A stretch of 64,000 bases of DNA from Streptomyces bambusae (GTDB lineage Bacteria; Actinomycetota; Actinomycetes; Streptomycetales; Streptomycetaceae): positions 62,001 through 126,000 of the forward strand of contig NZ_JAJAUZ010000010.1 of assembly GCF_020532645.1 (NCBI RefSeq), read 5' to 3'. Of this stretch, positions 1 through 64,000 are shown in pieces; within the stretch, counting starts at the first letter, position 1, and every line of letters starts with the position of its first letter. A program made the translations under genes and the position numbers. Below the pieces are notes generated by a model. That model was given only the letters and a program-made list of their open reading frames with translations, was not told where the DNA came from and made no database searches.

Positions 1-295
1 GTACCTCACCCTCCTCAGAACCGCTGCCGGAGCCCCGGGGGCTGCGGGGCAAGACCTCTCAGGCACGGGCCGGGCCGGGAGCCCGGGGGAGTGGCCGGGC
101 GAGGGCGCCTGGGGCCGGATCGGGTGGTCCGGGGCGGGGGGACGGGGTCGGTCCGGGGATTCGGGTGGGGCTGATGCGGGTCCCGCCGGGGGTCGGGGCG
201 GGCGGCCGGGTACGGGTGATCGGGGCCGGGCCTCGGGGTCCGGGGCGGGGGGACGGGGTCGGTCCGGAGAACCGGGTGAGGGCGATGCGGGGCCT
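1..295. other. Low-complexity Pro/Gly-rich DNA with a 111-bp tandem duplication
   Basis: This very GC-rich stretch contains a duplication. The 31 bases at 126-156 recur exactly at 237-267, and similarity continues beyond, giving a period of 111 bp (37 codons). A minus-strand frame (59-703, GTG start) reads through it as a 214-residue Pro/Arg-rich protein with a 37-residue repeat. I see no good ribosome binding site or recognisable domain, so coding status is unresolved. Confidence 0.4.
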
Positions 296-3200
296 GTGAG
301 GGGCCGGACCGCGGGGCCGGGAGAGGGCGAATGGCGCCGAACCGGCGAGCCGGGTGAGGGGGCCACGGGTCCGTCCGGGGTTCACGGCCGGGGCGGGCGC
401 CAAGGGGAGGGCCACCTGCGTCGGACCGGAAGCCCGGGGGGCGCCACGCGGGCCGGATCCCGGAGAGAACGGGACCGGCCCGAGGGGCCGAGCGGGGATG
501 AGCGGGGGAGAGCCGACGGCCGGGACGGGAGCCGGTATCCGCTGGACGGCCGGGGGCGGGACGGCTCGGGCGAGTGGCGGGGCGGCGACGATCCCGGCCG
601 GCAGGCCGTGCCCCGGCCGCCCGGCCGGCCGTCCGCCGGGGGCCCCGCCCCACAGGACCTGTCGGGCGGCGCCGCAGCAGCCCCCGCAGAAGCGTCGGCT
701 CACCCAACCGGGCTGCGCACCACGTGCGTTGACGGTACATCAGAACCCTGTCACAGCGAACACCGGAGCAACCACGAGCAGGACGCCGCGGCACCGGTCC
801 GCACCGGCGCCGAGCCTTCCTCCACGCCCGGGCCCGACCTCCACGAACCCACCACCGACACCCGGGCAGCCCCCCGTCCTCCCGCCCACCCCCGGCCCAC
901 CCGCCGCCACCCCGCAACCACCCCGCCCGCCCCTCCCACCCACACCACTCCCCACCACCCCACCCCTTCCGACCCCACCCCCCTCACACACCCCGCCGGG
1001 CCCCGGACCCCAGACACCGGCCTTGTCCCAGACACCGACCCTGGCCGAGGCGTCGGCTCTGGCCCCGGCGTTGCCCCTGGCCCCTGTCCTGGCCCCGGTT
1101 CCGTTTCCGGTACCGGTACCGGTACCGGTACCGACCCTGGTCCTGGCCTTGACCCTGATCCTGGCCCCGGTCCCGCCCCTGGCCTTGGCCCCGGTCCCAT
1201 CCCCTTTCCCGTCCCCGGCCCTGTCCGTGGCCCTGCCCCTGGTCACGTCCCCGATCCCGTCCCCGGCCCCGACCCTGGACCTGTCCGTGGCCTTGGCCCT
1301 GGTCCCGTCCCCGGAGCCGGCCCTGGCGCCGGTTCCGTCCCCGGTCCTGGTTCCGTCCCCGGTCCTGGTCCCGCCCCCGTCCCCGGTCCCGTCACCGGTC
1401 CTGGTCCCGCCCCCGTCCCCGGTCCCGACCCTGGACCTGTCCTTGGCCCTGGACCTGGCCCTGTCCGTGGCCTTGGGCCTGGTCCCGGTCCCGGCCCTGT
1501 CCGTGGCCTTGGCCCCGGTCCCGGCCCCGATCTCGGCCCCGGCCCCGATATCGGTCCCGACTCTGGCTCGGTCCTTGGCCCTGGCCCGGTCCTTGGCATT
1601 GGTCCCGGTCCCGGTCACGGTCCCGGTCCCGGCCCCGGTCCAGGCCTTGGCCCCGGCCCCGGCCCCGGCCCTATCCCCGGTCCCGTCCCCGGCCCTGTCC
1701 GTGGCCCCGGTCCAGGCCCCGTTCCAGGCCCCGGTCCCGGCCCGGTCCGCGAGATCACCCCCGCGTTCGAACCCACCTCGCCCCCCGGCCGCAGTCCCTC
1801 CGGCCCGGGCTCCGCCCCCGGCGGTGGCGCGGGGGCCGGTCGCGGTGCCGGCCGGGCTCTGGGCAGTGCCCCGGTTCCGCGCCCCGGCCCCGTCCTCCAG
1901 CCCGGTCACGTGCCGCGCTTCGAAGCCGTCCCGCCCATGAAGCCGGCGCCCGTCCCTGGCCCTGGCCGGAAATCCGTCCCCCCGCCCGCGCACCACGCGC
2001 TGCCCGACTACGAACCGGTCGTCGACGACGCCGGCCTCCCCCACCGGCCCCCCGAACCCGGCTCCCACCACGGCCCGGCCGGCGACCCCGCAACCCGGCC
2101 CGCTCCCTTCACCCAGGCCCGCGACCACGCACACGGCCGCAATACCGCCCCCACCCGCGAACCCACTCCCTGCCCAGCGCCCACACTGGCCGACAACCCC
2201 ACCCCACACCCCGCACCCCCTGCCCGGCCCCACGAGCCCGCACCCCACCCGGCCCCAGCCTCCGCATCAGGCCCCGCCGACCCCCCTGGGCCGCAGCCCA
2301 CCACGCCCGCCCCGACCCGTGACCACACGCAGAGCCGCGATACCACCCAGTCCGCCGAGCCCGTACCCCACCCGGCCCCGGCCCCGGCCCCCGCCCCGCA
2401 GCCCGTCACCCCCGCCCCGGCCCGCGACCACGCGCCGGACCGCGATGCCGGGGCCGCCCCCGCCCCCCACCCGCCGACGGCCCCCGCCGGCCCGCCCCTC
2501 CCTCCTTCCCGGGCCGCCCGGCCCGTTGCGATCGCGCTGCGGCTGGCGATGGAGGCTGCGCAGGAGTGTGATCCCGTCGGGCTGGCCGTGCCGGCGTTGC
2601 GGCTGGCGGCCGTGCTGGATCCGGTCGGGCATCCGGCGGAGCTGTGGACCCGCGCGGCCGTGCTCCGTTACCTCGGCGCCGCCACCGGCAGCCGCGTCGA
2701 CACCGCCCAGGCGCGGGCCGCCGTACGGCTCCTGCACCGGTACGGGATCCTCGCCGTCGAGCACCGGGCCGGCGCCCGCGCCGTGCACATGCACCCGCTC
2801 ACCGCCCGCGCCGCCCGCGCCGCCACCCCCGAGGCGGACCGGCCCGCAGTCCTGCACGCCGCCGCCGACGCCGTACTCGAACTGTGGCCGCCCGCCTCCG
2901 GCCGGTACGGCGCACTCGGCGCGAACACCGCCGTCCTCGCCGCCCACCCCTGCGACGCCCTGTGGTCCCGCGGCGTACACCGCCTCCTCCCGCGGGCCGG
3001 CCACAGTCTGCTCGAAGCGGGGCTGCACACGGCGGCGATCGGCTACTGGCAGTACCTGGGCGCCCGCGCCGAGGAGGTCCTCGGCCCCGAACACCACGAC
3101 ACCCTCGCCCTGCGCGCCGGACTCGCCGTCAGCTATTCGAGGGGCGGGTTCCACGCCGCGGCCGTCGACCTCAAGGAGCAGGTGCTCGCCGACCGGATCC

Positions 3201-3817
3201 GGCTCTTCGGCCCCGACGCACCGCACTCCCTCGCGGCCCGCGCCGACCTCGCCGCCACCTACCTGGACCTCAACCGCTTCTCCGAGGGCATCGCCCTGCT
3301 GGAGGACGTGTCCGCCGCCCACGAACAGACCCACGGCCCCGGCCACCCCCGCACCCTCGACGCCCAGGCCGACCTGGCTGCTTCGCTCGCGACCGCCGGC
3401 CGGCCCGAGGACGCGCTCGCCCTGGAGCAGGAGATCCACGACACCCACGAGCAACTCCGCGGCCGAGACCACCCGGACACCCTGGCCGCCGCCGCCCGCC
3501 TGGCCGCCTCGTACTGGTCCCTCGACCGCCCGGCCGCCGCCATCGCCCTACGCGAACGCGTCGCCGCCGCCCGCACCCGCGTGCTGGGCCCGGAACACCC
3601 CGACACCCTCGACTCCCACACGGAACTGGCCCGTTCCTACTGGTCCCAGGGCCGCCACCAGGAAGCCGTCACCCTCCTGACCGACGTCACGGACACCCAC
3701 ACCCGCACCCTTGGCCCCCACCACCCCATCACCACCGCAGCCCGCACCCTCCTCACCACCTGGACCACCCACCCCCGCCGCCGCAGATGGCGCAAATCCA
3801 GCCCCACGAACGCCTGA
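296..3817 (+). CDS. Gly-Pro-repeat protein with C-terminal tetratricopeptide (TPR) domain; start uncertain
   Basis: The last ~430 residues (nt ~2515-3817) are convincing. There is a winged-helix-like segment, then TPR units of the kind found at the C-terminus of actinobacterial NB-ARC/STAND proteins, with the recurrent motif LGPEHPDTL or variants (LGPEHHDTL, HGPGHPRTL, LGPHHPITT). No P-loop NTPase precedes them. Instead there is a Gly-Pro-rich tract (nt ~1020-1755) and a Pro/Ala/His-rich linker. In this frame most base changes between repeat units fall at third positions (GGC/GGT, CCC/CCT), which argues that the tract is translated in this frame. Possible in-frame starts are ATG 296, GTG 608 and ATG 1937; the last would exclude the repeat. 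If 296 is right the protein is 1173 aa. TPRs suggest a protein-binding role; no enzymatic function is visible. It ends convergently with the XdhC gene. Confidence 0.55.
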   Translation: MRGRTAGPGEGEWRRTGEPGEGATGPSGVHGRGGRQGEGHLRRTGSPGGATRAGSRRERDRPEGPSGDERGRADGRDGSRYPLDGRGRDGSGEWRGGDDPGRQAVPRPPGRPSAGGPAPQDLSGGAAAAPAEASAHPTGLRTTCVDGTSEPCHSEHRSNHEQDAAAPVRTGAEPSSTPGPDLHEPTTDTRAAPRPPAHPRPTRRHPATTPPAPPTHTTPHHPTPSDPTPLTHPAGPRTPDTGLVPDTDPGRGVGSGPGVAPGPCPGPGSVSGTGTGTGTDPGPGLDPDPGPGPAPGLGPGPIPFPVPGPVRGPAPGHVPDPVPGPDPGPVRGLGPGPVPGAGPGAGSVPGPGSVPGPGPAPVPGPVTGPGPAPVPGPDPGPVLGPGPGPVRGLGPGPGPGPVRGLGPGPGPDLGPGPDIGPDSGSVLGPGPVLGIGPGPGHGPGPGPGPGLGPGPGPGPIPGPVPGPVRGPGPGPVPGPGPGPVREITPAFEPTSPPGRSPSGPGSAPGGGAGAGRGAGRALGSAPVPRPGPVLQPGHVPRFEAVPPMKPAPVPGPGRKSVPPPAHHALPDYEPVVDDAGLPHRPPEPGSHHGPAGDPATRPAPFTQARDHAHGRNTAPTREPTPCPAPTLADNPTPHPAPPARPHEPAPHPAPASASGPADPPGPQPTTPAPTRDHTQSRDTTQSAEPVPHPAPAPAPAPQPVTPAPARDHAPDRDAGAAPAPHPPTAPAGPPLPPSRAARPVAIALRLAMEAAQECDPVGLAVPALRLAAVLDPVGHPAELWTRAAVLRYLGAATGSRVDTAQARAAVRLLHRYGILAVEHRAGARAVHMHPLTARAARAATPEADRPAVLHAAADAVLELWPPASGRYGALGANTAVLAAHPCDALWSRGVHRLLPRAGHSLLEAGLHTAAIGYWQYLGARAEEVLGPEHHDTLALRAGLAVSYSRGGFHAAAVDLKEQVLADRIRLFGPDAPHSLAARADLAATYLDLNRFSEGIALLEDVSAAHEQTHGPGHPRTLDAQADLAASLATAGRPEDALALEQEIHDTHEQLRGRDHPDTLAAAARLAASYWSLDRPAAAIALRERVAAARTRVLGPEHPDTLDSHTELARSYWSQGRHQEAVTLLTDVTDTHTRTLGPHHPITTAARTLLTTWTTHPRRRRWRKSSPTNA
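1020..1755 (+). repeat. Gly-Pro coding repeat tract
   Basis: This is a degenerate repeat of 6-12-bp units based on GGC-CCC/GGT-CCC, with interspersed GTC, CTT, GAC and CGT codons. It translates as GPGPVPGPGPG-like sequence for about 245 residues. At 1109-1133 a perfect CCGGTA hexamer array gives a short Gly-Thr run. The low complexity keeps several frames open on both strands. Confidence 0.8.
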
Positions 3818-3907
3818 CCCGACCACCCGCCGGCCCCCGAATCCACCCCCTCACCTCACCAGACCCCCCTCGCCCCACCGGCTGCAGTTCCAGCCCCGCC
3901 CGGCCGG

Positions 3908-3954
3908 AATCCAGCCCCGCCGGCGTTTGAGGCGCGGGGGCCCGGGGGCGGAGC
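3908..3954. repeat. Dispersed intergenic repeat, copy 1
   Basis: A GC-rich partly palindromic element containing CCCCGCCGGCGTTTGAGGCG. Near-identical elements lie at 4006-4054 and 8663-8710. I recognise this as a family of short repeats common between genes in Streptomyces genomes. Here it lies between convergent genes. Confidence 0.7.
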
Positions 3955-4005
3955 ACCCGAACCGGTGTCCGGCCCAGGCCTCGACGACCCCGCCCGGCCG
4001 GGAAC

Positions 4006-4054
4006 TCCAGCCCCGCCGGCGTTTGAGGCGCGGGGCGCCGGGGGCGGAGCCCCC
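4006..4054. repeat. Dispersed intergenic repeat, copy 2
   Basis: Second copy of the element at 3908-3954, same orientation, just downstream of the XdhC gene stop. The two copies begin 98 bp apart. Confidence 0.7.
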
Positions 4055-4068
4055 GACCCACACCCCGC

Positions 4069-5025
4069 TCACGACCCCCCGGCAGTAAGCACGCTCAAAA
4101 CCTCCGCACAAACAGCCATGGCCGTCTCCACCGCGTTCCGCGCCCCCAGATCCAGCCCGATCGGCCCGTGCACCCGATCCAGCAACTCCTCCGCCACGTC
4201 CACCGCCACCAGCCCGTCCCGCCGCCGCGCCTGCGTCTTGCGAGACCCCAGCGCCCCCACATACGGCGTCCCGCCCAGCAATGCCGCCCGCAGCACCGGC
4301 ACGTCGAACTCCGGATCATGACTCAGCATCACGAGGCACTCCGACCCCCGCCCGGCCCCCAGCAGGGCCACCGCCTCGCCCACGTCCGTCGTGACCGCCG
4401 ACCGCCACCCCAGCAACCGCGCCTGCGCCTCGATCAGCCCGGCGAGTTCCCCCCGCCCGCCGATCACCAGGAACGGATCCGCCGGCAGCGCCTCGATCAG
4501 CACCAGCCCCCGGTCCCGGTCCCCGCACTGCGCGTCCCGCCCGGCCCGGTGGTGCCCCAGCAGCTCCACCGCCCGCCGCTCCGCCTCCGACACCGCCGCC
4601 TGCCCGGGCCGTACGACCGTACTGACCGCCTGCCGCCCCGCCTCGTCCAGCCGCGACACGAGTGCCGCCCCGGCCCCCTCGCCGAGCAGCTCCCACCACT
4701 GCGCCGGTACGGAGGCCAGCGGCTGGAGCAGGATCTCCGCCTGCCCGCCGCACGTCAGCCCGGCCGCCTCGGCCTCACCGCCGTGCACGGACACCTCGCA
4801 CAGCCGCGCCGTGTCCCCCTCCGGCACCGCCCCCGCCTCGGCCACCAACTGCGCGTCGAACACCCCGCGGTACAGGCTGCCCGCGCAGTCCCCCCGCGGA
4901 TCCACGAGCACCGCCCCGCCCGGATCCCGCGGCCCGAACCCCTGCTCGGCCACGGGCCGCGCCAGAAACGCCCCCCGCCCCTCGCCCGTCCACTGCCGCG
5001 CCGTCTCCACGAGCTCCCGCATCAC
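4069..5025 (-). CDS. XdhC/CoxI-family protein
   Basis: The 318-aa product has the XdhC layout. An N-terminal XdhC/CoxI domain (residues ~10-110) includes the conserved Cys-Gly-Gly (Cys92). A C-terminal Rossmann domain (~175-310) contains FLVIGGRGELAGL, LSHDPEFDVPVL, YVGALGSRKT and the end motif HGPIGLDLGA. Family members insert or sulfurate the molybdenum cofactor of xanthine dehydrogenase-type enzymes, but no molybdo-enzyme genes are in this window, so its client is unknown. Two adjacent starts are possible (GTG 5025, ATG 5022); a strong AGGAGG lies 6-9 bases upstream and suits either. It is convergent with the TPR gene. Confidence 0.88.
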   Translation of the reverse strand: MMRELVETARQWTGEGRGAFLARPVAEQGFGPRDPGGAVLVDPRGDCAGSLYRGVFDAQLVAEAGAVPEGDTARLCEVSVHGGEAEAAGLTCGGQAEILLQPLASVPAQWWELLGEGAGAALVSRLDEAGRQAVSTVVRPGQAAVSEAERRAVELLGHHRAGRDAQCGDRDRGLVLIEALPADPFLVIGGRGELAGLIEAQARLLGWRSAVTTDVGEAVALLGAGRGSECLVMLSHDPEFDVPVLRAALLGGTPYVGALGSRKTQARRRDGLVAVDVAEELLDRVHGPIGLDLGARNAVETAMAVCAEVLSVLTAGGS

Positions 5026-5321
5026 GCGCCGCCCTCCTGACAGAAGAACCTGGTCAGCTCGACCCTATGCCCGCACCACGGCCGGGAACCGGCTCTGCCC
5101 CGAGGTCCATGGGATCGCCCAACCCCTCTCGTCGAAAGGTCCACCACACGCACCCCGGCCCGCCGCCCCGAGAGGGACGACGGGCCGGGACGACGGGCCG
5201 GGTTCACGAGCGGGTTCACGAGCCGGGTTCACGGGCCGGGTTCACGAGCCGGGATTGCGGACCGGGATCACGGACCGGCCCCACCGATCAGGACCTCGCA
5301 CCGATCACGGCCTCACACCGA
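5026..5321. repeat. Intergenic region with short direct repeats
   Basis: No gene is seen. Between about 5201 and 5285 a 12-15-bp unit built on GGGTTCACGAGCC is repeated four times with variation, followed by repeats of CCGATCA to about 5331. The region separates the XdhC gene start from the stop of the secreted-protein gene, so it may combine a promoter and a terminator. Confidence 0.45.
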
Positions 5322-7089
<1,768 letters not shown>

Positions 7090-7202
7090 GACGGACACCC
7101 CTTTTCGAGCCCACAAAGAACGCTGAAGGAAAGACCGACCCGACCCGCGGACGGCGGTACGGCAGCCAACAGGCGTTGCAGCACGCCCGGTTGCTGCTCG
7201 CA

Positions 7203-7251
7203 GGGTCACTCACGGGGTTACTCACGGGGTAACTCACGGGAGTTACTCGCG
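7203..7251 (-). promoter_or_regulatory. Palindromic operator-like repeats upstream of the DUF6230 operon
   Basis: The motif ACTCACGGG(G/T) occurs three times between 7205 and 7240. GTTACTCACGGGGTAAC forms an inverted repeat, and the segment ends with a perfect 10-bp palindrome ACTCGCGAGT. Repeats of the TTACTCGCGAGTAA type are typical TetR-family operators in actinobacteria (recalled knowledge). It lies 115-160 bp upstream of the DUF6230 start and downstream of the MerR gene. Confidence 0.5.
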
Positions 7252-7324
7252 AGTCCGAAGACTCGTCTCGAACGTATGAGTGCCAATGGCGGTTGGCAAG
7301 GTTGCCGGAACGGCCGCTTTCGGC

Positions 7325-8086
7325 CTACTCCGGCTCCACCTCACCGCCGCTCATCTTCCGCAGCAGCAACTCCAGTTCCGCGTCCGCCCGCGCCGCCATC
7401 GCCCGCGCGAACTCGGCCGTCACCACGTCGCCGGCCAGCGGCCGCAGCGCCGCCACCGCCTCGGCGACCTCCCCCAGCCGCTCCGCGGACAGCCCTTCGA
7501 GACCCGCGCTGCCGATCACGTACCGCCGGAACAGCCCGACGAACCGGTCCGCCACCGCAGCCGCCTCACGCTGCAGGAACTCCCCGGCGTCCAGGATCTC
7601 CGACACCGGAACCCCCTGCCGTACGAGTGCCAGCGTGGCCTCCAGCAGCGGCGCGCTCCGATGCGTGACGGTGTCACCGTCGACGCTCACGTACCCGAGC
7701 TCGACCGCCCGCCGCGCGTCCTCCGACGTGCTCCCGGCCCCGAACAGCGCCCGCGCCTCGGCCGCCGCCAGCGTCACCGGCTCCGCCCGCTGCCAGTCGC
7801 GGGTCATGGCGCGTTCCAGCCCCAGCAGCTGAGCGATCCCCCCGCCCCGCTCCCACGCCTGCAGCAGCTCGCCGATCGCATTGACGGTGTACCCGCGCCC
7901 CAGCAGATCGTCGATCAGCCGCAGCCGCGCCAGGTGGTCCTCCGAGTACCAGGCCACCCGCCCCTCGCGCCGCGGCGGCGGCAGCAACCCCCGCTCCTGG
8001 TAGTACCGGAGGTTCCGCTCCTTCACCCCGGCGGCCTCGGCCACCTCCGCCCGCCGGTACCACCGCCCACCCGCATCCGTCCCCAC
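7325..8086 (-). CDS. MerR-family transcriptional regulator
   Basis: The 253-aa protein starts with a MerR winged helix-turn-helix (residues ~8-75): YRRAEVAEAAGVKERNLRYY followed by QERGLLPPPRREGRVAWYS. The long C-terminal region (~90-250) is helical with a LYS-free, Arg/Glu-rich surface and no Cys cluster, so metal sensing is unlikely; a small-molecule or protein ligand is more plausible. The GTG start at 8086 gives an N-terminus just before the HTH. It precedes the DUF6230 operon on the same strand with a ~235-bp gap holding palindromic repeats, so it could regulate that operon, though this is inference. Confidence 0.85.
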   Translation of the reverse strand: MGTDAGGRWYRRAEVAEAAGVKERNLRYYQERGLLPPPRREGRVAWYSEDHLARLRLIDDLLGRGYTVNAIGELLQAWERGGGIAQLLGLERAMTRDWQRAEPVTLAAAEARALFGAGSTSEDARRAVELGYVSVDGDTVTHRSAPLLEATLALVRQGVPVSEILDAGEFLQREAAAVADRFVGLFRRYVIGSAGLEGLSAERLGEVAEAVAALRPLAGDVVTAEFARAMAARADAELELLLRKMSGGEVEPE

Positions 8087-8177
8087 CCGCGCGAGTCTAG
8101 GCCGTTACCCCCAAGTCACCCCCGCCCCCACCGAGGACACCCACCTCCCATCCCCCACCCACCGAGCCCGCCCGCCC

Positions 8178-8313
8178 CGACCCGCAGACCCACGGCCACA
8201 CCCGCCCGTCCCGACCCACCGACCCGCGGCCACACCCGCCCGTCCCGACCCACCGACCCGCGGCCACACCCGCCCGCACCGACCCACCGACCCGCGGCCA
8301 CACCCGCCCGCAC
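8178..8313. repeat. 34-bp tandem repeat, four units
   Basis: Units begin at 8178, 8212, 8246 and 8280. The last three are nearly identical, differing mainly in the final bases (GTCC or GCAC); the first is more diverged. The units abut without spacers. 34 is not a multiple of three, which argues against a coding repeat. Confidence 0.85.
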
Positions 8314-8375
8314 CGCCTCGCCGGGGACCGACGGCCGTACCTGCCCCTACCGCCTCGCCGGGGCCGTACTTGCCC

Positions 8376-8407
8376 GGCTCACCGGCTCACCGGCTCACCG
8401 GCTCGCC
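8376..8407. repeat. 8-bp tandem repeat GGCTCACC, four units
   Basis: GGCTCACC occurs at 8376, 8384 and 8392, followed by the variant GGCTCGCC at 8400. A simple-sequence array likely to vary in copy number. Confidence 0.75.
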
Positions 8408-8662
8408 GAGGCCGACAGCCGCAAACGACGGCGGCCACCTTCCCGAAGACCGACTGCCAATTCCGCCCGTCCACCGCTGGCCGACAGCTACATCCGCCTG
8501 CCACCGCCCCGCCGGGGGCCCGAAGGCCGTACTCGCCTCCGCCACCGCCCCCCGCCACGCCGAGGGCCGACGGCCGCCGCATCCGCCCCTCCACCGGCTG
8601 ACCCGCGGACGTACGCACCCTTCCGCACCCTTCCGCGCGTATCCGCCGGCCGACGCCGGCCA

Positions 8663-8710
8663 AATCCAGCCCCGCCGGCGATTGAGGCGCGGGGTCCGGG
8701 GCAGAGCCCC
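8663..8710. repeat. Dispersed intergenic repeat, copy 3
   Basis: Same element as at 3908 and 4006, with GCGATTGAGG in place of GCGTTTGAGG and a GGGTCCGGGGCAGAGCCCC tail that can fold on itself. Confidence 0.7.
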
Positions 8711-8841
8711 GTGAAGCTCCGCCGGAACACCCACGGCGGCCCCCCACCCTCGCGGGACACCCGCCCGCCACAGAAACCAGGCCCATGCCGGACCCGCAGG
8801 GTCACGACACCACGGCCGCCCGCAGGGCAAGGGAACAACCC

Positions 8842-9255
8842 CTACCCCCGAGCCCCCTCCGCCTGCGCAGCCCGCCGCTTCTCCCGGTCCACCAGCCGCC
8901 GCACCAGCCGAATCAACTCCGCCGGCTCGAACGGCTTCGCCAGGAACGCGTCGACCCCGGAGGCGACCCCGCTCTCCAGCTCGTACTGCGTACACGCGCT
9001 CACAATGGCCACCGGCAGATGCCTCGTCCGCGGATCCGACCGCAACCGCGCCGCCGTCCCGAACCCGTCCAACCGCGGCATGACCACATCCAGCGTCACG
9101 ACATCCGGCCGCACGTCGTGGACGACGTCCAGACACTCGGCACCATCGCTCGCGGTCACGACCTCGAAGCCCTCCAGCTCGAGGTTGACCCTGATCAGCT
9201 GCCGGATGACCTTGTTGTCGTCGACAACAAGCACCCGGCCCGACGCGCCTGGCAC
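8842..9255 (-). CDS. Single-domain response regulator (CheY-like receiver)
   Basis: From the GTG at 9255 the product is 137 aa and is one receiver domain: acidic pair in RVLVVDDNKVIRQL, phospho-acceptor Asp about residue 56 in VVTLDVVMPRLDG, Thr/Ser position in VAIVSACT and Lys in FLAKPFEP. There is no output domain, so it acts by protein contact or as a phosphate shuttle. The frame is open upstream to 9360, but that extension is low-complexity and starts next to the tRNA promoter, so I prefer 9255. No histidine kinase is adjacent (orphan). The tRNA-Arg gene is divergent from it. Confidence 0.85.
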   Translation of the reverse strand: MPGASGRVLVVDDNKVIRQLIRVNLELEGFEVVTASDGAECLDVVHDVRPDVVTLDVVMPRLDGFGTAARLRSDPRTRHLPVAIVSACTQYELESGVASGVDAFLAKPFEPAELIRLVRRLVDREKRRAAQAEGARG

Positions 9256-9409
9256 AACTCGAGAGTAGGTCCGCCCCGGCCCCCGCGTCCGGGTTTTCCC
9301 CACTTCCACCCCCTCCGGGCGACCCCGCCCCCGTTCCCCGCCAAACCCGTTCCTGATCACCCCCCAGAAGCTGGTAGGGTTCTACCCGTCGCCGCAAAAC
9401 GAACGACAC

Positions 9410-9481
9410 GCCCCCGTAGCTCAGGGGATAGAGCAACGGCCTCCGGAGCCGTGTGCGCAGGTTCGAATCCTGCCGGGGGCA
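9410..9481 (+). tRNA. tRNA-Arg (anticodon CCG)
   Basis: A full cloverleaf is visible. Acceptor GCCCCCG (9410-9416) pairs with CGGGGGC (9474-9480), discriminator A 9481. The D arm is GCTC/GAGC and the anticodon stem ACGGC/GCCGT encloses loop CTCCGGA with anticodon CCG at 9443-9445. The T arm is GCAGG-TTCGAAT-CCTGC. It reads CGG Arg codons. CCA is not encoded. The 3' half is the insertion target of the adjacent island. Confidence 0.97.
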
Positions 9482-9487
9482 CTTCGC
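9440..9487 (+). repeat. attL-like 48-bp direct repeat (tRNA 3' half)
   Basis: These 48 bases, from the anticodon stem to 6 bases past the tRNA, are identical to 13970-14017. A tRNA 3' end duplicated at both ends of an accessory segment is the signature of tyrosine-recombinase integration. Confidence 0.9.
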
Positions 9488-9499
9488 AGGAAGTGCCAA

Positions 9500-9539
9500 A
9501 AGACCCCGCCACCAGCAGAAACGCTGGGGACGGGGTCTT
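9500..9539 (+). terminator. Terminator of tRNA-Arg
   Basis: Inverted repeat AAGACCCCG / CGGGGTCTT with an inner CAGC/GCTG stem, starting 18 bp after the tRNA. A diverged version of the same hairpin (14032-14069) follows the right-hand att repeat. Confidence 0.8.
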
Positions 9540-9719
9540 CGCGTATGTGCAGCCGGGTGTCACGGTGGGCAGCGGCGTGACAGCCCCTGCGGCCTATACG
9601 CGGGATGGACCACACCGCATCCGCCCAGCTCAGCCCGGGAAAACGAGAAGGCCCCCGGGGCGCTCCCAGGGGCCGTGGCGCGACTGTCGCCACAAGATCA
9701 CTCGCGGCTCACGCGAAGA

Positions 9720-9950
9720 TCACTCGTACTCGTTCAGCAGGTCCTCGATCCGCCGGTTCGCCACCTCCTGCCGACCGTCGAGACACTTCGCGTACCGGCT
9801 CAGCAGCACCTCCACACTGTTGCCGGCACGCTCGGCCACCTCGGTCGGATCCACCCCCGCGTTCAGCCACGTGGACAGCGCCGAGTGCCGCAGGTAGTAC
9901 GGCGGGTCCGCGAGCGGCGAGGGCGCGACCCAGCGGACATTGGCGGCGGG
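9720..9950 (-). pseudogene. Tyrosine recombinase (integrase), C-terminal remnant
   Basis: Only the last ~75 residues remain. LADPPYYLRHSALSTWL carries the box II Arg-His, then NAGVDPTEVAERAGNSVEV and RYAKCLDG with the catalytic Tyr, ending RRIEDLLNEYE. The usual GH of the AGHS motif is AGNS here, so even the remnant has lost a catalytic His. The rest of the gene, including the N-terminal DNA-binding domains, is missing; similarity stops at about 9950 where the Nudix remnant begins. Its position beside attL is typical for the integrase that inserted the island. Confidence 0.88.
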
Positions 9951-10215
9951 GCCGGCTTGGCGGAGTGCTGGAGTTGCCCAAGTCCCCGGAGAGGGGCGTA
10001 CCCGCGAAGTCCTGGAAGAGACCGGCATCCACGTATCCGTGGACGAGCTCACCGGGGTCTACAAGAACACGACCCGAGGCATCGTCGCCCTGGTCTTCCG
10101 CTGCACCCCGACGGGCGGCACAGAACGCACCTCCAACGAGTCCACGGCTGTTGCCTGGCTCACCCCCGACGAGGTCGCAGAGCGCATGCCGAGGTCTTCG
10201 CCGTACGCCTACTAG
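9950..10215 (+). pseudogene. Nudix hydrolase remnant, frameshifted
   Basis: The core Nudix helix REVLEETGIHV is present at ~9997-10035, followed by a normal-looking domain end (VYKNTTRGIVALVFRC, STAVAWLTPDEVAERM). The preceding Nudix strand GGVLELP is readable just upstream but in another frame, and the GG...GE part of the Nudix box is missing. This indicates a small internal deletion with frameshift. The N-terminus is also gone at the junction with the integrase remnant. Not expected to be functional. Confidence 0.75.
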
Positions 10216-10310
10216 ACGCGCTGGATGGAGCCGGGCCCCACGTGCGGAGCCATGACGGGCGCCGGCTCATCCAGGCGAGCTAGGGATCCGGGCCGCCCTT
10301 CGGCCTGATC

Positions 10311-11267
10311 TCAGGCGCCCTTCCAGGCCTGGCGGTGCCGGGCCACGGCGTAGATCTGTTCCACCTGCCGGGCGTCGAGCACTCCGTTGACGTGGGCGAG
10401 GGCCGCGAGGGTGCGTTCGTCGTAGACCCGCACCTTCTGCTGGGGCGAGGCGAGTTCGACTGCTGCCGGCTGGACGAAGACGAGCAGGGGGTTCACGGCG
10501 ACCGAGAACCCGCAGTGCGCGGACAGGACCTTTGCCGCCCGCTCGGACTCACGGCGGGCCTTCCGGGGGATCGGGTACCCCGGCCCGTGATCCACTTTGA
10601 TGACGTCGTCGCCGACCCAGACGCTTCGCCCACGGAAGTTCTTGGTGTTCAGGGTGAACACGCCGCCGGGCCCGATCAGCAGATGATCTATGTCGTGCTT
10701 CGGGGGCAATGGAACGGAGTGCAGCACCTGCCAGCCGTGCCCGAGGAAGCGCCGCAGCTCCTTCCCGACCTTGCGCTCACCTTCCAGACCCTTGCGCCAG
10801 CTCTCCAATTTGGGAGGGCGCCGGAGCATCGCATCGAGGAGCCGCCGGGCTGGCCCGGGCCCTTCGGCATCCAACTTGTCCTTGAGCATGGCCCCGGGTC
10901 GGTTGCGGGCCAAGTCGTCCTCGGCAGCCAGGGGCGGCAGCGCGGGCAGTGACGAGGGCCGGGGCGGAGGCGGTGTCTGCGGCCGTGGCGGCGGCGATAC
11001 CGGCCGAGGCGGAGAGGCGGGCGGGGGAGGAGACCCAGACGGAGGCTTCACAACCTTCCCAGCAGAGCCGTGGCCGTTCGGCCGAGCCTGATCAGGCGGC
11101 ACGTACTGCGCAAGCGCCTTGAGCACCTCAGCTTTTAACTCCGGCCGGATCAACTCCAGATGCCCACTGACCTGGTCGAACCACGCCACCAGACTCCCAT
11201 TCGAGTCATTGACGTACAGCCGGTCCCGCCCATGCTTCTTCCACGCCTTGACCGTCAGATCTCCCAC
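10311..11267 (-). CDS. NERD-domain (nuclease-related) protein
   Basis: The 318-aa protein has three parts. A short N-terminal domain (1-60) is followed by a Pro-rich linker (~70-115) with many PPRP repeats, then a NERD domain (~155-300): GLEGERKVGKEL, VPLPPKHDIDHLLIGPGG, FTLNTKNFRG. The D-I-D-H (192-195) and T-K-N (208-210) motifs match the predicted active site of the restriction-endonuclease-like fold. NERD proteins are of uncertain function and occur on plasmids and islands as well as chromosomes; DNA binding or cleavage is inferred, not shown. No partner helicase is present. Spacing to neighbours is large, so it is probably transcribed alone. Confidence 0.82.
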   Translation of the reverse strand: MGDLTVKAWKKHGRDRLYVNDSNGSLVAWFDQVSGHLELIRPELKAEVLKALAQYVPPDQARPNGHGSAGKVVKPPSGSPPPPASPPRPVSPPPRPQTPPPPRPSSLPALPPLAAEDDLARNRPGAMLKDKLDAEGPGPARRLLDAMLRRPPKLESWRKGLEGERKVGKELRRFLGHGWQVLHSVPLPPKHDIDHLLIGPGGVFTLNTKNFRGRSVWVGDDVIKVDHGPGYPIPRKARRESERAAKVLSAHCGFSVAVNPLLVFVQPAAVELASPQQKVRVYDERTLAALAHVNGVLDARQVEQIYAVARHRQAWKGA

Positions 11268-11743
11268 AGACCCCCCTCAGCCGCAGCCATTCCCCACAGA
11301 ACATGGCAACAGCCAGAGCGCCGGCCGACAAGAAGGCCTCAGGCGCGTGCGGTGAAACTTTCCCTACTTCATCAAGGGCGCTTCCGCCGCCCAAGGCGGC
11401 GTCGCGCGCCCGTCGCCCCGGGCCTGCGCTCCTGTCTCCGCCCCGCCCCGCTCCAGCCCGGACCGCCGGCCGCGCGCCAATGGGCTGAAGGGTTGACGGG
11501 ATGACCGGGGCCTGCATTGCGTCTGCCGGCCGGTTAGTGGTGAGGGTGGGGAGCTGTCATCCCGTCTGCCGTCGACCCAGGCAAGCCATAGCAGACCAGG
11601 CTTCTGGGGCCCAGGTCGTTCGTCCAGCAGGGCGCTCCACCTGGGCCCCAGAAACCTGCCCCGCTATCACTCCGTGTGGGTCGACGGCAGACGGGATGAC
11701 AGCGGGGTCTGTAACGGCCGAGGGTGCCCGAGCCTTCACCCAA
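11268..11743. other. Intergenic region dominated by a long palindrome
   Basis: A 476-bp gap between the NERD gene start and the stop of the small membrane-protein gene. No plausible gene is seen; open frames here are mirror images caused by the near-palindrome at 11553-11703. Confidence 0.6.
11553..11703. repeat. 151-bp near-perfect palindrome with 27-bp perfect arms
   Basis: Outer arms 11553-11579 and 11677-11703 are exact inverted complements (27 bp). Inside, 11588-11617 and the complement of 11641-11669 also pair with few mismatches (CTTCTGGGGCCCAGGT against CCTGGGCCCCAGAAAC), leaving a small central loop near 11620-11640. It lies just after the last gene of the two-gene module. It could be a miniature mobile element, a strong bidirectional terminator, or a structured RNA. 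Confidence 0.9.
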
Positions 11744-12274
11744 TTACCCCTTGGGCGGCAGGTAGGGAATCTTCGAGTGAGCCATCCACAGCCGCTTGAG
11801 GCTCATGAGCACCGTCAGGATGAGGTGAGAGAAGAGCGCTACCAAAACCCCAGTCCACGGCCACGGAACAGCGACCTTTGGATCCGTGACGGCACTGCAG
11901 GACACCAGCGCCACAACCAACCCGAGGCCAGTCACCACAGCCCAGCTCACATTGGCAAACAACTCTTTAACATTCTTCGCCGCCTCATGATCAGAGAGAT
12001 CTTCGTCTCGCTGAAGCTTGAGGCTGAGGGTGAACACATTCGTGAGCAGCCCAAAAAGGAGCCCCGTGAAAATCCCGACACCACCCACAAGTTTCGAGAC
12101 GTCATAAAGCTCAAACTTTTCAATATGTCGAAGCGTTGCTGACAGCACGCCAAGACCCACTGGAACGCCCACGAAAGCGAAATAATCAGATTTCCTGACT
12201 CGACGCGTCCTTGCGTCCACGTACGTGCCAAAATGGGCTGCGGCGATGTCCCTGATGCTCCATTTTTCACTCAC
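11744..12274 (-). CDS. Small four-helix membrane protein of unknown function (module gene 2)
   Basis: From GTG 12274 (GAGGGG six bases upstream) the product is 176 aa. It has a hydrophilic N-terminal ~35 residues (EKWSIRDIAAAHFGTYVDAR), then four hydrophobic segments: YFAFVGVPVGLGVLSATL, VGGVGIFTGLLFGLLTNVF, VSWAVVTGLGLVVALVSC and WTGVLVALFSHLILTVLM. A charged loop between helices 2 and 3 contains LQRDEDLSDHEAAKNVKEL. It ends with a short basic tail. I do not recognise the family. It follows the 303-aa gene by 22 bp on the same strand, so they form an operon. GC and codon use are clearly lower than in the surrounding chromosome. A membrane effector paired with a soluble sensor is one reading of the layout, but this is inference. 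Confidence 0.75.
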   Translation of the reverse strand: MSEKWSIRDIAAAHFGTYVDARTRRVRKSDYFAFVGVPVGLGVLSATLRHIEKFELYDVSKLVGGVGIFTGLLFGLLTNVFTLSLKLQRDEDLSDHEAAKNVKELFANVSWAVVTGLGLVVALVSCSAVTDPKVAVPWPWTGVLVALFSHLILTVLMSLKRLWMAHSKIPYLPPKG

Positions 12275-12296
12275 GACAGCCCCCTCGGCGCAAGAC

Positions 12297-13208
12297 CTAC
12301 CCCTGCCACGTCCTTGGGTCGACGTGCATGTACTCCAGTGAAGCACCCACCTCTGACATTACGGCCGACCTGAACGTTTCATCCGTGGGCGCCGGGCCGC
12401 GCTCATCCGCGATCTCATACATGAACCGGGGAAGGGATCGGCCAACTACGATCGTTCGCTGACGCCCGTCCGTCTCGATCTGCATTCGGATCTCGTCAGC
12501 TTCGGGAAGCTGTTTCGCCGAGAATACCGTGTCAGCTGGAAGTTTCTTTTCCAGCGCCTGCTTAATCCAGGGACTGGGGAGACGTGAGCGACGCACCGCC
12601 CTCACCTTGTGCTCTTGAATTCGACTACCGACCGACCCATCTGAGTCTTGCTCATGAACGACATACGTGATCTCGTTCAGGCTCGCCTTGTCGATGAACT
12701 CGTTCCAGGCATTCGTATCCTGAAAATGATTAATCTCTGTGATCAGCTTTTCACTGTCATGCTTCCGCCGAAACCAGTCCCTGAAAGAGATCGAAAGACC
12801 GCCGAAGGCGGATGCGTGGCCAACACTTTCAGTGGCCCACAAGGCGTAATTTCCCACACTGGGAACAATGAGCGCCTGCCGGAGAGGGTAGGACGCCGCG
12901 TCATCAACGTTGATCTCATAGGCGTCCGCCCCCGTGTCAGTCTCCACGATCTTCCCGGGAACGCCGTACCGGCCCGCCTCGACCGTGAACCAGAGCGTTC
13001 GAAAGTCGACCTCGGAATCCTTCAAGCGAAGGTATCTCTCGCCCTTATCAATCCTCTTCCCGGCACCTTTAAGCTCTTCGTCGAGAAACCGATTGTAGCT
13101 ATCCAGGAGGTCTTTTCGCTGGGCTCCATATTTCGCGGCTTGCAAGCTCTCTTTGTCTCGCACCCTGCGGATGTTGATCTCGTACAGGGAGAATTGATAG
13201 CGAGGCAC
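12297..13208 (-). CDS. Soluble protein of unknown function (module gene 1)
   Basis: A 303-aa protein from GTG 13208, with GGAGGGG about six bases upstream. No signal peptide or membrane segment is present. The N-terminus PRYQFSLYEINIRRVRD leads into a Lys/Arg/Glu-rich helical part. The middle (residues ~95-170) is mixed alpha/beta with ALIVPSVGNYALWATESVG and a RDWFRRKHDSEKLITEINHF helix. The C-terminus has RTIVVGRSLPRFMYEIADER. I see no known catalytic motif and do not recognise the family. It is the first gene of a two-gene operon with the small membrane protein, in the AT-richer part of the tRNA-Arg island. The layout is compatible with a sensor/effector defence pair but nothing in the sequence proves it. 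Confidence 0.75.
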   Translation of the reverse strand: MPRYQFSLYEINIRRVRDKESLQAAKYGAQRKDLLDSYNRFLDEELKGAGKRIDKGERYLRLKDSEVDFRTLWFTVEAGRYGVPGKIVETDTGADAYEINVDDAASYPLRQALIVPSVGNYALWATESVGHASAFGGLSISFRDWFRRKHDSEKLITEINHFQDTNAWNEFIDKASLNEITYVVHEQDSDGSVGSRIQEHKVRAVRRSRLPSPWIKQALEKKLPADTVFSAKQLPEADEIRMQIETDGRQRTIVVGRSLPRFMYEIADERGPAPTDETFRSAVMSEVGASLEYMHVDPRTWQG

Positions 13209-13347
13209 GGGTCCCCTCCCTTTGGCTGCCGCAAGAGTTCGAGAGCTCAGGCTACTATCCGAACATCTCGGCGGGCAGGGGCTCTTCTCAATCAGATACC
13301 CTCCAGCTGCACCGCGGCGAGTCGCGCCTCAGTCACCTGCGACAAGA

Positions 13348-13375
13348 CTGAGGTTCCCGTGCACGGGAACCTCAG
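13348..13375. promoter_or_regulatory. 28-bp perfect palindrome, probable operator
   Basis: A perfect palindrome centred on GTGCAC (core GGTTCCCGTGCACGGGAACC), ending 4 bp before the ATG at 13380. Its position over the expected promoter or ribosome-binding region suggests a repressor or autoregulatory site. It is 140 bp from the divergent start of the two-gene module (13208), so it could act on both. Confidence 0.65.
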
Positions 13376-13379
13376 AGGT

Positions 13380-13871
13380 ATGACAACTGAGGCGAACAAG
13401 GACGCGGTACAGCGCTTAGCTGGGCAGGCACACGAAGTGGGCTGGGCATCCCTGCCTGAGGCGCCGCGTGGACTGCTTCAGCGGCTAAGCCGCGTGCTGC
13501 TGGGTCGGCCAGAGCAGCAGGACCAACCAGAGCTGGACACTCCGTGGCAAGACGTCGCCTCACCCCTGCGGAGCGGGTGGCGGGAGAGGGCGGCGAACCT
13601 CGATGGCGAGTCCGTGTTCAGCATCGACTACCGGGTCTGCTCGGCGTGCCGGCTGGCTTGGGTGGAGGAGCCCTACACCGAGCCGGAGTATCAAGGCTTC
13701 GGCTTGGCTTCGGCTGGTCTCGCCGCGCTGCGGGACGAGTACGGAGACGTGTCGTGGCACACGCTCGGCGGGCATCTCAGGGAGGCGAAGCCGTTCTGGG
13801 CTGCTGTGGGCACCGGCGTACCCGGGGAGTACCAGCGGCGTGCGTTGTGCTCCCACGTCTCCAACGGGTGA
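13380..13871 (+). CDS. GNAT-like protein
   Basis: A 163-aa protein. The C-terminal part resembles a GNAT acetyltransferase core: YRVCSACRLAWVEEPYTEPE, then the acyl-CoA-binding-like YQGFGLASAGLAALR, then WHTLGGHLREAKPFWAAVG. The N-terminal ~60 residues are Gln/Leu-rich and unassigned. The motif A signature (Q-x-x-G-x-A) is recognisable but the rest is short for a full GNAT fold. Activity is uncertain. The ATG has only AGAGG directly upstream, overlapping the edge of a palindrome; initiation may be leaderless or controlled by it. It is the last gene before the right att repeat. Confidence 0.65.
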   Translation: MTTEANKDAVQRLAGQAHEVGWASLPEAPRGLLQRLSRVLLGRPEQQDQPELDTPWQDVASPLRSGWRERAANLDGESVFSIDYRVCSACRLAWVEEPYTEPEYQGFGLASAGLAALRDEYGDVSWHTLGGHLREAKPFWAAVGTGVPGEYQRRALCSHVSNG

Positions 13872-13969
13872 GGGACGGCTTCCCGAGATGCGGCCCATTT
13901 ATGGACGGGGGACAGGGCGCAACTGCTCTCTGGCTCTTTGACCTGCGAGAACGCATGAGACGCAAGGCC

Positions 13970-14017
13970 CCTCCGGAGCCGTGTGCGCAGGTTCGAATCC
14001 TGCCGGGGGCACTTCGC
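13970..14017 (+). repeat. attR-like 48-bp direct repeat (partial tRNA-Arg)
   Basis: Identical to 9440-9487. It contains only the 3' half of tRNA-Arg(CCG), with no 5' acceptor or D arm, so it is not a gene. It marks the right end of the island. Confidence 0.9.
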
Positions 14018-14031
14018 GAGAAGTGCCGTAG

Positions 14032-14069
14032 AGACCCCGCCGCCAGCAGCAGTGCTGGGGACGGGGTCT
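14032..14069 (+). terminator. Terminator-like hairpin after attR
   Basis: AGACCCCG / CGGGGTCT stem, homologous to but diverged from the tRNA terminator at 9500-9539, followed by TTGCGT. Confidence 0.65.
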
Positions 14070-14147
14070 TTGCGTGTCTGCCGGTGGGTGCCGTTGCAGG
14101 GCAGCGGATCGCAGGGGCCGGCGGTGTGGATCGCCCGCCCCGATGCG

Positions 14148-14188
14148 CCGCAGGGCCCCGGCCGCGTGGTGCGGTCGGGGCCCTGCGG
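14148..14188 (-). terminator. Terminator hairpin of the small DUF6243-like gene
   Basis: 13-bp perfect stem CCGCAGGGCCCCG / CGGGGCCCTGCGG with a 15-nt loop, about 40 bp past the stop of the leftward gene at 14230. Confidence 0.7.
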
Positions 14189-14229
14189 CGGCTGTGCGTC
14201 GGTTCCGGGGGCGTGCCCGCGGCCGTGCG

Positions 14230-14436
14230 TCAGTCCTGGGCCGGGTCCGTGGCGGGGGCGTCCGGGGTGCCCGTCTTCTCGCGCATCTTCTGGAGGAGTT
14301 CGGCCTTCTTGTCGGCCGCGGTCTTGCGGTCGAGGTTGCGGTGGGGGCCGTTGTTCTGGCGCTCGGCGCGGGACAGCCGCTTGCGCTGGCCGCCGCCCTG
14401 GCCCACGGGGTTGTTGATGTTCTTGCTCTTGGTCAC
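14230..14436 (-). CDS. Small basic protein, DUF6243-like
   Basis: A 68-aa hydrophilic protein. The N-terminus TKSKNINNPVGQGGGQRKRL is followed by a helix KTAADKKAELLQKMREKTG and an acidic/Pro tail. The layout (NN..G.GG.R..LSRAE then AD(K/R)KAELL..M) resembles the small DUF6243 family of Streptomyces; function unknown. GTG start with GGGAGAA upstream. It is not part of the island (it lies beyond attR). Confidence 0.7.
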   Translation of the reverse strand: MTKSKNINNPVGQGGGQRKRLSRAERQNNGPHRNLDRKTAADKKAELLQKMREKTGTPDAPATDPAQD

Positions 14437-14659
14437 GGGTTCTCCCGGTCGTCGTGTCGTGCAGTGATCTACGGATGCAGCGGGTGGGGCGGGGCCGTCA
14501 CGCCCTCACTCGTAATCCGGCGTCGGGAAGAACATGACAGCGACGGTACCCGGTTCCCCCGACCCTGTGCACCGGCCTTTCGGCCGCCCGCACGACCCCC
14601 ACCGCCCGCATCGTGAAACCGTTCGCGGTGAGGAAGGGGTCCTCGCCTAGGGTGGGGTC

Positions 14660-15958
14660 GTGACCCCCGCAGAGTTGGCCTCGTACGTCGTGTGTGCTGT
14701 GCGCGGCGCCGTCGAGGACGGGGAGCTGCGTGTACAGGTGCCCGAGCGGGTCGTGGTGGAGCGGACCCGGCCCGGCGGGGTGGGGGAGTACGCCTGCAAC
14801 GTGGCGCTGCGGCTCGCGCGGGAGGCCGGGCGGCCGCCGCGGGAGGTGGCCGGGGTGCTGGCCGGACGGCTCGCCGGGGCCGCCGGGATCACCGGCGTCG
14901 AGATCACCGGGCCCGGCTTCCTCAACTTCTCGCTCGACGGGTACGGCGGCCTCCCCGCGGTCATCGCCGCGCAGGGCCTCCGGTACGGGCACTCCGACGC
15001 GCTCGCCGGGACGCGCTACCGCTTCCCCGAGGGCGGCGGCCTCCGCGGCGAGGTCGTACGCGCCGCCGTCGCCCGCCTGCTCGAGTCCCAGGGTGCGCGG
15101 CCCGCCCGGGCTGCCGAGCCCGTTCCCGGCTTCGGCGTGCCGGAGTCGCAGGGTGCGGCCCCCGCCGCCGAGCCCGCCCCTCAAGCCGCCGAGCCCGCCT
15201 CCCCGGTCGCGAGCCCCACCGTGGCCGCCGAGCCCGCCCCTCAAGCCGGCCTGCCCGCCTCCCCGGCCGCGGCCCCTGCATGCGCCCGGCCCGCCCCCCA
15301 CACCGGCCACGCCGGCCATACCAGCCACACCAGCGACACCGGCCACACCAGCCACGCCCGCCCCCTCGCCCCCCAAGCCGTGCGATGCCCCGTCCCGGAC
15401 GCCCAGCCCACCTTCCTCACACCCCTCCCCCTCCCTCTCACCCCCCTCCCCATCACCCCCCTGCCTCCCCGCCACGAGGACCTGGTCCACCGGCTGGGGG
15501 CCCCCGATGCGTACTGGGTCGTGCTGGCCGTGCCGCCGCGCGAGGTGCCTGCGTGTCCCGGAGGCGGGCCGTTGCGGCAGGACGAGGGGAATCCCTGTTT
15601 TCTCGTGCGGTACGCGCACTCCCGCGCCCGGGCCGCCGTGCGCGAGGCCGCGCGGCTGGGGTTCGCCCCGGGGTACGACGTGCCCGCGGACGGCCGGGCC
15701 GCCCCCCTCCTCGCCGCGCTCGCCGAGTACCCGATGGTCCTCGAAGCAGCCGCCCACCACCGGGCCCCCGAGCGGCTGGCCCGCCACCTCCACGTCGTCG
15801 CCGACCTCCTGCTCGGCCACGTGCACGACGTCCTGCCCCGCGGCGGCGAGAAACCCTCGGCCGCCCACCGGGCCCGGCTGGCGCTTGCCGAAGCCGCCGG
15901 GACGGTGCTGGCCGGCGGCCTGTCCCTGCTCGGCATCGACGCACCCGACACCCTGTAA
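14660..15958 (+). CDS. nrtL: ArgS-related anticodon-binding protein NrtL (no catalytic domain)
   Basis: 432 aa. Residues ~1-95 match the arginyl-tRNA synthetase N-terminal additional domain (EYACNVALRLAREAGRPPRE, GVEITGPGFLNFSLD). Residues ~275-432 match the DALR anticodon-binding domain (FLVRYAHSRARAAVREAARLG, YPMVLEAAAHHRAPERLARH, ending LSLLGIDAPDTL). Between them, where ArgS carries the Rossmann domain with HIGH and KMSKS, there is only an Ala/Pro/His-rich linker. It therefore cannot aminoacylate; it may bind tRNA or another RNA. GTG start. Only 18 bp separate it from lysA, so it probably leads the lysA operon, a coupling seen across Streptomyces. Confidence 0.88.
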   Translation: MTPAELASYVVCAVRGAVEDGELRVQVPERVVVERTRPGGVGEYACNVALRLAREAGRPPREVAGVLAGRLAGAAGITGVEITGPGFLNFSLDGYGGLPAVIAAQGLRYGHSDALAGTRYRFPEGGGLRGEVVRAAVARLLESQGARPARAAEPVPGFGVPESQGAAPAAEPAPQAAEPASPVASPTVAAEPAPQAGLPASPAAAPACARPAPHTGHAGHTSHTSDTGHTSHARPLAPQAVRCPVPDAQPTFLTPLPLPLTPLPITPLPPRHEDLVHRLGAPDAYWVVLAVPPREVPACPGGGPLRQDEGNPCFLVRYAHSRARAAVREAARLGFAPGYDVPADGRAAPLLAALAEYPMVLEAAAHHRAPERLARHLHVVADLLLGHVHDVLPRGGEKPSAAHRARLALAEAAGTVLAGGLSLLGIDAPDTL

Positions 15959-15976
15959 AGCAGAGAGAGACCGACG

Positions 15977-17368
15977 ATGAGCCGTTCCGCGCACCCCGCA
16001 GGGCCCCGCCACGGGGACGTGCTGCCCGAGAGCCACTACACCGCGCCGCCCGCCGACCTGAACGCCCTCGACGAGAAGGTGTGGGCGAAGACCGTCAGCC
16101 GCGGCGCCGACGGGGTCGTGACCGTCGGCGGGATCGAAGTCACCCGGCTCGCCGAGGAGTTCGGCACCCCCGCGTACTTCCTCGACGAGGCAGACTTCCG
16201 TGACCGCTGCCGAGCCTGGGCGCACGCGTTCGGTCCGGGCGCCGACGTGTTCTACGCCGGCAAGGCGTTCCTCTCCAAGGCGGTCGTGCGCTGGCTGAAG
16301 GAGGAGGGACTCAACCTCGACGTCTGCTCGGGCGGCGAGCTCGCCACCGCGCTGGCCGCCGAGATGCCGGCCGAGCGGATCGCCTTCCACGGCAACAACA
16401 AGTCGGCCGCGGAGATCCGCCGCGCCATCGAGGCCGGCGTCGGGCGCATCGTGCTCGACTCCTTCCAGGAGATCGCCCGCGTCGCGCACACCGCCGCCGA
16501 ACTCGGCGTCCGCCAGCGGGTGCAGATCCGCGTCACCGTCGGTGTCGAGGCGCACACCCACGAGTTCATCGCCACGGCGCACGAGGACCAGAAGTTCGGC
16601 ATCGCCGTCGCCGACGGCACCGCCGCCGAGGCCGTCCGCCGGGCGCTGGGCCACGACAGCCTCGAACTGATCGGCATCCACTCGCACATCGGCTCGCAGA
16701 TCTTCGACATGGCCGGCTTCGAGGTCTCCGCCCGCCGCGTCGTCAAGCTGCTCGCCGACGTCCGCGACGAGCACGGCGTGGAGCTGCCCGAGATCGACCT
16801 CGGCGGCGGCCTCGGCATCGCGTACACCTCGGAGGACGACCCGCGCGAGCCGCACGAGATCGCCAAGGCGCTCAACGAGATCGTCACCCGCGAGTGCGAG
16901 GCCGCCGGGCTGCGCACGCCGCGCATCTCCGTGGAGCCGGGCCGCGCGATCGTCGGCCCCACCGCCTTCACCCTGTACGAGGTCGGCACGATCAAGCCCC
17001 TCGAAGGGCTGCGTACGTACGTCAGCGTCGACGGCGGCATGTCCGACAACATCCGCACGGCCCTCTACGACGCCGAGTACAGCGTGTCGCTGGTGTCGCG
17101 GACCTCCGACGCCGAGCCGATGCTCAGCCGCGTCGTCGGCAAGCACTGCGAGAGCGGCGACATCGTCGTCCGTGACGCGTTCCTGCCCGCGGACCTGGCG
17201 CCGGGAGACCTGCTGGCGGTTCCGGCCACCGGTGCGTACTGCCGCTCGATGGCCAGCAACTACAACCACTCCCTGCGCCCGCCGGTGGTGGCGGTGCGCG
17301 ACGGCGTGGCTCGAGTGATCGTCCGGCGCGAGACGGAGGAAGATCTCCTGCGGCTCGACCTCGGATGA
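15977..17368 (+). CDS. lysA: Diaminopimelate decarboxylase
   Basis: Decarboxylates meso-diaminopimelate to L-lysine, the last step of lysine synthesis; PLP enzyme of fold type III. 463 aa, usual length. The PLP lysine is K96 in [10 protein letters not shown]. Other family motifs are [17 protein letters not shown], the phosphate-binding [18 protein letters not shown] and the C-terminal KHCESGDI, which supplies the active-site Cys of the neighbouring subunit. ATG 15977 is preceded by AGAGAGA. It follows nrtL closely; a 16-bp hairpin separates it from hom. Confidence 0.97.
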
Positions 17369-17379
17369 TGAAATAGACA

Positions 17380-17426
17380 TCTCACGCACTGGACAGAGGA
17401 TGGAAACTTGTGTCCAGTGCGTGAGA
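17380..17426 (+). promoter_or_regulatory. 16-bp perfect hairpin between lysA and hom
   Basis: Arms 17380-17395 and 17411-17426 are exact complements (TCTCACGCACTGGACA and its inverse) around a 15-nt loop, 12 bp after the lysA stop and ~85 bp before hom. No T-run follows. It may terminate lysA or regulate entry into hom. A second weaker stem (GGCCGGG/CCCGGCC, ~17440-17459) follows. Confidence 0.7.
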
Positions 17427-17512
17427 CTGGTTCATACCTGGCCGGGATTGTCCCCGGCCAAGGGAACGGCCTGCAGGGCGCAGGCCGTGTTCTGACGAAA
17501 GGCGTAGGTCGA

Positions 17513-18805
17513 ATGATGCGTACGCGTCCGCTGAAGGTGGCGCTGCTGGGCTGTGGAGTGGTCGGCTCAGAGGTGGCGCGCATCATGACGACGCACGCCG
17601 ACGACCTCACGCAGAGGATCGGCGCGCCGGTGGAGCTCGCGGGCGTGGCCGTGCGCCGCCCCTCCAAGGTCCGCGAGGGCATCGACCCGGAGCTGGTCAC
17701 CACCGATGCGACCGCCCTGGTGAAACGCGGCGACATCGACGTCGTCATCGAGGTCATCGGCGGCATCGAGCCGGCCCGCACCCTGATCACCACCGCCTTC
17801 GAGCACGGCGCCTCCGTGGTGTCCGCCAACAAGGCGCTGCTCGCCCAGGACGGTGCGGCCCTGCACGCCGCCGCCGACCAGCACGGCAGGGACCTCTACT
17901 ACGAGGCCGCCGTGGCCGGCGCCATCCCGCTGATCCGCCCGCTGCGCGAGTCCCTCGCCGGCGACAAGATCAACCGGGTGATGGGCATCGTCAACGGCAC
18001 GACGAACTTCATCCTCGACAAGATGGACTCGACCGGCGCCGGCTACCAGGAGGCGCTCGACGAGGCCACCGCCCTCGGGTACGCCGAGGCCGACCCGACC
18101 GCCGACGTCGAGGGCTACGACGCCGCCGCCAAGGCCGCGATCCTCGCCGGCATCGCGTTCCACACCCGGGTCCGCCTCGACGACGTCTACCGCGAGGGCA
18201 TGACCGAGGTCAGCGCCGCGGACTTCGCCTCCGCGAAGCGGATGGGCTGCACGATCAAGCTGCTCGCCATCCTGGAGCGCGCGCAGGACGGGGAATCCGT
18301 CACGGCGCGAGTCCACCCGGCGATGATTCCGCTCAGCCACCCGCTCGCCTCGGTGCGCGAGGCCTACAACGCCGTGTTCGTCGAGGCGGAGGCGGCCGGG
18401 CGGCTGATGTTCTACGGTCCGGGCGCCGGCGGTTCGCCGACGGCCTCGGCCGTGCTCGGCGACCTCGTCGCCGTGTGCCGCAACAAGCTCGCCGAGGCAA
18501 CGGGGCCCGGCGAGTCGGCGTACACCCAACTGCCGGTCAGCCCGATGGGCGAGGTCGTCACCCGCTACCACATCAGCCTCGATGTGGCGGACAAGCCGGG
18601 TGTCCTCGCGCAGGTGGCCACGGTCTTCGCGCTCCAGGGCGTGTCGATCGACACCGTGCGGCAGCAGGGCAAGGACGGTGAGGCCAGCCTCGTCGTCGTC
18701 ACCCACCGCGCACCCGACGCGGCCCTTTCGGGGACCGTCGAGGCGCTGCGCAAGCTCGACACCGTGCGCGGTGTCGCCAGCATCATGCGTGTTGAAGGGG
18801 AGTAA
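17513..18805 (+). CDS. hom: Homoserine dehydrogenase
   Basis: Reduces aspartate semialdehyde to homoserine, the branch point to threonine and methionine. 430 aa from ATG 17513 (a second ATG follows immediately; AAAGG lies ~10 bases upstream). N-terminal NAD(P)-binding [15 protein letters not shown], catalytic domain with NKALLA and [11 protein letters not shown], and a C-terminal ACT domain (~350-430) beginning [20 protein letters not shown]. The ACT domain indicates allosteric feedback, in Gram-positive enzymes by threonine. Seven bases separate it from thrC. Confidence 0.96.
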
Positions 18806-18812
18806 AGGACCC

Positions 18813-19883
18813 ATGAGCAGCAATCGCACCCACCAGTGGCGAGGAATCATCGAGGAGTACCGGGACCGGCTTCCGGTCACGGCGACGACCCCGGTGGTCA
18901 CGCTCCGCGAGGGTGGCACTCCGCTCGTCCCGGCCCAGGTCCTCTCCGAGCGCACGGGCTGTGAGGTGCACCTCAAGGTAGAGGGTGCGAACCCGACGGG
19001 GTCGTTCAAGGACCGCGGCATGACCATGGCCATCACGAAGGCGAAGGAGGACGGCGCCAAGGCCGTCATCTGCGCCTCGACCGGCAACACCTCCGCGTCC
19101 GCCGCCGCGTACGCGGTACGGGCCGGCATGGTCAGCGCGGTGCTCGTGCCGCAGGGCAAGATCGCCCTCGGCAAGATGGGCCAGGCGCTGGTGCACGGCG
19201 CCCGCATCCTCCAGGTCGACGGCAACTTCGACGACTGCCTGGACCTGGCCCGCAGCCTCTCCGAGAACTACCCGGTGGCCCTGGTCAATTCGGTGAACCC
19301 GGTGCGCATCGAGGGCCAGAAGACGGCCGCGTTCGAGATCGTGGACGCGCTCGGCGACGCCCCCGACATCCACGTCCTCCCGGTGGGCAACGCGGGCAAC
19401 ATCACCGCGTACTGGAAGGGCTTCAAGGAGTACAAGGCGGACGGCCTGGCCACGCGTACCCCGCGGGTCTGGGGCTTCCAGGCCTCGGGTTCGGCGCCCA
19501 TCGTGCGCGGCGAGGTCGTCAAGGAGCCGCACACCATCGCCACCGCGATCCGGATCGGCAACCCGGCCTCCTGGGACTACGCCCTGCAGGCGCGGGAGGA
19601 GTCCGGCGGCTTCATCGACGAGGTGACGGACCGCCAGATCCTCGCCGCCTACCGGCTGTTGGCCTCGCAGGAGGGTGTCTTCGTCGAGCCGGCGTCAGCC
19701 GCTTCGGTGGCCGGTCTGCTCAAGGCGGCGGAGGCGGGTCTGGTCGACCCGGGGCAGAAGATCGTGTGCACCGTCACCGGCAACGGCCTGAAGGACCCCG
19801 ACTGGGCGGTGGCCGGCGCTCCGCAGCCGATCACCGTTCCGGTGGACGCCGAGGCGGCCGCGGTGCGGCTGGGCCTCGCGTAG
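18813..19883 (+). CDS. thrC: Threonine synthase
   Basis: Converts O-phosphohomoserine to threonine with PLP. 356 aa, the compact form typical of actinobacteria. PLP lysine K66 in GSFKDRGM; phosphate loop VGNAGN (about residue 193); [14 protein letters not shown] substrate loop; C-terminal [13 protein letters not shown] 18813 follows hom by 7 bp, so the two are co-transcribed. A GC-rich palindrome (19908-19927) lies after it, while thrB is separated by 475 bp and probably has its own promoter. Confidence 0.96.
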
Positions 19884-19907
19884 GCACGTCGGCACGGCGT
19901 CGAGGGC

Positions 19908-19927
19908 GGCCGGGCCGCGGCCCGGCC
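19908..19927 (+). terminator. Palindrome after thrC, probable terminator
   Basis: A 20-bp perfect palindrome of G and C only, 24 bp after the thrC stop, flanked by complementary GTCGAGGG/CCCCGAC. No T-run is present, as usual in Streptomyces. Confidence 0.6.
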
Positions 19928-20010
19928 ACCCCGACGTTCCGCCGTACCGCTTCGCACGTCTTTCCGGTCGCCGTACGATCGGAACCGGCCGGATTCTGGC
20001 CGAAAAATGC

Positions 20011-20030
20011 CCGTCGAGTGCACTCGACGG
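20011..20030. promoter_or_regulatory. 20-bp perfect palindrome upstream of thrB
   Basis: CCGTCGAGTGCACTCGACGG, 330 bp before thrB in an otherwise gene-free 475-bp region (19884-20358). The gap also contains a TGTCGCGACA palindrome near 20190 and two CATATGCC direct repeats (20237 and 20258). Could be an operator or part of a transcript end structure. Confidence 0.5.
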
Positions 20031-20358
20031 CCGGAATGTGAACCCGCTGCCCCCGCCCCACGAGCGCGCCGGCACCGGCCCCCCACCGCCCCACGGCGCA
20101 CCCAAGCCGCCTGAAACGCGGTGAAAACGCGATAAAGAGGCACAGCGGGCTCGCGACACGCATCGTGCGCCTCCTGTGCGCCCTATGTCGCGACAGAACC
20201 TTCCTTCGATAGGCTGTACTTACATCCGTCCGCCGCATATGCCGTGCCGACACTGCATATGCCAGGGTTCCGCCCGTCAGCGGCCTGTGGATGTCGTACC
20301 TTCTGCAGTACATTCGCCGCGAAATCTCGCAGCCAGTCACAAGGAGTGTCATCGAGAG

Positions 20359-21276
20359 ATGGCCGGTCCAGCGTTCCGCGCCGCCGCCGTACGGGTGCGC
20401 GTCCCCGCTTCCAGTGCCAACCTCGGCCCGGGCTTCGACGCCCTGGGTCTCGCCCTGGGGCTCTACGACGACGTGGTCGTCCGGGTCGCCGACTCCGGCC
20501 TGGACATCGACATCGCGGGCGAGGGCGCCGAGACGCTGCCCCGCGACGAGAGCCACCTGCTGGTCCGCTCGATGCGCACGGCCTTCGACCTGCTCGGCGG
20601 GCAGCCGCGCGGCCTCGAAGTCGTCTGCGCCAACCGGATCCCGCACGGCCGCGGCCTCGGCTCCTCCTCCGCCGCGATCTGCGCCGGCATCGTCGCCGCC
20701 CGCGCCGTCACCATAGGCGGCGAGGCGAAGCTCGACGACGCCGCGCTGCTGGAACTCGCGACCGAGATCGAGGGCCACCCCGACAACGTCGCCGCCTGCC
20801 TGCTCGGCGGATTCACCCTCGCCTGGATGGACGGCGGCTCCGCCAAGGCGATCACCATGGAGCCGGCCGATTCCATCGTTCCGGTGGTCTTCGTCCCCTC
20901 GAAGCCGGTGCTGACCGAGACCGCCCGCGGCCTGCTGCCGCGGACCGTCCCGCACGTCGACGCGGCGGCGAACGCCGGCCGGGCCGCACTGCTCGTCGAG
21001 GCCCTCACCCGGCGCCCCGAGCTGCTCCTCCCGGCGACCGAGGACCGACTGCACCAGGAGTACCGCGCCCCGGCGATGCCGGAGAGCGTGGCCCTGGTGA
21101 ACCGGCTGCGCGCGGACGGGGTCCCCGCAGTCATCTCCGGCGCGGGCCCGACGGTCCTCGCGCTGGTCGACAACGGTGCGGCCGACAAGGTCGCGCTGCT
21201 CGCGGGGGAGGGCTGGGCGGCCACCCGGCTGGCCTTCGACACCGCGGGCGCCAGCGTGCTCCCGCTCGGCGGCTGA
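20359..21276 (+). CDS. thrB: Homoserine kinase
   Basis: Phosphorylates homoserine for threonine synthase. 305 aa; GHMP-kinase fold with the N-terminal RVPASSANLGPGFDALG, the ATP-binding motif PHGRGLGSSSAAICAG (about residues 98-113) and the C-terminal motif VISGAGPTVLAL. ATG 20359 is chosen from the homology start (AGPAFRAAAVRVRVPAS). AAGGAG sits ~12 bases upstream, slightly far, with GAGAG closer. It does not overlap thrC, so it is likely expressed from its own promoter in the 475-bp gap. Confidence 0.95.
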   Translation: MAGPAFRAAAVRVRVPASSANLGPGFDALGLALGLYDDVVVRVADSGLDIDIAGEGAETLPRDESHLLVRSMRTAFDLLGGQPRGLEVVCANRIPHGRGLGSSSAAICAGIVAARAVTIGGEAKLDDAALLELATEIEGHPDNVAACLLGGFTLAWMDGGSAKAITMEPADSIVPVVFVPSKPVLTETARGLLPRTVPHVDAAANAGRAALLVEALTRRPELLLPATEDRLHQEYRAPAMPESVALVNRLRADGVPAVISGAGPTVLALVDNGAADKVALLAGEGWAATRLAFDTAGASVLPLGG

Positions 21277-21718
21277 CCGGCCGCCCGGGCGACCGCGCGG
21301 GGGCGCTCCTGCACAGGGCAGGCGGGGGCGCTCCGGCGGCGGGTCACGCGATTGCCGGTGAATGAGAGGGGGAATGTCTGTTGGATCCGGTAGTGTTAAT
21401 CTCAAGTACGCATCCGAAGCCTTTGCGGCTAGGTGCTCAGTGTCCCCATCCGGGACCACCTTTCTTCCGGGAGCCTCCCCAACTGCTTTGATCACTGCCA
21501 GGCAGTTTTGAGCACGCTCCGGAATCGGCGTGACATTCCCACGCTTCCAGCTCGGGGGCTTCTCGCCGGAACCCATGCACTGAATTCCTCCGCCGTACCC
21601 GTACCGGGCTCCGGCGGACCACCGCCCCGGCACGGTCCAGACAAAAGGGCCGAGGTCGGACAGCACAACCGGTCGCCGAGCCAGACAGGCCGACGTCCGC
21701 TCCAGGGAAGGACCCTTC
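21277..21718 (+). other. thrB-rho intergenic region, probable long rho leader
   Basis: 442 bp without a convincing gene. An AT-richer segment TTGGATCCGGTAGTGTTAAT near 21380-21400 resembles a promoter, which would give rho a ~300-nt leader. The leader is C-rich and relatively unstructured. Rho commonly autoregulates through its own leader; that it does so here is inference. Confidence 0.45.
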
Positions 21719-23773
21719 GTGAGCGACACCACCGATCTGATGGGCGTTGCCGACAGCTCTGTCGACACCAGCGCGCCCGCCGCGGGCTCCGCCCCCAAGC
21801 GACGCCGCTCCGGCACCGGCCTTGAGGGCATGGTCCTGGCCGAGCTGCAGCAGGTCGCTTCGGGCCTCGGTATCAGGGGCACCGCGCGGATGCGCAAGAG
21901 CCAGCTGATCGAGGTCATCAAGGAGGCCCAGGCCGGCGGCGGCTCCGCCGCCAAGGCCGCGGACTCCGCCGACGCCGAGGCCAAGCCGAAGCGCCGCGCC
22001 ACCTCCAAGGCCCGCGCCACCGAGGCCGCCGAGGCCCCGGCTGCTGCCGAGAAGGCCGCCGAGAAGCCGGCCGCCCAGCAGCAGATCGACATCCCCGGCC
22101 AGCCGGCCGGTGCCGACCAGCCCGCCGGCGAGCGCCGCCGCCGCCGCGCCACCGCCCCGTCGGGCAGCCCGGAGCCGGCCGCCGCCCCCGCGCAGGCCGA
22201 GCCGAAGGCCGAGACGGTCCAGGCCGAGGCCAAGGCCGACGCCGGTGCGGTGCAGGCCCAGGACGGAGCGGCCGAGGGCCGCGGCCGCCGGGACCGCCGC
22301 GACCGCGGTGAGCGTGCCGAGCGCGGCGACCGTGCCGAGCGCGGCGACCGTGCCGAGCGCGGTCAGCGCGACCGCCGCGACCGCGCCGCCAAGGGCGAGG
22401 AGCAGCAGGGCGGCGGCCAGCAGGACCGCCAGGAGCGCGGCCAGCGCCAGCAGCAGCAGGGCGGCCGCGGCCAGGGTGCCCAGGGCGGCCAGCAGGGCCG
22501 CCAGGACAACGGCCCGCAGGACGACTTCGACGACGAGGGCGGCCGTCGCGGCCGTCGCGGCCGCTACCGCGACCGCCGTGGCCGTCGTGGCCGCGACGAG
22601 TTCGGTCCGAACGAGCCGCAGGTCGCCGACGACGACGTCCTGATCCCCGTCGCGGGCATCCTCGACATCCTCGACAACTACGCGTTCATCCGGACCTCCG
22701 GCTACCTGCCCGGCCCGAACGACGTGTACGTGTCCCTGGCCCAGGTCCGCAAGAGCGGCCTGCGCAAGGGCGACCACGTCACCGGTGCGGTCCGCCAGCC
22801 CAAGGAGGGCGAGCGCCGCGAGAAGTTCAACGCGCTCGTGCGCCTCGACTCGGTCAACGGCATGGCGCCGGAGTCCGGCCGCGGCCGCCCCGAGTTCCAG
22901 AAGCTGACCCCGCTCTACCCGCAGGACCGGCTCCGCCTGGAGACCGACCCGGGCGTGCTGACCACCCGCATCATCGACCTCGTGTCGCCGATCGGAAAGG
23001 GCCAGCGCGGCCTGATCGTGGCCCCGCCGAAGACCGGCAAGACCATGATCATGCAGGCGATCGCCAACGCGATCACCACCAACAACCCCGAGTGCCACCT
23101 GATGGTCGTCCTGGTCGACGAGCGTCCGGAAGAGGTCACCGACATGCAGCGGTCGGTCAAGGGCGAGGTCATCTCCTCGACCTTCGACCGCCCGGCCGAG
23201 GACCACACCACCGTCGCCGAGCTGGCCATCGAGCGCGCCAAGCGCCTCGTCGAGCTGGGTCACGACGTGGTCGTCCTGCTGGACTCCATCACCCGCCTGG
23301 GCCGCGCGTACAACCTCGCGGCGCCCGCCTCCGGCCGCATCCTGTCCGGTGGTGTCGACTCGACCGCGCTCTACCCGCCGAAGCGCTTCTTCGGTGCCGC
23401 GCGCAACATCGAGGACGGCGGCTCGCTGACCATCCTGGCCACCGCGCTCGTCGACACCGGCTCGCGCATGGACGAGGTGATCTTCGAGGAGTTCAAGGGC
23501 ACCGGCAACATGGAGCTCAAGCTCGACCGGAAGCTCGCCGACAAGCGGATCTTCCCCGCCGTCGACGTCGACCCGTCGGGCACCCGCAAGGAGGAGATCC
23601 TCCTCAACAGCGAGGAGCTCAGCATCGTGTGGAAGCTGCGCCGGGTGCTGCACGCGCTCGACTCGCAGCAGGCGATCGAGCTGCTCCTCGACAAGATGAA
23701 GCAGACCAAGTCGAACGCCGAGTTCCTGATGCAGATCGCGAAGACGACCCCGTCGTCCAGCAACAACGACTGA
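21719..23773 (+). CDS. rho: Transcription termination factor Rho
   Basis: Hexameric RNA helicase that ends transcription at C-rich sites. 684 aa from GTG 21719, far longer than E. coli Rho (~420). Order: Rho_N domain (~30-70, [18 protein letters not shown]); a ~230-residue insertion, Ala/Glu/Lys-rich then extremely Arg/Gly/Asp/Gln-rich ([20 protein letters not shown], later [20 protein letters not shown]); the cold-shock RNA-binding domain (~305-370, [20 protein letters not shown]); and the ATPase core with P-loop PPKTGKT (~437-443), DERPEEV and [13 protein letters not shown]. The insertion is typical of high-GC actinobacteria and probably adds RNA affinity. Monocistronic, with a strong terminator. 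Confidence 0.97.
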
Positions 23774-23803
23774 GACCCGGGCCACCCGCCCGACTCCGGT
23801 CCG

Positions 23804-23836
23804 AAGCCGCCCCGTCACCTGGTGACGGGGCGGCTT
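23804..23836 (+). terminator. rho terminator
   Basis: Perfect 16-bp stem AAGCCGCCCCGTCACC / GGTGACGGGGCGGCTT followed by TGCGTTT, 30 bp after the rho stop. Confidence 0.88.
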
Positions 23837-24192
23837 TGCGTTTCCCGCACGGCTGTCGCCGCAGCCGGCCAGCGAGTTCGGCCGGGCGCCTCAAGGTGCG
23901 TGCCATTTCCCGGAATTCAGCTCCGGATAACGGCCCGGTCTCCTTTGTCACCAGCGCGTCTCAGAACGGTCATGGTGCCAACTTACGCTCGCCTTATGTC
24001 AGTTGTTGATTGGATCTCGCTGCGTACACGTCATAGGATCGGTGAGCCGCACGTCGGGGGGCATCGGTCGCGCTGAATCGAGCGCGAGTCCATGGGCGGC
24101 CGGCAGGGATTCCTGCCCTTCACGCCACCGCCGGATCCTGATCCGGGCAACCTCCCCCGCGTGCCCAACAACCGTTTCCACGGGGAGTCTGA
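23837..24192. other. Intergenic region before the first protease gene
   Basis: 356 bp with no convincing gene. It must hold the promoter of the protease at 24193. AT-richer stretches near 23990-24035 (CTTATGTCAGTTGTTGATTGG) are candidates, but I cannot assign boxes. Confidence 0.4.
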
Positions 24193-25104
24193 GTGATCAT
24201 TTCCAAGACCGTGCGCCGCGTTTCCGCCGCCGGCTTCGCCTCCGCCATCGCCGCCGGCCTGATGGCCACCTCCGCCGCGCCGGCCGGTGCCGCGCAGCAG
24301 CCGGGCGACGCCGAGGCCATGCGCATCATCCAGAGCGTCTCCGGCGCCCAGCACGCCCCCGAGCGTGACTCGTACATCATCGGTGGCACCAAGACCACCA
24401 TCAAGAACTACCCGTACATGGCGCAGCTGTTCGTCGAGGTCAGCCCGGGCCGCGGTTCGTTCTGCGGCGGTGCCGTCATCAACTCCCGCAAGATCCTGAC
24501 CGCCGCGCACTGCGTCAGCGGCCGCAACTTCGTCACCAAGGGTGTCGTCGTCACCGGCGCGACCCGTCTCGCCGACGGCAGCAGCCTGTACGGCGGCAAG
24601 GCGTTCCGCATCAAGAAGCAGTGGCAGCACCCGAAGTACAACTCCCGCACGTTCGACAACGACATCGCGGTCCTGACGCTGGCGGCGCCGACCAACGCCA
24701 AGACCATCAAGGTCACCACCTCCACGGACAAGGCGTCCTACCGTCCGGGCACCAAGGCCACCGCGGTCGGCTGGGGCCGTACCAGCTCCACCAGCCAGGC
24801 CATCTCGACCTACCTGCGCCGGGCCACCCTGCCCATCCAGGCGGACTCGAAGTGCACCAGCCCGAGCGTGTGGGGCCGCAGCTTCATCAAGGGCCACATG
24901 CTGTGCGTCGGCAACAAGACCACGGGCAGCGACCGCACCACCGTCGCCCCCTGCAACGGTGACTCCGGCGGCCCGCTGGTCGTGAACGGCCGCGTCGTGG
25001 GCGTCACGTCCTGGGGCGTGAAGAACTGCGTGCAGAAGGGCCTGTACCCGGTCTACACGAAGTACAGCACCTACGCGAAGACGGTTGCCGCGCAGCTGCG
25101 ATAA
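24193..25104 (+). CDS. Secreted trypsin-fold serine protease (S1)
   Basis: 303 aa from GTG 24193 (GGGGAG upstream). Signal peptide ~1-34 (SAAGFASAIAAGLMATSAAP), a short propeptide and a mature start at IIGGTKTT (residue 62). Catalytic triad: His106 (TAAHC), Asp157 (DNDIAVL), Ser258 (CNGDSGGP). The position that is Asp189 in trypsin, six residues before the nucleophile, is Ala (VAPC), so Arg/Lys preference is not expected despite the family name. Six Cys could form three disulfides. Extracellular nutrient or developmental protease. Followed by a hairpin and a second S1 protease gene of different domain content. Confidence 0.93.
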   Translation: MIISKTVRRVSAAGFASAIAAGLMATSAAPAGAAQQPGDAEAMRIIQSVSGAQHAPERDSYIIGGTKTTIKNYPYMAQLFVEVSPGRGSFCGGAVINSRKILTAAHCVSGRNFVTKGVVVTGATRLADGSSLYGGKAFRIKKQWQHPKYNSRTFDNDIAVLTLAAPTNAKTIKVTTSTDKASYRPGTKATAVGWGRTSSTSQAISTYLRRATLPIQADSKCTSPSVWGRSFIKGHMLCVGNKTTGSDRTTVAPCNGDSGGPLVVNGRVVGVTSWGVKNCVQKGLYPVYTKYSTYAKTVAAQLR

Positions 25105-25168
25105 GGCACCCCCCCTCCCGTGAGGCGGCCCGATACGGAATGATCTGGTCCGCCCCATGTACCTCTGG

Positions 25169-25199
25169 CGCGCGCCTCCCGTTTCACGGGGGGCGCGCG
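25169..25199 (+). terminator. Terminator between the two protease genes
   Basis: Inverted repeat CGCGCGCC..CCCG / CGGG..GGCGCGCG, 65 bp after the first protease stop, 24 bp before the second start. Confidence 0.75.
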
Positions 25200-25222
25200 T
25201 CGGCCTATCCGAAGGATGATGC

Positions 25223-26941
25223 GTGCACATACGCACCCGTGGCGGCCGCCCGTCCGGCAAGCGCCGCCTCGTGGCTCCCGTGGCCGTGTCCGTACTCGCC
25301 CTGGCGGGTGCCGGCCTGACCGCAGGCGGCACCGCCCAGGCCGCCGAATCGCCGGCCCCTCCCACGCAGTCCGAGATGCGCAAGCAGATGCAGGACGCGT
25401 ACCGCTCGGCGCTCTCGTCGAACCGCAAGAGCACCCCGTCCCGGACCCCGATGATCATCGGTGGCGGGACCACCACGATCAGCACCGCGCCGTGGATGGC
25501 CCAGCTGTTCTGGACCGACCCGACCAACCCGGAGAATGGTTTCTTCTGTGGTGGTTCCGTGGTCACGCCCACGAAGGTCGTCACGGCGGCGCACTGCGTC
25601 GACCTGATCGACTGGTCCAACGGCGGCACGATCGTCACCGGCGCCACCGAGATGGCCGAGATCGACGCCACCGGCAAGGTCGTCAACGCCTTCGGCGGCA
25701 CCGTCCACAAGGTCAAGCGCCAGTGGCGCCACCCGTCCTACGACGACGTGAGCTTCGACAACGACACCGCGGTGCTGACGCTGGCGACGAAGACGGCTGC
25801 CGCGAACCTGCCGCTGGCCCGCTCCACCGACACCTCGCTGTACGGGACGGGCACCGCCACCGTGTACGGCTGGGGCCGGACCTCCTCCACCAGCTACGCC
25901 GGCTCGCCCGTGCTGAAGAAGGCGGACCTGCCGCTCGTCGCCGACACCACCTGCGACGACGCCTGGGGCGACTGGCTGGTCAAGGGCCACATGGTCTGCG
26001 CCGGCAAGCCCGCCACCGGCTCCGACGCCGGCACCACCACCTCGTGCAACGGTGACTCCGGCGGCCCGCTGGTCCGCAACGGGCGCCTGATCGGCATCGT
26101 CTCCTGGGGCGTCACCGACTGCGTCGAGAAGGGCTACTACAGCGTCTTCGCCAAGGCCACCGGGTACGCCGGCCCCCTGCGCGCCGAGATCTACGACGCG
26201 AACTGGACCGGGGACGCCGCGGCCGACCTGATCGCGCGCAACAGCTCCGACGCGGACCTCTACCCGTTCGCCTCCAAGCTGACCTCGCTGTCCAAGGGCG
26301 CCACCCTCGGCGACGCGGCGGGCATCAACCTGTTCCGCCAGACCGACCTCAACCGGGACGGCGTCCAGGACCAGGTCCGCCGCACCACCAGCGGCCAGAT
26401 CCAGTGGTACAACGGCGCCACCAAGACGGTGTCCAAGATCTACAGCGACTGGTCGACCCGCAAGCAGATCGTCGCCCCCGGCGACGTGACCGGCGACGAC
26501 CTGCCCGACCTGGTCCAGGTCACCTCCACCGGCGACCTGTACCTGAACCCGGGCAACGGCGCCGGCGCCTTCAACGCCCCGGTCAAGGCCGGCTTCGGCT
26601 GGAACGTCTACAGCATGGTCCGCGGCGCCGGAGACCTGACCGGCGACGGCAAGACCGACCTGATCGCCCGCGACTCCGCCGGGGCGCTCTACCTGTACCC
26701 GGGCACCGGCACCGCCGGCACGGGCGCCTTCGGCTCCCGCGTCAGGATCGGCACCGGCTGGAACATCTACAACCAGATCACCATGACCGGCGACGTCAAC
26801 AACGACGGCAAGGCCGACCTGCTCGCCCGCGACAGCGCCGGCACCATGTGGCTCTACAAGGGAACCGGCAAGTCCGGTGCGACCTTCGCCACACGCGCCG
26901 GCTTCGGCGGCGGCTGGAACGCGTACAACCTCTTCGGATAA
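25223..26941 (+). CDS. Secreted S1 serine protease with C-terminal FG-GAP/VCBS repeats
   Basis: 572 aa from GTG 25223. Basic n-region and signal peptide (~1-41, ending TAQAAE), a ~35-residue propeptide, and a mature S1 domain from IIGGGTTT (residue 78). Triad His124 (TAAHC), Asp181 (FDNDTAVL), Ser279 (CNGDSGGP). The trypsin Asp189 position is Thr273, so it is not a classical trypsin. Residues ~315-572 carry four FG-GAP-like repeats with calcium-binding-type DxNxDG loops: TDLNRDGVQD, GDVTGDDLPD, GDLTGDGKTD, GDVNNDGKAD. Such propeller-like tails are common on Streptomyces exoenzymes and may bind substrate or wall. It is paralogous to the preceding gene in the catalytic domain. Confidence 0.93.
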   Translation: MHIRTRGGRPSGKRRLVAPVAVSVLALAGAGLTAGGTAQAAESPAPPTQSEMRKQMQDAYRSALSSNRKSTPSRTPMIIGGGTTTISTAPWMAQLFWTDPTNPENGFFCGGSVVTPTKVVTAAHCVDLIDWSNGGTIVTGATEMAEIDATGKVVNAFGGTVHKVKRQWRHPSYDDVSFDNDTAVLTLATKTAAANLPLARSTDTSLYGTGTATVYGWGRTSSTSYAGSPVLKKADLPLVADTTCDDAWGDWLVKGHMVCAGKPATGSDAGTTTSCNGDSGGPLVRNGRLIGIVSWGVTDCVEKGYYSVFAKATGYAGPLRAEIYDANWTGDAAADLIARNSSDADLYPFASKLTSLSKGATLGDAAGINLFRQTDLNRDGVQDQVRRTTSGQIQWYNGATKTVSKIYSDWSTRKQIVAPGDVTGDDLPDLVQVTSTGDLYLNPGNGAGAFNAPVKAGFGWNVYSMVRGAGDLTGDGKTDLIARDSAGALYLYPGTGTAGTGAFGSRVRIGTGWNIYNQITMTGDVNNDGKADLLARDSAGTMWLYKGTGKSGATFATRAGFGGGWNAYNLFG

Positions 26942-26994
26942 ACCCCAGGTGAGCCCGTATAACGCGCTGGTTACGACCTGATCCGGCCCCTTCC

Positions 26995-27026
26995 CTGTGC
27001 CCACCGTGCCCGCGCGGTGGGCACAG
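26995..27026 (+). terminator. Terminator of the second protease gene
   Basis: 12-bp perfect stem CTGTGCCCACCG / CGGTGGGCACAG with an 8-nt loop. Confidence 0.85.
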
Positions 27027-27144
27027 GTCGTCGTGCAACCCTTTGCCCGCCCCTCCCGTCTCCCCTTTCGGGCCGGGGGCGGGCCGAGCACTTTTCAGGG
27101 CGCACACGACACCGGGGGCCGGGATCCGGAGAACCGAGGAGAGC

Positions 27145-28257
27145 ATGACCGAGCAGAGCAGCGGCCGGGCCGCCACCCGTGCGGCCGCACGCGGACGGCG
27201 GCGCAAGAAGGCGAGCGGGGGCCGCCGGGTCCTCACCCTGATCGGGTGGACCGCCGCCGGCGCGCTCGTGATCGGCGGCGTCTCCACGGGCTACTTCTGG
27301 GTGAAGTTCGACGGGAACCTCAAGAGCGTCGACATCGACGCCGCCCTCGGCGACGACCGCCCGGCCGACGTGGACAACGGCTCGATGGACATCCTCGTCC
27401 TCGGCTCCGACTCGCGCGGCGGCGCGAACGGCGAGTACGGCCGCGACGACGGCGGCTCGGCCCGCTCCGACACCGCGATGATCGTCCACCTGTACGAGGG
27501 CCACAAGACGGCCAGCGTCATATCCATACCGCGCGACACCCTGGTCACCAGGCCCTCCTGCGAGACCCCCGGCGGCAAGACCGATCCCGGCGGCGAGCGC
27601 AGCATGTTCAACGAGTCCTTCACCATCGGCGGCGCCGCCTGCGCGGTGAAGACCGTCGAGAAGATGTCGGGGGTCCGGATGGACCACTACATCGAGGTCG
27701 ACTTCACCGGCTTCAAGAAGATCATCGACGAGCTCGGCGGCGTCGAGGTGACCACCACCAAGCCGATCCGCGACAAGGCCAGCCACCTCGACCTCGCGGA
27801 GGGCACCCACCAGCTCAACGGCGAGCAGGCCCTCGGCCTGGTCCGCACCCGCAAGAGCGTCGGCGACGGCAGCGACCTCGGCCGCATCCAGCTCCAGCAG
27901 GCCTTCATCAAGGCACTGATCAAGCAGGTCAAGAGCATCGGCGTGTTCGACAACCCCAAGCGGCTCCTCGACCTCGCCGACACGGGCACCAAGGCCATCA
28001 CCACCGACAGCAAGCTCAGCGGCGTCAAGGACCTGATGGGCTTCGCCTCCGGCCTCGCCGAGATCGACGCCCGGGACCTCCACATGATCACGCTGCCGGT
28101 CGGCGCCGACACCCGCGACCCCAACCGGGTGGTCCCGCTGGAGGCCGAATCCCGGCAGGTCTGGGACGCGCTGCTGGCCGACCGGCCCATCCCCGCCTCG
28201 GCCACCGAGAAGTCGGCCGGCGACAAGGGCACGGCCGGCTCCGTGGTCAAGGAATAG
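27145..28257 (+). CDS. LytR-CpsA-Psr (LCP) family protein
   Basis: 370 aa from ATG 27145 (GAGGAGAG upstream). Very basic cytoplasmic N-terminus (RGRRRKKASGGRR), one membrane anchor (~27-53, VLTLIGWTAAGALVIGGVS) and an extracytoplasmic LCP domain: ILVLGSDSRGG, RSDTAMIVHL, VISIPRDTLV, MFNESFTIGG, ALGLVRTRKS...DLGRIQLQQAF. LCP enzymes attach undecaprenyl-phosphate-linked glycopolymers to peptidoglycan; the conserved Arg and Asp residues are present. It precedes the rpmE cluster and is not clearly part of it. A WecA-type transferase of the same pathway class is 5 kb downstream. Confidence 0.93.
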   Translation: MTEQSSGRAATRAAARGRRRKKASGGRRVLTLIGWTAAGALVIGGVSTGYFWVKFDGNLKSVDIDAALGDDRPADVDNGSMDILVLGSDSRGGANGEYGRDDGGSARSDTAMIVHLYEGHKTASVISIPRDTLVTRPSCETPGGKTDPGGERSMFNESFTIGGAACAVKTVEKMSGVRMDHYIEVDFTGFKKIIDELGGVEVTTTKPIRDKASHLDLAEGTHQLNGEQALGLVRTRKSVGDGSDLGRIQLQQAFIKALIKQVKSIGVFDNPKRLLDLADTGTKAITTDSKLSGVKDLMGFASGLAEIDARDLHMITLPVGADTRDPNRVVPLEAESRQVWDALLADRPIPASATEKSAGDKGTAGSVVKE

Positions 28258-28296
28258 ACCGGGTACCGACCCCGTTGAAGGCAGCGTCCTCGAATT

Positions 28297-28325
28297 TTGA
28301 ACAGGCGGCCCGGTCCTGGCAGACT
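28297..28325 (+). promoter_or_regulatory. Putative promoter of the rpmE cluster
   Basis: TTGAAC (28297-28302), 17-bp spacer, CAGACT (28320-28325), 77 bp before the rpmE start. It fits the housekeeping-type consensus loosely. rpmE is reported to be under SigR control in S. coelicolor; I see no clear GGAAT/GTT pair here. Confidence 0.5.
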
Positions 28326-28402
28326 GGTCCGTCGGCCCCGGTTCACGCAGCGTGCAATTCCGCCCCCTGCGACCCGGCGCCCTCCCGAAACTAGGAGACA
28401 CC

Positions 28403-28624
28403 TTGAAGCGCGAGATCCACCCCGAGTACGTCGAGACCCAGGTCAGCTGCACCTGCGGCGCGTCGTTCACCACCCGTAGCACCCTGACCGAGGGCACCAT
28501 CCGTGCCGAGGTCTGCTCCGAGTGCCACCCGTTCTACACGGGCAAGCAGAAGATCCTCGACACCGGTGGCCGTGTGGCCCGCTTCGAGGCCCGCTTCGGC
28601 AAGGCTGCCGGCTCCAAGAAGTAG
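28403..28624 (+). CDS. rpmE: Ribosomal protein bL31, zinc-binding type
   Basis: Large-subunit ribosomal protein, 73 aa from TTG 28403. TTG is supported by AGGAG five bases upstream and by the conserved start [15 protein letters not shown]. Cys residues in SCTCGASF and [12 protein letters not shown] form the zinc site of the C+ type, so this is the zinc-replete form. First gene of the cluster rpmE-prfA-prmC-Sua5, all for translation. Confidence 0.95.
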
Positions 28625-28729
28625 CGAGCCACGGCGCCGGTCGACGGCCGCCCCTGTCCACTCGGGGGCGGCCGCGCCGGCGCCTTTGTCGTCCCGCAGC
28701 CCCACGCCCATTCCCCCCAGGAGCACCCG

Positions 28730-29809
28730 ATGTTCGAAGCGGTCGAGGACCTGGTCGGCGAGCACGCCGACCTCGAGAAGCAGCTCGCCGACCCTTCGGT
28801 CCACGCCGACCAGGCCAACGCGCGCAAGCTCAACAAGCGCTACGCGGAACTGACCCCCATCGTGGGCACCTTCCGCGCCTGGAAGCAGACCGGGGAGGAC
28901 ATCGACACGGCCAAGGAGCTGGCGGCCGACGACCCCGACTTCGCCGCCGAGGTCAAGGAGCTGACCGCGCAGCGCGAGGAGCTCACCGAGAAGCTCCGCC
29001 TGCTGCTGGTACCGCGCGACCCCAGCGACGACAAGGACGTCCTCCTGGAGATCAAGGCGGGCGCGGGCGGCGACGAATCCGCCCTCTTCGCCGGCGACCT
29101 CCTGCGCATGTACCTGCGCTACGCCGAGCGGATCGGCTGGAAGACCGAGATCATCGACTCCACCGAGTCCGAGCTCGGCGGCTACAAGGACGTCCAGGTC
29201 GCCGTGAAGACCAAGGGCGGCCAGGGCGCCACCGAACCCGGCCAGGGCGTGTGGGCCCGCCTGAAGTACGAGGGCGGGGTGCACCGCGTCCAGCGCGTGC
29301 CCGCCACCGAGTCCCAGGGCCGCATCCACACCTCCGCCGCCGGCGTCCTCGTGACCCCGGAGGCCGAGGAGGTCGAGGTCGAGATCAACCCGAACGACCT
29401 GCGCATCGACGTGTACCGGTCCTCGGGCCCCGGCGGCCAGTCCGTCAACACCACCGACTCCGCCGTCCGCATCACCCACCTGCCGACCGGCGTCGTCGCC
29501 TCCTGCCAGAACGAGAAGAGCCAGCTCCAGAACAAGGAGCAGGCCATGCGCATCCTGCGGTCCCGGCTCCTCGCCGCCGCCCAGGAGGCCGCCGAGCAGG
29601 AAGCCGCCGACGCGCGGCGCAGCCAGGTGCGGACCGTCGACCGTTCCGAGAAGATCCGTACGTACAACTTCCCGGAGAACCGGATCTCGGACCACCGGGT
29701 CGGATTCAAGGCGTACAACCTGGACCAGGTACTCGACGGCGACCTCGACGCGGTCATCCAGGCCTGCGTGGACGCGGACTCCGCGGCCAAGCTCGCGTCT
29801 GCCCAGTAA
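28730..29809 (+). CDS. prfA: Peptide chain release factor 1
   Basis: Recognises UAA/UAG and releases the finished peptide. 359 aa, normal length. The codon-recognition PxT motif is PAT (about residues 191-193, in [16 protein letters not shown]), which is RF1-specific; RF2 would have SPF. The catalytic GGQ is at ~235-237 ([17 protein letters not shown]) and its Gln is the methylation target of the PrmC encoded next. ATG 28730. Confidence 0.97.
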
Positions 29810-29848
29810 CCCCGTACCAACCCCCCGTACGACCCCGGTGGAGGAAGC

Positions 29849-30694
29849 GTGAACCTGCTGCTCGCGGAGGTGGCCCAGGCCACCCAGCGGCTGGCCGCCG
29901 CCGGCGTGCCCTCACCGCGCTTCGACGCCGAGGAGCTCGCTGCGTGGGTGCACGGCGTCAAACGGGGTGAGCTGCACAACGTGAAGGACGCCGACTTCGA
30001 CGCCCGGTACTGGGAGGCGGTCGCGCGCCGCGAGGCCCGCGAACCGCTCCAGCACATCACCGGGCGGGCCTTCTTCCGCTACCTGGAGCTCCAGGTCGGC
30101 CCCGGCGTGTTCGTCCCCCGGCCCGAGACCGAGTCGGTCGTCGACTGGGCCATACACGCCGTACGGGCCATGGACGTGGTCGAGCCGCTGATCGTGGACC
30201 TGTGCACCGGCTCCGGCGCCATCGCCCTCGCCATGGCCCAGGAAGTGCCGCGCTCGCGCGTGCACGCCGTCGAGCTGTCCGAGGACGCGCTGGTCTGGAC
30301 CCGCAAGAACGCGGACGGCTCCCGGGTCACCGTCCACCAGGGCGACGCGCTGACCGCGCTGCCCGAGCTGGACGGCCAGGTCGACCTGGTCATCTCCAAC
30401 CCGCCGTACATCCCCCTCACCGAGTGGGAGTACGTCGCCCCCGAGGCCCGCGACCACGACCCCGAGATGGCGCTGTTCTCCGGCGAGGACGGTCTCGACA
30501 CCATCCGCGGCCTGGAACGCACCGCGCACCGGCTGCTGCGCCCCGGCGGCGTCGTCGTGATCGAGCACGCCGACACCCAGGGCGGCCAGGTCCCGTGGAT
30601 CTTCGCCGAGGAGCGGGGCTGGGCCGATGCGGCCGACCACCCCGACCTCAACAACCGGCCCCGCTTCGCCACCGCCCGCAAGGCACTGCCGTGA
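29849..30694 (+). CDS. prmC: Release factor glutamine methyltransferase
   Basis: Methylates the Gln of GGQ in RF1/RF2. 281 aa from GTG 29849 (GGAGGAAG upstream). N-terminal helical bundle, SAM-binding VDLCTGSGAIALAMAQ (about residues 115-130), and the NPPY signature at ~184-187 (DLVISNPPYIPLTEWE). PRPETE precedes the SAM motif as in the family. The gene order prfA-prmC is widely conserved. Confidence 0.96.
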   Translation: MNLLLAEVAQATQRLAAAGVPSPRFDAEELAAWVHGVKRGELHNVKDADFDARYWEAVARREAREPLQHITGRAFFRYLELQVGPGVFVPRPETESVVDWAIHAVRAMDVVEPLIVDLCTGSGAIALAMAQEVPRSRVHAVELSEDALVWTRKNADGSRVTVHQGDALTALPELDGQVDLVISNPPYIPLTEWEYVAPEARDHDPEMALFSGEDGLDTIRGLERTAHRLLRPGGVVVIEHADTQGGQVPWIFAEERGWADAADHPDLNNRPRFATARKALP

Positions 30695-30740
30695 CGAAGC
30701 CCCACCCCACCCCCACCACCCCGCACCAGGAGGCCCGCTG

Positions 30741-31388
30741 ATGGCCCGGCGATACGACTGCAACGACGCGACGGACCGCAAGACGGGCCTCCGCGAGGCC
30801 GCGTCCGCCGTCCGCCGCGGGGAACTCGTCGTGCTGCCCACCGACACCCTCTACGGCATCGGCGCCGACGCCTTCAGCAGCGAGGCGGTCGCCGACCTGC
30901 TCGCCGCCAAGGGCCGCGGCCGCTCGATGCCCACCCCGGTGCTCATCGGCTCCCCGAACACCCTGCACGGCCTGGTCACCGACTTCTCCGAGGCCGCGTG
31001 GGAGCTCGTCGACGCCTTCTGGCCCGGCGCCCTCACCCTGGTCGCCCGCCACCAGCCGTCCCTCCAGTGGGACCTCGGCGACACCGACGGCACCGTCGCC
31101 ATCCGGATGCCCCTGCACCCGGTCGCCATCGAGCTGCTCACCGAGGTCGGCCCGATGGCCGTCTCCTCCGCCAACCTGAGCGGCCACCCGGCGCCCGAGG
31201 ACTGCGACGCCGCCCGCGAGATGCTCGGCGACTCCGTCTCCGTCTACCTGGACGGCGGGCCCACCCCGGGCATCCAGCCGTCGTCCATCGTCGACGTCAC
31301 CGGCAAGGTGCCGGTCCTGCTCCGGGAAGGAGCCCTGTCGGCCGAGCAGCTCCGGGAGGTCGTACCCGACCTTGAGGTGGCCCCGTGA
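30741..31388 (+). CDS. L-threonylcarbamoyladenylate synthase (Sua5/YciO/YrdC family)
   Basis: Makes threonylcarbamoyl-AMP for t6A37 modification of ANN-decoding tRNAs. 215 aa, short form without the Sua5 C-terminal domain. YrdC motifs: VVLPTDTLYGIGADAF, KGRGRSMPTPVLI, FWPGALTLV, IRMPLHP and MAVSSANLSGHPA. ATG 30741 has AGGAGG 7 bases upstream. It overlaps the following phosphatase-like gene by 4 bp (GTGA), so the two are translationally coupled. Confidence 0.95.
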   Translation: MARRYDCNDATDRKTGLREAASAVRRGELVVLPTDTLYGIGADAFSSEAVADLLAAKGRGRSMPTPVLIGSPNTLHGLVTDFSEAAWELVDAFWPGALTLVARHQPSLQWDLGDTDGTVAIRMPLHPVAIELLTEVGPMAVSSANLSGHPAPEDCDAAREMLGDSVSVYLDGGPTPGIQPSSIVDVTGKVPVLLREGALSAEQLREVVPDLEVAP

Positions 31389-32020
31389 GCCCTCAGGGGC
31401 GTGGCATAGCCGGCACGGACGCGTTCCGCATCCTCCACGTCAGCACCGGAAACGTGTGCCGCTCGCCGATCACCGAGCGGCTCACCCGGCACGCCCTCGC
31501 CGACCGGCTCGGCGCCGAGTGGCCGGCCGGGGCCCTGATCGTGGAGAGCGCGGGCACCTGGGGCCACGAAGGCGCACCCATGGAGGCCAACGCGGCCGCC
31601 GTGCTCGCCGACTTCGGGGCCGACGCGTCCGGCTTCTTCGGCCGCGAGCTCCTCGACGAGCACGTCATACGCGCCGACCTGGTCCTCACCGCCACCCGCG
31701 ACCACCGCGCCCAGGTCATCTCCATGGGCCACTCCGCGGGCCTGCGCACCTTCACGCTGAAGGAGTTCACCCGGCTGGTGCGCGCGATAGACCCGGCCAC
31801 CCTGCCGCCCCTCGACGACGGCGTCGCCGAACGCGCCCGCGCCCTGGTGCGGGCCGCGGCGGCCCTGCGCGGCTGGCTGCTCGCCCCCTCGGCCGACGCC
31901 GACGAGGTGCATGACCCGTACGGCGCCCCGATCTCGTTCTTCCGCTCCATCGGCGACGAGATCAACCAGGCCCTCGACCCCGTGGTCACCGCCCTGACGG
32001 GGGTCAGCGCCCACCACTGA
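31385..32020 (+). CDS. Low-molecular-weight protein-tyrosine-phosphatase homologue with Ser at the nucleophile position
   Basis: 211 aa from GTG 31385. The fold signature is clear: HVSTGNVCRSPITERL at the N-terminus and the C-terminal general-acid loop DEVHDPYG. In active enzymes the P-loop is C-x5-R (VCTGNICRSP). Here the first Cys is Ser20 (codon AGC), with Cys25 and Arg26 retained. As the first Cys is the nucleophile, this protein is probably inactive as a classical phosphatase or acts as a phosphate/phosphopeptide-binding protein. The C-terminal part is longer than in ~150-residue enzymes. Coupled by a 4-bp overlap to the Sua5-like gene. Confidence 0.88.
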   Translation: MSPQGRGIAGTDAFRILHVSTGNVCRSPITERLTRHALADRLGAEWPAGALIVESAGTWGHEGAPMEANAAAVLADFGADASGFFGRELLDEHVIRADLVLTATRDHRAQVISMGHSAGLRTFTLKEFTRLVRAIDPATLPPLDDGVAERARALVRAAAALRGWLLAPSADADEVHDPYGAPISFFRSIGDEINQALDPVVTALTGVSAHH

Positions 32021-32124
32021 CCCGGTCCGGCACGCCGATCGGTGAAAAGTCCGATTTTCGGTGCGTATGCCGGGAGGGCGGCCTAGAGTGGGCGTACTGC
32101 CCGCCCACGCGTCGGAGCCGCGCC

Positions 32125-33375
32125 ATGACCACCGTCAGCACTTCCGCCGGACCCGCCGCCGCCGTGGACGACGTGCTGCGCCGCCAGGACCCCGCCATCG
32201 CGGACCTCCTCGCCGGCGAGCGGCAGCGCCAGGCGACCGGGCTCCAGCTGATCGCCGCGGAGAACTTCACCTCGCCCGCCGTCCTGGCGGCCCTCGGCTC
32301 CCCGCTCGCCAACAAGTACGCCGAGGGCTACCCCGGCGCCCGCCACCACGGCGGCTGCGAGTACGCCGACCTCGCCGAGCGGATCGCCGCCGAGCGGGCC
32401 ACCGCCCTGTTCGGCTGCGACCACGCCAACGTCCAGCCGCACTCCGGCTCCGCCGCCGTCCTCGCCGCCTACGCCGCCCTGCTGCGCCCCGGCGACACCG
32501 TCCTCGCCATGGGACTGGCGTACGGCGGCCATCTGACGCACGGCTCCCCGGCGAACTTCTCCGGCCGCTGGTTCGAGTTCGTCGGCTACGGGGTCGACGC
32601 CGAGAGCGGGCTGGTCGACTACGAGCAGGTCGCCGCCCTCGCCCGCCGGCACCGCCCCAAGGCGATCGTCTGCGGCTCCATCTCCTACCCCCGGCACCTC
32701 GACTACGCGGCCTTCCGCGCCATCGCCGACGAGGTGGGCGCCTACCTCATCGCCGACGCCGCCCACCCGATCGGGCTGGTCGCCGGCGGGGCCGCACCCA
32801 GCCCGGTGCCGTACGCCGACATCGTCTGCGCCACCACCCACAAGGTGCTCCGCGGCCCCCGCGGCGGCATGGTGCTGTGCGGCGCGGAGCTCGCCGACCG
32901 GGTGGACCGGGCGGTCTTCCCGTTCACCCAGGGCGGCGCCCAGATGCACACCATCGCCGCCAAGGCCGTCGCCTTCGGGGAGGCGGCCGGCCCCGCGTAC
33001 ACCGCGTACGCCCATCAGGTCGTCACCAATGCGAGGGTTCTCGCCGAAGCGCTCGCGGGGGAGGGGCTGCACCTGACCACCGGGGGCACCGACACCCACC
33101 TGATCACCGCCGACCCGGCTCCGCTCGGCGTCGACGGCCGCACCGCCCGCGGCCGGCTCGCCGCCGCCGGGATGGTCCTCGACACCTGCGCCCTCCCGTA
33201 CGGCGACCAGCGCGGCCTGCGGCTGGGCACGGCCGCGGTGACCACCCAGGGCATGGGCCGGGCCGAGATGGCGAGGATCGCGGAACTGTTCGGAGCGGCG
33301 CTGCGCGGCGACGGCGCGGTGCGCGACCGGGTGGAAGAGCTGACCGGGAGATTTCCCCCTTATCCGCCCGAGTGA
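32125..33375 (+). CDS. glyA2: Divergent serine hydroxymethyltransferase paralogue
   Basis: 416 aa, PLP fold type I. The PLP lysine is K240 in CATTHKVLRGPRGG, and LIAAENFTSPAVLAALGSPL, QPHSGSAAV and SYPRHLDYAAFRAIADEVGAY are SHMT-like. Some positions differ from housekeeping SHMT. The usual GYPGKRYYGGCE is GYPGARHHGGCE (residues 69-79), changing the tyrosine pair near the folate/substrate site, and DMAHIAGL is DAAHPIGL. It may prefer another substrate, for example a threonine aldolase-like or folate-independent reaction. It corresponds in position to the second SHMT gene of S. coelicolor (glyA2). Upstream TAGAGT (32084) could be a -10 box. Confidence 0.85.
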   Translation: MTTVSTSAGPAAAVDDVLRRQDPAIADLLAGERQRQATGLQLIAAENFTSPAVLAALGSPLANKYAEGYPGARHHGGCEYADLAERIAAERATALFGCDHANVQPHSGSAAVLAAYAALLRPGDTVLAMGLAYGGHLTHGSPANFSGRWFEFVGYGVDAESGLVDYEQVAALARRHRPKAIVCGSISYPRHLDYAAFRAIADEVGAYLIADAAHPIGLVAGGAAPSPVPYADIVCATTHKVLRGPRGGMVLCGAELADRVDRAVFPFTQGGAQMHTIAAKAVAFGEAAGPAYTAYAHQVVTNARVLAEALAGEGLHLTTGGTDTHLITADPAPLGVDGRTARGRLAAAGMVLDTCALPYGDQRGLRLGTAAVTTQGMGRAEMARIAELFGAALRGDGAVRDRVEELTGRFPPYPPE

Positions 33376-33489
33376 GGACACCGTGGGAGGCCTGCAACCG
33401 GAGACCGGCCCCCGTGTGTCCTCAAGGCCAGGGGCAACGAAGCTAATGTGTGGGGCTGAGATGGCCGGCGAAATCATCTGGGGCAGCCC

Positions 33490-34812
33490 GTGCGTGAATA
33501 CCTGCTGACGCTGTGCGTCACGGTCGCGGTGACCTATCTGCTGACCGGGCCCGTGCGCAAGTTCGCGATCGCGGCCGGTGCCATGCCCGAGATCCGGGCC
33601 CGCGACGTGCACCGGGAACCGACCCCGCGGCTCGGCGGGATCGCGATGTTCGGCGGCCTGTGCGCGGGCCTGCTGGTCGCGGACCACCTGGAGAACCTCA
33701 ACGGGGTCTTCGAGCTGTCGAACGAACCGAGAGCGCTGCTCTCCGGGGCTGCGCTGATCTGGCTGGTGGGCGTCCTCGACGACAAGTTCGAGATCGACGC
33801 CCTCATCAAGCTCGGTGCCCAGATGATCGCCGCCGGTGTGATGGTCATGCAGGGCCTCACCATCCTGTGGCTGCCGATCCCCGGCTTCGGGACCGTCTCG
33901 CTCACCCAGTGGCAGGGCAACCTGCTCACGGTGGCCCTGGTCGTGATCACCATCAACGCGGTGAACTTCGTCGACGGCCTAGACGGCCTCGCGGCCGGCA
34001 TGGTCTGCATCGCCTCCGCGGCGTTCTTCCTGTACTCCTACCGGCTCTGGTTCGGCTACGGCATCGAGGCCGCGGCCCCGGCCACCCTGTTCGCGGCGAT
34101 CCTCATGGGCATGTGCCTGGGCTTCCTGCCGCACAACATGCATCCCGCGCGGATCTTCATGGGGGACTCCGGGTCGATGCTGATCGGCCTGGTGCTGTCG
34201 GCCGGCGCGATCTCCATCACCGGACAGGTGGACCCGGACGCGATGGCGCTGTGGTTCGACGGCGAGCGCAACGCCACCCACGCGATGCTGCCGGTCTTCA
34301 TCCCGCTGCTGCTGCCGCTGACGATCATCGCCATCCCGATGGCCGACCTGATCCTGGCGATCGTCCGGCGCACCTGGAACGGCCAGTCGCCGTTCGCGGC
34401 CGACCGCGGTCACCTGCACCACCGGCTGCTGGAAATCGGCCACTCGCACAGCCGGGCCGTCCTGATCATGTACTTCTGGTCGGGCCTGATCGCCTTCGGC
34501 GCGGTCGCGTACTCCGTGCACTCGGCATCGATGTGGATCGTCTTCGTCCTCGTCGGACTGAGCGCGGTGGGCCTGGTCCTGCTCCTGCTGCCGCGCTTCA
34601 CGCCGCGTGCGCCCCGCTGGGCGGAGCGGTTGGTCCCGCCCCGCTACCGGCACGCCCAGCGCGCCGCCGAGGCCGCCGCAGAGGCCGCCCTGGCCGGTGC
34701 CACGGCCGAGGAGCCGGCCCCCCGCCCCGCCATGGTCGGCGTCTCCGGCGCCAACGGCGCCACCGCCCTCAGCGCCCACCCCGACCACCACCCGGCGGGC
34801 TCCCCGCGCTGA
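33490..34812 (+). CDS. WecA/MraY-family undecaprenyl-phosphate sugar-1-phosphate transferase
   Basis: 440 aa, about eleven transmembrane segments, GTG start 33490. Family motifs: PTPRLGGIAMFGG, the DDK of LVGVLDDKFEIDAL, NFVDGLDGLAAG, FMGDSGSMLIGL, and the HIS-rich loop RGHLHHRLLEIGHSHS. It transfers a sugar-1-phosphate (in Mycobacterium the homologue WecA/Rfe uses GlcNAc-1-P to decaprenyl phosphate) to start a wall polymer. The ~60-residue C-terminal tail is Ala/Pro-rich and cytoplasmic. It lies just before the atp operon, the same order as in S. coelicolor, but a terminator separates them. Confidence 0.92.
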   Translation: MREYLLTLCVTVAVTYLLTGPVRKFAIAAGAMPEIRARDVHREPTPRLGGIAMFGGLCAGLLVADHLENLNGVFELSNEPRALLSGAALIWLVGVLDDKFEIDALIKLGAQMIAAGVMVMQGLTILWLPIPGFGTVSLTQWQGNLLTVALVVITINAVNFVDGLDGLAAGMVCIASAAFFLYSYRLWFGYGIEAAAPATLFAAILMGMCLGFLPHNMHPARIFMGDSGSMLIGLVLSAGAISITGQVDPDAMALWFDGERNATHAMLPVFIPLLLPLTIIAIPMADLILAIVRRTWNGQSPFAADRGHLHHRLLEIGHSHSRAVLIMYFWSGLIAFGAVAYSVHSASMWIVFVLVGLSAVGLVLLLLPRFTPRAPRWAERLVPPRYRHAQRAAEAAAEAALAGATAEEPAPRPAMVGVSGANGATALSAHPDHHPAGSPR

Positions 34813-34829
34813 ACATCCGGTGAACTCCT

Positions 34830-34860
34830 CCTGTGGGCCCCTTGCGCGGGGGCCCACAGG
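34830..34860 (+). terminator. Terminator after the WecA-family gene
   Basis: 12-bp perfect stem CCTGTGGGCCCC / GGGGCCCACAGG, 7-nt loop, 18 bp after the stop codon. Confidence 0.88.
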
Positions 34861-35253
34861 CGTGTGTGGGGAGCGGTGCGGGGCGTTCGCAGGGCGGGCC
34901 GGGGCCGGTCCGGACGGGGTCAACATCACGCCGTTCGGTGGCCTCCTTCCGCGCCGGGTCCGTCTCCCCGGGCGGTCGAACACGGAAACGGAATGATGAT
35001 TTCTGCCGCCATTAGCAGACATACCGACGCTGTCTGCTGCACAGACGCGCATGTTCACTCTCATGTGTGACAGCAAGCACACCTGGCAGGTAAAGACCTC
35101 ATCAAATAGTTTGTGATACCGTTCACTAAACCCGGCGACAGAGCCGAAGGACCGTAGTGCGACGGTCCCTCGGCCCGAGGCTCGCTCTCGGTCCGGGCTT
35201 ACGCTCGTCCCGAACGAGTCCCGTGCCCCCACCATCAAGCGGAGCAATTCGCC
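34861..35253 (+). promoter_or_regulatory. Promoter and leader region of the atp operon
   Basis: 393 bp without a gene. The segment 34990-35130 is unusually AT-rich for this genome (for example CATCAAATAGTTTGTGATAC at 35099-35118) and is the likely promoter area. It contains overlapping TGTCTGCTGCACAGAC-like and CATGTTCACTCTCATGTGTG repeats. A small hairpin GACCGTAGTGCGACGGTC (~35150-35167) lies in the presumed leader. Exact -35/-10 boxes cannot be fixed by eye. Confidence 0.5.
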
Positions 35254-35691
35254 ATGCGCTCTGAAGACACCCGGTCCCTTCTGCGTACCGTCGTACCCAC
35301 CGCTGCCGCCGGCGCCATCGCCACGGTCATCAGCGGGGTCGTCGCCGGCGGCAAGGGTGCGATCGGGGCGGTCGTCGGAACGCTGATCGTCATCCTCTTC
35401 ATGGGGATCGGCGTGGTGGTGCTGCAGCGCACGGCCAAAACCTTGCCGCAGCTGTTTCAGGCCATGGGGCTGATGCTCTACACGGCCCAGCTGCTGCTGC
35501 TGTTCATCTTCGTCGCCGTGTTCAAGGACACGACGCTGTTCAACCCCCGGGCCTTCGCGGCCACGCTCGTCGCCACCACCCTCGTGTGGATGGCGGCCCA
35601 GGCGCGTGCGCACATGAAGGCCAAGATCCTTTACGTCGATCCCGACTCCGACAAGGGTGAGAAGCCCGAAAACTCGGGGTCTTCGTCGTGA
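35254..35691 (+). CDS. atpI: ATP synthase accessory protein AtpI
   Basis: 145 aa with four hydrophobic segments (AGAIATVISGVVAGG, AVVGTLIVILFMGIGVVV, QLFQAMGLMLYTAQLLLLFI, FAATLVATTLVWMAAQA) and a charged C-terminus. AtpI assists c-ring assembly in the membrane. ATG 35254; first gene of the complete atpIBEFHAGDC cluster. A 225-bp gap to atpB could contain an internal promoter or leader. Confidence 0.88.
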   Translation: MRSEDTRSLLRTVVPTAAAGAIATVISGVVAGGKGAIGAVVGTLIVILFMGIGVVVLQRTAKTLPQLFQAMGLMLYTAQLLLLFIFVAVFKDTTLFNPRAFAATLVATTLVWMAAQARAHMKAKILYVDPDSDKGEKPENSGSSS

Positions 35692-35916
35692 AAGGTAGGG
35701 GCGGGATAAGTGTGCGTTCGGGATCCTGCTATCGTCCGGTGCCAACTGCGGCATCGCGGGCGCGGGCATCTGAGCTGACGCCTGCTCAAGCGCGAGGCTC
35801 ACTGCCTGCCAGCCGCCCCCACACCTGTAAGACCAGTCCAGTGCCGAACCGCGGCCTCATGCCGCGCCGACACAACGAGGTTGCCGTACCTATGCGCCAC
35901 GCTGAAGGAGCCCGCG

Positions 35917-37048
<1,132 letters not shown>

Positions 37049-37086
37049 TCACCTTCTTACTGACGCATTCGACGAAAGGCACTGAT

Positions 37087-37635
37087 GTGATCGCCAACCT
37101 GGTTCAGCTGGCGTCCGGGGAAGAGCAGAACCCGCTCGTCCCGCCGGGCCCCGAGCTGCTCGTCGGCACCATCGCCTTCGCCATCGTCTTCATCGTCTTC
37201 TGGAAGAAGCTCCTCCCGAACATCAACAAGGTTCTGGAAGAGCGCCGCGAGGCGATCGAGGGCGGTATCGAGAAGGCCGAGGCGGCTCAGACCGAGGCCC
37301 AGAGCGTGCTGGAGCAGTACAAGGCCCAGCTCGCCGAGGCCCGGCACGAGGCCGCGCGCCTGCGCCAGGAGGCGCTGGAGCAGGGCACTGCGCTCAAGGA
37401 AGAGCTGCGCGCAGAGGGCCAGCGGCAGCGTGAGGAGATCATCGCTGCCGGCCACGCCCAGATCGAGGCCGACCGCAAGGCTGCCTCGCAGGCGCTGCGT
37501 CAGGACGTGGGCAAGCTCGCCACCGACCTGGCCGGCAAGCTCGTCGGCGAGTCCCTCGAGGACCACGCCCGGCAGAGCCGCACCATCGACCGCTTCCTCG
37601 ACGAGCTTGAGGAGAAGGCCGAGGCTGCCCGATGA
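37087..37635 (+). CDS. atpF: ATP synthase Fo subunit b
   Basis: 182 aa, peripheral stalk. One N-terminal membrane helix (LVGTIAFAIVFIVFWKKLL, ~24-43) followed by a long Glu/Ala/Arg coiled coil (EERREAIEGGIEKAEAAQTE onward). GTG 37087 has AAAGG 8 bases upstream; the overlapping ATG is followed at once by a stop. The stop overlaps the atpH start (ATGA). Confidence 0.95.
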   Translation: MIANLVQLASGEEQNPLVPPGPELLVGTIAFAIVFIVFWKKLLPNINKVLEERREAIEGGIEKAEAAQTEAQSVLEQYKAQLAEARHEAARLRQEALEQGTALKEELRAEGQRQREEIIAAGHAQIEADRKAASQALRQDVGKLATDLAGKLVGESLEDHARQSRTIDRFLDELEEKAEAAR

Positions 37636-38447
37636 ACGGAGCGAGCCGCGAGGCGCTGGCCACCGCTCGTGAGCGTCTGGACGCGCTGACGGACAACACG
37701 TCCGCCGATGCCCAGAAGCTCGCCGGTGAGCTGGCTGCCGTCACCGCGCTGCTCGACCGCGAGGTGTCGCTGCGTCGGGTCATCACGGACCCGGCGCAGG
37801 CCGGCGAGGCCAAGGCTGAGCTGGCCCAGCGCCTGCTCGGCGGCCAGGTCGGCGGGGAAACCCTGGACCTCGTGTCCGGCATGGTGCGGTCGCGCTGGTC
37901 GCAGTCGCGCGACCTGGTGGACGCGCTGGAGGAGCTGGCGGACACCGCCGAGCTCACCGGTGCCCAGCAGGCCGGCGTGCTCGACAACGTCGAGGACGAG
38001 CTGTTCCGCTTCGGGCGGATCGTCGCCTCCAGCACCGAGCTGCGTGCGGCGCTGACCGACCGGTCCGCCACCGCCTCGGCCAAGGGGCAGCTGCTCGGCA
38101 GTCTGCTCGGCGGCAAGGCGAACGCGGTCACCGAGCGCCTGGTCACGCGTCTCGTGACGCACCCGCGGGGACGTAGCCTGGAGTCGGGACTGGAGTCCCT
38201 GTCCACGCTCGCCGCGGCGCGCCGCAACCGGATGGTCGCCACCGTGACCACCGCGGTGCCGCTGACCGACGTGCAGAAGCAGCGTCTCGGTGCGGTCCTG
38301 GCCAAGCTGTACGGCCGCCAGATGCACCTCAACCTCGACGTCGACCCGGCGGTCCTCGGCGGGATCGCGGTGCGCGTCGGTGACGAGGTCATCGACGGCA
38401 GCCTCGCGGAGCGCCTCGCCGAGGTGTCCCGCCGCATGGCCGGCTGA
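37632..38447 (+). CDS. atpH: ATP synthase F1 subunit delta
   Basis: 271 aa, longer than the ~180 of E. coli delta, as usual in actinobacteria (extended N-terminus; DELTA domain in the C-terminal two-thirds). The end [23 protein letters not shown] is the conserved delta tail that contacts subunit b. ATG overlaps atpF by 4 bp. Confidence 0.94.
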
Positions 38448-38513
38448 CCAAGCCACCAAGCAAAAAGCATTTCCAGCGGCCCGGTTGGGCCGTGCAGAAC
38501 TTGCAGAAGATTC

Positions 38514-38530
38514 CTGGGGGTCGCCCCCAG
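38514..38530 (+). promoter_or_regulatory. Intra-operon hairpin between atpH and atpA
   Basis: CTGGGGG / CCCCCAG stem with a TCG loop, in a 128-bp spacer unlike the short gaps elsewhere in this operon. It resembles repeat-type hairpins scattered in Streptomyces genomes. It could adjust the F1/Fo mRNA ratio by processing or partial termination. Confidence 0.6.
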
Positions 38531-38575
38531 ACCCCTAAGAAGCTTCAGGCCCAACAAGGAGAGCAGGGAACCCAG

Positions 38576-40174
<1,599 letters not shown>

Positions 40175-40194
40175 CGACGGAAGGGACCTGACTC

Positions 40195-42554
<2,360 letters not shown>

Positions 42555-42684
42555 CTCACCTGCTCTCCTGAGCAGCGCTGATTCGCAAGGAGGGGGGCGG
42601 GCCCGTCCCGTCCCCCTCCCCACGCCCATTAGAATTTGACCCAACACCCGGCCGACCCGCCGGGTGGAGACCCGAGGAGCCACC

Positions 42685-43059
42685 TTGGCTGCTGAGCTGC
42701 ACGTCGAGCTGGTCGCCGCGGACCGCAGTGTCTGGTCCGGCGAGGCCACTCTCGTTGTCGCGCGCACCACGTCCGGCGACATCGGCGTCATGCCCGGTCA
42801 CCAGCCGCTGCTCGGTGTGCTGGAATCGGGCCCGGTGACCATCCGTACGAGCGAGGGCGGCACCGTCGTCGCCGCGGTGCACGGCGGATTCCTCTCCTTC
42901 GCTGACAACAAGCTGTCGCTGCTCGCCGAGATCGCCGAGCTTGCCGACGAGATTGACGTCCAGCGTGCGGAGCGGGCACTGGAGCGCGCCAAGTCGGAGG
43001 CCAACGCTGCCGCCGAGCGTCGCGCCGAAGTCCGGCTGCGTGCGGTGACGGGGTCCTGA
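42685..43059 (+). CDS. atpC: ATP synthase F1 subunit epsilon
   Basis: 124 aa from TTG 42685, preceded by GAGGAG at 5 bases and matching the conserved start AAELHVELVAADRSVWSG; the frame is open 7 codons further. N-terminal beta-sandwich (GDIGVMPGHQPLLGVLESG) and a C-terminal helical hairpin (ERALERAKSEANAAAERRAE). It couples and inhibits ATP hydrolysis. 130 bp after atpD; last gene of the operon. Confidence 0.95.
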   Translation: MAAELHVELVAADRSVWSGEATLVVARTTSGDIGVMPGHQPLLGVLESGPVTIRTSEGGTVVAAVHGGFLSFADNKLSLLAEIAELADEIDVQRAERALERAKSEANAAAERRAEVRLRAVTGS

Positions 43060-43082
43060 CCCCGGAACCGAAGAGCTTTACC

Positions 43083-43130
43083 CCTCAGCCGCGGCCCGCT
43101 GGAATCATCCAGGCGGGGCCGCGGCTGAGG
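43083..43130 (+). terminator. Terminator of the atp operon
   Basis: 14-bp perfect stem CCTCAGCCGCGGCC / GGCCGCGGCTGAGG, 24 bp after the atpC stop. Confidence 0.88.
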
Positions 43131-43190
43131 CGATGCAGGTGCTGTTGCTGTTCCATTGCGTCATTCGGATGAGCGAGGAGGTCGGTGAAG

Positions 43191-43637
43191 ATGCTCCTCG
43201 CTCTGCTTGTGAGCGGCCTGGTCGTCGCCCTGGTGGTGATCGGCCTCTTTGTGTTCGGCCTGCGCCGGCGGCTGATCCAGCGCTCGGGCGGGACGTTCGA
43301 CTGCAGCCTGCGCTGGGACGTGCCCGAGGAGACCGACCTGTCCGGCAAGGGCTGGGTCTACGGGGTGGCCCGCTACAGCGGTGACCGCATCGAGTGGTTC
43401 CGCGTCTTCAGCTACTCCCCGCGGCCGCGCCGGCTGCTGGAGCGCTCGTCGATCGAGGTGCTCGCCCGGCGTGCCCCCGAGGGCGAGGAGGAGCTGGCGC
43501 TGCTGTCCGACGCCGTCGTGCTCGGCTGCCTCCACCAGGGGGTCCGCCTGGAGCTGGCGATGAGCGAGGACGCCCTGACCGGCTTCCTGGCGTGGCTGGA
43601 GGCGGCTCCGCCCGGCCAGAGGGTGAATGTCGCCTAG
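43191..43637 (+). CDS. DUF2550 membrane protein
   Basis: 148 aa from ATG 43191 (AGGAGG 9 bases upstream; the GTG at 43185 is also possible but too close to the SD). One N-terminal membrane helix LLALLVSGLVVALVVIGLFV, then a cytoplasmic domain: FGLRRRLIQRSGGTFDCSLR, WVYGVARYSGDRIEWFRVFS. DUF2550 is an actinobacterial family of unknown function found directly after the atp operon in Streptomyces and Mycobacterium; the position matches. Confidence 0.88.
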   Translation: MLLALLVSGLVVALVVIGLFVFGLRRRLIQRSGGTFDCSLRWDVPEETDLSGKGWVYGVARYSGDRIEWFRVFSYSPRPRRLLERSSIEVLARRAPEGEEELALLSDAVVLGCLHQGVRLELAMSEDALTGFLAWLEAAPPGQRVNVA

Positions 43638-43732
43638 CCTGCTGGGCCGTACGGCCGAATCCGGGTGACGCACACCCCGGTGTCTCGTTTGTGCTGCGGA
43701 CAGTGCTCCCGTCACAGGATCGAGGCCCTGCA

Positions 43733-43975
43733 ATGCCTTTTCCCCGTGTTCCCGCGGCCTTCGCCGCATTCCTGCTGTCCGCAGGTGCCCTGACGCTCGG
43801 CGCCGGTTCCGCGGCCGCCGCCCCCGGGGTGCTCTGCGAGGAGGGCACCTGGGCGCTGCCCGGCGGCCTCTACACCGTGTGCGAGAACGGTGACTACGTG
43901 GTCCACACCTGCCCGCCCGGCAGCTCGGCGGTGCAGATCGGCCAGGGCATCGCGACCTGTGAGTGGGACGAGTAG
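43733..43975 (+). CDS. Small secreted protein, peritrophin/CBM14-like cysteine pattern
   Basis: 80 aa. Signal peptide ~1-30 (RVPAAFAAFLLSAGALTLGA, ending AAAAPG). The ~50-residue mature part has four Cys in the order LCEEGTW, TVCENGDYVV, HTCPPGS, ATCEWDE. The C-x-NG...C-P-x-G...C-x-W spacing resembles the chitin-binding type-2 (CBM14, peritrophin-A) module, minus one disulfide. ATG 43733. It ends 130 bp from the stop of the convergent chitinase gene, which makes chitin binding plausible. The assignment is by motif only. Confidence 0.6.
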   Translation: MPFPRVPAAFAAFLLSAGALTLGAGSAAAAPGVLCEEGTWALPGGLYTVCENGDYVVHTCPPGSSAVQIGQGIATCEWDE

Positions 43976-44104
43976 CAGCCGGTACCGGCCCGGGAACGGG
44001 TGAAGCCGGGGAGCGGGGGGCGGACCCCTCTCCCCGGCTTCGGTCTCCCGGCCGGTGGTGCTTCCGGCCGGTGGTGCTCCGGGCGGTCGTGCTCCGGGCC
44101 GGTG

Positions 44105-45946
<1,842 letters not shown>

Positions 45947-46061
45947 GGGTGCTCCTCCGTAGGTCCGTCGGCATCGGGGGATCGACAACGACATGGGGGT
46001 GGGACCTGCGCCGCCCGTGAGCACGCTTTGTCATGGCACGCTCACCACAGTGATTGCGGTG

Positions 46062-46103
46062 AGCGTAGAAAGGTCTGGACCAAGCGTCAAGAGGTCCAGA
46101 CCT
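46062..46103 (-). promoter_or_regulatory. Chitinase promoter with 12-bp repeats
   Basis: On the minus strand: AGGTCTGGACCT (46103-46092), then -35 TTGACG (46090-46085), then TGGTCCAGACCT (46082-46071), then -10 TACGCT (46067-46062), with a 17-bp -35/-10 spacer. Streptomyces chitinase promoters are known for 12-bp repeats of this type around the -35 box, related to the DasR-responsive TGGTCTAGACCA element. Chitin-inducible, glucose-repressed expression is therefore likely. Confidence 0.85.
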
Positions 46104-46166
46104 CATGGGGCCGACACTGCGCCGTTTGTCGGCCGGATGTCGGCCGGATCTCCGCCGGCCTCCGGG

Positions 46167-46817
46167 CTAGAGCCCCAACTCCTGTGCCAGGACGGCCGCT
46201 TGGACCCGGCTGCGGAGTTCCAGCTTGCCGAGCAGCCGGCTCACGTGGGTCTTCGCGGTGGCCTCCGCCATCTCCAGCCGGGCCGCGATCTCCGCGTTCG
46301 ACAGCCCCTGGCCCAGGCACGACAGCACCTCCCGCTCCCGCGGGGTCAGGGCAGCCACCGCGGCGTGCTGCGCCGGGTCCGGCTGCCGGGCCGGCTTCGG
46401 GGCCGCGAACTCCGCGATCAGCCGCCGGGTCACCGCCGGGGCGATCAGGCCCTCGCCGCGCGCCACCGTCCGCACCCCCGCGATCAGGTCGGCCGCCTCC
46501 GTGTTCTTCAGCAGGAAGCCCGACGCACCGGCGCGCAGCGCCCCGAACACGTACTCGTCCAGGTCGAAGGTGGTCAGGACGAGGACGTCGGCCAGGCCCT
46601 CGGCGACCACCTGGCGGGTGGCGGAGACGCCGTCCAGCCGGGGCATCTGCACGTCCATGAGCACCACGTCGGGGCGCAGGGAGCGGGCCAGCCGGACCGC
46701 CTCCTCGCCGTCCGCGGCCTCGCCCGCCACCTCGATGTCGCCCGCGCTGCGCAGGATGAGCACCAGCCCGGCCCGTACGGCCTGCTGGTCCTCGGCGACC
46801 AGCACCCGGATCGTCAC
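46167..46817 (-). CDS. Response regulator, NarL/LuxR family
   Basis: 216 aa. Receiver domain (1-120): VLVAEDQQAVRAGLVLIL, phospho-Asp in DVVLMDVQMPRLDG, LTTF, and Lys in GFLLKNTEAADL. C-terminal LuxR-type HTH (~148-210): LTPREREVLSCLGQGLSNAE and AEATAKTHVSRLLGKLELRS. GTG 46817 overlaps the kinase stop (GTGA), so both are co-translated. The pair lies upstream of the chitinase gene on the same strand but is transcribed separately, since its own promoter sits between them. Confidence 0.93.
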   Translation of the reverse strand: MTIRVLVAEDQQAVRAGLVLILRSAGDIEVAGEAADGEEAVRLARSLRPDVVLMDVQMPRLDGVSATRQVVAEGLADVLVLTTFDLDEYVFGALRAGASGFLLKNTEAADLIAGVRTVARGEGLIAPAVTRRLIAEFAAPKPARQPDPAQHAAVAALTPREREVLSCLGQGLSNAEIAARLEMAEATAKTHVSRLLGKLELRSRVQAAVLAQELGL

Positions 46818-48022
46818 GTGTTCACCACTTTCTCGTCGGCGGGCAGCTCGGCCCGCACCCGCCACCGGTCCGGACCGTCCGGACCGGCCTCGAACTCCCC
46901 GCCCAGCAGGGCCACCCGTTCGCGCATGCCGACCAGGCCCGCGCCCGAGCCCGGTGCTCTCGGACCGGAGCGGTGCTCACCGTACGGACTGTCGATCCGG
47001 ACCGTGAGCACCCCGTCGGCCAGCGCCAGCCGCACCTCCACCCGCCCGGGCGCCGCATGCTTGATCGCGTTGGTCAGCGACTCCTGCACGATCCGGTACG
47101 CCGCCAGGTCGACCGGCGCCGGCAGGCCGCCGCCCCTGGCCCCCGCCGCCGGCCGCTCGTCGTGCAGCACGAACTCCAGCCCGCTCGCCGCCCCGTTCCG
47201 CCCGGCCTGCTCCAGCAGCGCGTCCACCGCCTCCAGGGTCGGCTGCGCCACCGCCTCGCCGTCCCCGCCCGCCGTCCGCAGCAGCCCGATCAGCCGCCGC
47301 ATCTCCGCCAGCCCCTGCACGCTGTTCTCCCGGATCACCGCCAGCGCCTCCCTGCTGGTCTCCGGCGAGTCGATCGACAGCGCGGCGGTCGAGTGGATCG
47401 CGATCGCCGACAGGTGGTTGGCCACCATGTCGTGCAGCTCCCGCGCCATCCGGGCCCGCTCCGCCGTCACCGCCTGCTTGCGGTCCATCTCCGCCAGCAG
47501 CGCCGTCTGCTCCGCCCGCAGCCGGGCCGCCTCGGCGGTGTCCCGGTGGCTGCGCACCGCGGCGCCCGTGACCGCCGGGAAGAAGCAGATGATCGACGTC
47601 ACCACGCCGAGCATCAGCGCCTGGACGTCCTGCCACCAGGCCAGCGCGGCCACCGTCACCGCGATGGTGATCCCGGCCGTCGTGAACGGCAGCCGCCGGG
47701 CCATCCGCGCGTTGCCGTACACCACCGCCGCGTACATCAGGTCCGTGAACATCATGACCGTGGCCATGCTGCCCACCGTGAACTGGTCGGTGACCACCGC
47801 CGCGGTGCCCACCAGCAGGGCGGTCTGCGGGGCGGTGCGGCGCAGCAGTTCCAGGACCGCCGTCACCGCCATCGGCACCAGCACCACCCACTCGGGCACC
47901 AGCCGGCGCCCGGCGTTGAGATGCAGCCCGAGGGCGTACAGCAGCAGGCCGATGAACAGGCTGATCCCGGCGATCATGACGTCGTGCCGGTGCGGGCGGG
48001 GGAGGGTCACCACGCCATCCAA
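46814..48022 (-). CDS. Sensor histidine kinase, HisKA_3 family
   Basis: 402 aa. About five N-terminal membrane helices (VMIAGISLFIGLLLYALGL, VVLVPMAVTAVLELL, TALLVGTAAVVTDQF, TAGITIAVTVAALAWW, ALMLGVVTSIICFFPAVTG), then the dimerisation/phospho-acceptor helix ERARMARELHDMVANHLSAI with the His, and a HATPase domain (NAIKHA, GSGAGLVGMRERVALLGG). It has no large extracellular loop, so it senses the membrane or an intramembrane cue. The TTG start (48022) is weak; the ATG at codon 16 (VMIAGIS) is an alternative. Confidence 0.9.
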   Translation of the reverse strand: MDGVVTLPRPHRHDVMIAGISLFIGLLLYALGLHLNAGRRLVPEWVVLVPMAVTAVLELLRRTAPQTALLVGTAAVVTDQFTVGSMATVMMFTDLMYAAVVYGNARMARRLPFTTAGITIAVTVAALAWWQDVQALMLGVVTSIICFFPAVTGAAVRSHRDTAEAARLRAEQTALLAEMDRKQAVTAERARMARELHDMVANHLSAIAIHSTAALSIDSPETSREALAVIRENSVQGLAEMRRLIGLLRTAGGDGEAVAQPTLEAVDALLEQAGRNGAASGLEFVLHDERPAAGARGGGLPAPVDLAAYRIVQESLTNAIKHAAPGRVEVRLALADGVLTVRIDSPYGEHRSGPRAPGSGAGLVGMRERVALLGGEFEAGPDGPDRWRVRAELPADEKVVNT

Positions 48023-48200
48023 CAGGGTCCCGGCCCGCTGCGCGTCACCTCCGCGGCCTTGGCCGGGAAGGCCGTGTACATCGAAGGATGCAGGCGCGGT
48101 TCACCACCGGAGACGAGGAAACGGCGCCGGCGCCCGGCGACAGTGGAAGAGCGGCCGGACCCCGGCCCGGACACCCCACCCCCGAGACCCGGAGGACGTC

Positions 48201-48761
48201 GTGATCGTCGCGCTCATCATCGCCTGCGAAGTGGCGTTCTGGCTGCTGCTCGCCGCCGGGCTGGCCCTGCGCTACGTGGCGCGGATGCCGCGCGCCGGGG
48301 CCGCCGTCCTGATGTGCGAGCCGCTGCTGGAGGCCCTCCTGCTGGTGGTCACCGTGATCGACCTGCGCAACGGCGCCGAGCCGGACTGGAAGCACGGCCT
48401 GGCCGCCGTCTACATCGGCTTCTCGGTGGGCCTCGGCCGCCACACCATCCGCCGGGTCGACGCGTACGTCGCGCACCGCTTCGCCGGCGGCCCGGAGCCC
48501 GTGAAGCCGCCGGCGGCGGGCCGGGCGCGCACGGTGTACGAGTGGCAGTCGGCGGGCCGCTGGATCCTCTCGGCCGCCGTGGCCTGGCTCCTCCTCCAGG
48601 CCGCCGCCTGCTTCGTCGGCAGCGCCGCGGCCGCCCCCCTGCACGGCTGGCAGACGAAGATGCTCTGGGTGATCGGGATCAACCTCGTCATCGCCCTCTC
48701 GTACACCTTCTTCCCGAAGCAGGCGAAGGAGACGAGGAAGGCCGCCAGCCCGGGCCGCTGA
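48201..48761 (+). CDS. Membrane protein of unknown function
   Basis: 186 aa from GTG 48201 (GGAGG five bases upstream). Four likely membrane helices: VALIIACEVAFWLLLAAGLA, AVLMCEPLLEALLLVVTVID, GRWILSAAVAWLLLQAAACF and MLWVIGINLVIALSYTFFP, with a basic loop (ARMPRAG, GRHTIRRVDAYVAHRF). I do not recognise a named family. It is divergent from the kinase gene and convergent with the cobalamin adenosyltransferase gene. Confidence 0.75.
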   Translation: MIVALIIACEVAFWLLLAAGLALRYVARMPRAGAAVLMCEPLLEALLLVVTVIDLRNGAEPDWKHGLAAVYIGFSVGLGRHTIRRVDAYVAHRFAGGPEPVKPPAAGRARTVYEWQSAGRWILSAAVAWLLLQAAACFVGSAAAAPLHGWQTKMLWVIGINLVIALSYTFFPKQAKETRKAASPGR

Positions 48762-48776
48762 CCGGGGCCCGGGCCG

Positions 48777-49349
48777 TCAGCGTTCGCCGCCGGGAACCCA
48801 CAGGACGTCGCCGGTCTCCTTGTTGGCGATGCGGGCCAGGATGAAGAGGAGGTCCGACAGGCGGTTGAGGTAGGTGGCCGTCAGGGGGTTCATCGAGTCG
48901 CCGTGGACCTCCATCGCCGCCCACGTCGAGCGCTCGGCCCGGCGGACCACCGTGCACGCCTGGTGGAGCAGGGCCGCGCCGGGCGTGCCGCCGGGGAGGA
49001 TGAAGCTGCGGAGCTTCTCCAGCTGCTCGTTGAAGCGGTCGCAGTCCGCCTCCAGCCGGTCGACGTAGAACTGCTCGACGCGCAGCGGCGGGTACTGCGG
49101 GTCCGGCACCACCGGCGTGGACAGGTCCGCGCCCACGTCGAAGAGGTCGTTCTGGACCCGGGTGAGGACCGTCGCGACCTCCTCGGCGAGCCCGCCGAGG
49201 GCGATGGCGGTGCCGATGACCGCGTTCGCTTCGTTGGCATCTGCGTACGCGGAGATGCGCAGGTCCGTCTTGGCCGTACGGCTCATGTCCCCCAGGGCTG
49301 TGGTGCCCTTGTCGCCGGTACGGGTGTAGATGCGCGTCAGATTCACCAT
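48777..49349 (-). CDS. Cob(I)alamin adenosyltransferase, PduO type
   Basis: 190 aa. Transfers adenosine from ATP to cob(I)alamin to make adenosylcobalamin. The N-terminal ATP-binding motif RIYTRTGDKGTTALGD, DANEANAVIGTAIAL, the central QNDLFDVGADLSTP and C-terminal FILPGGTPGAALLHQACTVVRRAERS plus NRLSDLLFILAR are diagnostic. ATG 49349. Adenosylcobalamin would serve B12 mutases and class II ribonucleotide reductase; no such enzyme is in the window. Confidence 0.95.
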   Translation of the reverse strand: MVNLTRIYTRTGDKGTTALGDMSRTAKTDLRISAYADANEANAVIGTAIALGGLAEEVATVLTRVQNDLFDVGADLSTPVVPDPQYPPLRVEQFYVDRLEADCDRFNEQLEKLRSFILPGGTPGAALLHQACTVVRRAERSTWAAMEVHGDSMNPLTATYLNRLSDLLFILARIANKETGDVLWVPGGER

Positions 49350-49561
49350 GCCGCCAGCCTAGCCAGAACCCCTCGGCCGGCGGCCGCGGCCGGGTCGGGT
49401 CCGGTGCCCAACTGGAGGGCTTCCGCGCGGCGATGGGCCGTACCGGTGTGATGTCCGTCATCTGAGACGTGACGCGTGTTACTTCCCGGTCACACGGCCG
49501 CTCACGGACGCTAGTCTCCGCCGGAGAGGCCGTGATATCGACAGAGATCCAGAGGTGTGCA

Positions 49562-50410
49562 GTGGCTGGGAAGCTTGCCGTCATCGGTGCCGGACTGATG
49601 GGTTCCGGTATCGCCCAGGTATCCGCCCAGGCGGGTTGGGACGTCGTCCTGCGTGACGTCACGGACGCCGCGCTGACCCGCGGCACGGACGGCATCAAGG
49701 CCTCGTACGACAAGTTCGTCTCGAAGGGCAAGCTCGCCGCGGAGGACGCCGAGGCGGCCCTCGCGCGCATCACCACGAGCACCGACCTCGACGCCGTCGC
49801 GGACGCGGACATCGTGGTCGAGGCCGTCTTCGAGAAGCTGGAGGTCAAGCACGAGATCTTCCGCTCCCTCGACAAGATCGTCCGGGACGACGCGGTCCTC
49901 GCCTCCAACACCTCCGCCATCCCGATCACGAAGATCGCCGCCGTCACCGAGCGCCCCGAGCGCGTCGTCGGCACCCACTTCTTCTCGCCGGTCCCGATGA
50001 TGCAGCTCTGCGAGCTCGTCCGCGGCTACAAGACCAGCGACGAGACCCTCGCCACCGCCCGCGCGTTCGCCGAGTCCGTCGGCAAGACCTGCATCGTCGT
50101 CAACCGCGACGTCGCCGGCTTCGTCACCACCCGCCTGATCTCGGCACTCGTCGTCGAAGCGGCAAAGCTCTACGAATCGGGCGTGGCCTCCGCCGAAGAC
50201 ATCGACATCGCGTGCAAGCTGGGATTCGGCCACGCGATGGGGCCGCTGGCGACGGCCGACCTCACGGGCGTCGACATCCTGATGCACGCCACCAGCAACA
50301 TCTACACCGAATGCCAGGACGAGAAGTTCGCCCCGCCGGAGCTGATGCGGCGCATGGTCGATGCCGGTGACATCGGCCGCAAGAGCGGACAGGGCTTCTA
50401 CAAGCACTGA
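49562..50410 (+). CDS. 3-hydroxybutyryl-CoA dehydrogenase
   Basis: 282 aa from GTG 49562. Oxidises (S)-3-hydroxybutyryl-CoA with NAD(P). N-terminal Rossmann motif LAVIGAGLMGSGIAQVSAQA, the catalytic region LASNTSAIPITKIA and RVVGTHFFSPVPMMQL with the His, and the C-terminal dimerisation domain with LGFGHAMGPLATADLTGVDI. Length and motifs match the single-function FadB2/Hbd type. The pathway is short-chain acyl-CoA or butyryl-CoA metabolism, which feeds ethylmalonyl-CoA in Streptomyces. Confidence 0.94.
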   Translation: MAGKLAVIGAGLMGSGIAQVSAQAGWDVVLRDVTDAALTRGTDGIKASYDKFVSKGKLAAEDAEAALARITTSTDLDAVADADIVVEAVFEKLEVKHEIFRSLDKIVRDDAVLASNTSAIPITKIAAVTERPERVVGTHFFSPVPMMQLCELVRGYKTSDETLATARAFAESVGKTCIVVNRDVAGFVTTRLISALVVEAAKLYESGVASAEDIDIACKLGFGHAMGPLATADLTGVDILMHATSNIYTECQDEKFAPPELMRRMVDAGDIGRKSGQGFYKH

Positions 50411-50470
50411 GCGAGCGCGACCGTTCGACTGCATCACCCTGCAGGGTGAATTAAGTATCGGTTCGCTCAC

Positions 50471-50523
50471 GGTCGGCAACTTCCCTGCCCGCAAGGCAGT
50501 CACTCCAGTGAGAGTTGCCGACC
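50471..50523. promoter_or_regulatory. Inverted repeat in the leader of the STAS gene
   Basis: 11-bp exact complementary arms GGTCGGCAACT (50471-50481) and AGTTGCCGACC (50513-50523), with a smaller inner stem CTGCC/GGCAG. It lies 39 bp before the STAS start and ~60 bp after the dehydrogenase stop, so terminator or leader structure are both possible. Confidence 0.55.
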
Positions 50524-50561
50524 TACGGACCACACGCACGCGTACCTGCCGGGGAGCACAC

Positions 50562-50885
50562 ATGCACATCAGGGGCGACCACGCCGAACTCGCTGTCGGG
50601 GGCCGCCTCGACGTGCGCAGCGCGGCTGACGCCCGAACGGTCCTGCACTCCGCCCTCGACGACGGCGTCGGCGACCTGGTCCTCGACCTGACCGCCCTCG
50701 ACTCGTGGGACGCGACCGGCCTGGGCGTCATCATGGGCGCCCACCGCCGGGCCGGCCGCACCGGCCGCCGGCTGGTGCTGCGCGGTGTGCCCCCGCAGAT
50801 GCAGCGACTGCTGGTCGCCACCCGGCTGCACCGGATCCTCGCCATCGAGGGCGGCCTCGCCGCCGAATCCCTGCCCCGGGTCTGA
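50562..50885 (+). CDS. STAS-domain protein (anti-sigma factor antagonist-like)
   Basis: 107 aa, one STAS domain: AELAVGGRLDVRSAADARTV, DLVLDLTALDSWDATGLGVI, MGAHRRAGRTGRRLVLRG and RLLVATRLHRILAI. Such proteins bind an anti-sigma kinase and are switched by phosphorylation. The usual phospho-Ser just before GL is Thr here (DATGLG). No anti-sigma factor gene is adjacent. ATG 50562 with GGGGAG upstream. Confidence 0.9.
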   Translation: MHIRGDHAELAVGGRLDVRSAADARTVLHSALDDGVGDLVLDLTALDSWDATGLGVIMGAHRRAGRTGRRLVLRGVPPQMQRLLVATRLHRILAIEGGLAAESLPRV

Positions 50886-51165
50886 TCCGCCGCCCCGCTC
50901 GCCGCCGGCGGACCCCGCCCGTCCGTTCTCCCCCCGTCCTCCACAGTTCTCCCACCGACCCCTCGCCGTCCACACGTCCGAGTCCGTAACGTGATGGTCC
51001 CGTGCCGAGGGGACCCCGGCTGTTCCCGGATACTGGGCGTACGTCTAGGGTTCGGCCGTCGGCCCTTGGTGAACCCACGGGGCGGACGCCGGACCAGATG
51101 CGACAGCGGAGTGTGCGAAGGCCGGGAAGAACGACGGCGCACCACGCGATCGGGGGGCTTTGGTC

Positions 51166-53802
51166 ATGGAGCGGATACAGGGGCCCGGGGCTGCGGGCGG
51201 ACCCGGCGGTACGGCGCGGCCGCGCCGCACCGGACCGGCCCGGATCACCCGCCTCGACTGCGGCGACTTCGTCCTGACCGTCAACCCCGTCGACGGCAGC
51301 GAGATAGAGGCGCGCCGGCCCGACGCCCCCGAGACCGCCGTCGGCCGGCGCACCGCCGAGGACCGCGCCGCCCGCGACGAGGCCGCCTTGCCGCCCGTAC
51401 CCGCCGGCGCCGATCTGTCCGCACCGCTCCTCCTCGAACGCGACGAGGACCGCGACCGCGCGGTCCGCCTGCTCGCCCGCGGCCGCTCCGTCCGCATCAC
51501 CGGCCCCGCCGGATCCGGCCGTTCCGCCTTCCTCGACGCCGTCGCCGCCGAATGCGCCGGACTCGCCCCCGACGGCATCGTCCGCCTCGGCGGCCTCCGC
51601 CGGACCGCCGGAGACCTGCTGCACGCCCTGCACGCCGCCGTCTTCGACGCCCCGCAGCGCCGCCCCGACCTCGCCGAACTCCTCGGCCGCACCAAGGAGA
51701 TCGGCGCCGTCGTCGTCATCGACGACTTCGAACTCGGCGACGCCGGCCTCGAAGAGCTGCTGCGCGCCACCCCCGAATGCGCCTTCCTGCTCGCCGTCGC
51801 CCCCGGCAGTCCGGCCGCCGGGCACACCGGCCCCACCGAGCACCTCGACGAGATCGCCCTCGCCGGGCTCACCCGGAGCGCCGCCGTCGCCCTGCTGGAG
51901 CACGCCCTGCTGCGGCCGCTCGGCACGGAGGAGGCCGACTGGGCCGGCGACCTCTGGTTCGCCTCCGAGGGGCTGCCCCGCCACTTCGTCCAGGCCGCCG
52001 CCCTGCTCCGGCAGCGCGACGCCGTCAACCACACCGGCGAGGACGAGGACGACGAGGAGCCCGGCGTCTTCGAGGAGCGCGCCCGCGAGACCGGCCAGGT
52101 GGGCCTGCCCACCCTCGGCCAGGCCGCCGCACCCGCCGTGCTGCTCGCCTCCCGGCTCAGCGAGTCCGCCCGCGCCACCCTGCGGTTCGCCGTCGCCCTC
52201 GGCGGCGAGGTCCCGCACCCGGCGCACCTGCCCGCCCTGGTCGGCGACACCCACGCCGACGCCGCCGTCGGCGAACTCCTCGGCTGCGGCCTGCTCAGCC
52301 CGGCCGGCGCCCGGTACCGGCTGGCCGCCGGCGTGCTGCCGCAGCTGGAGGAGGCCGGGTACGGCGACGAGGCCGCCGAGCAGGCGCTGACCGCCGCCGG
52401 CCACTACACCTGGTGGACCGGGCACGGCTCGGTCACCCCCGAGCGCGCCGCCGCCGAGGCCGACGCCGTCCTCGCCGTCCTCGCCGCCGTGGTGCCGGGC
52501 CCCGCCGGGCACGAGGAGGCGGCCGCCGCCGCGGGCGTCCTGCTGGCCCGGGCGGCCGCGCCCGCGTTCGCCGGCGGGCTCCAGTGGGGCGCGTGGGAGC
52601 GGATCCTGCACACCGGGCAGGAGGCGGCCCGGATCGCCGGCGAGGTCGCCGAGGAGGCGTACTTCCACCACGAGCGCGGCATCCTGGCGCTGTGCAACGG
52701 CCAGTTGGACCGGGCCCGCGCCGAACTGGAGGCCTCCATCGGCCTGCGCGGCGCGCTCGCCGACAAGCGGGGCACCGTCGCCGGACGGCGCGCGCTGGCC
52801 CTCGTGGACGACCGCGAGGGCGGGCCGCGGGTCGCCGGGCCGCTCTCCCCGCCGCTCGTCCTGGAAGCCCCCAAGCCGTCCGAGGCGCTCACCCAGGCGC
52901 TGCCCAAGTCCGCTCTGCCGGCGCTCTCCGGACTCGGCTCCGAGGCCGCCGCCGCGGCCGACGCCGTCAAGACGGCGTTCCCCAAGCTCACCCCGCCGAG
53001 CGAGGTCACGGCCACCCCGCCGCAGCCGGTGATCCCCGTGGTGCCGCCCGGCGCGCCCGCCGCGCCGGCCCGCCCGGCGCTGCTGCGCGGCGCCCGCCGC
53101 AACATCCTCGCGGCGGCCGGCGCCGCCGTCCTGGTCGCCGTGCTCGGCACGGTGGTCGCTCTCGGACCGAGCGGGAACGACCAGCCGTCCGGCGGGCCGC
53201 GCAGCGGCCAGTCGGTGAGCGGCGGCCAGAGCAGCGGACCGGCCACCGGCGACCCGGACGACGCCACCACCACGGAGCCCGGCGACGGCTTCACCCCCGG
53301 CGCCGGCCCGGCCGGCCAGTCCGGCGGCAGCACCGGCGGCGCGGACGGCACCACGGGCGCCGCGGGCACCACCGGCACCGGCGGCACGCCGGGCACCACG
53401 AGCCCCGGCACGAGCCCCAGCCCGTCCGGCCCCGGCGGCAGCTCCCACCCGAGCCCGCCGGCGACCTCGGGCGGCCAGGGCGGCGGGACGTCCACACCGG
53501 GGAGCACGGGGTCCACGACGGGCGACACGGGTACGACGGGCAGCACGACCGGTGACACCGGTACGACCGGCTCCACCAACGGCGACACGGGTACGACCGG
53601 CAGCACGACCGGCGACACCGGTACGACCGGCAGCACCACCGGTGACACGGGCACGACCGGCAGCACGACCGGTGACACGGGCACGACCGGTACGACCACC
53701 GGCAGCACGACCGGCGACACCACCGGCGACACCACGTCCGGCACCAACTCGGCCGCCACCTCCGGCACCGGCACCACCGCCGGAAACGGCGGCACCCCGT
53801 AG
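51166..53802 (+). CDS. STAND-like ATP-binding protein with membrane anchor and extracellular Thr/Gly repeat tail
   Basis: 878 aa from ATG 51166 (a TTG two codons upstream is possible). The N-terminal ~600 residues are cytoplasmic and resemble a STAND/AAA NTPase: Walker A-like GPAGSGRSAF with Arg where Lys is expected, Walker B VVVIDDFELGD, then an Ala/Leu/Glu-rich helical region with LDRARAELEASIGLRGALAD, TPR-like. One membrane segment at ~643-667 (NILAAAGAAVLVAVLGTVVA) is followed by ~210 Gly/Thr/Ser/Pro residues, including six exact-length STTGDTGTTG units (783-842). Single-pass with the tail outside is the likely topology. Function unknown. Confidence 0.8.
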   Translation: MERIQGPGAAGGPGGTARPRRTGPARITRLDCGDFVLTVNPVDGSEIEARRPDAPETAVGRRTAEDRAARDEAALPPVPAGADLSAPLLLERDEDRDRAVRLLARGRSVRITGPAGSGRSAFLDAVAAECAGLAPDGIVRLGGLRRTAGDLLHALHAAVFDAPQRRPDLAELLGRTKEIGAVVVIDDFELGDAGLEELLRATPECAFLLAVAPGSPAAGHTGPTEHLDEIALAGLTRSAAVALLEHALLRPLGTEEADWAGDLWFASEGLPRHFVQAAALLRQRDAVNHTGEDEDDEEPGVFEERARETGQVGLPTLGQAAAPAVLLASRLSESARATLRFAVALGGEVPHPAHLPALVGDTHADAAVGELLGCGLLSPAGARYRLAAGVLPQLEEAGYGDEAAEQALTAAGHYTWWTGHGSVTPERAAAEADAVLAVLAAVVPGPAGHEEAAAAAGVLLARAAAPAFAGGLQWGAWERILHTGQEAARIAGEVAEEAYFHHERGILALCNGQLDRARAELEASIGLRGALADKRGTVAGRRALALVDDREGGPRVAGPLSPPLVLEAPKPSEALTQALPKSALPALSGLGSEAAAAADAVKTAFPKLTPPSEVTATPPQPVIPVVPPGAPAAPARPALLRGARRNILAAAGAAVLVAVLGTVVALGPSGNDQPSGGPRSGQSVSGGQSSGPATGDPDDATTTEPGDGFTPGAGPAGQSGGSTGGADGTTGAAGTTGTGGTPGTTSPGTSPSPSGPGGSSHPSPPATSGGQGGGTSTPGSTGSTTGDTGTTGSTTGDTGTTGSTNGDTGTTGSTTGDTGTTGSTTGDTGTTGSTTGDTGTTGTTTGSTTGDTTGDTTSGTNSAATSGTGTTAGNGGTP
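53512..53691 (+). repeat. 30-bp tandem repeat coding STTGDTGTTG, six units
   Basis: Units start at 53512, 53542, 53572, 53602, 53632 and 53662. All encode STTGDTGTTG except unit 3 (STNGDTGTTG). Many third positions vary while the protein is constant, which shows selection on the amino-acid repeat. Degenerate copies continue to about 53760. Confidence 0.92.
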
Positions 53803-53869
53803 CCGGCGCCCGGCCGGAACCGGGGGACCACGGGGTGCGGACGCGCGCGCGGGGCGGACCCGCCCGCGC

Positions 53870-54541
53870 TCAGAACAGGCGCAGCTTGTCGTCCTCGATG
53901 CCGCGCATGGCGTCGTAGTCGAGGACCACGCACTCGATGCCGCGGTCGTTGGCGAGCACCCGCGCCTGCGGCTTGATCTCCTGCGCGGCGAAGATGCCCT
54001 TCACCGGCGCCAGGTGCGGGTCGCGGTTGAGCAGCTCCAGGTAGCGGGTGAGCTGTTCGACGCCGTCGATCTCGCCGCGCCGCTTCAGCTCGACGGCCAC
54101 GGTGGCGCCCTCGCCGTCCCGGCACAGGATGTCCACGGGCCCGATCGCCGTCATGTACTCGCGGCGGATCAGCGTGTAGCCCTCGCCGAGCGTCTCGATC
54201 CGGTCGGCCAGCAGCTCCTGCAGGTGGGCCTCCACACCGTCCTTGATCAGGCCGGGATCCACGCCCAGTTCGTGGGAGGAGTCGTGGAGGACTTCCTCCA
54301 TCGTGATGATGAGCTTCTCGCCCGCCTTGTTGATGACGGTCCAGACGCCGGCCTCGTCCCCGGTCCCCTCCTTGAGGGTGCACGGCGGGGACATCCAGTT
54401 GAGCGGTTTGTACGCCCGGTCGTCTGCGTGGATGGACACACTGCCGTCGGCCTTCACGAGGATCAGACGGGGTGCGGAGGGCAGGTGGGCGGTGAGCCGG
54501 CCCGCGTAGTCGACGGAGCAGCGGGCGATGACGAGACGCAT
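53870..54541 (-). CDS. nucS: Mismatch-specific endonuclease NucS/EndoMS
   Basis: 223 aa from ATG 54541, matching the known start [16 protein letters not shown]-terminal DNA-binding domain, C-terminal RecB-like nuclease domain with [23 protein letters not shown] (catalytic Asp and Glu-x-Lys) and [20 protein letters not shown]. It cuts mismatched DNA and provides the non-canonical mismatch repair of actinobacteria that lack MutS/MutL. Normally works with the beta clamp; the C-terminal EDDKLRLF is the likely clamp-binding motif. Confidence 0.95.
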
Positions 54542-54753
54542 GGTCGGCAACGCTACTCGACCGACCGGCCCCGGCGCGATTCGCCCCTGAAAGCCCCCTT
54601 CGGCACTGGCTCGTTGTATGCGCATTCTCCTGGTGCCGCACCCGAGGGGCGCCTACCGTGTAAGCGAGAGGTCGCTGACCGTGCACGCTGTGTCGCCGGC
54701 CTCTTTCCCTGCCCGTAAGACCTCGGTCGCCCGGGGTCGCGAGAGGAGAACTC

Positions 54754-55146
54754 ATGTCGCTCGACGTCTCACCGGCCCTACTCGAACAGGCCGAGCGAGG
54801 CGAGGTCGACGAAGCCGCTTTCGTCGACTGCGTCCGGACCTCCCTGCCGTACGCATGGGAGATGGTCAGCTCACTGGTGGACCGGCTGAAGGTGGACGGC
54901 GGAGAGTTCGCCGACAACCAGACGCCGCCGCCGGACGAGCAGGCGCGCGGCCAGCTGCTGCGCGCCCTTGCGAGTGACGCGATACGTGGTGCCCTGGAGC
55001 GGCATTTCGGGGTGCGTCTGGCGTTCCAGAACTGCCACCGGCTGGCGGTCTTCCCGCAGGACCCGTCGGCGGACGACCGTCTGGCCAAGTTCACGTCGAT
55101 CCGCGGCCAGCTGCTCAACCAGTCGCCGGAACTGCGGGACTGCTAG
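54754..55146 (+). CDS. SCO5389-family conserved protein
   Basis: 130 aa: MSLDVSPALLEQAERGEVDE, FVDCVRTSLPYAWEMVSSLV, LAFQNCHRLAVFPQDPSADD and the end SIRGQLLNQSPELRDC. I recognise it as the small actinobacterial family named after SCO5389, which sits next to nucS in Streptomyces; function unknown. No signal peptide or membrane helix. ATG 54754 has GAGAGGAG upstream. It is divergent from nucS. Confidence 0.82.
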   Translation: MSLDVSPALLEQAERGEVDEAAFVDCVRTSLPYAWEMVSSLVDRLKVDGGEFADNQTPPPDEQARGQLLRALASDAIRGALERHFGVRLAFQNCHRLAVFPQDPSADDRLAKFTSIRGQLLNQSPELRDC

Positions 55147-55256
55147 CACTCCGCCGGGTTTCCGTACGGCACGTCGTTCAGTCTTCACTGCCGCTCGCGG
55201 CCCGCGGGAACGTCTGCGGGGCGAGGGCGGCAGTCCCCGGGGGGTGTGCTCCGGCG

Positions 55257-55283
55257 GGGGGTGTGCGCTCCGGGCACACCCCC
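55257..55283. terminator. Bidirectional terminator between convergent genes
   Basis: 10-bp stem GGGGGTGTGC / GCACACCCCC with a 7-nt loop, between the convergent ends at 55146 and 55297. A partial second copy (GGGGGGTGTGCTCCGG) lies at 55239. Confidence 0.78.
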
Positions 55284-55296
55284 TTCGACGCGGTGC

Positions 55297-56328
55297 TCAG
55301 CCGAGGCGGGGCAGGACCTCGGCGCCCAGCCGGCGGACGTTCTCCTCGGTGGCCGCGAGGTCCCCGGAGCCCTCCACGAACAGGGCGAAGCGCGTGATCC
55401 CGGTGCGCTCGGCGGTGGCCGCGAGCCGGTCGGCGGCCAGCTCCGGTGTGCCCACGGGGTGCAGCCGGCACAGCAGCTCGGTGTACTCCACCGGGTCCCG
55501 CATCGTGCGCGGCCGGCCGTCCACCGTCTCGTACGCCGCCAGGCCCTGCCGCAGCCAGCCCGGCATCGCCTTCACCAGGGTCTCGACCGCGTCCTCGGTC
55601 CGGTCGGCGAGCTGCGCCACCCCCGCCGAGACGTGCCCGGCAGCGGCCACGGCGGCCCGCGGGTGCCCGGCCGCGAGGGCGGTCTCCCGCCACAGGGCGA
55701 TCATCCCGGCCTTGTCCTCGTCCCCGCAGTGCATGCCCAGCAGCATCGGCAGCCCGCGCTCGGCGGCCAGCCGCACCGACGCCGGCGAGGTGCACGCGAC
55801 GATCACCTCCGGCCCGCTGCCGTCCCCGTCCAGCGCCTCCGCCGGCCGCGGTACGACCGCCACCTCGCGGAAGGAGTACCGGTCGCCGCGCGCCCCCACG
55901 CGCGGCTCGGACAGCCAGCGCCGCAACAGGTCGAGGGAGTCCGGGAAGCCGTTCTCGTACGCGTCGAGCCCGGCGCCGAAGACCTCCAGGTCCACCCACG
56001 GACCGCCGCGGCCCACGCCCAGCGTGAACCGGCCGCCCGAGGTCAGGTGCAGCAGCGCGGCCTGCTCGCCGAGCGCCACCGGGTGCTGGGTGGGCAGCAC
56101 GCTCACCGCCGTGCCCACCCGCAGCCGCCGGGTGCGGCCCAGCATCAGCGCCGCGAGGGTCACCGCCGACGGGCAGACCCCGTACGGGATGAAGTGGTGC
56201 TCGGCGATCCAGGCCGAGTCGAGCCCGGCCTCCTCGGCGACCTCCGCGGTGCGCACCGCACGGTGCAGCACCTCCCCCTGCCCCTGGCCCGGGAACTGGG
56301 CCGCCAGCACGAATGTTCCGATACGCAT
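55297..56328 (-). CDS. LLM-class flavin-dependent oxidoreductase
   Basis: 343 aa luciferase-like monooxygenase from ATG 56328 (AAGGAGG upstream). Start MRIGTFVLAAQFPGQGQGEV, then GLDSAWIAEHHFIPYGVCPS, VGTAVSVLPTQHPVALGEQA and LTSGGRFTLGVGRGGPWVDLEVFG, all typical of FMN- or F420-dependent TIM-barrel enzymes. The reduced-flavin substrate cannot be told from sequence. No biosynthetic neighbours. Confidence 0.9.
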   Translation of the reverse strand: MRIGTFVLAAQFPGQGQGEVLHRAVRTAEVAEEAGLDSAWIAEHHFIPYGVCPSAVTLAALMLGRTRRLRVGTAVSVLPTQHPVALGEQAALLHLTSGGRFTLGVGRGGPWVDLEVFGAGLDAYENGFPDSLDLLRRWLSEPRVGARGDRYSFREVAVVPRPAEALDGDGSGPEVIVACTSPASVRLAAERGLPMLLGMHCGDEDKAGMIALWRETALAAGHPRAAVAAAGHVSAGVAQLADRTEDAVETLVKAMPGWLRQGLAAYETVDGRPRTMRDPVEYTELLCRLHPVGTPELAADRLAATAERTGITRFALFVEGSGDLAATEENVRRLGAEVLPRLG

Positions 56329-56554
56329 CGCCCTTGTGCCTCCTTGCGGCTGACGCGACGTCCGCCCCCGACGGCAACAACGTCCGACACGTGCCAAGGG
56401 CACGGGCGCCGGAGGAAGTTATTGGGATTGTCGGGGAATCACTCTCGGGAGGACTGTGGAGTCCGTCCCTCCGCCTGCCACGATGGGGGTACGGGAGACT
56501 GCGCCGCGTAGTCTGGAGGAAAGTCCCCGTCCGCCGCAGCTACGTGAGGTATAC

Positions 56555-56881
56555 GTGTCACCGCGCCACAACCGCCCCCGGGGCGGCGAGAATCCGCCGG
56601 AGCGCGACAGCGCCGGCGTGGACCGCTTCGGCCTGGAGCGCACGGAGGAGTGGCAGGGCGAGGACTGGAAGGTCCGGCAGGTCTCCGGCGCGAGCGCGCA
56701 GGGCAAGCGCTACCGCTGCCCGGGCTGCGACCAGGAGATCCCGTCCGGGGTCCCGCACGTGGTGGCCTGGCCCGAGTACGGCGGTGTGGACGACCGCCGG
56801 CACTGGCACAAGGCCTGCTGGAACGCGAAGGACCGCCGCACCTCGAAGGTGCAGCGGTCCCGCAACGCGCCCAAGTACTGA
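56555..56881 (+). CDS. Small zinc-ribbon-like protein
   Basis: 108 aa from GTG 56555 (GAGG upstream). Basic N-terminus, EEWQGEDWKVRQVSGASAQG, then a Cys/His cluster YRCPGCDQEIPSGVPHVVAW and RRHWHKACW that can bind zinc, and a basic C-terminus (VQRSRNAPKY). It corresponds to a conserved Streptomyces protein often labelled ATP/GTP-binding, but I see no P-loop and would not use that label. RNA or protein binding is a guess. Confidence 0.78.
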   Translation: MSPRHNRPRGGENPPERDSAGVDRFGLERTEEWQGEDWKVRQVSGASAQGKRYRCPGCDQEIPSGVPHVVAWPEYGGVDDRRHWHKACWNAKDRRTSKVQRSRNAPKY

Positions 56882-56892
56882 CCGCCCGCCCG

Positions 56893-57717
56893 TCAGACGT
56901 CCCGCCGCGCGGTCTCGGCGTACGCGCCCGCCACCGCCGCGCCCGTCACCAGCAGGAGCACCAGCAGCTGGCGCACCGGCACCGGGCCGGCGTCGTCGCC
57001 CATCGGCAGGCCGAACATGTCGCCGAGGGCCACCGGCGCGTTGTAGCGCAGGATCAGACCGCCCAGGCCCTGCGTGCTCTCCCACACGGTGAGGAACCCG
57101 CCGAGCACCGGCGGCAGCGTCACCACGCCGAGCATCGCCGCGATCGCGCCCGCCGAGTGCCGCAGCATCGCGCCGACCGCCAGTCCGAGCACCCCGAGCA
57201 GGGTCACGTACACGCAGCCGCCGAGGGCGCCCAGCCACTCGCCGGCGCCGTGCGGGCCGGCGTCCGGGCCGCCGTGGACCAGCGCCGTGGCCAGCCCGAC
57301 CAGCATCACCGAGGCGGTGGTGGTGGCGAAGGCCACGCCGGTGAAGACGAGGAACTTGGCGGTCAGCACCCGGTGCCGCTCGGGCGCCGCCGTGAACGTG
57401 GTGCGCACCAGGCCGGTGCCGTACTCGGAGGAGATCGTCAGCACGCCGAGGGCCATCACGCTCAGCTGGCCGACGAACAGCCCGAAGAGGGCCGGGGTGA
57501 GGAACGGCACCTGCGAGTAGTCGGTGTCCGAGGTGTTGGCCACCGCGATCAGGCCGATGCCGACCACCAGCCCGGCCAGCGAGCCCAGGGTCCACACCGT
57601 CGACCGGAGCGAGATCATCTTGGTCCACTCGGAGGCCACGGCGTGGCCCAGCGTGGGCCGGGTCTCCGGCAGCGGCGAGGTGTAGCCGGCGGGGCGGGCG
57701 GCGGCGGGGGCGGTCAT
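56893..57717 (-). CDS. ABC transporter permease (pair 1)
   Basis: 274 aa from ATG 57717, overlapping the ATPase stop by 4 bp (ATGA). Six hydrophobic segments typical of ABC-2 permeases of the SEWTK family: AVASEWTKMISLRSTVWTLG, IGLIAVANT, QLSVMALGVLTISSEYGTGL with RTTFTAAPERHRVLTAKFLV, and GGCVYVTLLGVLGLAVGAML. Exports an unknown substrate with the ATPase at 57714-58835. Confidence 0.93.
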   Translation of the reverse strand: MTAPAAARPAGYTSPLPETRPTLGHAVASEWTKMISLRSTVWTLGSLAGLVVGIGLIAVANTSDTDYSQVPFLTPALFGLFVGQLSVMALGVLTISSEYGTGLVRTTFTAAPERHRVLTAKFLVFTGVAFATTTASVMLVGLATALVHGGPDAGPHGAGEWLGALGGCVYVTLLGVLGLAVGAMLRHSAGAIAAMLGVVTLPPVLGGFLTVWESTQGLGGLILRYNAPVALGDMFGLPMGDDAGPVPVRQLLVLLLVTGAAVAGAYAETARRDV

Positions 57718-58835
57718 CGGGGGTCCTCGGCAGTGGTCGGGCGGGAGGCGGGGGCCTGGGCCAGGTCGCCGGGCTGGGCGGGCATCAGGAACGGCGCGGC
57801 GGCCGCGCCGGGCGGCGGCGGCGCGTACCAGCCCTCCGCGGACACCTGCGGGGCCTCCTCGGCGGGCCAGGGCTTCAGGCCCTGCTCCTCCTGTGCCCAC
57901 AGCTCGGCCCGCGGGTCCTCGGTGGAGGTGTACTCCACGGCGCTCTGCGTCATCCGCATGTACGCCTCCTCCAGCGAGGCCCGGTGCGGGGACAGCTCCC
58001 ACAGCCGCAGGCCCGCCTCGTGGGCGAGGTCGCTGATCCTCGGCAGCGGCAGGCCGGTGACGCGCAGGGCGCCGTCCGGCTCGGTCAGCACCCGGGCGCC
58101 CGCGCCGTCGAGCAGCTCGGCGAGCGCGTCACGCTCGGCCCGGCCGGTGCCGGCGGCCCGCACGCGGGCGAAGTCGGCCGAGTTCAGGGAGATGAAATCG
58201 CTCACGCCCATGTCGGCGAGGAGCCGCCCGCGGCCGATGACGATGAGGTGGTCGGCGGTGAGGGCCATCTCGCTCATCAGGTGCGAGGAGACGAAGACGG
58301 TGCGGCCCTCGGCGGCCAGCTGCTTCATCAGGTTGCGCACCCACAGGATGCCCTCGGGGTCGAGTCCGTTGACGGGCTCGTCGAAGAGCAGCACCTGCGG
58401 GTCGCCGAGCAGCGCCGCAGCGATGCCGAGCCGCTGCCCCATGCCGAGGGAGAAACCTTTGGTCCGCTGCCGGGCGACGTCCTGGAGGCCGACCACGCCG
58501 AGCACCTCGTCCACGCGCTTCTCCGGGATCCCGGAGAGCTGCGCGAGGGCCAGCAGGTGGGTGCGGGCCCGGCGGCCGCCGTGCACCGCCTTGGCGTCGA
58601 GGAGCGCGCCGACGTGCCGCTGGGCGTTCGGCAGCTCCCGGAACGGCTGCCCGTTGATCGTGACATGACCGGACGTGGGCCGGTCCAGCCCGACGATCAT
58701 GCGCATGGTCGTCGACTTGCCCGAGCCGTTCGGCCCCAGGAAGCCGGTCACGTGACCCGGCCTGACCTGGAACGACAGCTGGTCGACGGCGGTCTTCGCG
58801 CCGAAGCGCTTGGTCAGGCCGACTGCCTCGATCAT
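57714..58835 (-). CDS. ABC transporter ATP-binding protein (pair 1)
   Basis: 373 aa. Walker A GPNGSGKSTT, signature KGFSLGMGQRLGIAAALL, Walker B VLLFDEPVNGLDPEG, H-loop VFVSSHLMSEM. A ~130-residue C-terminal extension rich in Pro/Ala/Glu follows the DrrA-type domain. Co-translated with the permease at 56893-57717. It is a close paralogue of the ATPase at 59791-60804: same motifs and the same C-terminal phrase ELSPHRASLEEAYMRMT / ELSPQRASLEEAFMRMT. Confidence 0.94.
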   Translation of the reverse strand: MIEAVGLTKRFGAKTAVDQLSFQVRPGHVTGFLGPNGSGKSTTMRMIVGLDRPTSGHVTINGQPFRELPNAQRHVGALLDAKAVHGGRRARTHLLALAQLSGIPEKRVDEVLGVVGLQDVARQRTKGFSLGMGQRLGIAAALLGDPQVLLFDEPVNGLDPEGILWVRNLMKQLAAEGRTVFVSSHLMSEMALTADHLIVIGRGRLLADMGVSDFISLNSADFARVRAAGTGRAERDALAELLDGAGARVLTEPDGALRVTGLPLPRISDLAHEAGLRLWELSPHRASLEEAYMRMTQSAVEYTSTEDPRAELWAQEEQGLKPWPAEEAPQVSAEGWYAPPPPGAAAAPFLMPAQPGDLAQAPASRPTTAEDPR

Positions 58836-59007
58836 TGCTCTGCCCTTGCTCTGCCCCGTGCCAGGCCCGGACGGCTTTCGTCCGCGTAAGGGTTAAGAGC
58901 TTATCCGCGGGCTGACGGTTCCGTCCCGGCCCGAGCGCGGGGGAAGACCCTGAGACAACCCTGAACCGTCCCTGACGACCCTCTCGGGGCCGTCCGGCCG
59001 GCCCGGC

Positions 59008-59787
59008 TCAGGCGTCCCGGTGCTTGATCACCAGCCAACCGCCGAGCAGCGCGGCCGCCACCCACACCAGCATGATCCCCAGGCCGCCCCAGGGCCCGTA
59101 CGGCGTCTTGTCGCTCCCCATGGCCTGCGGCACCACCTGCATGATCTTGGCGCCGGCCTGGTCGGGGAAGTAGCGGGCGACCTCCTTGGCCCCGGGGACG
59201 GCGGCCAGGATCTGCGAGACCAGGAAGAAGAACGGCATCAGGATGCCCAGCGACAGCATCGAACTGCGCAGCATCGCGGCGACGCCCATCGAGAAGACCG
59301 CGATCAGCGCCATGTAGAGCCCGGCCCCGAACACCGCCCGCAGCACGTTCGGCTCGCCGATCGACGTACGGTGGCCGCCCAGCAGCGCCTGGCCGAGGAA
59401 GAACGACAGGAAGCTGGTGACCAGGCCGACCACCAGGGCCAGGACGGTGGCCACGCTGATCTTCCCGAAGAGGAAGACGGTCCGCTGCGGGACCGCGGCC
59501 AGCGAGGTGCGGATCATGCCGGAGCTGTACTCGGTGCCGACGACGAGCACGCCGAAGACCACCATCGCCAGCTGCCCCAGCACCATCCCGGTGAAGCTGA
59601 CCAGGGTCGGGTCGAAGGTGGCGCGTTCGAGGTCGGACAGGTTGTGGAACTGCGCCTTCGTCAGCGCGCACAGCGCCGCACCGAGCGCCACGGTCACCAC
59701 GAACGCACTGACCAGTGTCCACGAGGTCGAGGCCACCGTGCGGATCTTCGTCCACTCGGAGGCGAGGACGGCGGGTACCGAGGCCAT
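59008..59787 (-). CDS. ABC transporter permease (pair 2)
   Basis: 259 aa, ABC-2 permease: SVPAVLASEWTKIRTVASTS, FVVTVALGAALCALTKAQF, GQLAMVVFGVLVVGTEYSSG with IRTSLAAVPQRTVFLFGKIS, and a final WVAAALLGGWLVIKHRDA. It is a paralogue of the permease at 56893-57717. It starts 3 bp after the paired ATPase stop, so both are in one transcript. Confidence 0.93.
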   Translation of the reverse strand: MASVPAVLASEWTKIRTVASTSWTLVSAFVVTVALGAALCALTKAQFHNLSDLERATFDPTLVSFTGMVLGQLAMVVFGVLVVGTEYSSGMIRTSLAAVPQRTVFLFGKISVATVLALVVGLVTSFLSFFLGQALLGGHRTSIGEPNVLRAVFGAGLYMALIAVFSMGVAAMLRSSMLSLGILMPFFFLVSQILAAVPGAKEVARYFPDQAGAKIMQVVPQAMGSDKTPYGPWGGLGIMLVWVAAALLGGWLVIKHRDA

Positions 59788-59790
59788 CGG

Positions 59791-60804
59791 TCACTCTCCC
59801 CCGAACTGCTCGTCGTACGAGGCGCCCCAGCGCGGGGCGTCGGCGGGCTGGAGCGGCGGCGGGGGGCCGGCGTCGACACCCGTGCCGCCGTCGGCGCCGG
59901 GGGAGTGGGCGTGGTACTCCACCGCCCCCGCGGTCATCCGCATGAACGCCTCCTCCAGGGAGGCCCGCTGCGGGCTCAGCTCGTGCAGGACCAGGTGGTT
60001 GCGAGCGGCCAGGTCGCCCAGCTGCTCCGCCGTCAGCGCGTCCACTTCCAGCGCACCGCCGGCCGCGGCCACCGCCGGCACTCCGGCCTCGTGCAGCAGG
60101 TCCCGCAGCCGCTCCTGCTGCGGCGAGCGGACCCGTACGTAACTTCGTGAGTTCTGCTGAATGAAATCGGCCATCGAGGTGTCCGCAAGAAGCCGTCCTT
60201 GGCCGATAACGATCAGGTGGTCGGCGGTGAGGGCCATTTCGCTCATGAGGTGACTGGAAACGAAGATCGTCCTGCCTTCCGCCGCCAGCCCTTTCATGAG
60301 ATTCCGGATCCAGTGAATTCCCTCCGGGTCCAGACCGTTGACGGGCTCGTCGAACATGAGGATCTCCGGATCGCCCAGCAGTGCGGAGGCGATTCCCAGC
60401 CGCTGCCCCATGCCGAGCGAAAATCCTTTCGACTTCTTCTTCGCCACCGCCGTCAGGCCCACGGTGTCCAGCACCTCGGCCACCCGGGTCGCCGGGATCC
60501 GGTTCGACTGGGCCAGGCACAGCAGGTTGTTGTACGCGCTGCGGCCGCCGTGCATCGCCTTGGCGTCGAGCAGCGCCCCGATGTACTTCAGCGGCTCGTC
60601 CAGGTCGCGGTAGTGGCGGCCGTCGATCCGCACCGTGCCGCTGGTCGGGTTGTCCAGATCGAGCATCATCCGCATGGTCGTGGACTTGCCCGCCCCGTTG
60701 GGCCCCAGAAAGCCCGTCACCACCCCGGGCCGCACCCGGAAGCTGAGGCGGTCCACCGCGGTCTTCGCGCCGAACCGCTTCGTCAGTCCGTCGAGCTCGA
60801 TCAT
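59791..60804 (-). CDS. ABC transporter ATP-binding protein (pair 2)
   Basis: 337 aa from ATG 60804 (a GTG at 60813 adds three residues). Walker A GPNGAGKSTT, signature KGFSLGMGQRLGIASALL, Walker B ILMFDEPVNGLDPEG, H-loop IFVSSHLMSEM; C-terminal tail Pro/Gly-rich. The segment coding roughly residues 110-230 (nt ~60130-60480) uses many A/T-ending codons (AAA, GAA, TTT, CTT) in contrast to the flanks and to its paralogue, suggesting recombination with a different source. Paired with the permease at 59008-59787. Confidence 0.92.
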   Translation of the reverse strand: MIELDGLTKRFGAKTAVDRLSFRVRPGVVTGFLGPNGAGKSTTMRMMLDLDNPTSGTVRIDGRHYRDLDEPLKYIGALLDAKAMHGGRSAYNNLLCLAQSNRIPATRVAEVLDTVGLTAVAKKKSKGFSLGMGQRLGIASALLGDPEILMFDEPVNGLDPEGIHWIRNLMKGLAAEGRTIFVSSHLMSEMALTADHLIVIGQGRLLADTSMADFIQQNSRSYVRVRSPQQERLRDLLHEAGVPAVAAAGGALEVDALTAEQLGDLAARNHLVLHELSPQRASLEEAFMRMTAGAVEYHAHSPGADGGTGVDAGPPPPLQPADAPRWGASYDEQFGGE

Positions 60805-60820
60805 GCCGCTCACGCTAGAA

Positions 60821-60868
60821 CGGCCAAGGGCCCCCCGCCACCGCAGTGACGTAGGGGGCCCTTGGCCG
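60821..60868. terminator. Strong hairpin between filP and the ABC genes
   Basis: 15-bp perfect stem (CGGCCAAGGGCCCCC and its complement, arms 60821-60835 and 60854-60868) with an 18-nt loop, 23 bp after the filP stop. Terminates filP. Confidence 0.85.
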
Positions 60869-60890
60869 CACGGGGGTGTGGGAACCGGCG

Positions 60891-61829
60891 TCAGCGGCTC
60901 TGCTGGGCCGGGACGCCGCGGGTGACCGGCTCGTCGTCGATCGGGGAGCCGGCGGCGGCCACCGCGGCACCGGTCAGCGTCGCCAGCATCTCGCGGACGT
61001 TGGTCAGCTGCGCGTTGATCGAGTCGCGGCGGTTGGTGAGGGCCGCCAGCTCGCGCTCCGATTCGCTGCGGATGCGGTCGGCCTTGGCGTTGGCGTCGGC
61101 CACGATGTCCTCGGCCTGGCGCTGCGCGGTCTCCACCGTCTGGCGGGCCCGGCGCTCGGCGTCCGTACGGAGCTTCTCGGCCTCCAGGCGGAGCTGCTCG
61201 GCACGGTGCTCGATCTCGGCGAGGCGCTTCTCGGCCTTGGCCTGGCGCGAGGCCAGGTCGCGCTCGGACTGCTCGCGGCGCTTGGCCAGGTTGGTCTCGA
61301 AGTCCGCGGCGGCCTGGGCGGCCTTGGCACGAGTCTCCTCGAAGAGCGCGTCGGCCTCCTCGCGCTTGGAGGCGGCGTCCTTCTGGGCCTCGGCCCGCAG
61401 GGTGGCGGAGTCGGACTTCGCCTTCTCGACGATGCGGACACCCTCGTCCTCGGCCTTCGCCTTGCGCTCGGCGGCGAACGACTCGGCGTCGTTGCGCACC
61501 TGCTGGGCCGCAGACTCGGCGAGCTCGCGGTGCTGCTCCGCGGCGCGGCGGGCCTCCTCGCGCAGGTCCTTCGCCTCCTCCTCGGCGAGCCGCAGGATCT
61601 TCTCGACCCGGGCGCCGAGACCGGCGTACGACGGCTCCGCGTCGTTGACCTGGGCCTGGGCGTTCTGCGTTTCGAGGTGGAGCTCCTCGATGCGCTTCTC
61701 CAGGGAGTTGATGCGCGAGAGGGCGCTGTCACGGTCGGCGACGAGCTTGGAAATGCGGTCGTCCACCTGACCGCGGTCGTAACCACGCCGCACGAGCTCG
61801 AAGCCGAAGGGGGAGGAAGTGTCGCTCAT
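60891..61829 (-). CDS. filP: Cytoskeletal coiled-coil protein FilP
   Basis: 312 aa, about the length of S. coelicolor FilP (310). The short N-terminal DivIVA-like start SDTSSPFGFELVRRGYDRGQ is followed by one long coiled coil of Ala/Glu/Arg/Lys (residues ~20-275) and a short tail ending VTRGVPAQQSR. FilP forms intermediate-filament-like networks near hyphal tips and gives rigidity, interacting with DivIVA and Scy. ATG 61829 is in the conserved position. The scy gene follows upstream on the same strand (its stop is 200 bp away), as in other Streptomyces. Confidence 0.95.
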   Translation of the reverse strand: MSDTSSPFGFELVRRGYDRGQVDDRISKLVADRDSALSRINSLEKRIEELHLETQNAQAQVNDAEPSYAGLGARVEKILRLAEEEAKDLREEARRAAEQHRELAESAAQQVRNDAESFAAERKAKAEDEGVRIVEKAKSDSATLRAEAQKDAASKREEADALFEETRAKAAQAAADFETNLAKRREQSERDLASRQAKAEKRLAEIEHRAEQLRLEAEKLRTDAERRARQTVETAQRQAEDIVADANAKADRIRSESERELAALTNRRDSINAQLTNVREMLATLTGAAVAAAGSPIDDEPVTRGVPAQQSR

Positions 61830-62025
61830 GGGGTTCCTGTCGAATGAGACCGATGAGGGTGCTAGGTGAGGTGTTAAGGGGAATCCTAGGCGCCGGGACG
61901 GCGTGTCATCGAGTCAATCCGCGTTTGATCTGGACAATGACACCCCTTTTGAGTGGCAAGACGCCGGAATGCTTGTCACTCGTTCGACTGAACCTTCATC
62001 AGGAGCACACATGCAGTCCCACTGG
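61830..62025 (-). promoter_or_regulatory. scy-filP intergenic region
   Basis: 196 bp with markedly lower GC than its neighbours (CATCAGGAGCACACATGCAG, CAATGACACCCCTTTTGAGT). It probably contains the filP promoter. No gene is seen; exact boxes cannot be assigned. Confidence 0.45.
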
Positions 62026-64000
62026 CTAGCTCCCTGACGACTTGCCACCCGAACGAGTGGAACCCGCTGCCGCTCCGGCCTTGACCCCGCCTCCGGACGG
62101 ACCGCCCTGCGGCCCGATCGTCTTCCCGCCACCCGTAGGCGCCTCGAATGATTCCAACGCCTCAAGGACGTCCTGGACACGGGAGATCTCTGCCTGAATG
62201 TCCTCCCGGCGGCGCACCAGCACCTCCAGCTCGCGGCGGCCCTCGGCGACGGTCTCCTCGGCCTCCGCGGCCGCCTCGTCCCGCAGCCGCTCCGCCTCGC
62301 GGGACAGCTCGGCCTTCTTCTGCTCGGCCTCCTTGAGCAGCTGCTCGGCCTTGCGGACCGCCGCGATGCGCACCTTGCTCGCCTCGCTGCTCGCCTCGGA
62401 CACCAGCGTCCGCGCCTTCCGCTCGGCTTCCTCGCTCTGCTCGGTGGCCGCCTTGACCAGCTTGTCCACCCGCTCGCCCGCGGTCTTCATCTGCTCGGCC
62501 GACTCCCGGCGGGCCCGCTCGTGGAGCTCCTCCACCTCGGACTCGACCCGGCTCTGCAGCTCCTCGGCGCGCTCCCTTATGGCGGCCGCGTCCGTGCGCG
62601 CACCCACCAGCAGCTCGTCCGCGTCCGTACGGGCCTTCTCCACCAGCGAGTTGCCCTCGACGGTGGCCTCCGACGTGATCCGCGCGGCCTCCTTGCGGGC
62701 CGCCGCCACCATCGAGTCGGCCTGCTCCTCGGCCGCGGTCGTCGTCGCCAGCGCGGTCTTCTGCGCCTCCGCCGTCAGCTTGTCCGCCTCGGCCGCCGTC
62801 TCGCCGATGAGCCGGTCCACCTGCTCGGCCGCCTCGGTGCGCTTCTTGTTCGCCGCCTCACGGGCCTCGTCGAGCAGCCGCTCGGACTCCTCGCGGGCCT
62901 CCGTGCGAAGCCGCTCGGACTCCGCGGCCGCCTCCGCCTTGAGCCGCTCCGCCTCCTCGCGGGTCCGGGTGGCGTGCTCCTGCGCCGAGGCCAGCGCCTG
63001 CGCGGCCTCGGCCCGCAGCTGCTCGGCCTCCGCCGCGGCCTCGCCCACGGTACGGTCGTTCGCCTTGCGGGTCTCGGCCGTCAGCTTCTCCGCCTCGGAG
63101 GACGCCTCGGCGATGAGCCGGTCCGCCTGCTCGGCGGCCTCGGTCCGCAGCCGGTTCGCCTCGCTGCGGGCCTCGTCCAGGGCCTGCTCCGCCTCGCGCT
63201 CCGCCGTCGACAGCGTCTCGCCGGCCGCGACGGTGACCCGCTCGGCCTCCGCGGTGGCCTCGCCGATGATCCGGCCGCCCTCCGCGCGCGCCTCGTCCAG
63301 GGTCTGCGCGGCCTCGGTGCGCAGCCGCTCGGCCTCCTCCGCGGCCTCCCCGACCGTACGGTCGTTGGCGGCCTGCGTCTCGACCGTCATCCGCTCGGTC
63401 TCGGCCGTCGCCTCGCCGATCAGCCGGGCGCCCTCGGCGCGGGCGTCCTCCAGCACCTGCGCGGCCTCGGCGCGCACGGCCTCGCCGTCCTCGGCGGCCT
63501 TCTCCCGCACGCCGTCGGCCTCGGCGGCCGCCTCCGAACGGATCCGGTTGGCGTCCTCGCGGGCATCGGCCCGGGTCCGGGCGGCGTCGCGCTCCGACGC
63601 GGCCAGCGCGTCCGTGGCCTCGGTGCGCACCCGCTGGGCGTACTCGGCGGTGTCGCTGCGCAGCTGCTCGGCCTCGGCGATCGCGTCCGTGACCGTACGC
63701 TCGGCCAGCGCCTTCGCCGCGTCCGTCTCGGTCCGCGCCTCGGTGCGGATCCGGTTGGCGTCCTCGGTGGCCCGCTCCCGCTCGGCGTACGCGTCGGAAC
63801 GGACCCGGTCGGCCTCCTCCTCGGCCTCGGTACGGGTGCGCTCGGCCGCGACCTCGGCGGCGCTGCGCAGCCCGGCGATCTCCTCCTCGGCCTGCTCGTG
63901 CAGGCCCGCCACCGACTCGCGGACCTCACGGGCCGTGGTCTCGGCGGCCGCGACCAGCTCGGCGGCCCGCTGCTCGGCCTCCTCGACCAGCCGCTGCGCC
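62026..64000 (-). CDS. scy: Polarity scaffold protein Scy, C-terminal part (runs off the window)
   Basis: The frame is open from the stop at 62026 to the window edge, about 658 residues; the start lies beyond 64000. Nearly all is a continuous Ala/Glu/Arg coiled coil. It has the 51-residue periodicity described for Scy: the octet LIGEATAE / IIGEATAE / LIAEASSE / LIGETAAE recurs at spacings of 51, 51 and 102 residues. The C-terminal ~45 residues are Gly/Lys/Ser-rich (GGKTIGPQGGPSGGGVKAG). Scy organises the tip polarisome with DivIVA and FilP and sets branching. Full length in S. coelicolor is ~1326 aa, so about half is here. Confidence 0.95.
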   Translation of the reverse strand, partial: AQRLVEEAEQRAAELVAAAETTAREVRESVAGLHEQAEEEIAGLRSAAEVAAERTRTEAEEEADRVRSDAYAERERATEDANRIRTEARTETDAAKALAERTVTDAIAEAEQLRSDTAEYAQRVRTEATDALAASERDAARTRADAREDANRIRSEAAAEADGVREKAAEDGEAVRAEAAQVLEDARAEGARLIGEATAETERMTVETQAANDRTVGEAAEEAERLRTEAAQTLDEARAEGGRIIGEATAEAERVTVAAGETLSTAEREAEQALDEARSEANRLRTEAAEQADRLIAEASSEAEKLTAETRKANDRTVGEAAAEAEQLRAEAAQALASAQEHATRTREEAERLKAEAAAESERLRTEAREESERLLDEAREAANKKRTEAAEQVDRLIGETAAEADKLTAEAQKTALATTTAAEEQADSMVAAARKEAARITSEATVEGNSLVEKARTDADELLVGARTDAAAIRERAEELQSRVESEVEELHERARRESAEQMKTAGERVDKLVKAATEQSEEAERKARTLVSEASSEASKVRIAAVRKAEQLLKEAEQKKAELSREAERLRDEAAAEAEETVAEGRRELEVLVRRREDIQAEISRVQDVLEALESFEAPTGGGKTIGPQGGPSGGGVKAGAAAGSTRSGGKSSGS

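Follow-up and report, generated by a model that had tools for sequence, protein, structure and literature searches.

Within a 64,000-nucleotide stretch of Streptomyces bambusae DNA (hereafter, the window; all coordinates refer to it), a 151-bp palindrome at 11553-11703 is probably the hairpin component of a single-strand (minus) origin belonging to a rolling-circle actinomycete integrative and conjugative element (AICE). Sequence comparison shows the hairpin to be conserved in structure and specific to one strand. Its copies are linked with rolling-circle rep genes by strand and by proximity, and the window copy lies next to a block that small plasmids also carry, at the position assigned to their single-strand origin (sso). 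The hairpin is most likely the site at which the host would begin the second DNA strand. The sso as a kind is already known; the hairpin itself we did not find described in our literature search, although it may be described in part in the older pIJ101 and pSN22 literature.

The preliminary description of the locus had presented a near-perfect palindrome with 27-bp perfect arms, nearly alike on both strands, that could fold into one long hairpin directly after a two-gene module. The outer arms, at 11677-11703 (the 5' side of the minus-strand hairpin) and 11553-11579 (its 3' side), are indeed complementary at 27 of 27 positions (100%), and the inner arms of 38 nt (11588-11625 and 11630-11667) are 79% complementary. 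Folding bears out the single long hairpin: on the plus strand, 11540-11715 reaches -121.8 kcal/mol (z -10.6), which none of 200 shuffled sequences equals, and among 1277 plus-strand stretches of 151 nt scanned at a step of 50 across the window, the best fold is the one at 11551 (-113.5, versus -109.4 for the runner-up). The wording on the likeness of the strands was looser than the data allow, as the identity between the palindrome and its reverse complement is 80% in a BLAST alignment and 54% without gaps, and 85% of its bases are paired. Folded as the minus strand, which we infer to be the functional one, the 151 nt give -133.5; this better fold was a first hint that one strand counts. A gap of 40 bases separates the palindrome from the end of the nearer module gene at 11744, which confirms its place behind the module, and this gene runs in the same direction as the hairpin strand. 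The palindrome has a single locus in the S. bambusae genome. As an sso would be, it is an extended imperfect palindrome that is non-coding and foldable as a single strand.

Other copies of the palindrome and covariation between its arms had been named beforehand as the observations on which a functional element would stand or fall, and both proved strongly positive. A search of the genus with the palindrome found matches at E <= 0.001 in 228 of 392 sampled Streptomyces genomes. A covariance model built from 33 copies found the hairpin in 48 of 394 genomes of the class, representing 19 of 137 genera, with stricter filters under which weak copies may be missed. In named genomes, a pattern for the loop region matched at least 120 stretches, and the matches listed include Streptomyces, Streptacidiphilus, Micromonospora, Virgisporangium, Planomonospora and Acrocarpospora. 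These pattern matches carry the loop motif by construction; the evidence that it is conserved comes from 30 BLAST loci and from the model search. A slightly shorter loop pattern had no exact match in viral contigs, and phage records gave no BLAST match.

Several side observations concern individual copies. Same-strand pairs of palindromes 2-5 kb apart occur in three genomes (G040:C1 3413646/3418890; G221:C8 75628/79350; G013:C1 3817598/3819821) and are perhaps tandem or nested elements. The plasmids pSGL1 (L287, 1505-1766) and pADI95-16d (L288, 5723-5966) carry a palindrome with a similar outer stem and another tip, as if tips were exchangeable modules. One genome (G469) gave 13 weak model rows of identical score, none of which was counted; the two that we inspected both lie in a 1.7-kb repeat (L285 1510-3209 and L286 2911-4614, 98% identical) that contains weak matches to the hairpin model. 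To us this repeat resembles an insertion sequence. The motif was also not detected by the strict pattern at L280-L284, five other weak loci.

Across 33 divergent copies, 96.9% of the cells pair, and two-sided change is seen in 23 of 32 pairs. The covariation score of these copies is 0.529, compared to 0.134 for shuffled alignments and 0.077-0.092 for slid controls, and the outer arms of a set of 75 copies likewise show compensatory changes. The part that is kept is an apical/internal-loop motif, GGTGGAGCGCCCTGCTGGACGAACGACC in the window (11614-11641, minus strand), of the form GGTGGAGCG...CGAACGACC, around which the stems change with compensation. GGTGGAGC and GAACGACC, on opposite sides of the internal loop, are retained while the stems vary widely between genera. 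The strict motif is present in 29 of the 30 BLAST-found loci that have the whole palindrome, and three distant copies retain it with a longer tip; it is not invariant, and the strict pattern missed it in 6 of 56 fetched regions. With other copies and covariation both positive, the reading as a structured single-strand element holds.

The kinds of pairs in these copies also indicate which strand folds. Read on the window's minus strand, 75 copies and 55 pairs comprise 3590 Watson-Crick, 467 G.T, 11 A.C and 49 other cells. When pairs that most often take the G.T form are set aside, 144 G.T cells stand against 11 A.C (at least 13 to 1), and the outer arms alone give 118 against 7. Counted by pair, any G.T occurs in 31 of 55 and any A.C in 9 of 55; the cells come from related copies and are not independent events. 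The 75 copies, mostly from Streptomyces but including pMR2 and one Streptacidiphilus copy, were drawn from 96 distinct ones after removal of 15 divergent copies and of 6 that were broken or truncated. The excess of G.T over A.C argues that one strand, the window's minus strand, does the folding. Since a duplex or cruciform site would give no G.T bias, the element should act single-stranded, either as displaced DNA or as RNA.

G.T tolerance is equally expected of an RNA, and together with the covariation it would fit equally well a structured RNA of the same strand, whether regulatory, involved in copy control or a processed 3' end; the co-directional gene 40 bases ahead of the window copy suits such an RNA as well. 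Against it, a scan limited to sigma-70-like promoters found 0 in 11200-12000, the conserved 5' flank is short and C-rich with no promoter visible, and no Rfam 15 family reaches threshold. At an E-value threshold, the Rfam search of 9000-14500 placed over the palindrome only mir-607, at 29.4 bits versus a gathering score of 94, and at the gathering threshold a search of nine loci returned one tRNA and nothing else. The close tie to rolling-circle replicons, described below, also speaks against an RNA, the main rival, which we regard as unlikely though worth keeping in mind.

The preferred reading, a single-strand origin, draws further support from the sequence beside the hairpin. About 80 nt past it begins a block on the minus strand (11472-11348, hereafter the CTTGAT block) that blastn aligns with pIJ101 (NC_001387, 7377-7264; E 3e-8) and, for less of its length, with pJV1 (NC_001759, 6718-6802; E 7e-4), where gene order puts the sso (sti) of these plasmids. 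Within it, on the same strand, lie a GGAGCGGGG..GGAGACAGGAGCGC motif (11426-11454) and, after a short GC-rich hairpin, the end motif CTTGATGAAGTAGGGAAAGTT (11356-11376). In pIJ101, the block sits 3' of rep and ahead of korB. The accessible portion of PMC4170104 gives the pIJ101-type order as rep - spdA2 - sso, uses sso and sti for the same site and reports that single-stranded DNA accumulates upon its inactivation. From this gene order, rather than from printed coordinates, we infer that the block is the sti region. The resemblance to the sti/sso of pIJ101 and pJV1 lies in the homologous block, in the lack of coding sequence and in the place on the rep strand, behind rep and in front of korB/korA. 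The difference lies in the palindrome, whose motif GGTGGAGCG/CGAACGACC is absent from pIJ101 and pJV1, so that the neighbouring block alone is tied to a known sso.

A CTTGA element occurs past 128 of the 187 distinct palindromes, no more than 900 nt away (median 306 nt); among random stretches drawn from the fetched regions, 31 of 1200 have one. The linker GCCGGAGGC follows 154 of the 187, versus 60 of 1200 random stretches; the window copy has no linker. Conservation extends about 300 nt beyond one palindrome arm. The S. bambusae genome matches the CTTGAT block at one more place (82%, G000:C67:134636-134745, L168), at which no palindrome was detected.

The hairpin is linked to rolling-circle replication genes in a largely constant orientation. 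Among the RepSA matches listed (PF20199, the pSAM2 initiator family), 44 of 80 hairpin copies have one within 15 kb, against a random expectation of 0.74; those 44 RepSA genes, again among the matches listed, all lie downstream in the hairpin direction at 1.4-11.2 kb, 43 of them on the same strand. The count compares 80 hairpin rows of at least 70 bits (better strand only) with 131 RepSA rows, weak fragments left out, in 52 genomes that were picked for carrying the hairpin, and the same-strand order with rep may reflect common descent of gene order. For the other 36 copies, no RepSA is listed in that range. In fetched regions without RepSA, a recurrent AICE ORF lies downstream in 12 of 20, compared to 12 of 50 upstream control stretches; this count uses mechanical six-frame ORFs and leaves out 4 weak regions of 60 and the 6 of 56 without the strict pattern.

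Plasmid and AICE records extend this pattern. Rep was found in 12 of 13 plasmid records, and in all 12 the palindrome, the CTTGAT block or a BLAST-matched linker region is on the rep strand. As a side observation, the 16.4-kb S. cellulosae plasmid record CP109096.1 (L165) appears to consist of two 8.2-kb plasmid units joined head to tail. As expected of an sso, the palindrome thus sits on rolling-circle replicons: apart from the 44 copies near a listed RepSA, it is carried by pMR2 and by an S. longwoodensis plasmid. The element pMR2 has RepSA, and its palindrome lies about 150 nt beyond a tRNA-like sequence (the presumed attP) that follows int. In the S. longwoodensis plasmid, the palindrome is located between korA, whose product is 86% identical to pIJ101 KorA, and the next gene; the Rep is pIJ101-like (36% identity) and weakly Rep_1, below the Pfam cut-off, and no CTTGAT block was found by pattern. 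The part of PMC3218068 at hand describes pMR2 as an AICE and the namesake of a RepSA subfamily, and that of PMC4595007 places an sso usually upstream of the dso, with exceptions.

The same linkage to RepSA could suggest that the hairpin is the dso or another RepSA binding site, with the nick in or near it, and HUH initiators do often use hairpins. We had in fact first taken CTTGAT for the dso nick site. That assignment was dropped, and our reading moved from dso to sso, on two grounds: the gene order of the plasmids and the presence of CTTGG(G/T)A sites, which we take to be dso nick sites, near the rep start (inside or just upstream) in 5 of 7 plasmids, apart from the hairpin; pJV1 and pMR2 have none near the rep start. 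Moreover, the same motif accompanies different initiators (RepSA in pMR2 and the pIJ101-like Rep in the S. longwoodensis plasmid), which favours a host reader and makes a dso improbable.

Other readings fare worse. That the palindrome serves DNA transfer as a clt, or is a target of site-specific recombination, might be supposed from its place in pMR2, beside the presumed attP and int, and from the clt of pIJ101, which lies near korB according to the available text of PMC3583192. As far as that text and the corresponding part of PMC4170104 go, clt consists of repeats bound by TraB, which transports double-stranded plasmid. TraB acts on duplex, and a duplex site would not yield G.T over A.C at 13 to 1 or more, which leaves such a site very unlikely. 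We give equally little credence to the bidirectional terminator that the preliminary description placed after the two-gene module: it would explain a stable hairpin behind a gene, but there is no T-run and terminator-like sites number 0, and the strand bias, the conserved internal loop and the copies in other contexts are at odds with it. A miniature inverted-repeat transposable element, also proposed at first for its terminal inverted repeats and consistent with copies across many genomes, can practically be dismissed, given the one locus in the genome, the lack of a target-site duplication flanking the 151-bp unit, conservation for about 300 nt past one arm, the steady position relative to rep, and stems that vary between genera while the loop is retained.

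The element that hosts the window copy is itself recognizable. Exact direct repeats of 48 bp (9440-9487 and 13970-14017, plus strand) bound 4.6 kb, with the palindrome between them; the first is an att copy at the 3' end of a tRNA-Arg (CCG) gene (9410-9482, plus strand), the integration target. Beyond the second att copy (just past it, at 14051-14251) lies the next strongest foldback of the 151-nt scan. From this far repeat, the order is an ORF ending at 13871, the two-gene module (gene two at 12297-13208 and gene one at 11744-12274, both on the minus strand and with no family found), the hairpin, the CTTGAT block, a NERD-domain protein gene (10311-11267, minus strand; PF08378, E 6e-17), and the C-terminal remnant of a Nudix gene (9973-10287, plus strand; Pfam NUDIX), whose end adjoins that of a tyrosine integrase C-terminal remnant (9720-9962, minus strand; PHROG 1 integrase, E 7e-4; no Pfam match in 9720-10052), followed by the tRNA. 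The hairpin and the integrase remnant share a strand and the tRNA is on the opposite one, a layout that recurs in several fetched elements. ORFs in 4 of 6 queried palindrome regions resemble the Nudix remnant, with 60-78% identity across 72-105 residues. Of 92 query ORFs (5 of them the longest ORFs of RepSA loci), only Nudix-region ORFs matched within 9300-14100. We also sought the downstream flank in 20 relatives for an empty site, and found five homologous loci, none with an adjacent tRNA; no empty site was seen.

The element resembles an AICE in having att repeats and in being integrated at the 3' end of a tRNA gene, whereas rep, traB and an integrase of its own were not found in it by these comparisons (of the integrase, the C-terminus alone was recognized). 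Most likely, judging from these remains, an AICE lost rep, its transfer genes and most of int while retaining its ends, origin region and cargo. With no rep found and with integrase and Nudix remnants only, the window copy would be a relic or helper-dependent. The NERD gene, which adjoins the sso-like block inside this defective element, is probable cargo. The two-gene module, which has no match in Pfam, PADLOC, NCBIfam or PHROGs (11744-13208), looks like cargo beside the hairpin, between att and the origin region, and is a candidate for an undescribed defence or competition module. The preliminary description had also considered a structured RNA belonging to this module; the structured single-strand element stands, but the palindrome appears to belong with the host element's replication backbone and not with the module.

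If the hairpin is a single-strand origin, it may act as follows. The excised circle would be copied by RepSA, and the displaced strand, corresponding to the window's minus strand, would fold into the hairpin and expose the internal-loop motif GGTGGAGCG/CGAACGACC. A host factor, either primase or RNA polymerase, would then read the motif and prime synthesis of the complementary strand. For pSN22, the accessible part of PMC4170104 cites priming that does without RNA polymerase, which makes primase a reasonable guess. Residing in a defective element, the window copy would be a relic of this process or would depend on a helper element. Two origins side by side, hairpin and block, would not be odd, since pMV158 has two single-strand origins according to the portion of PMC4595007 available to us.

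The closest functional parallels are ICEBs1 sso1 and the sso of Bacillus plasmids, which, from their description in that portion of PMC4595007, are orientation-specific single-strand hairpins of a rolling-circle element or plasmid, as is proposed for the hairpin here; by the same account, ICEBs1 sso1 differs in having been shown experimentally and in comprising three stem-loops. The closest parallel in genomic context is pMR2, an AICE that carries both the palindrome and the CTTGAT element. AICEs such as pMR2 and pSAM2 share RepSA, Int and a tRNA target, as stated in the available part of PMC3218068. Compared to them, the window element retains only the att repeats, the origin region, Nudix and Int remnants, and cargo.

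We lean, with little more than even confidence, toward an undescribed class of sso, defined by a GGTGGAGCG/CGAACGACC loop on a freely varying stem, that would serve AICEs and plasmids of several actinomycete families with any Rep, via a conserved host priming factor. Our search, as far as the texts it reached go, found no account of how the single-stranded intermediate of an AICE is converted to duplex. For this step, a hairpin present in 228 of 392 sampled Streptomyces genomes is a candidate origin of second-strand synthesis. It could also serve to mark worn-down elements, and it could lead to the factor that primes single-stranded DNA in actinomycetes.
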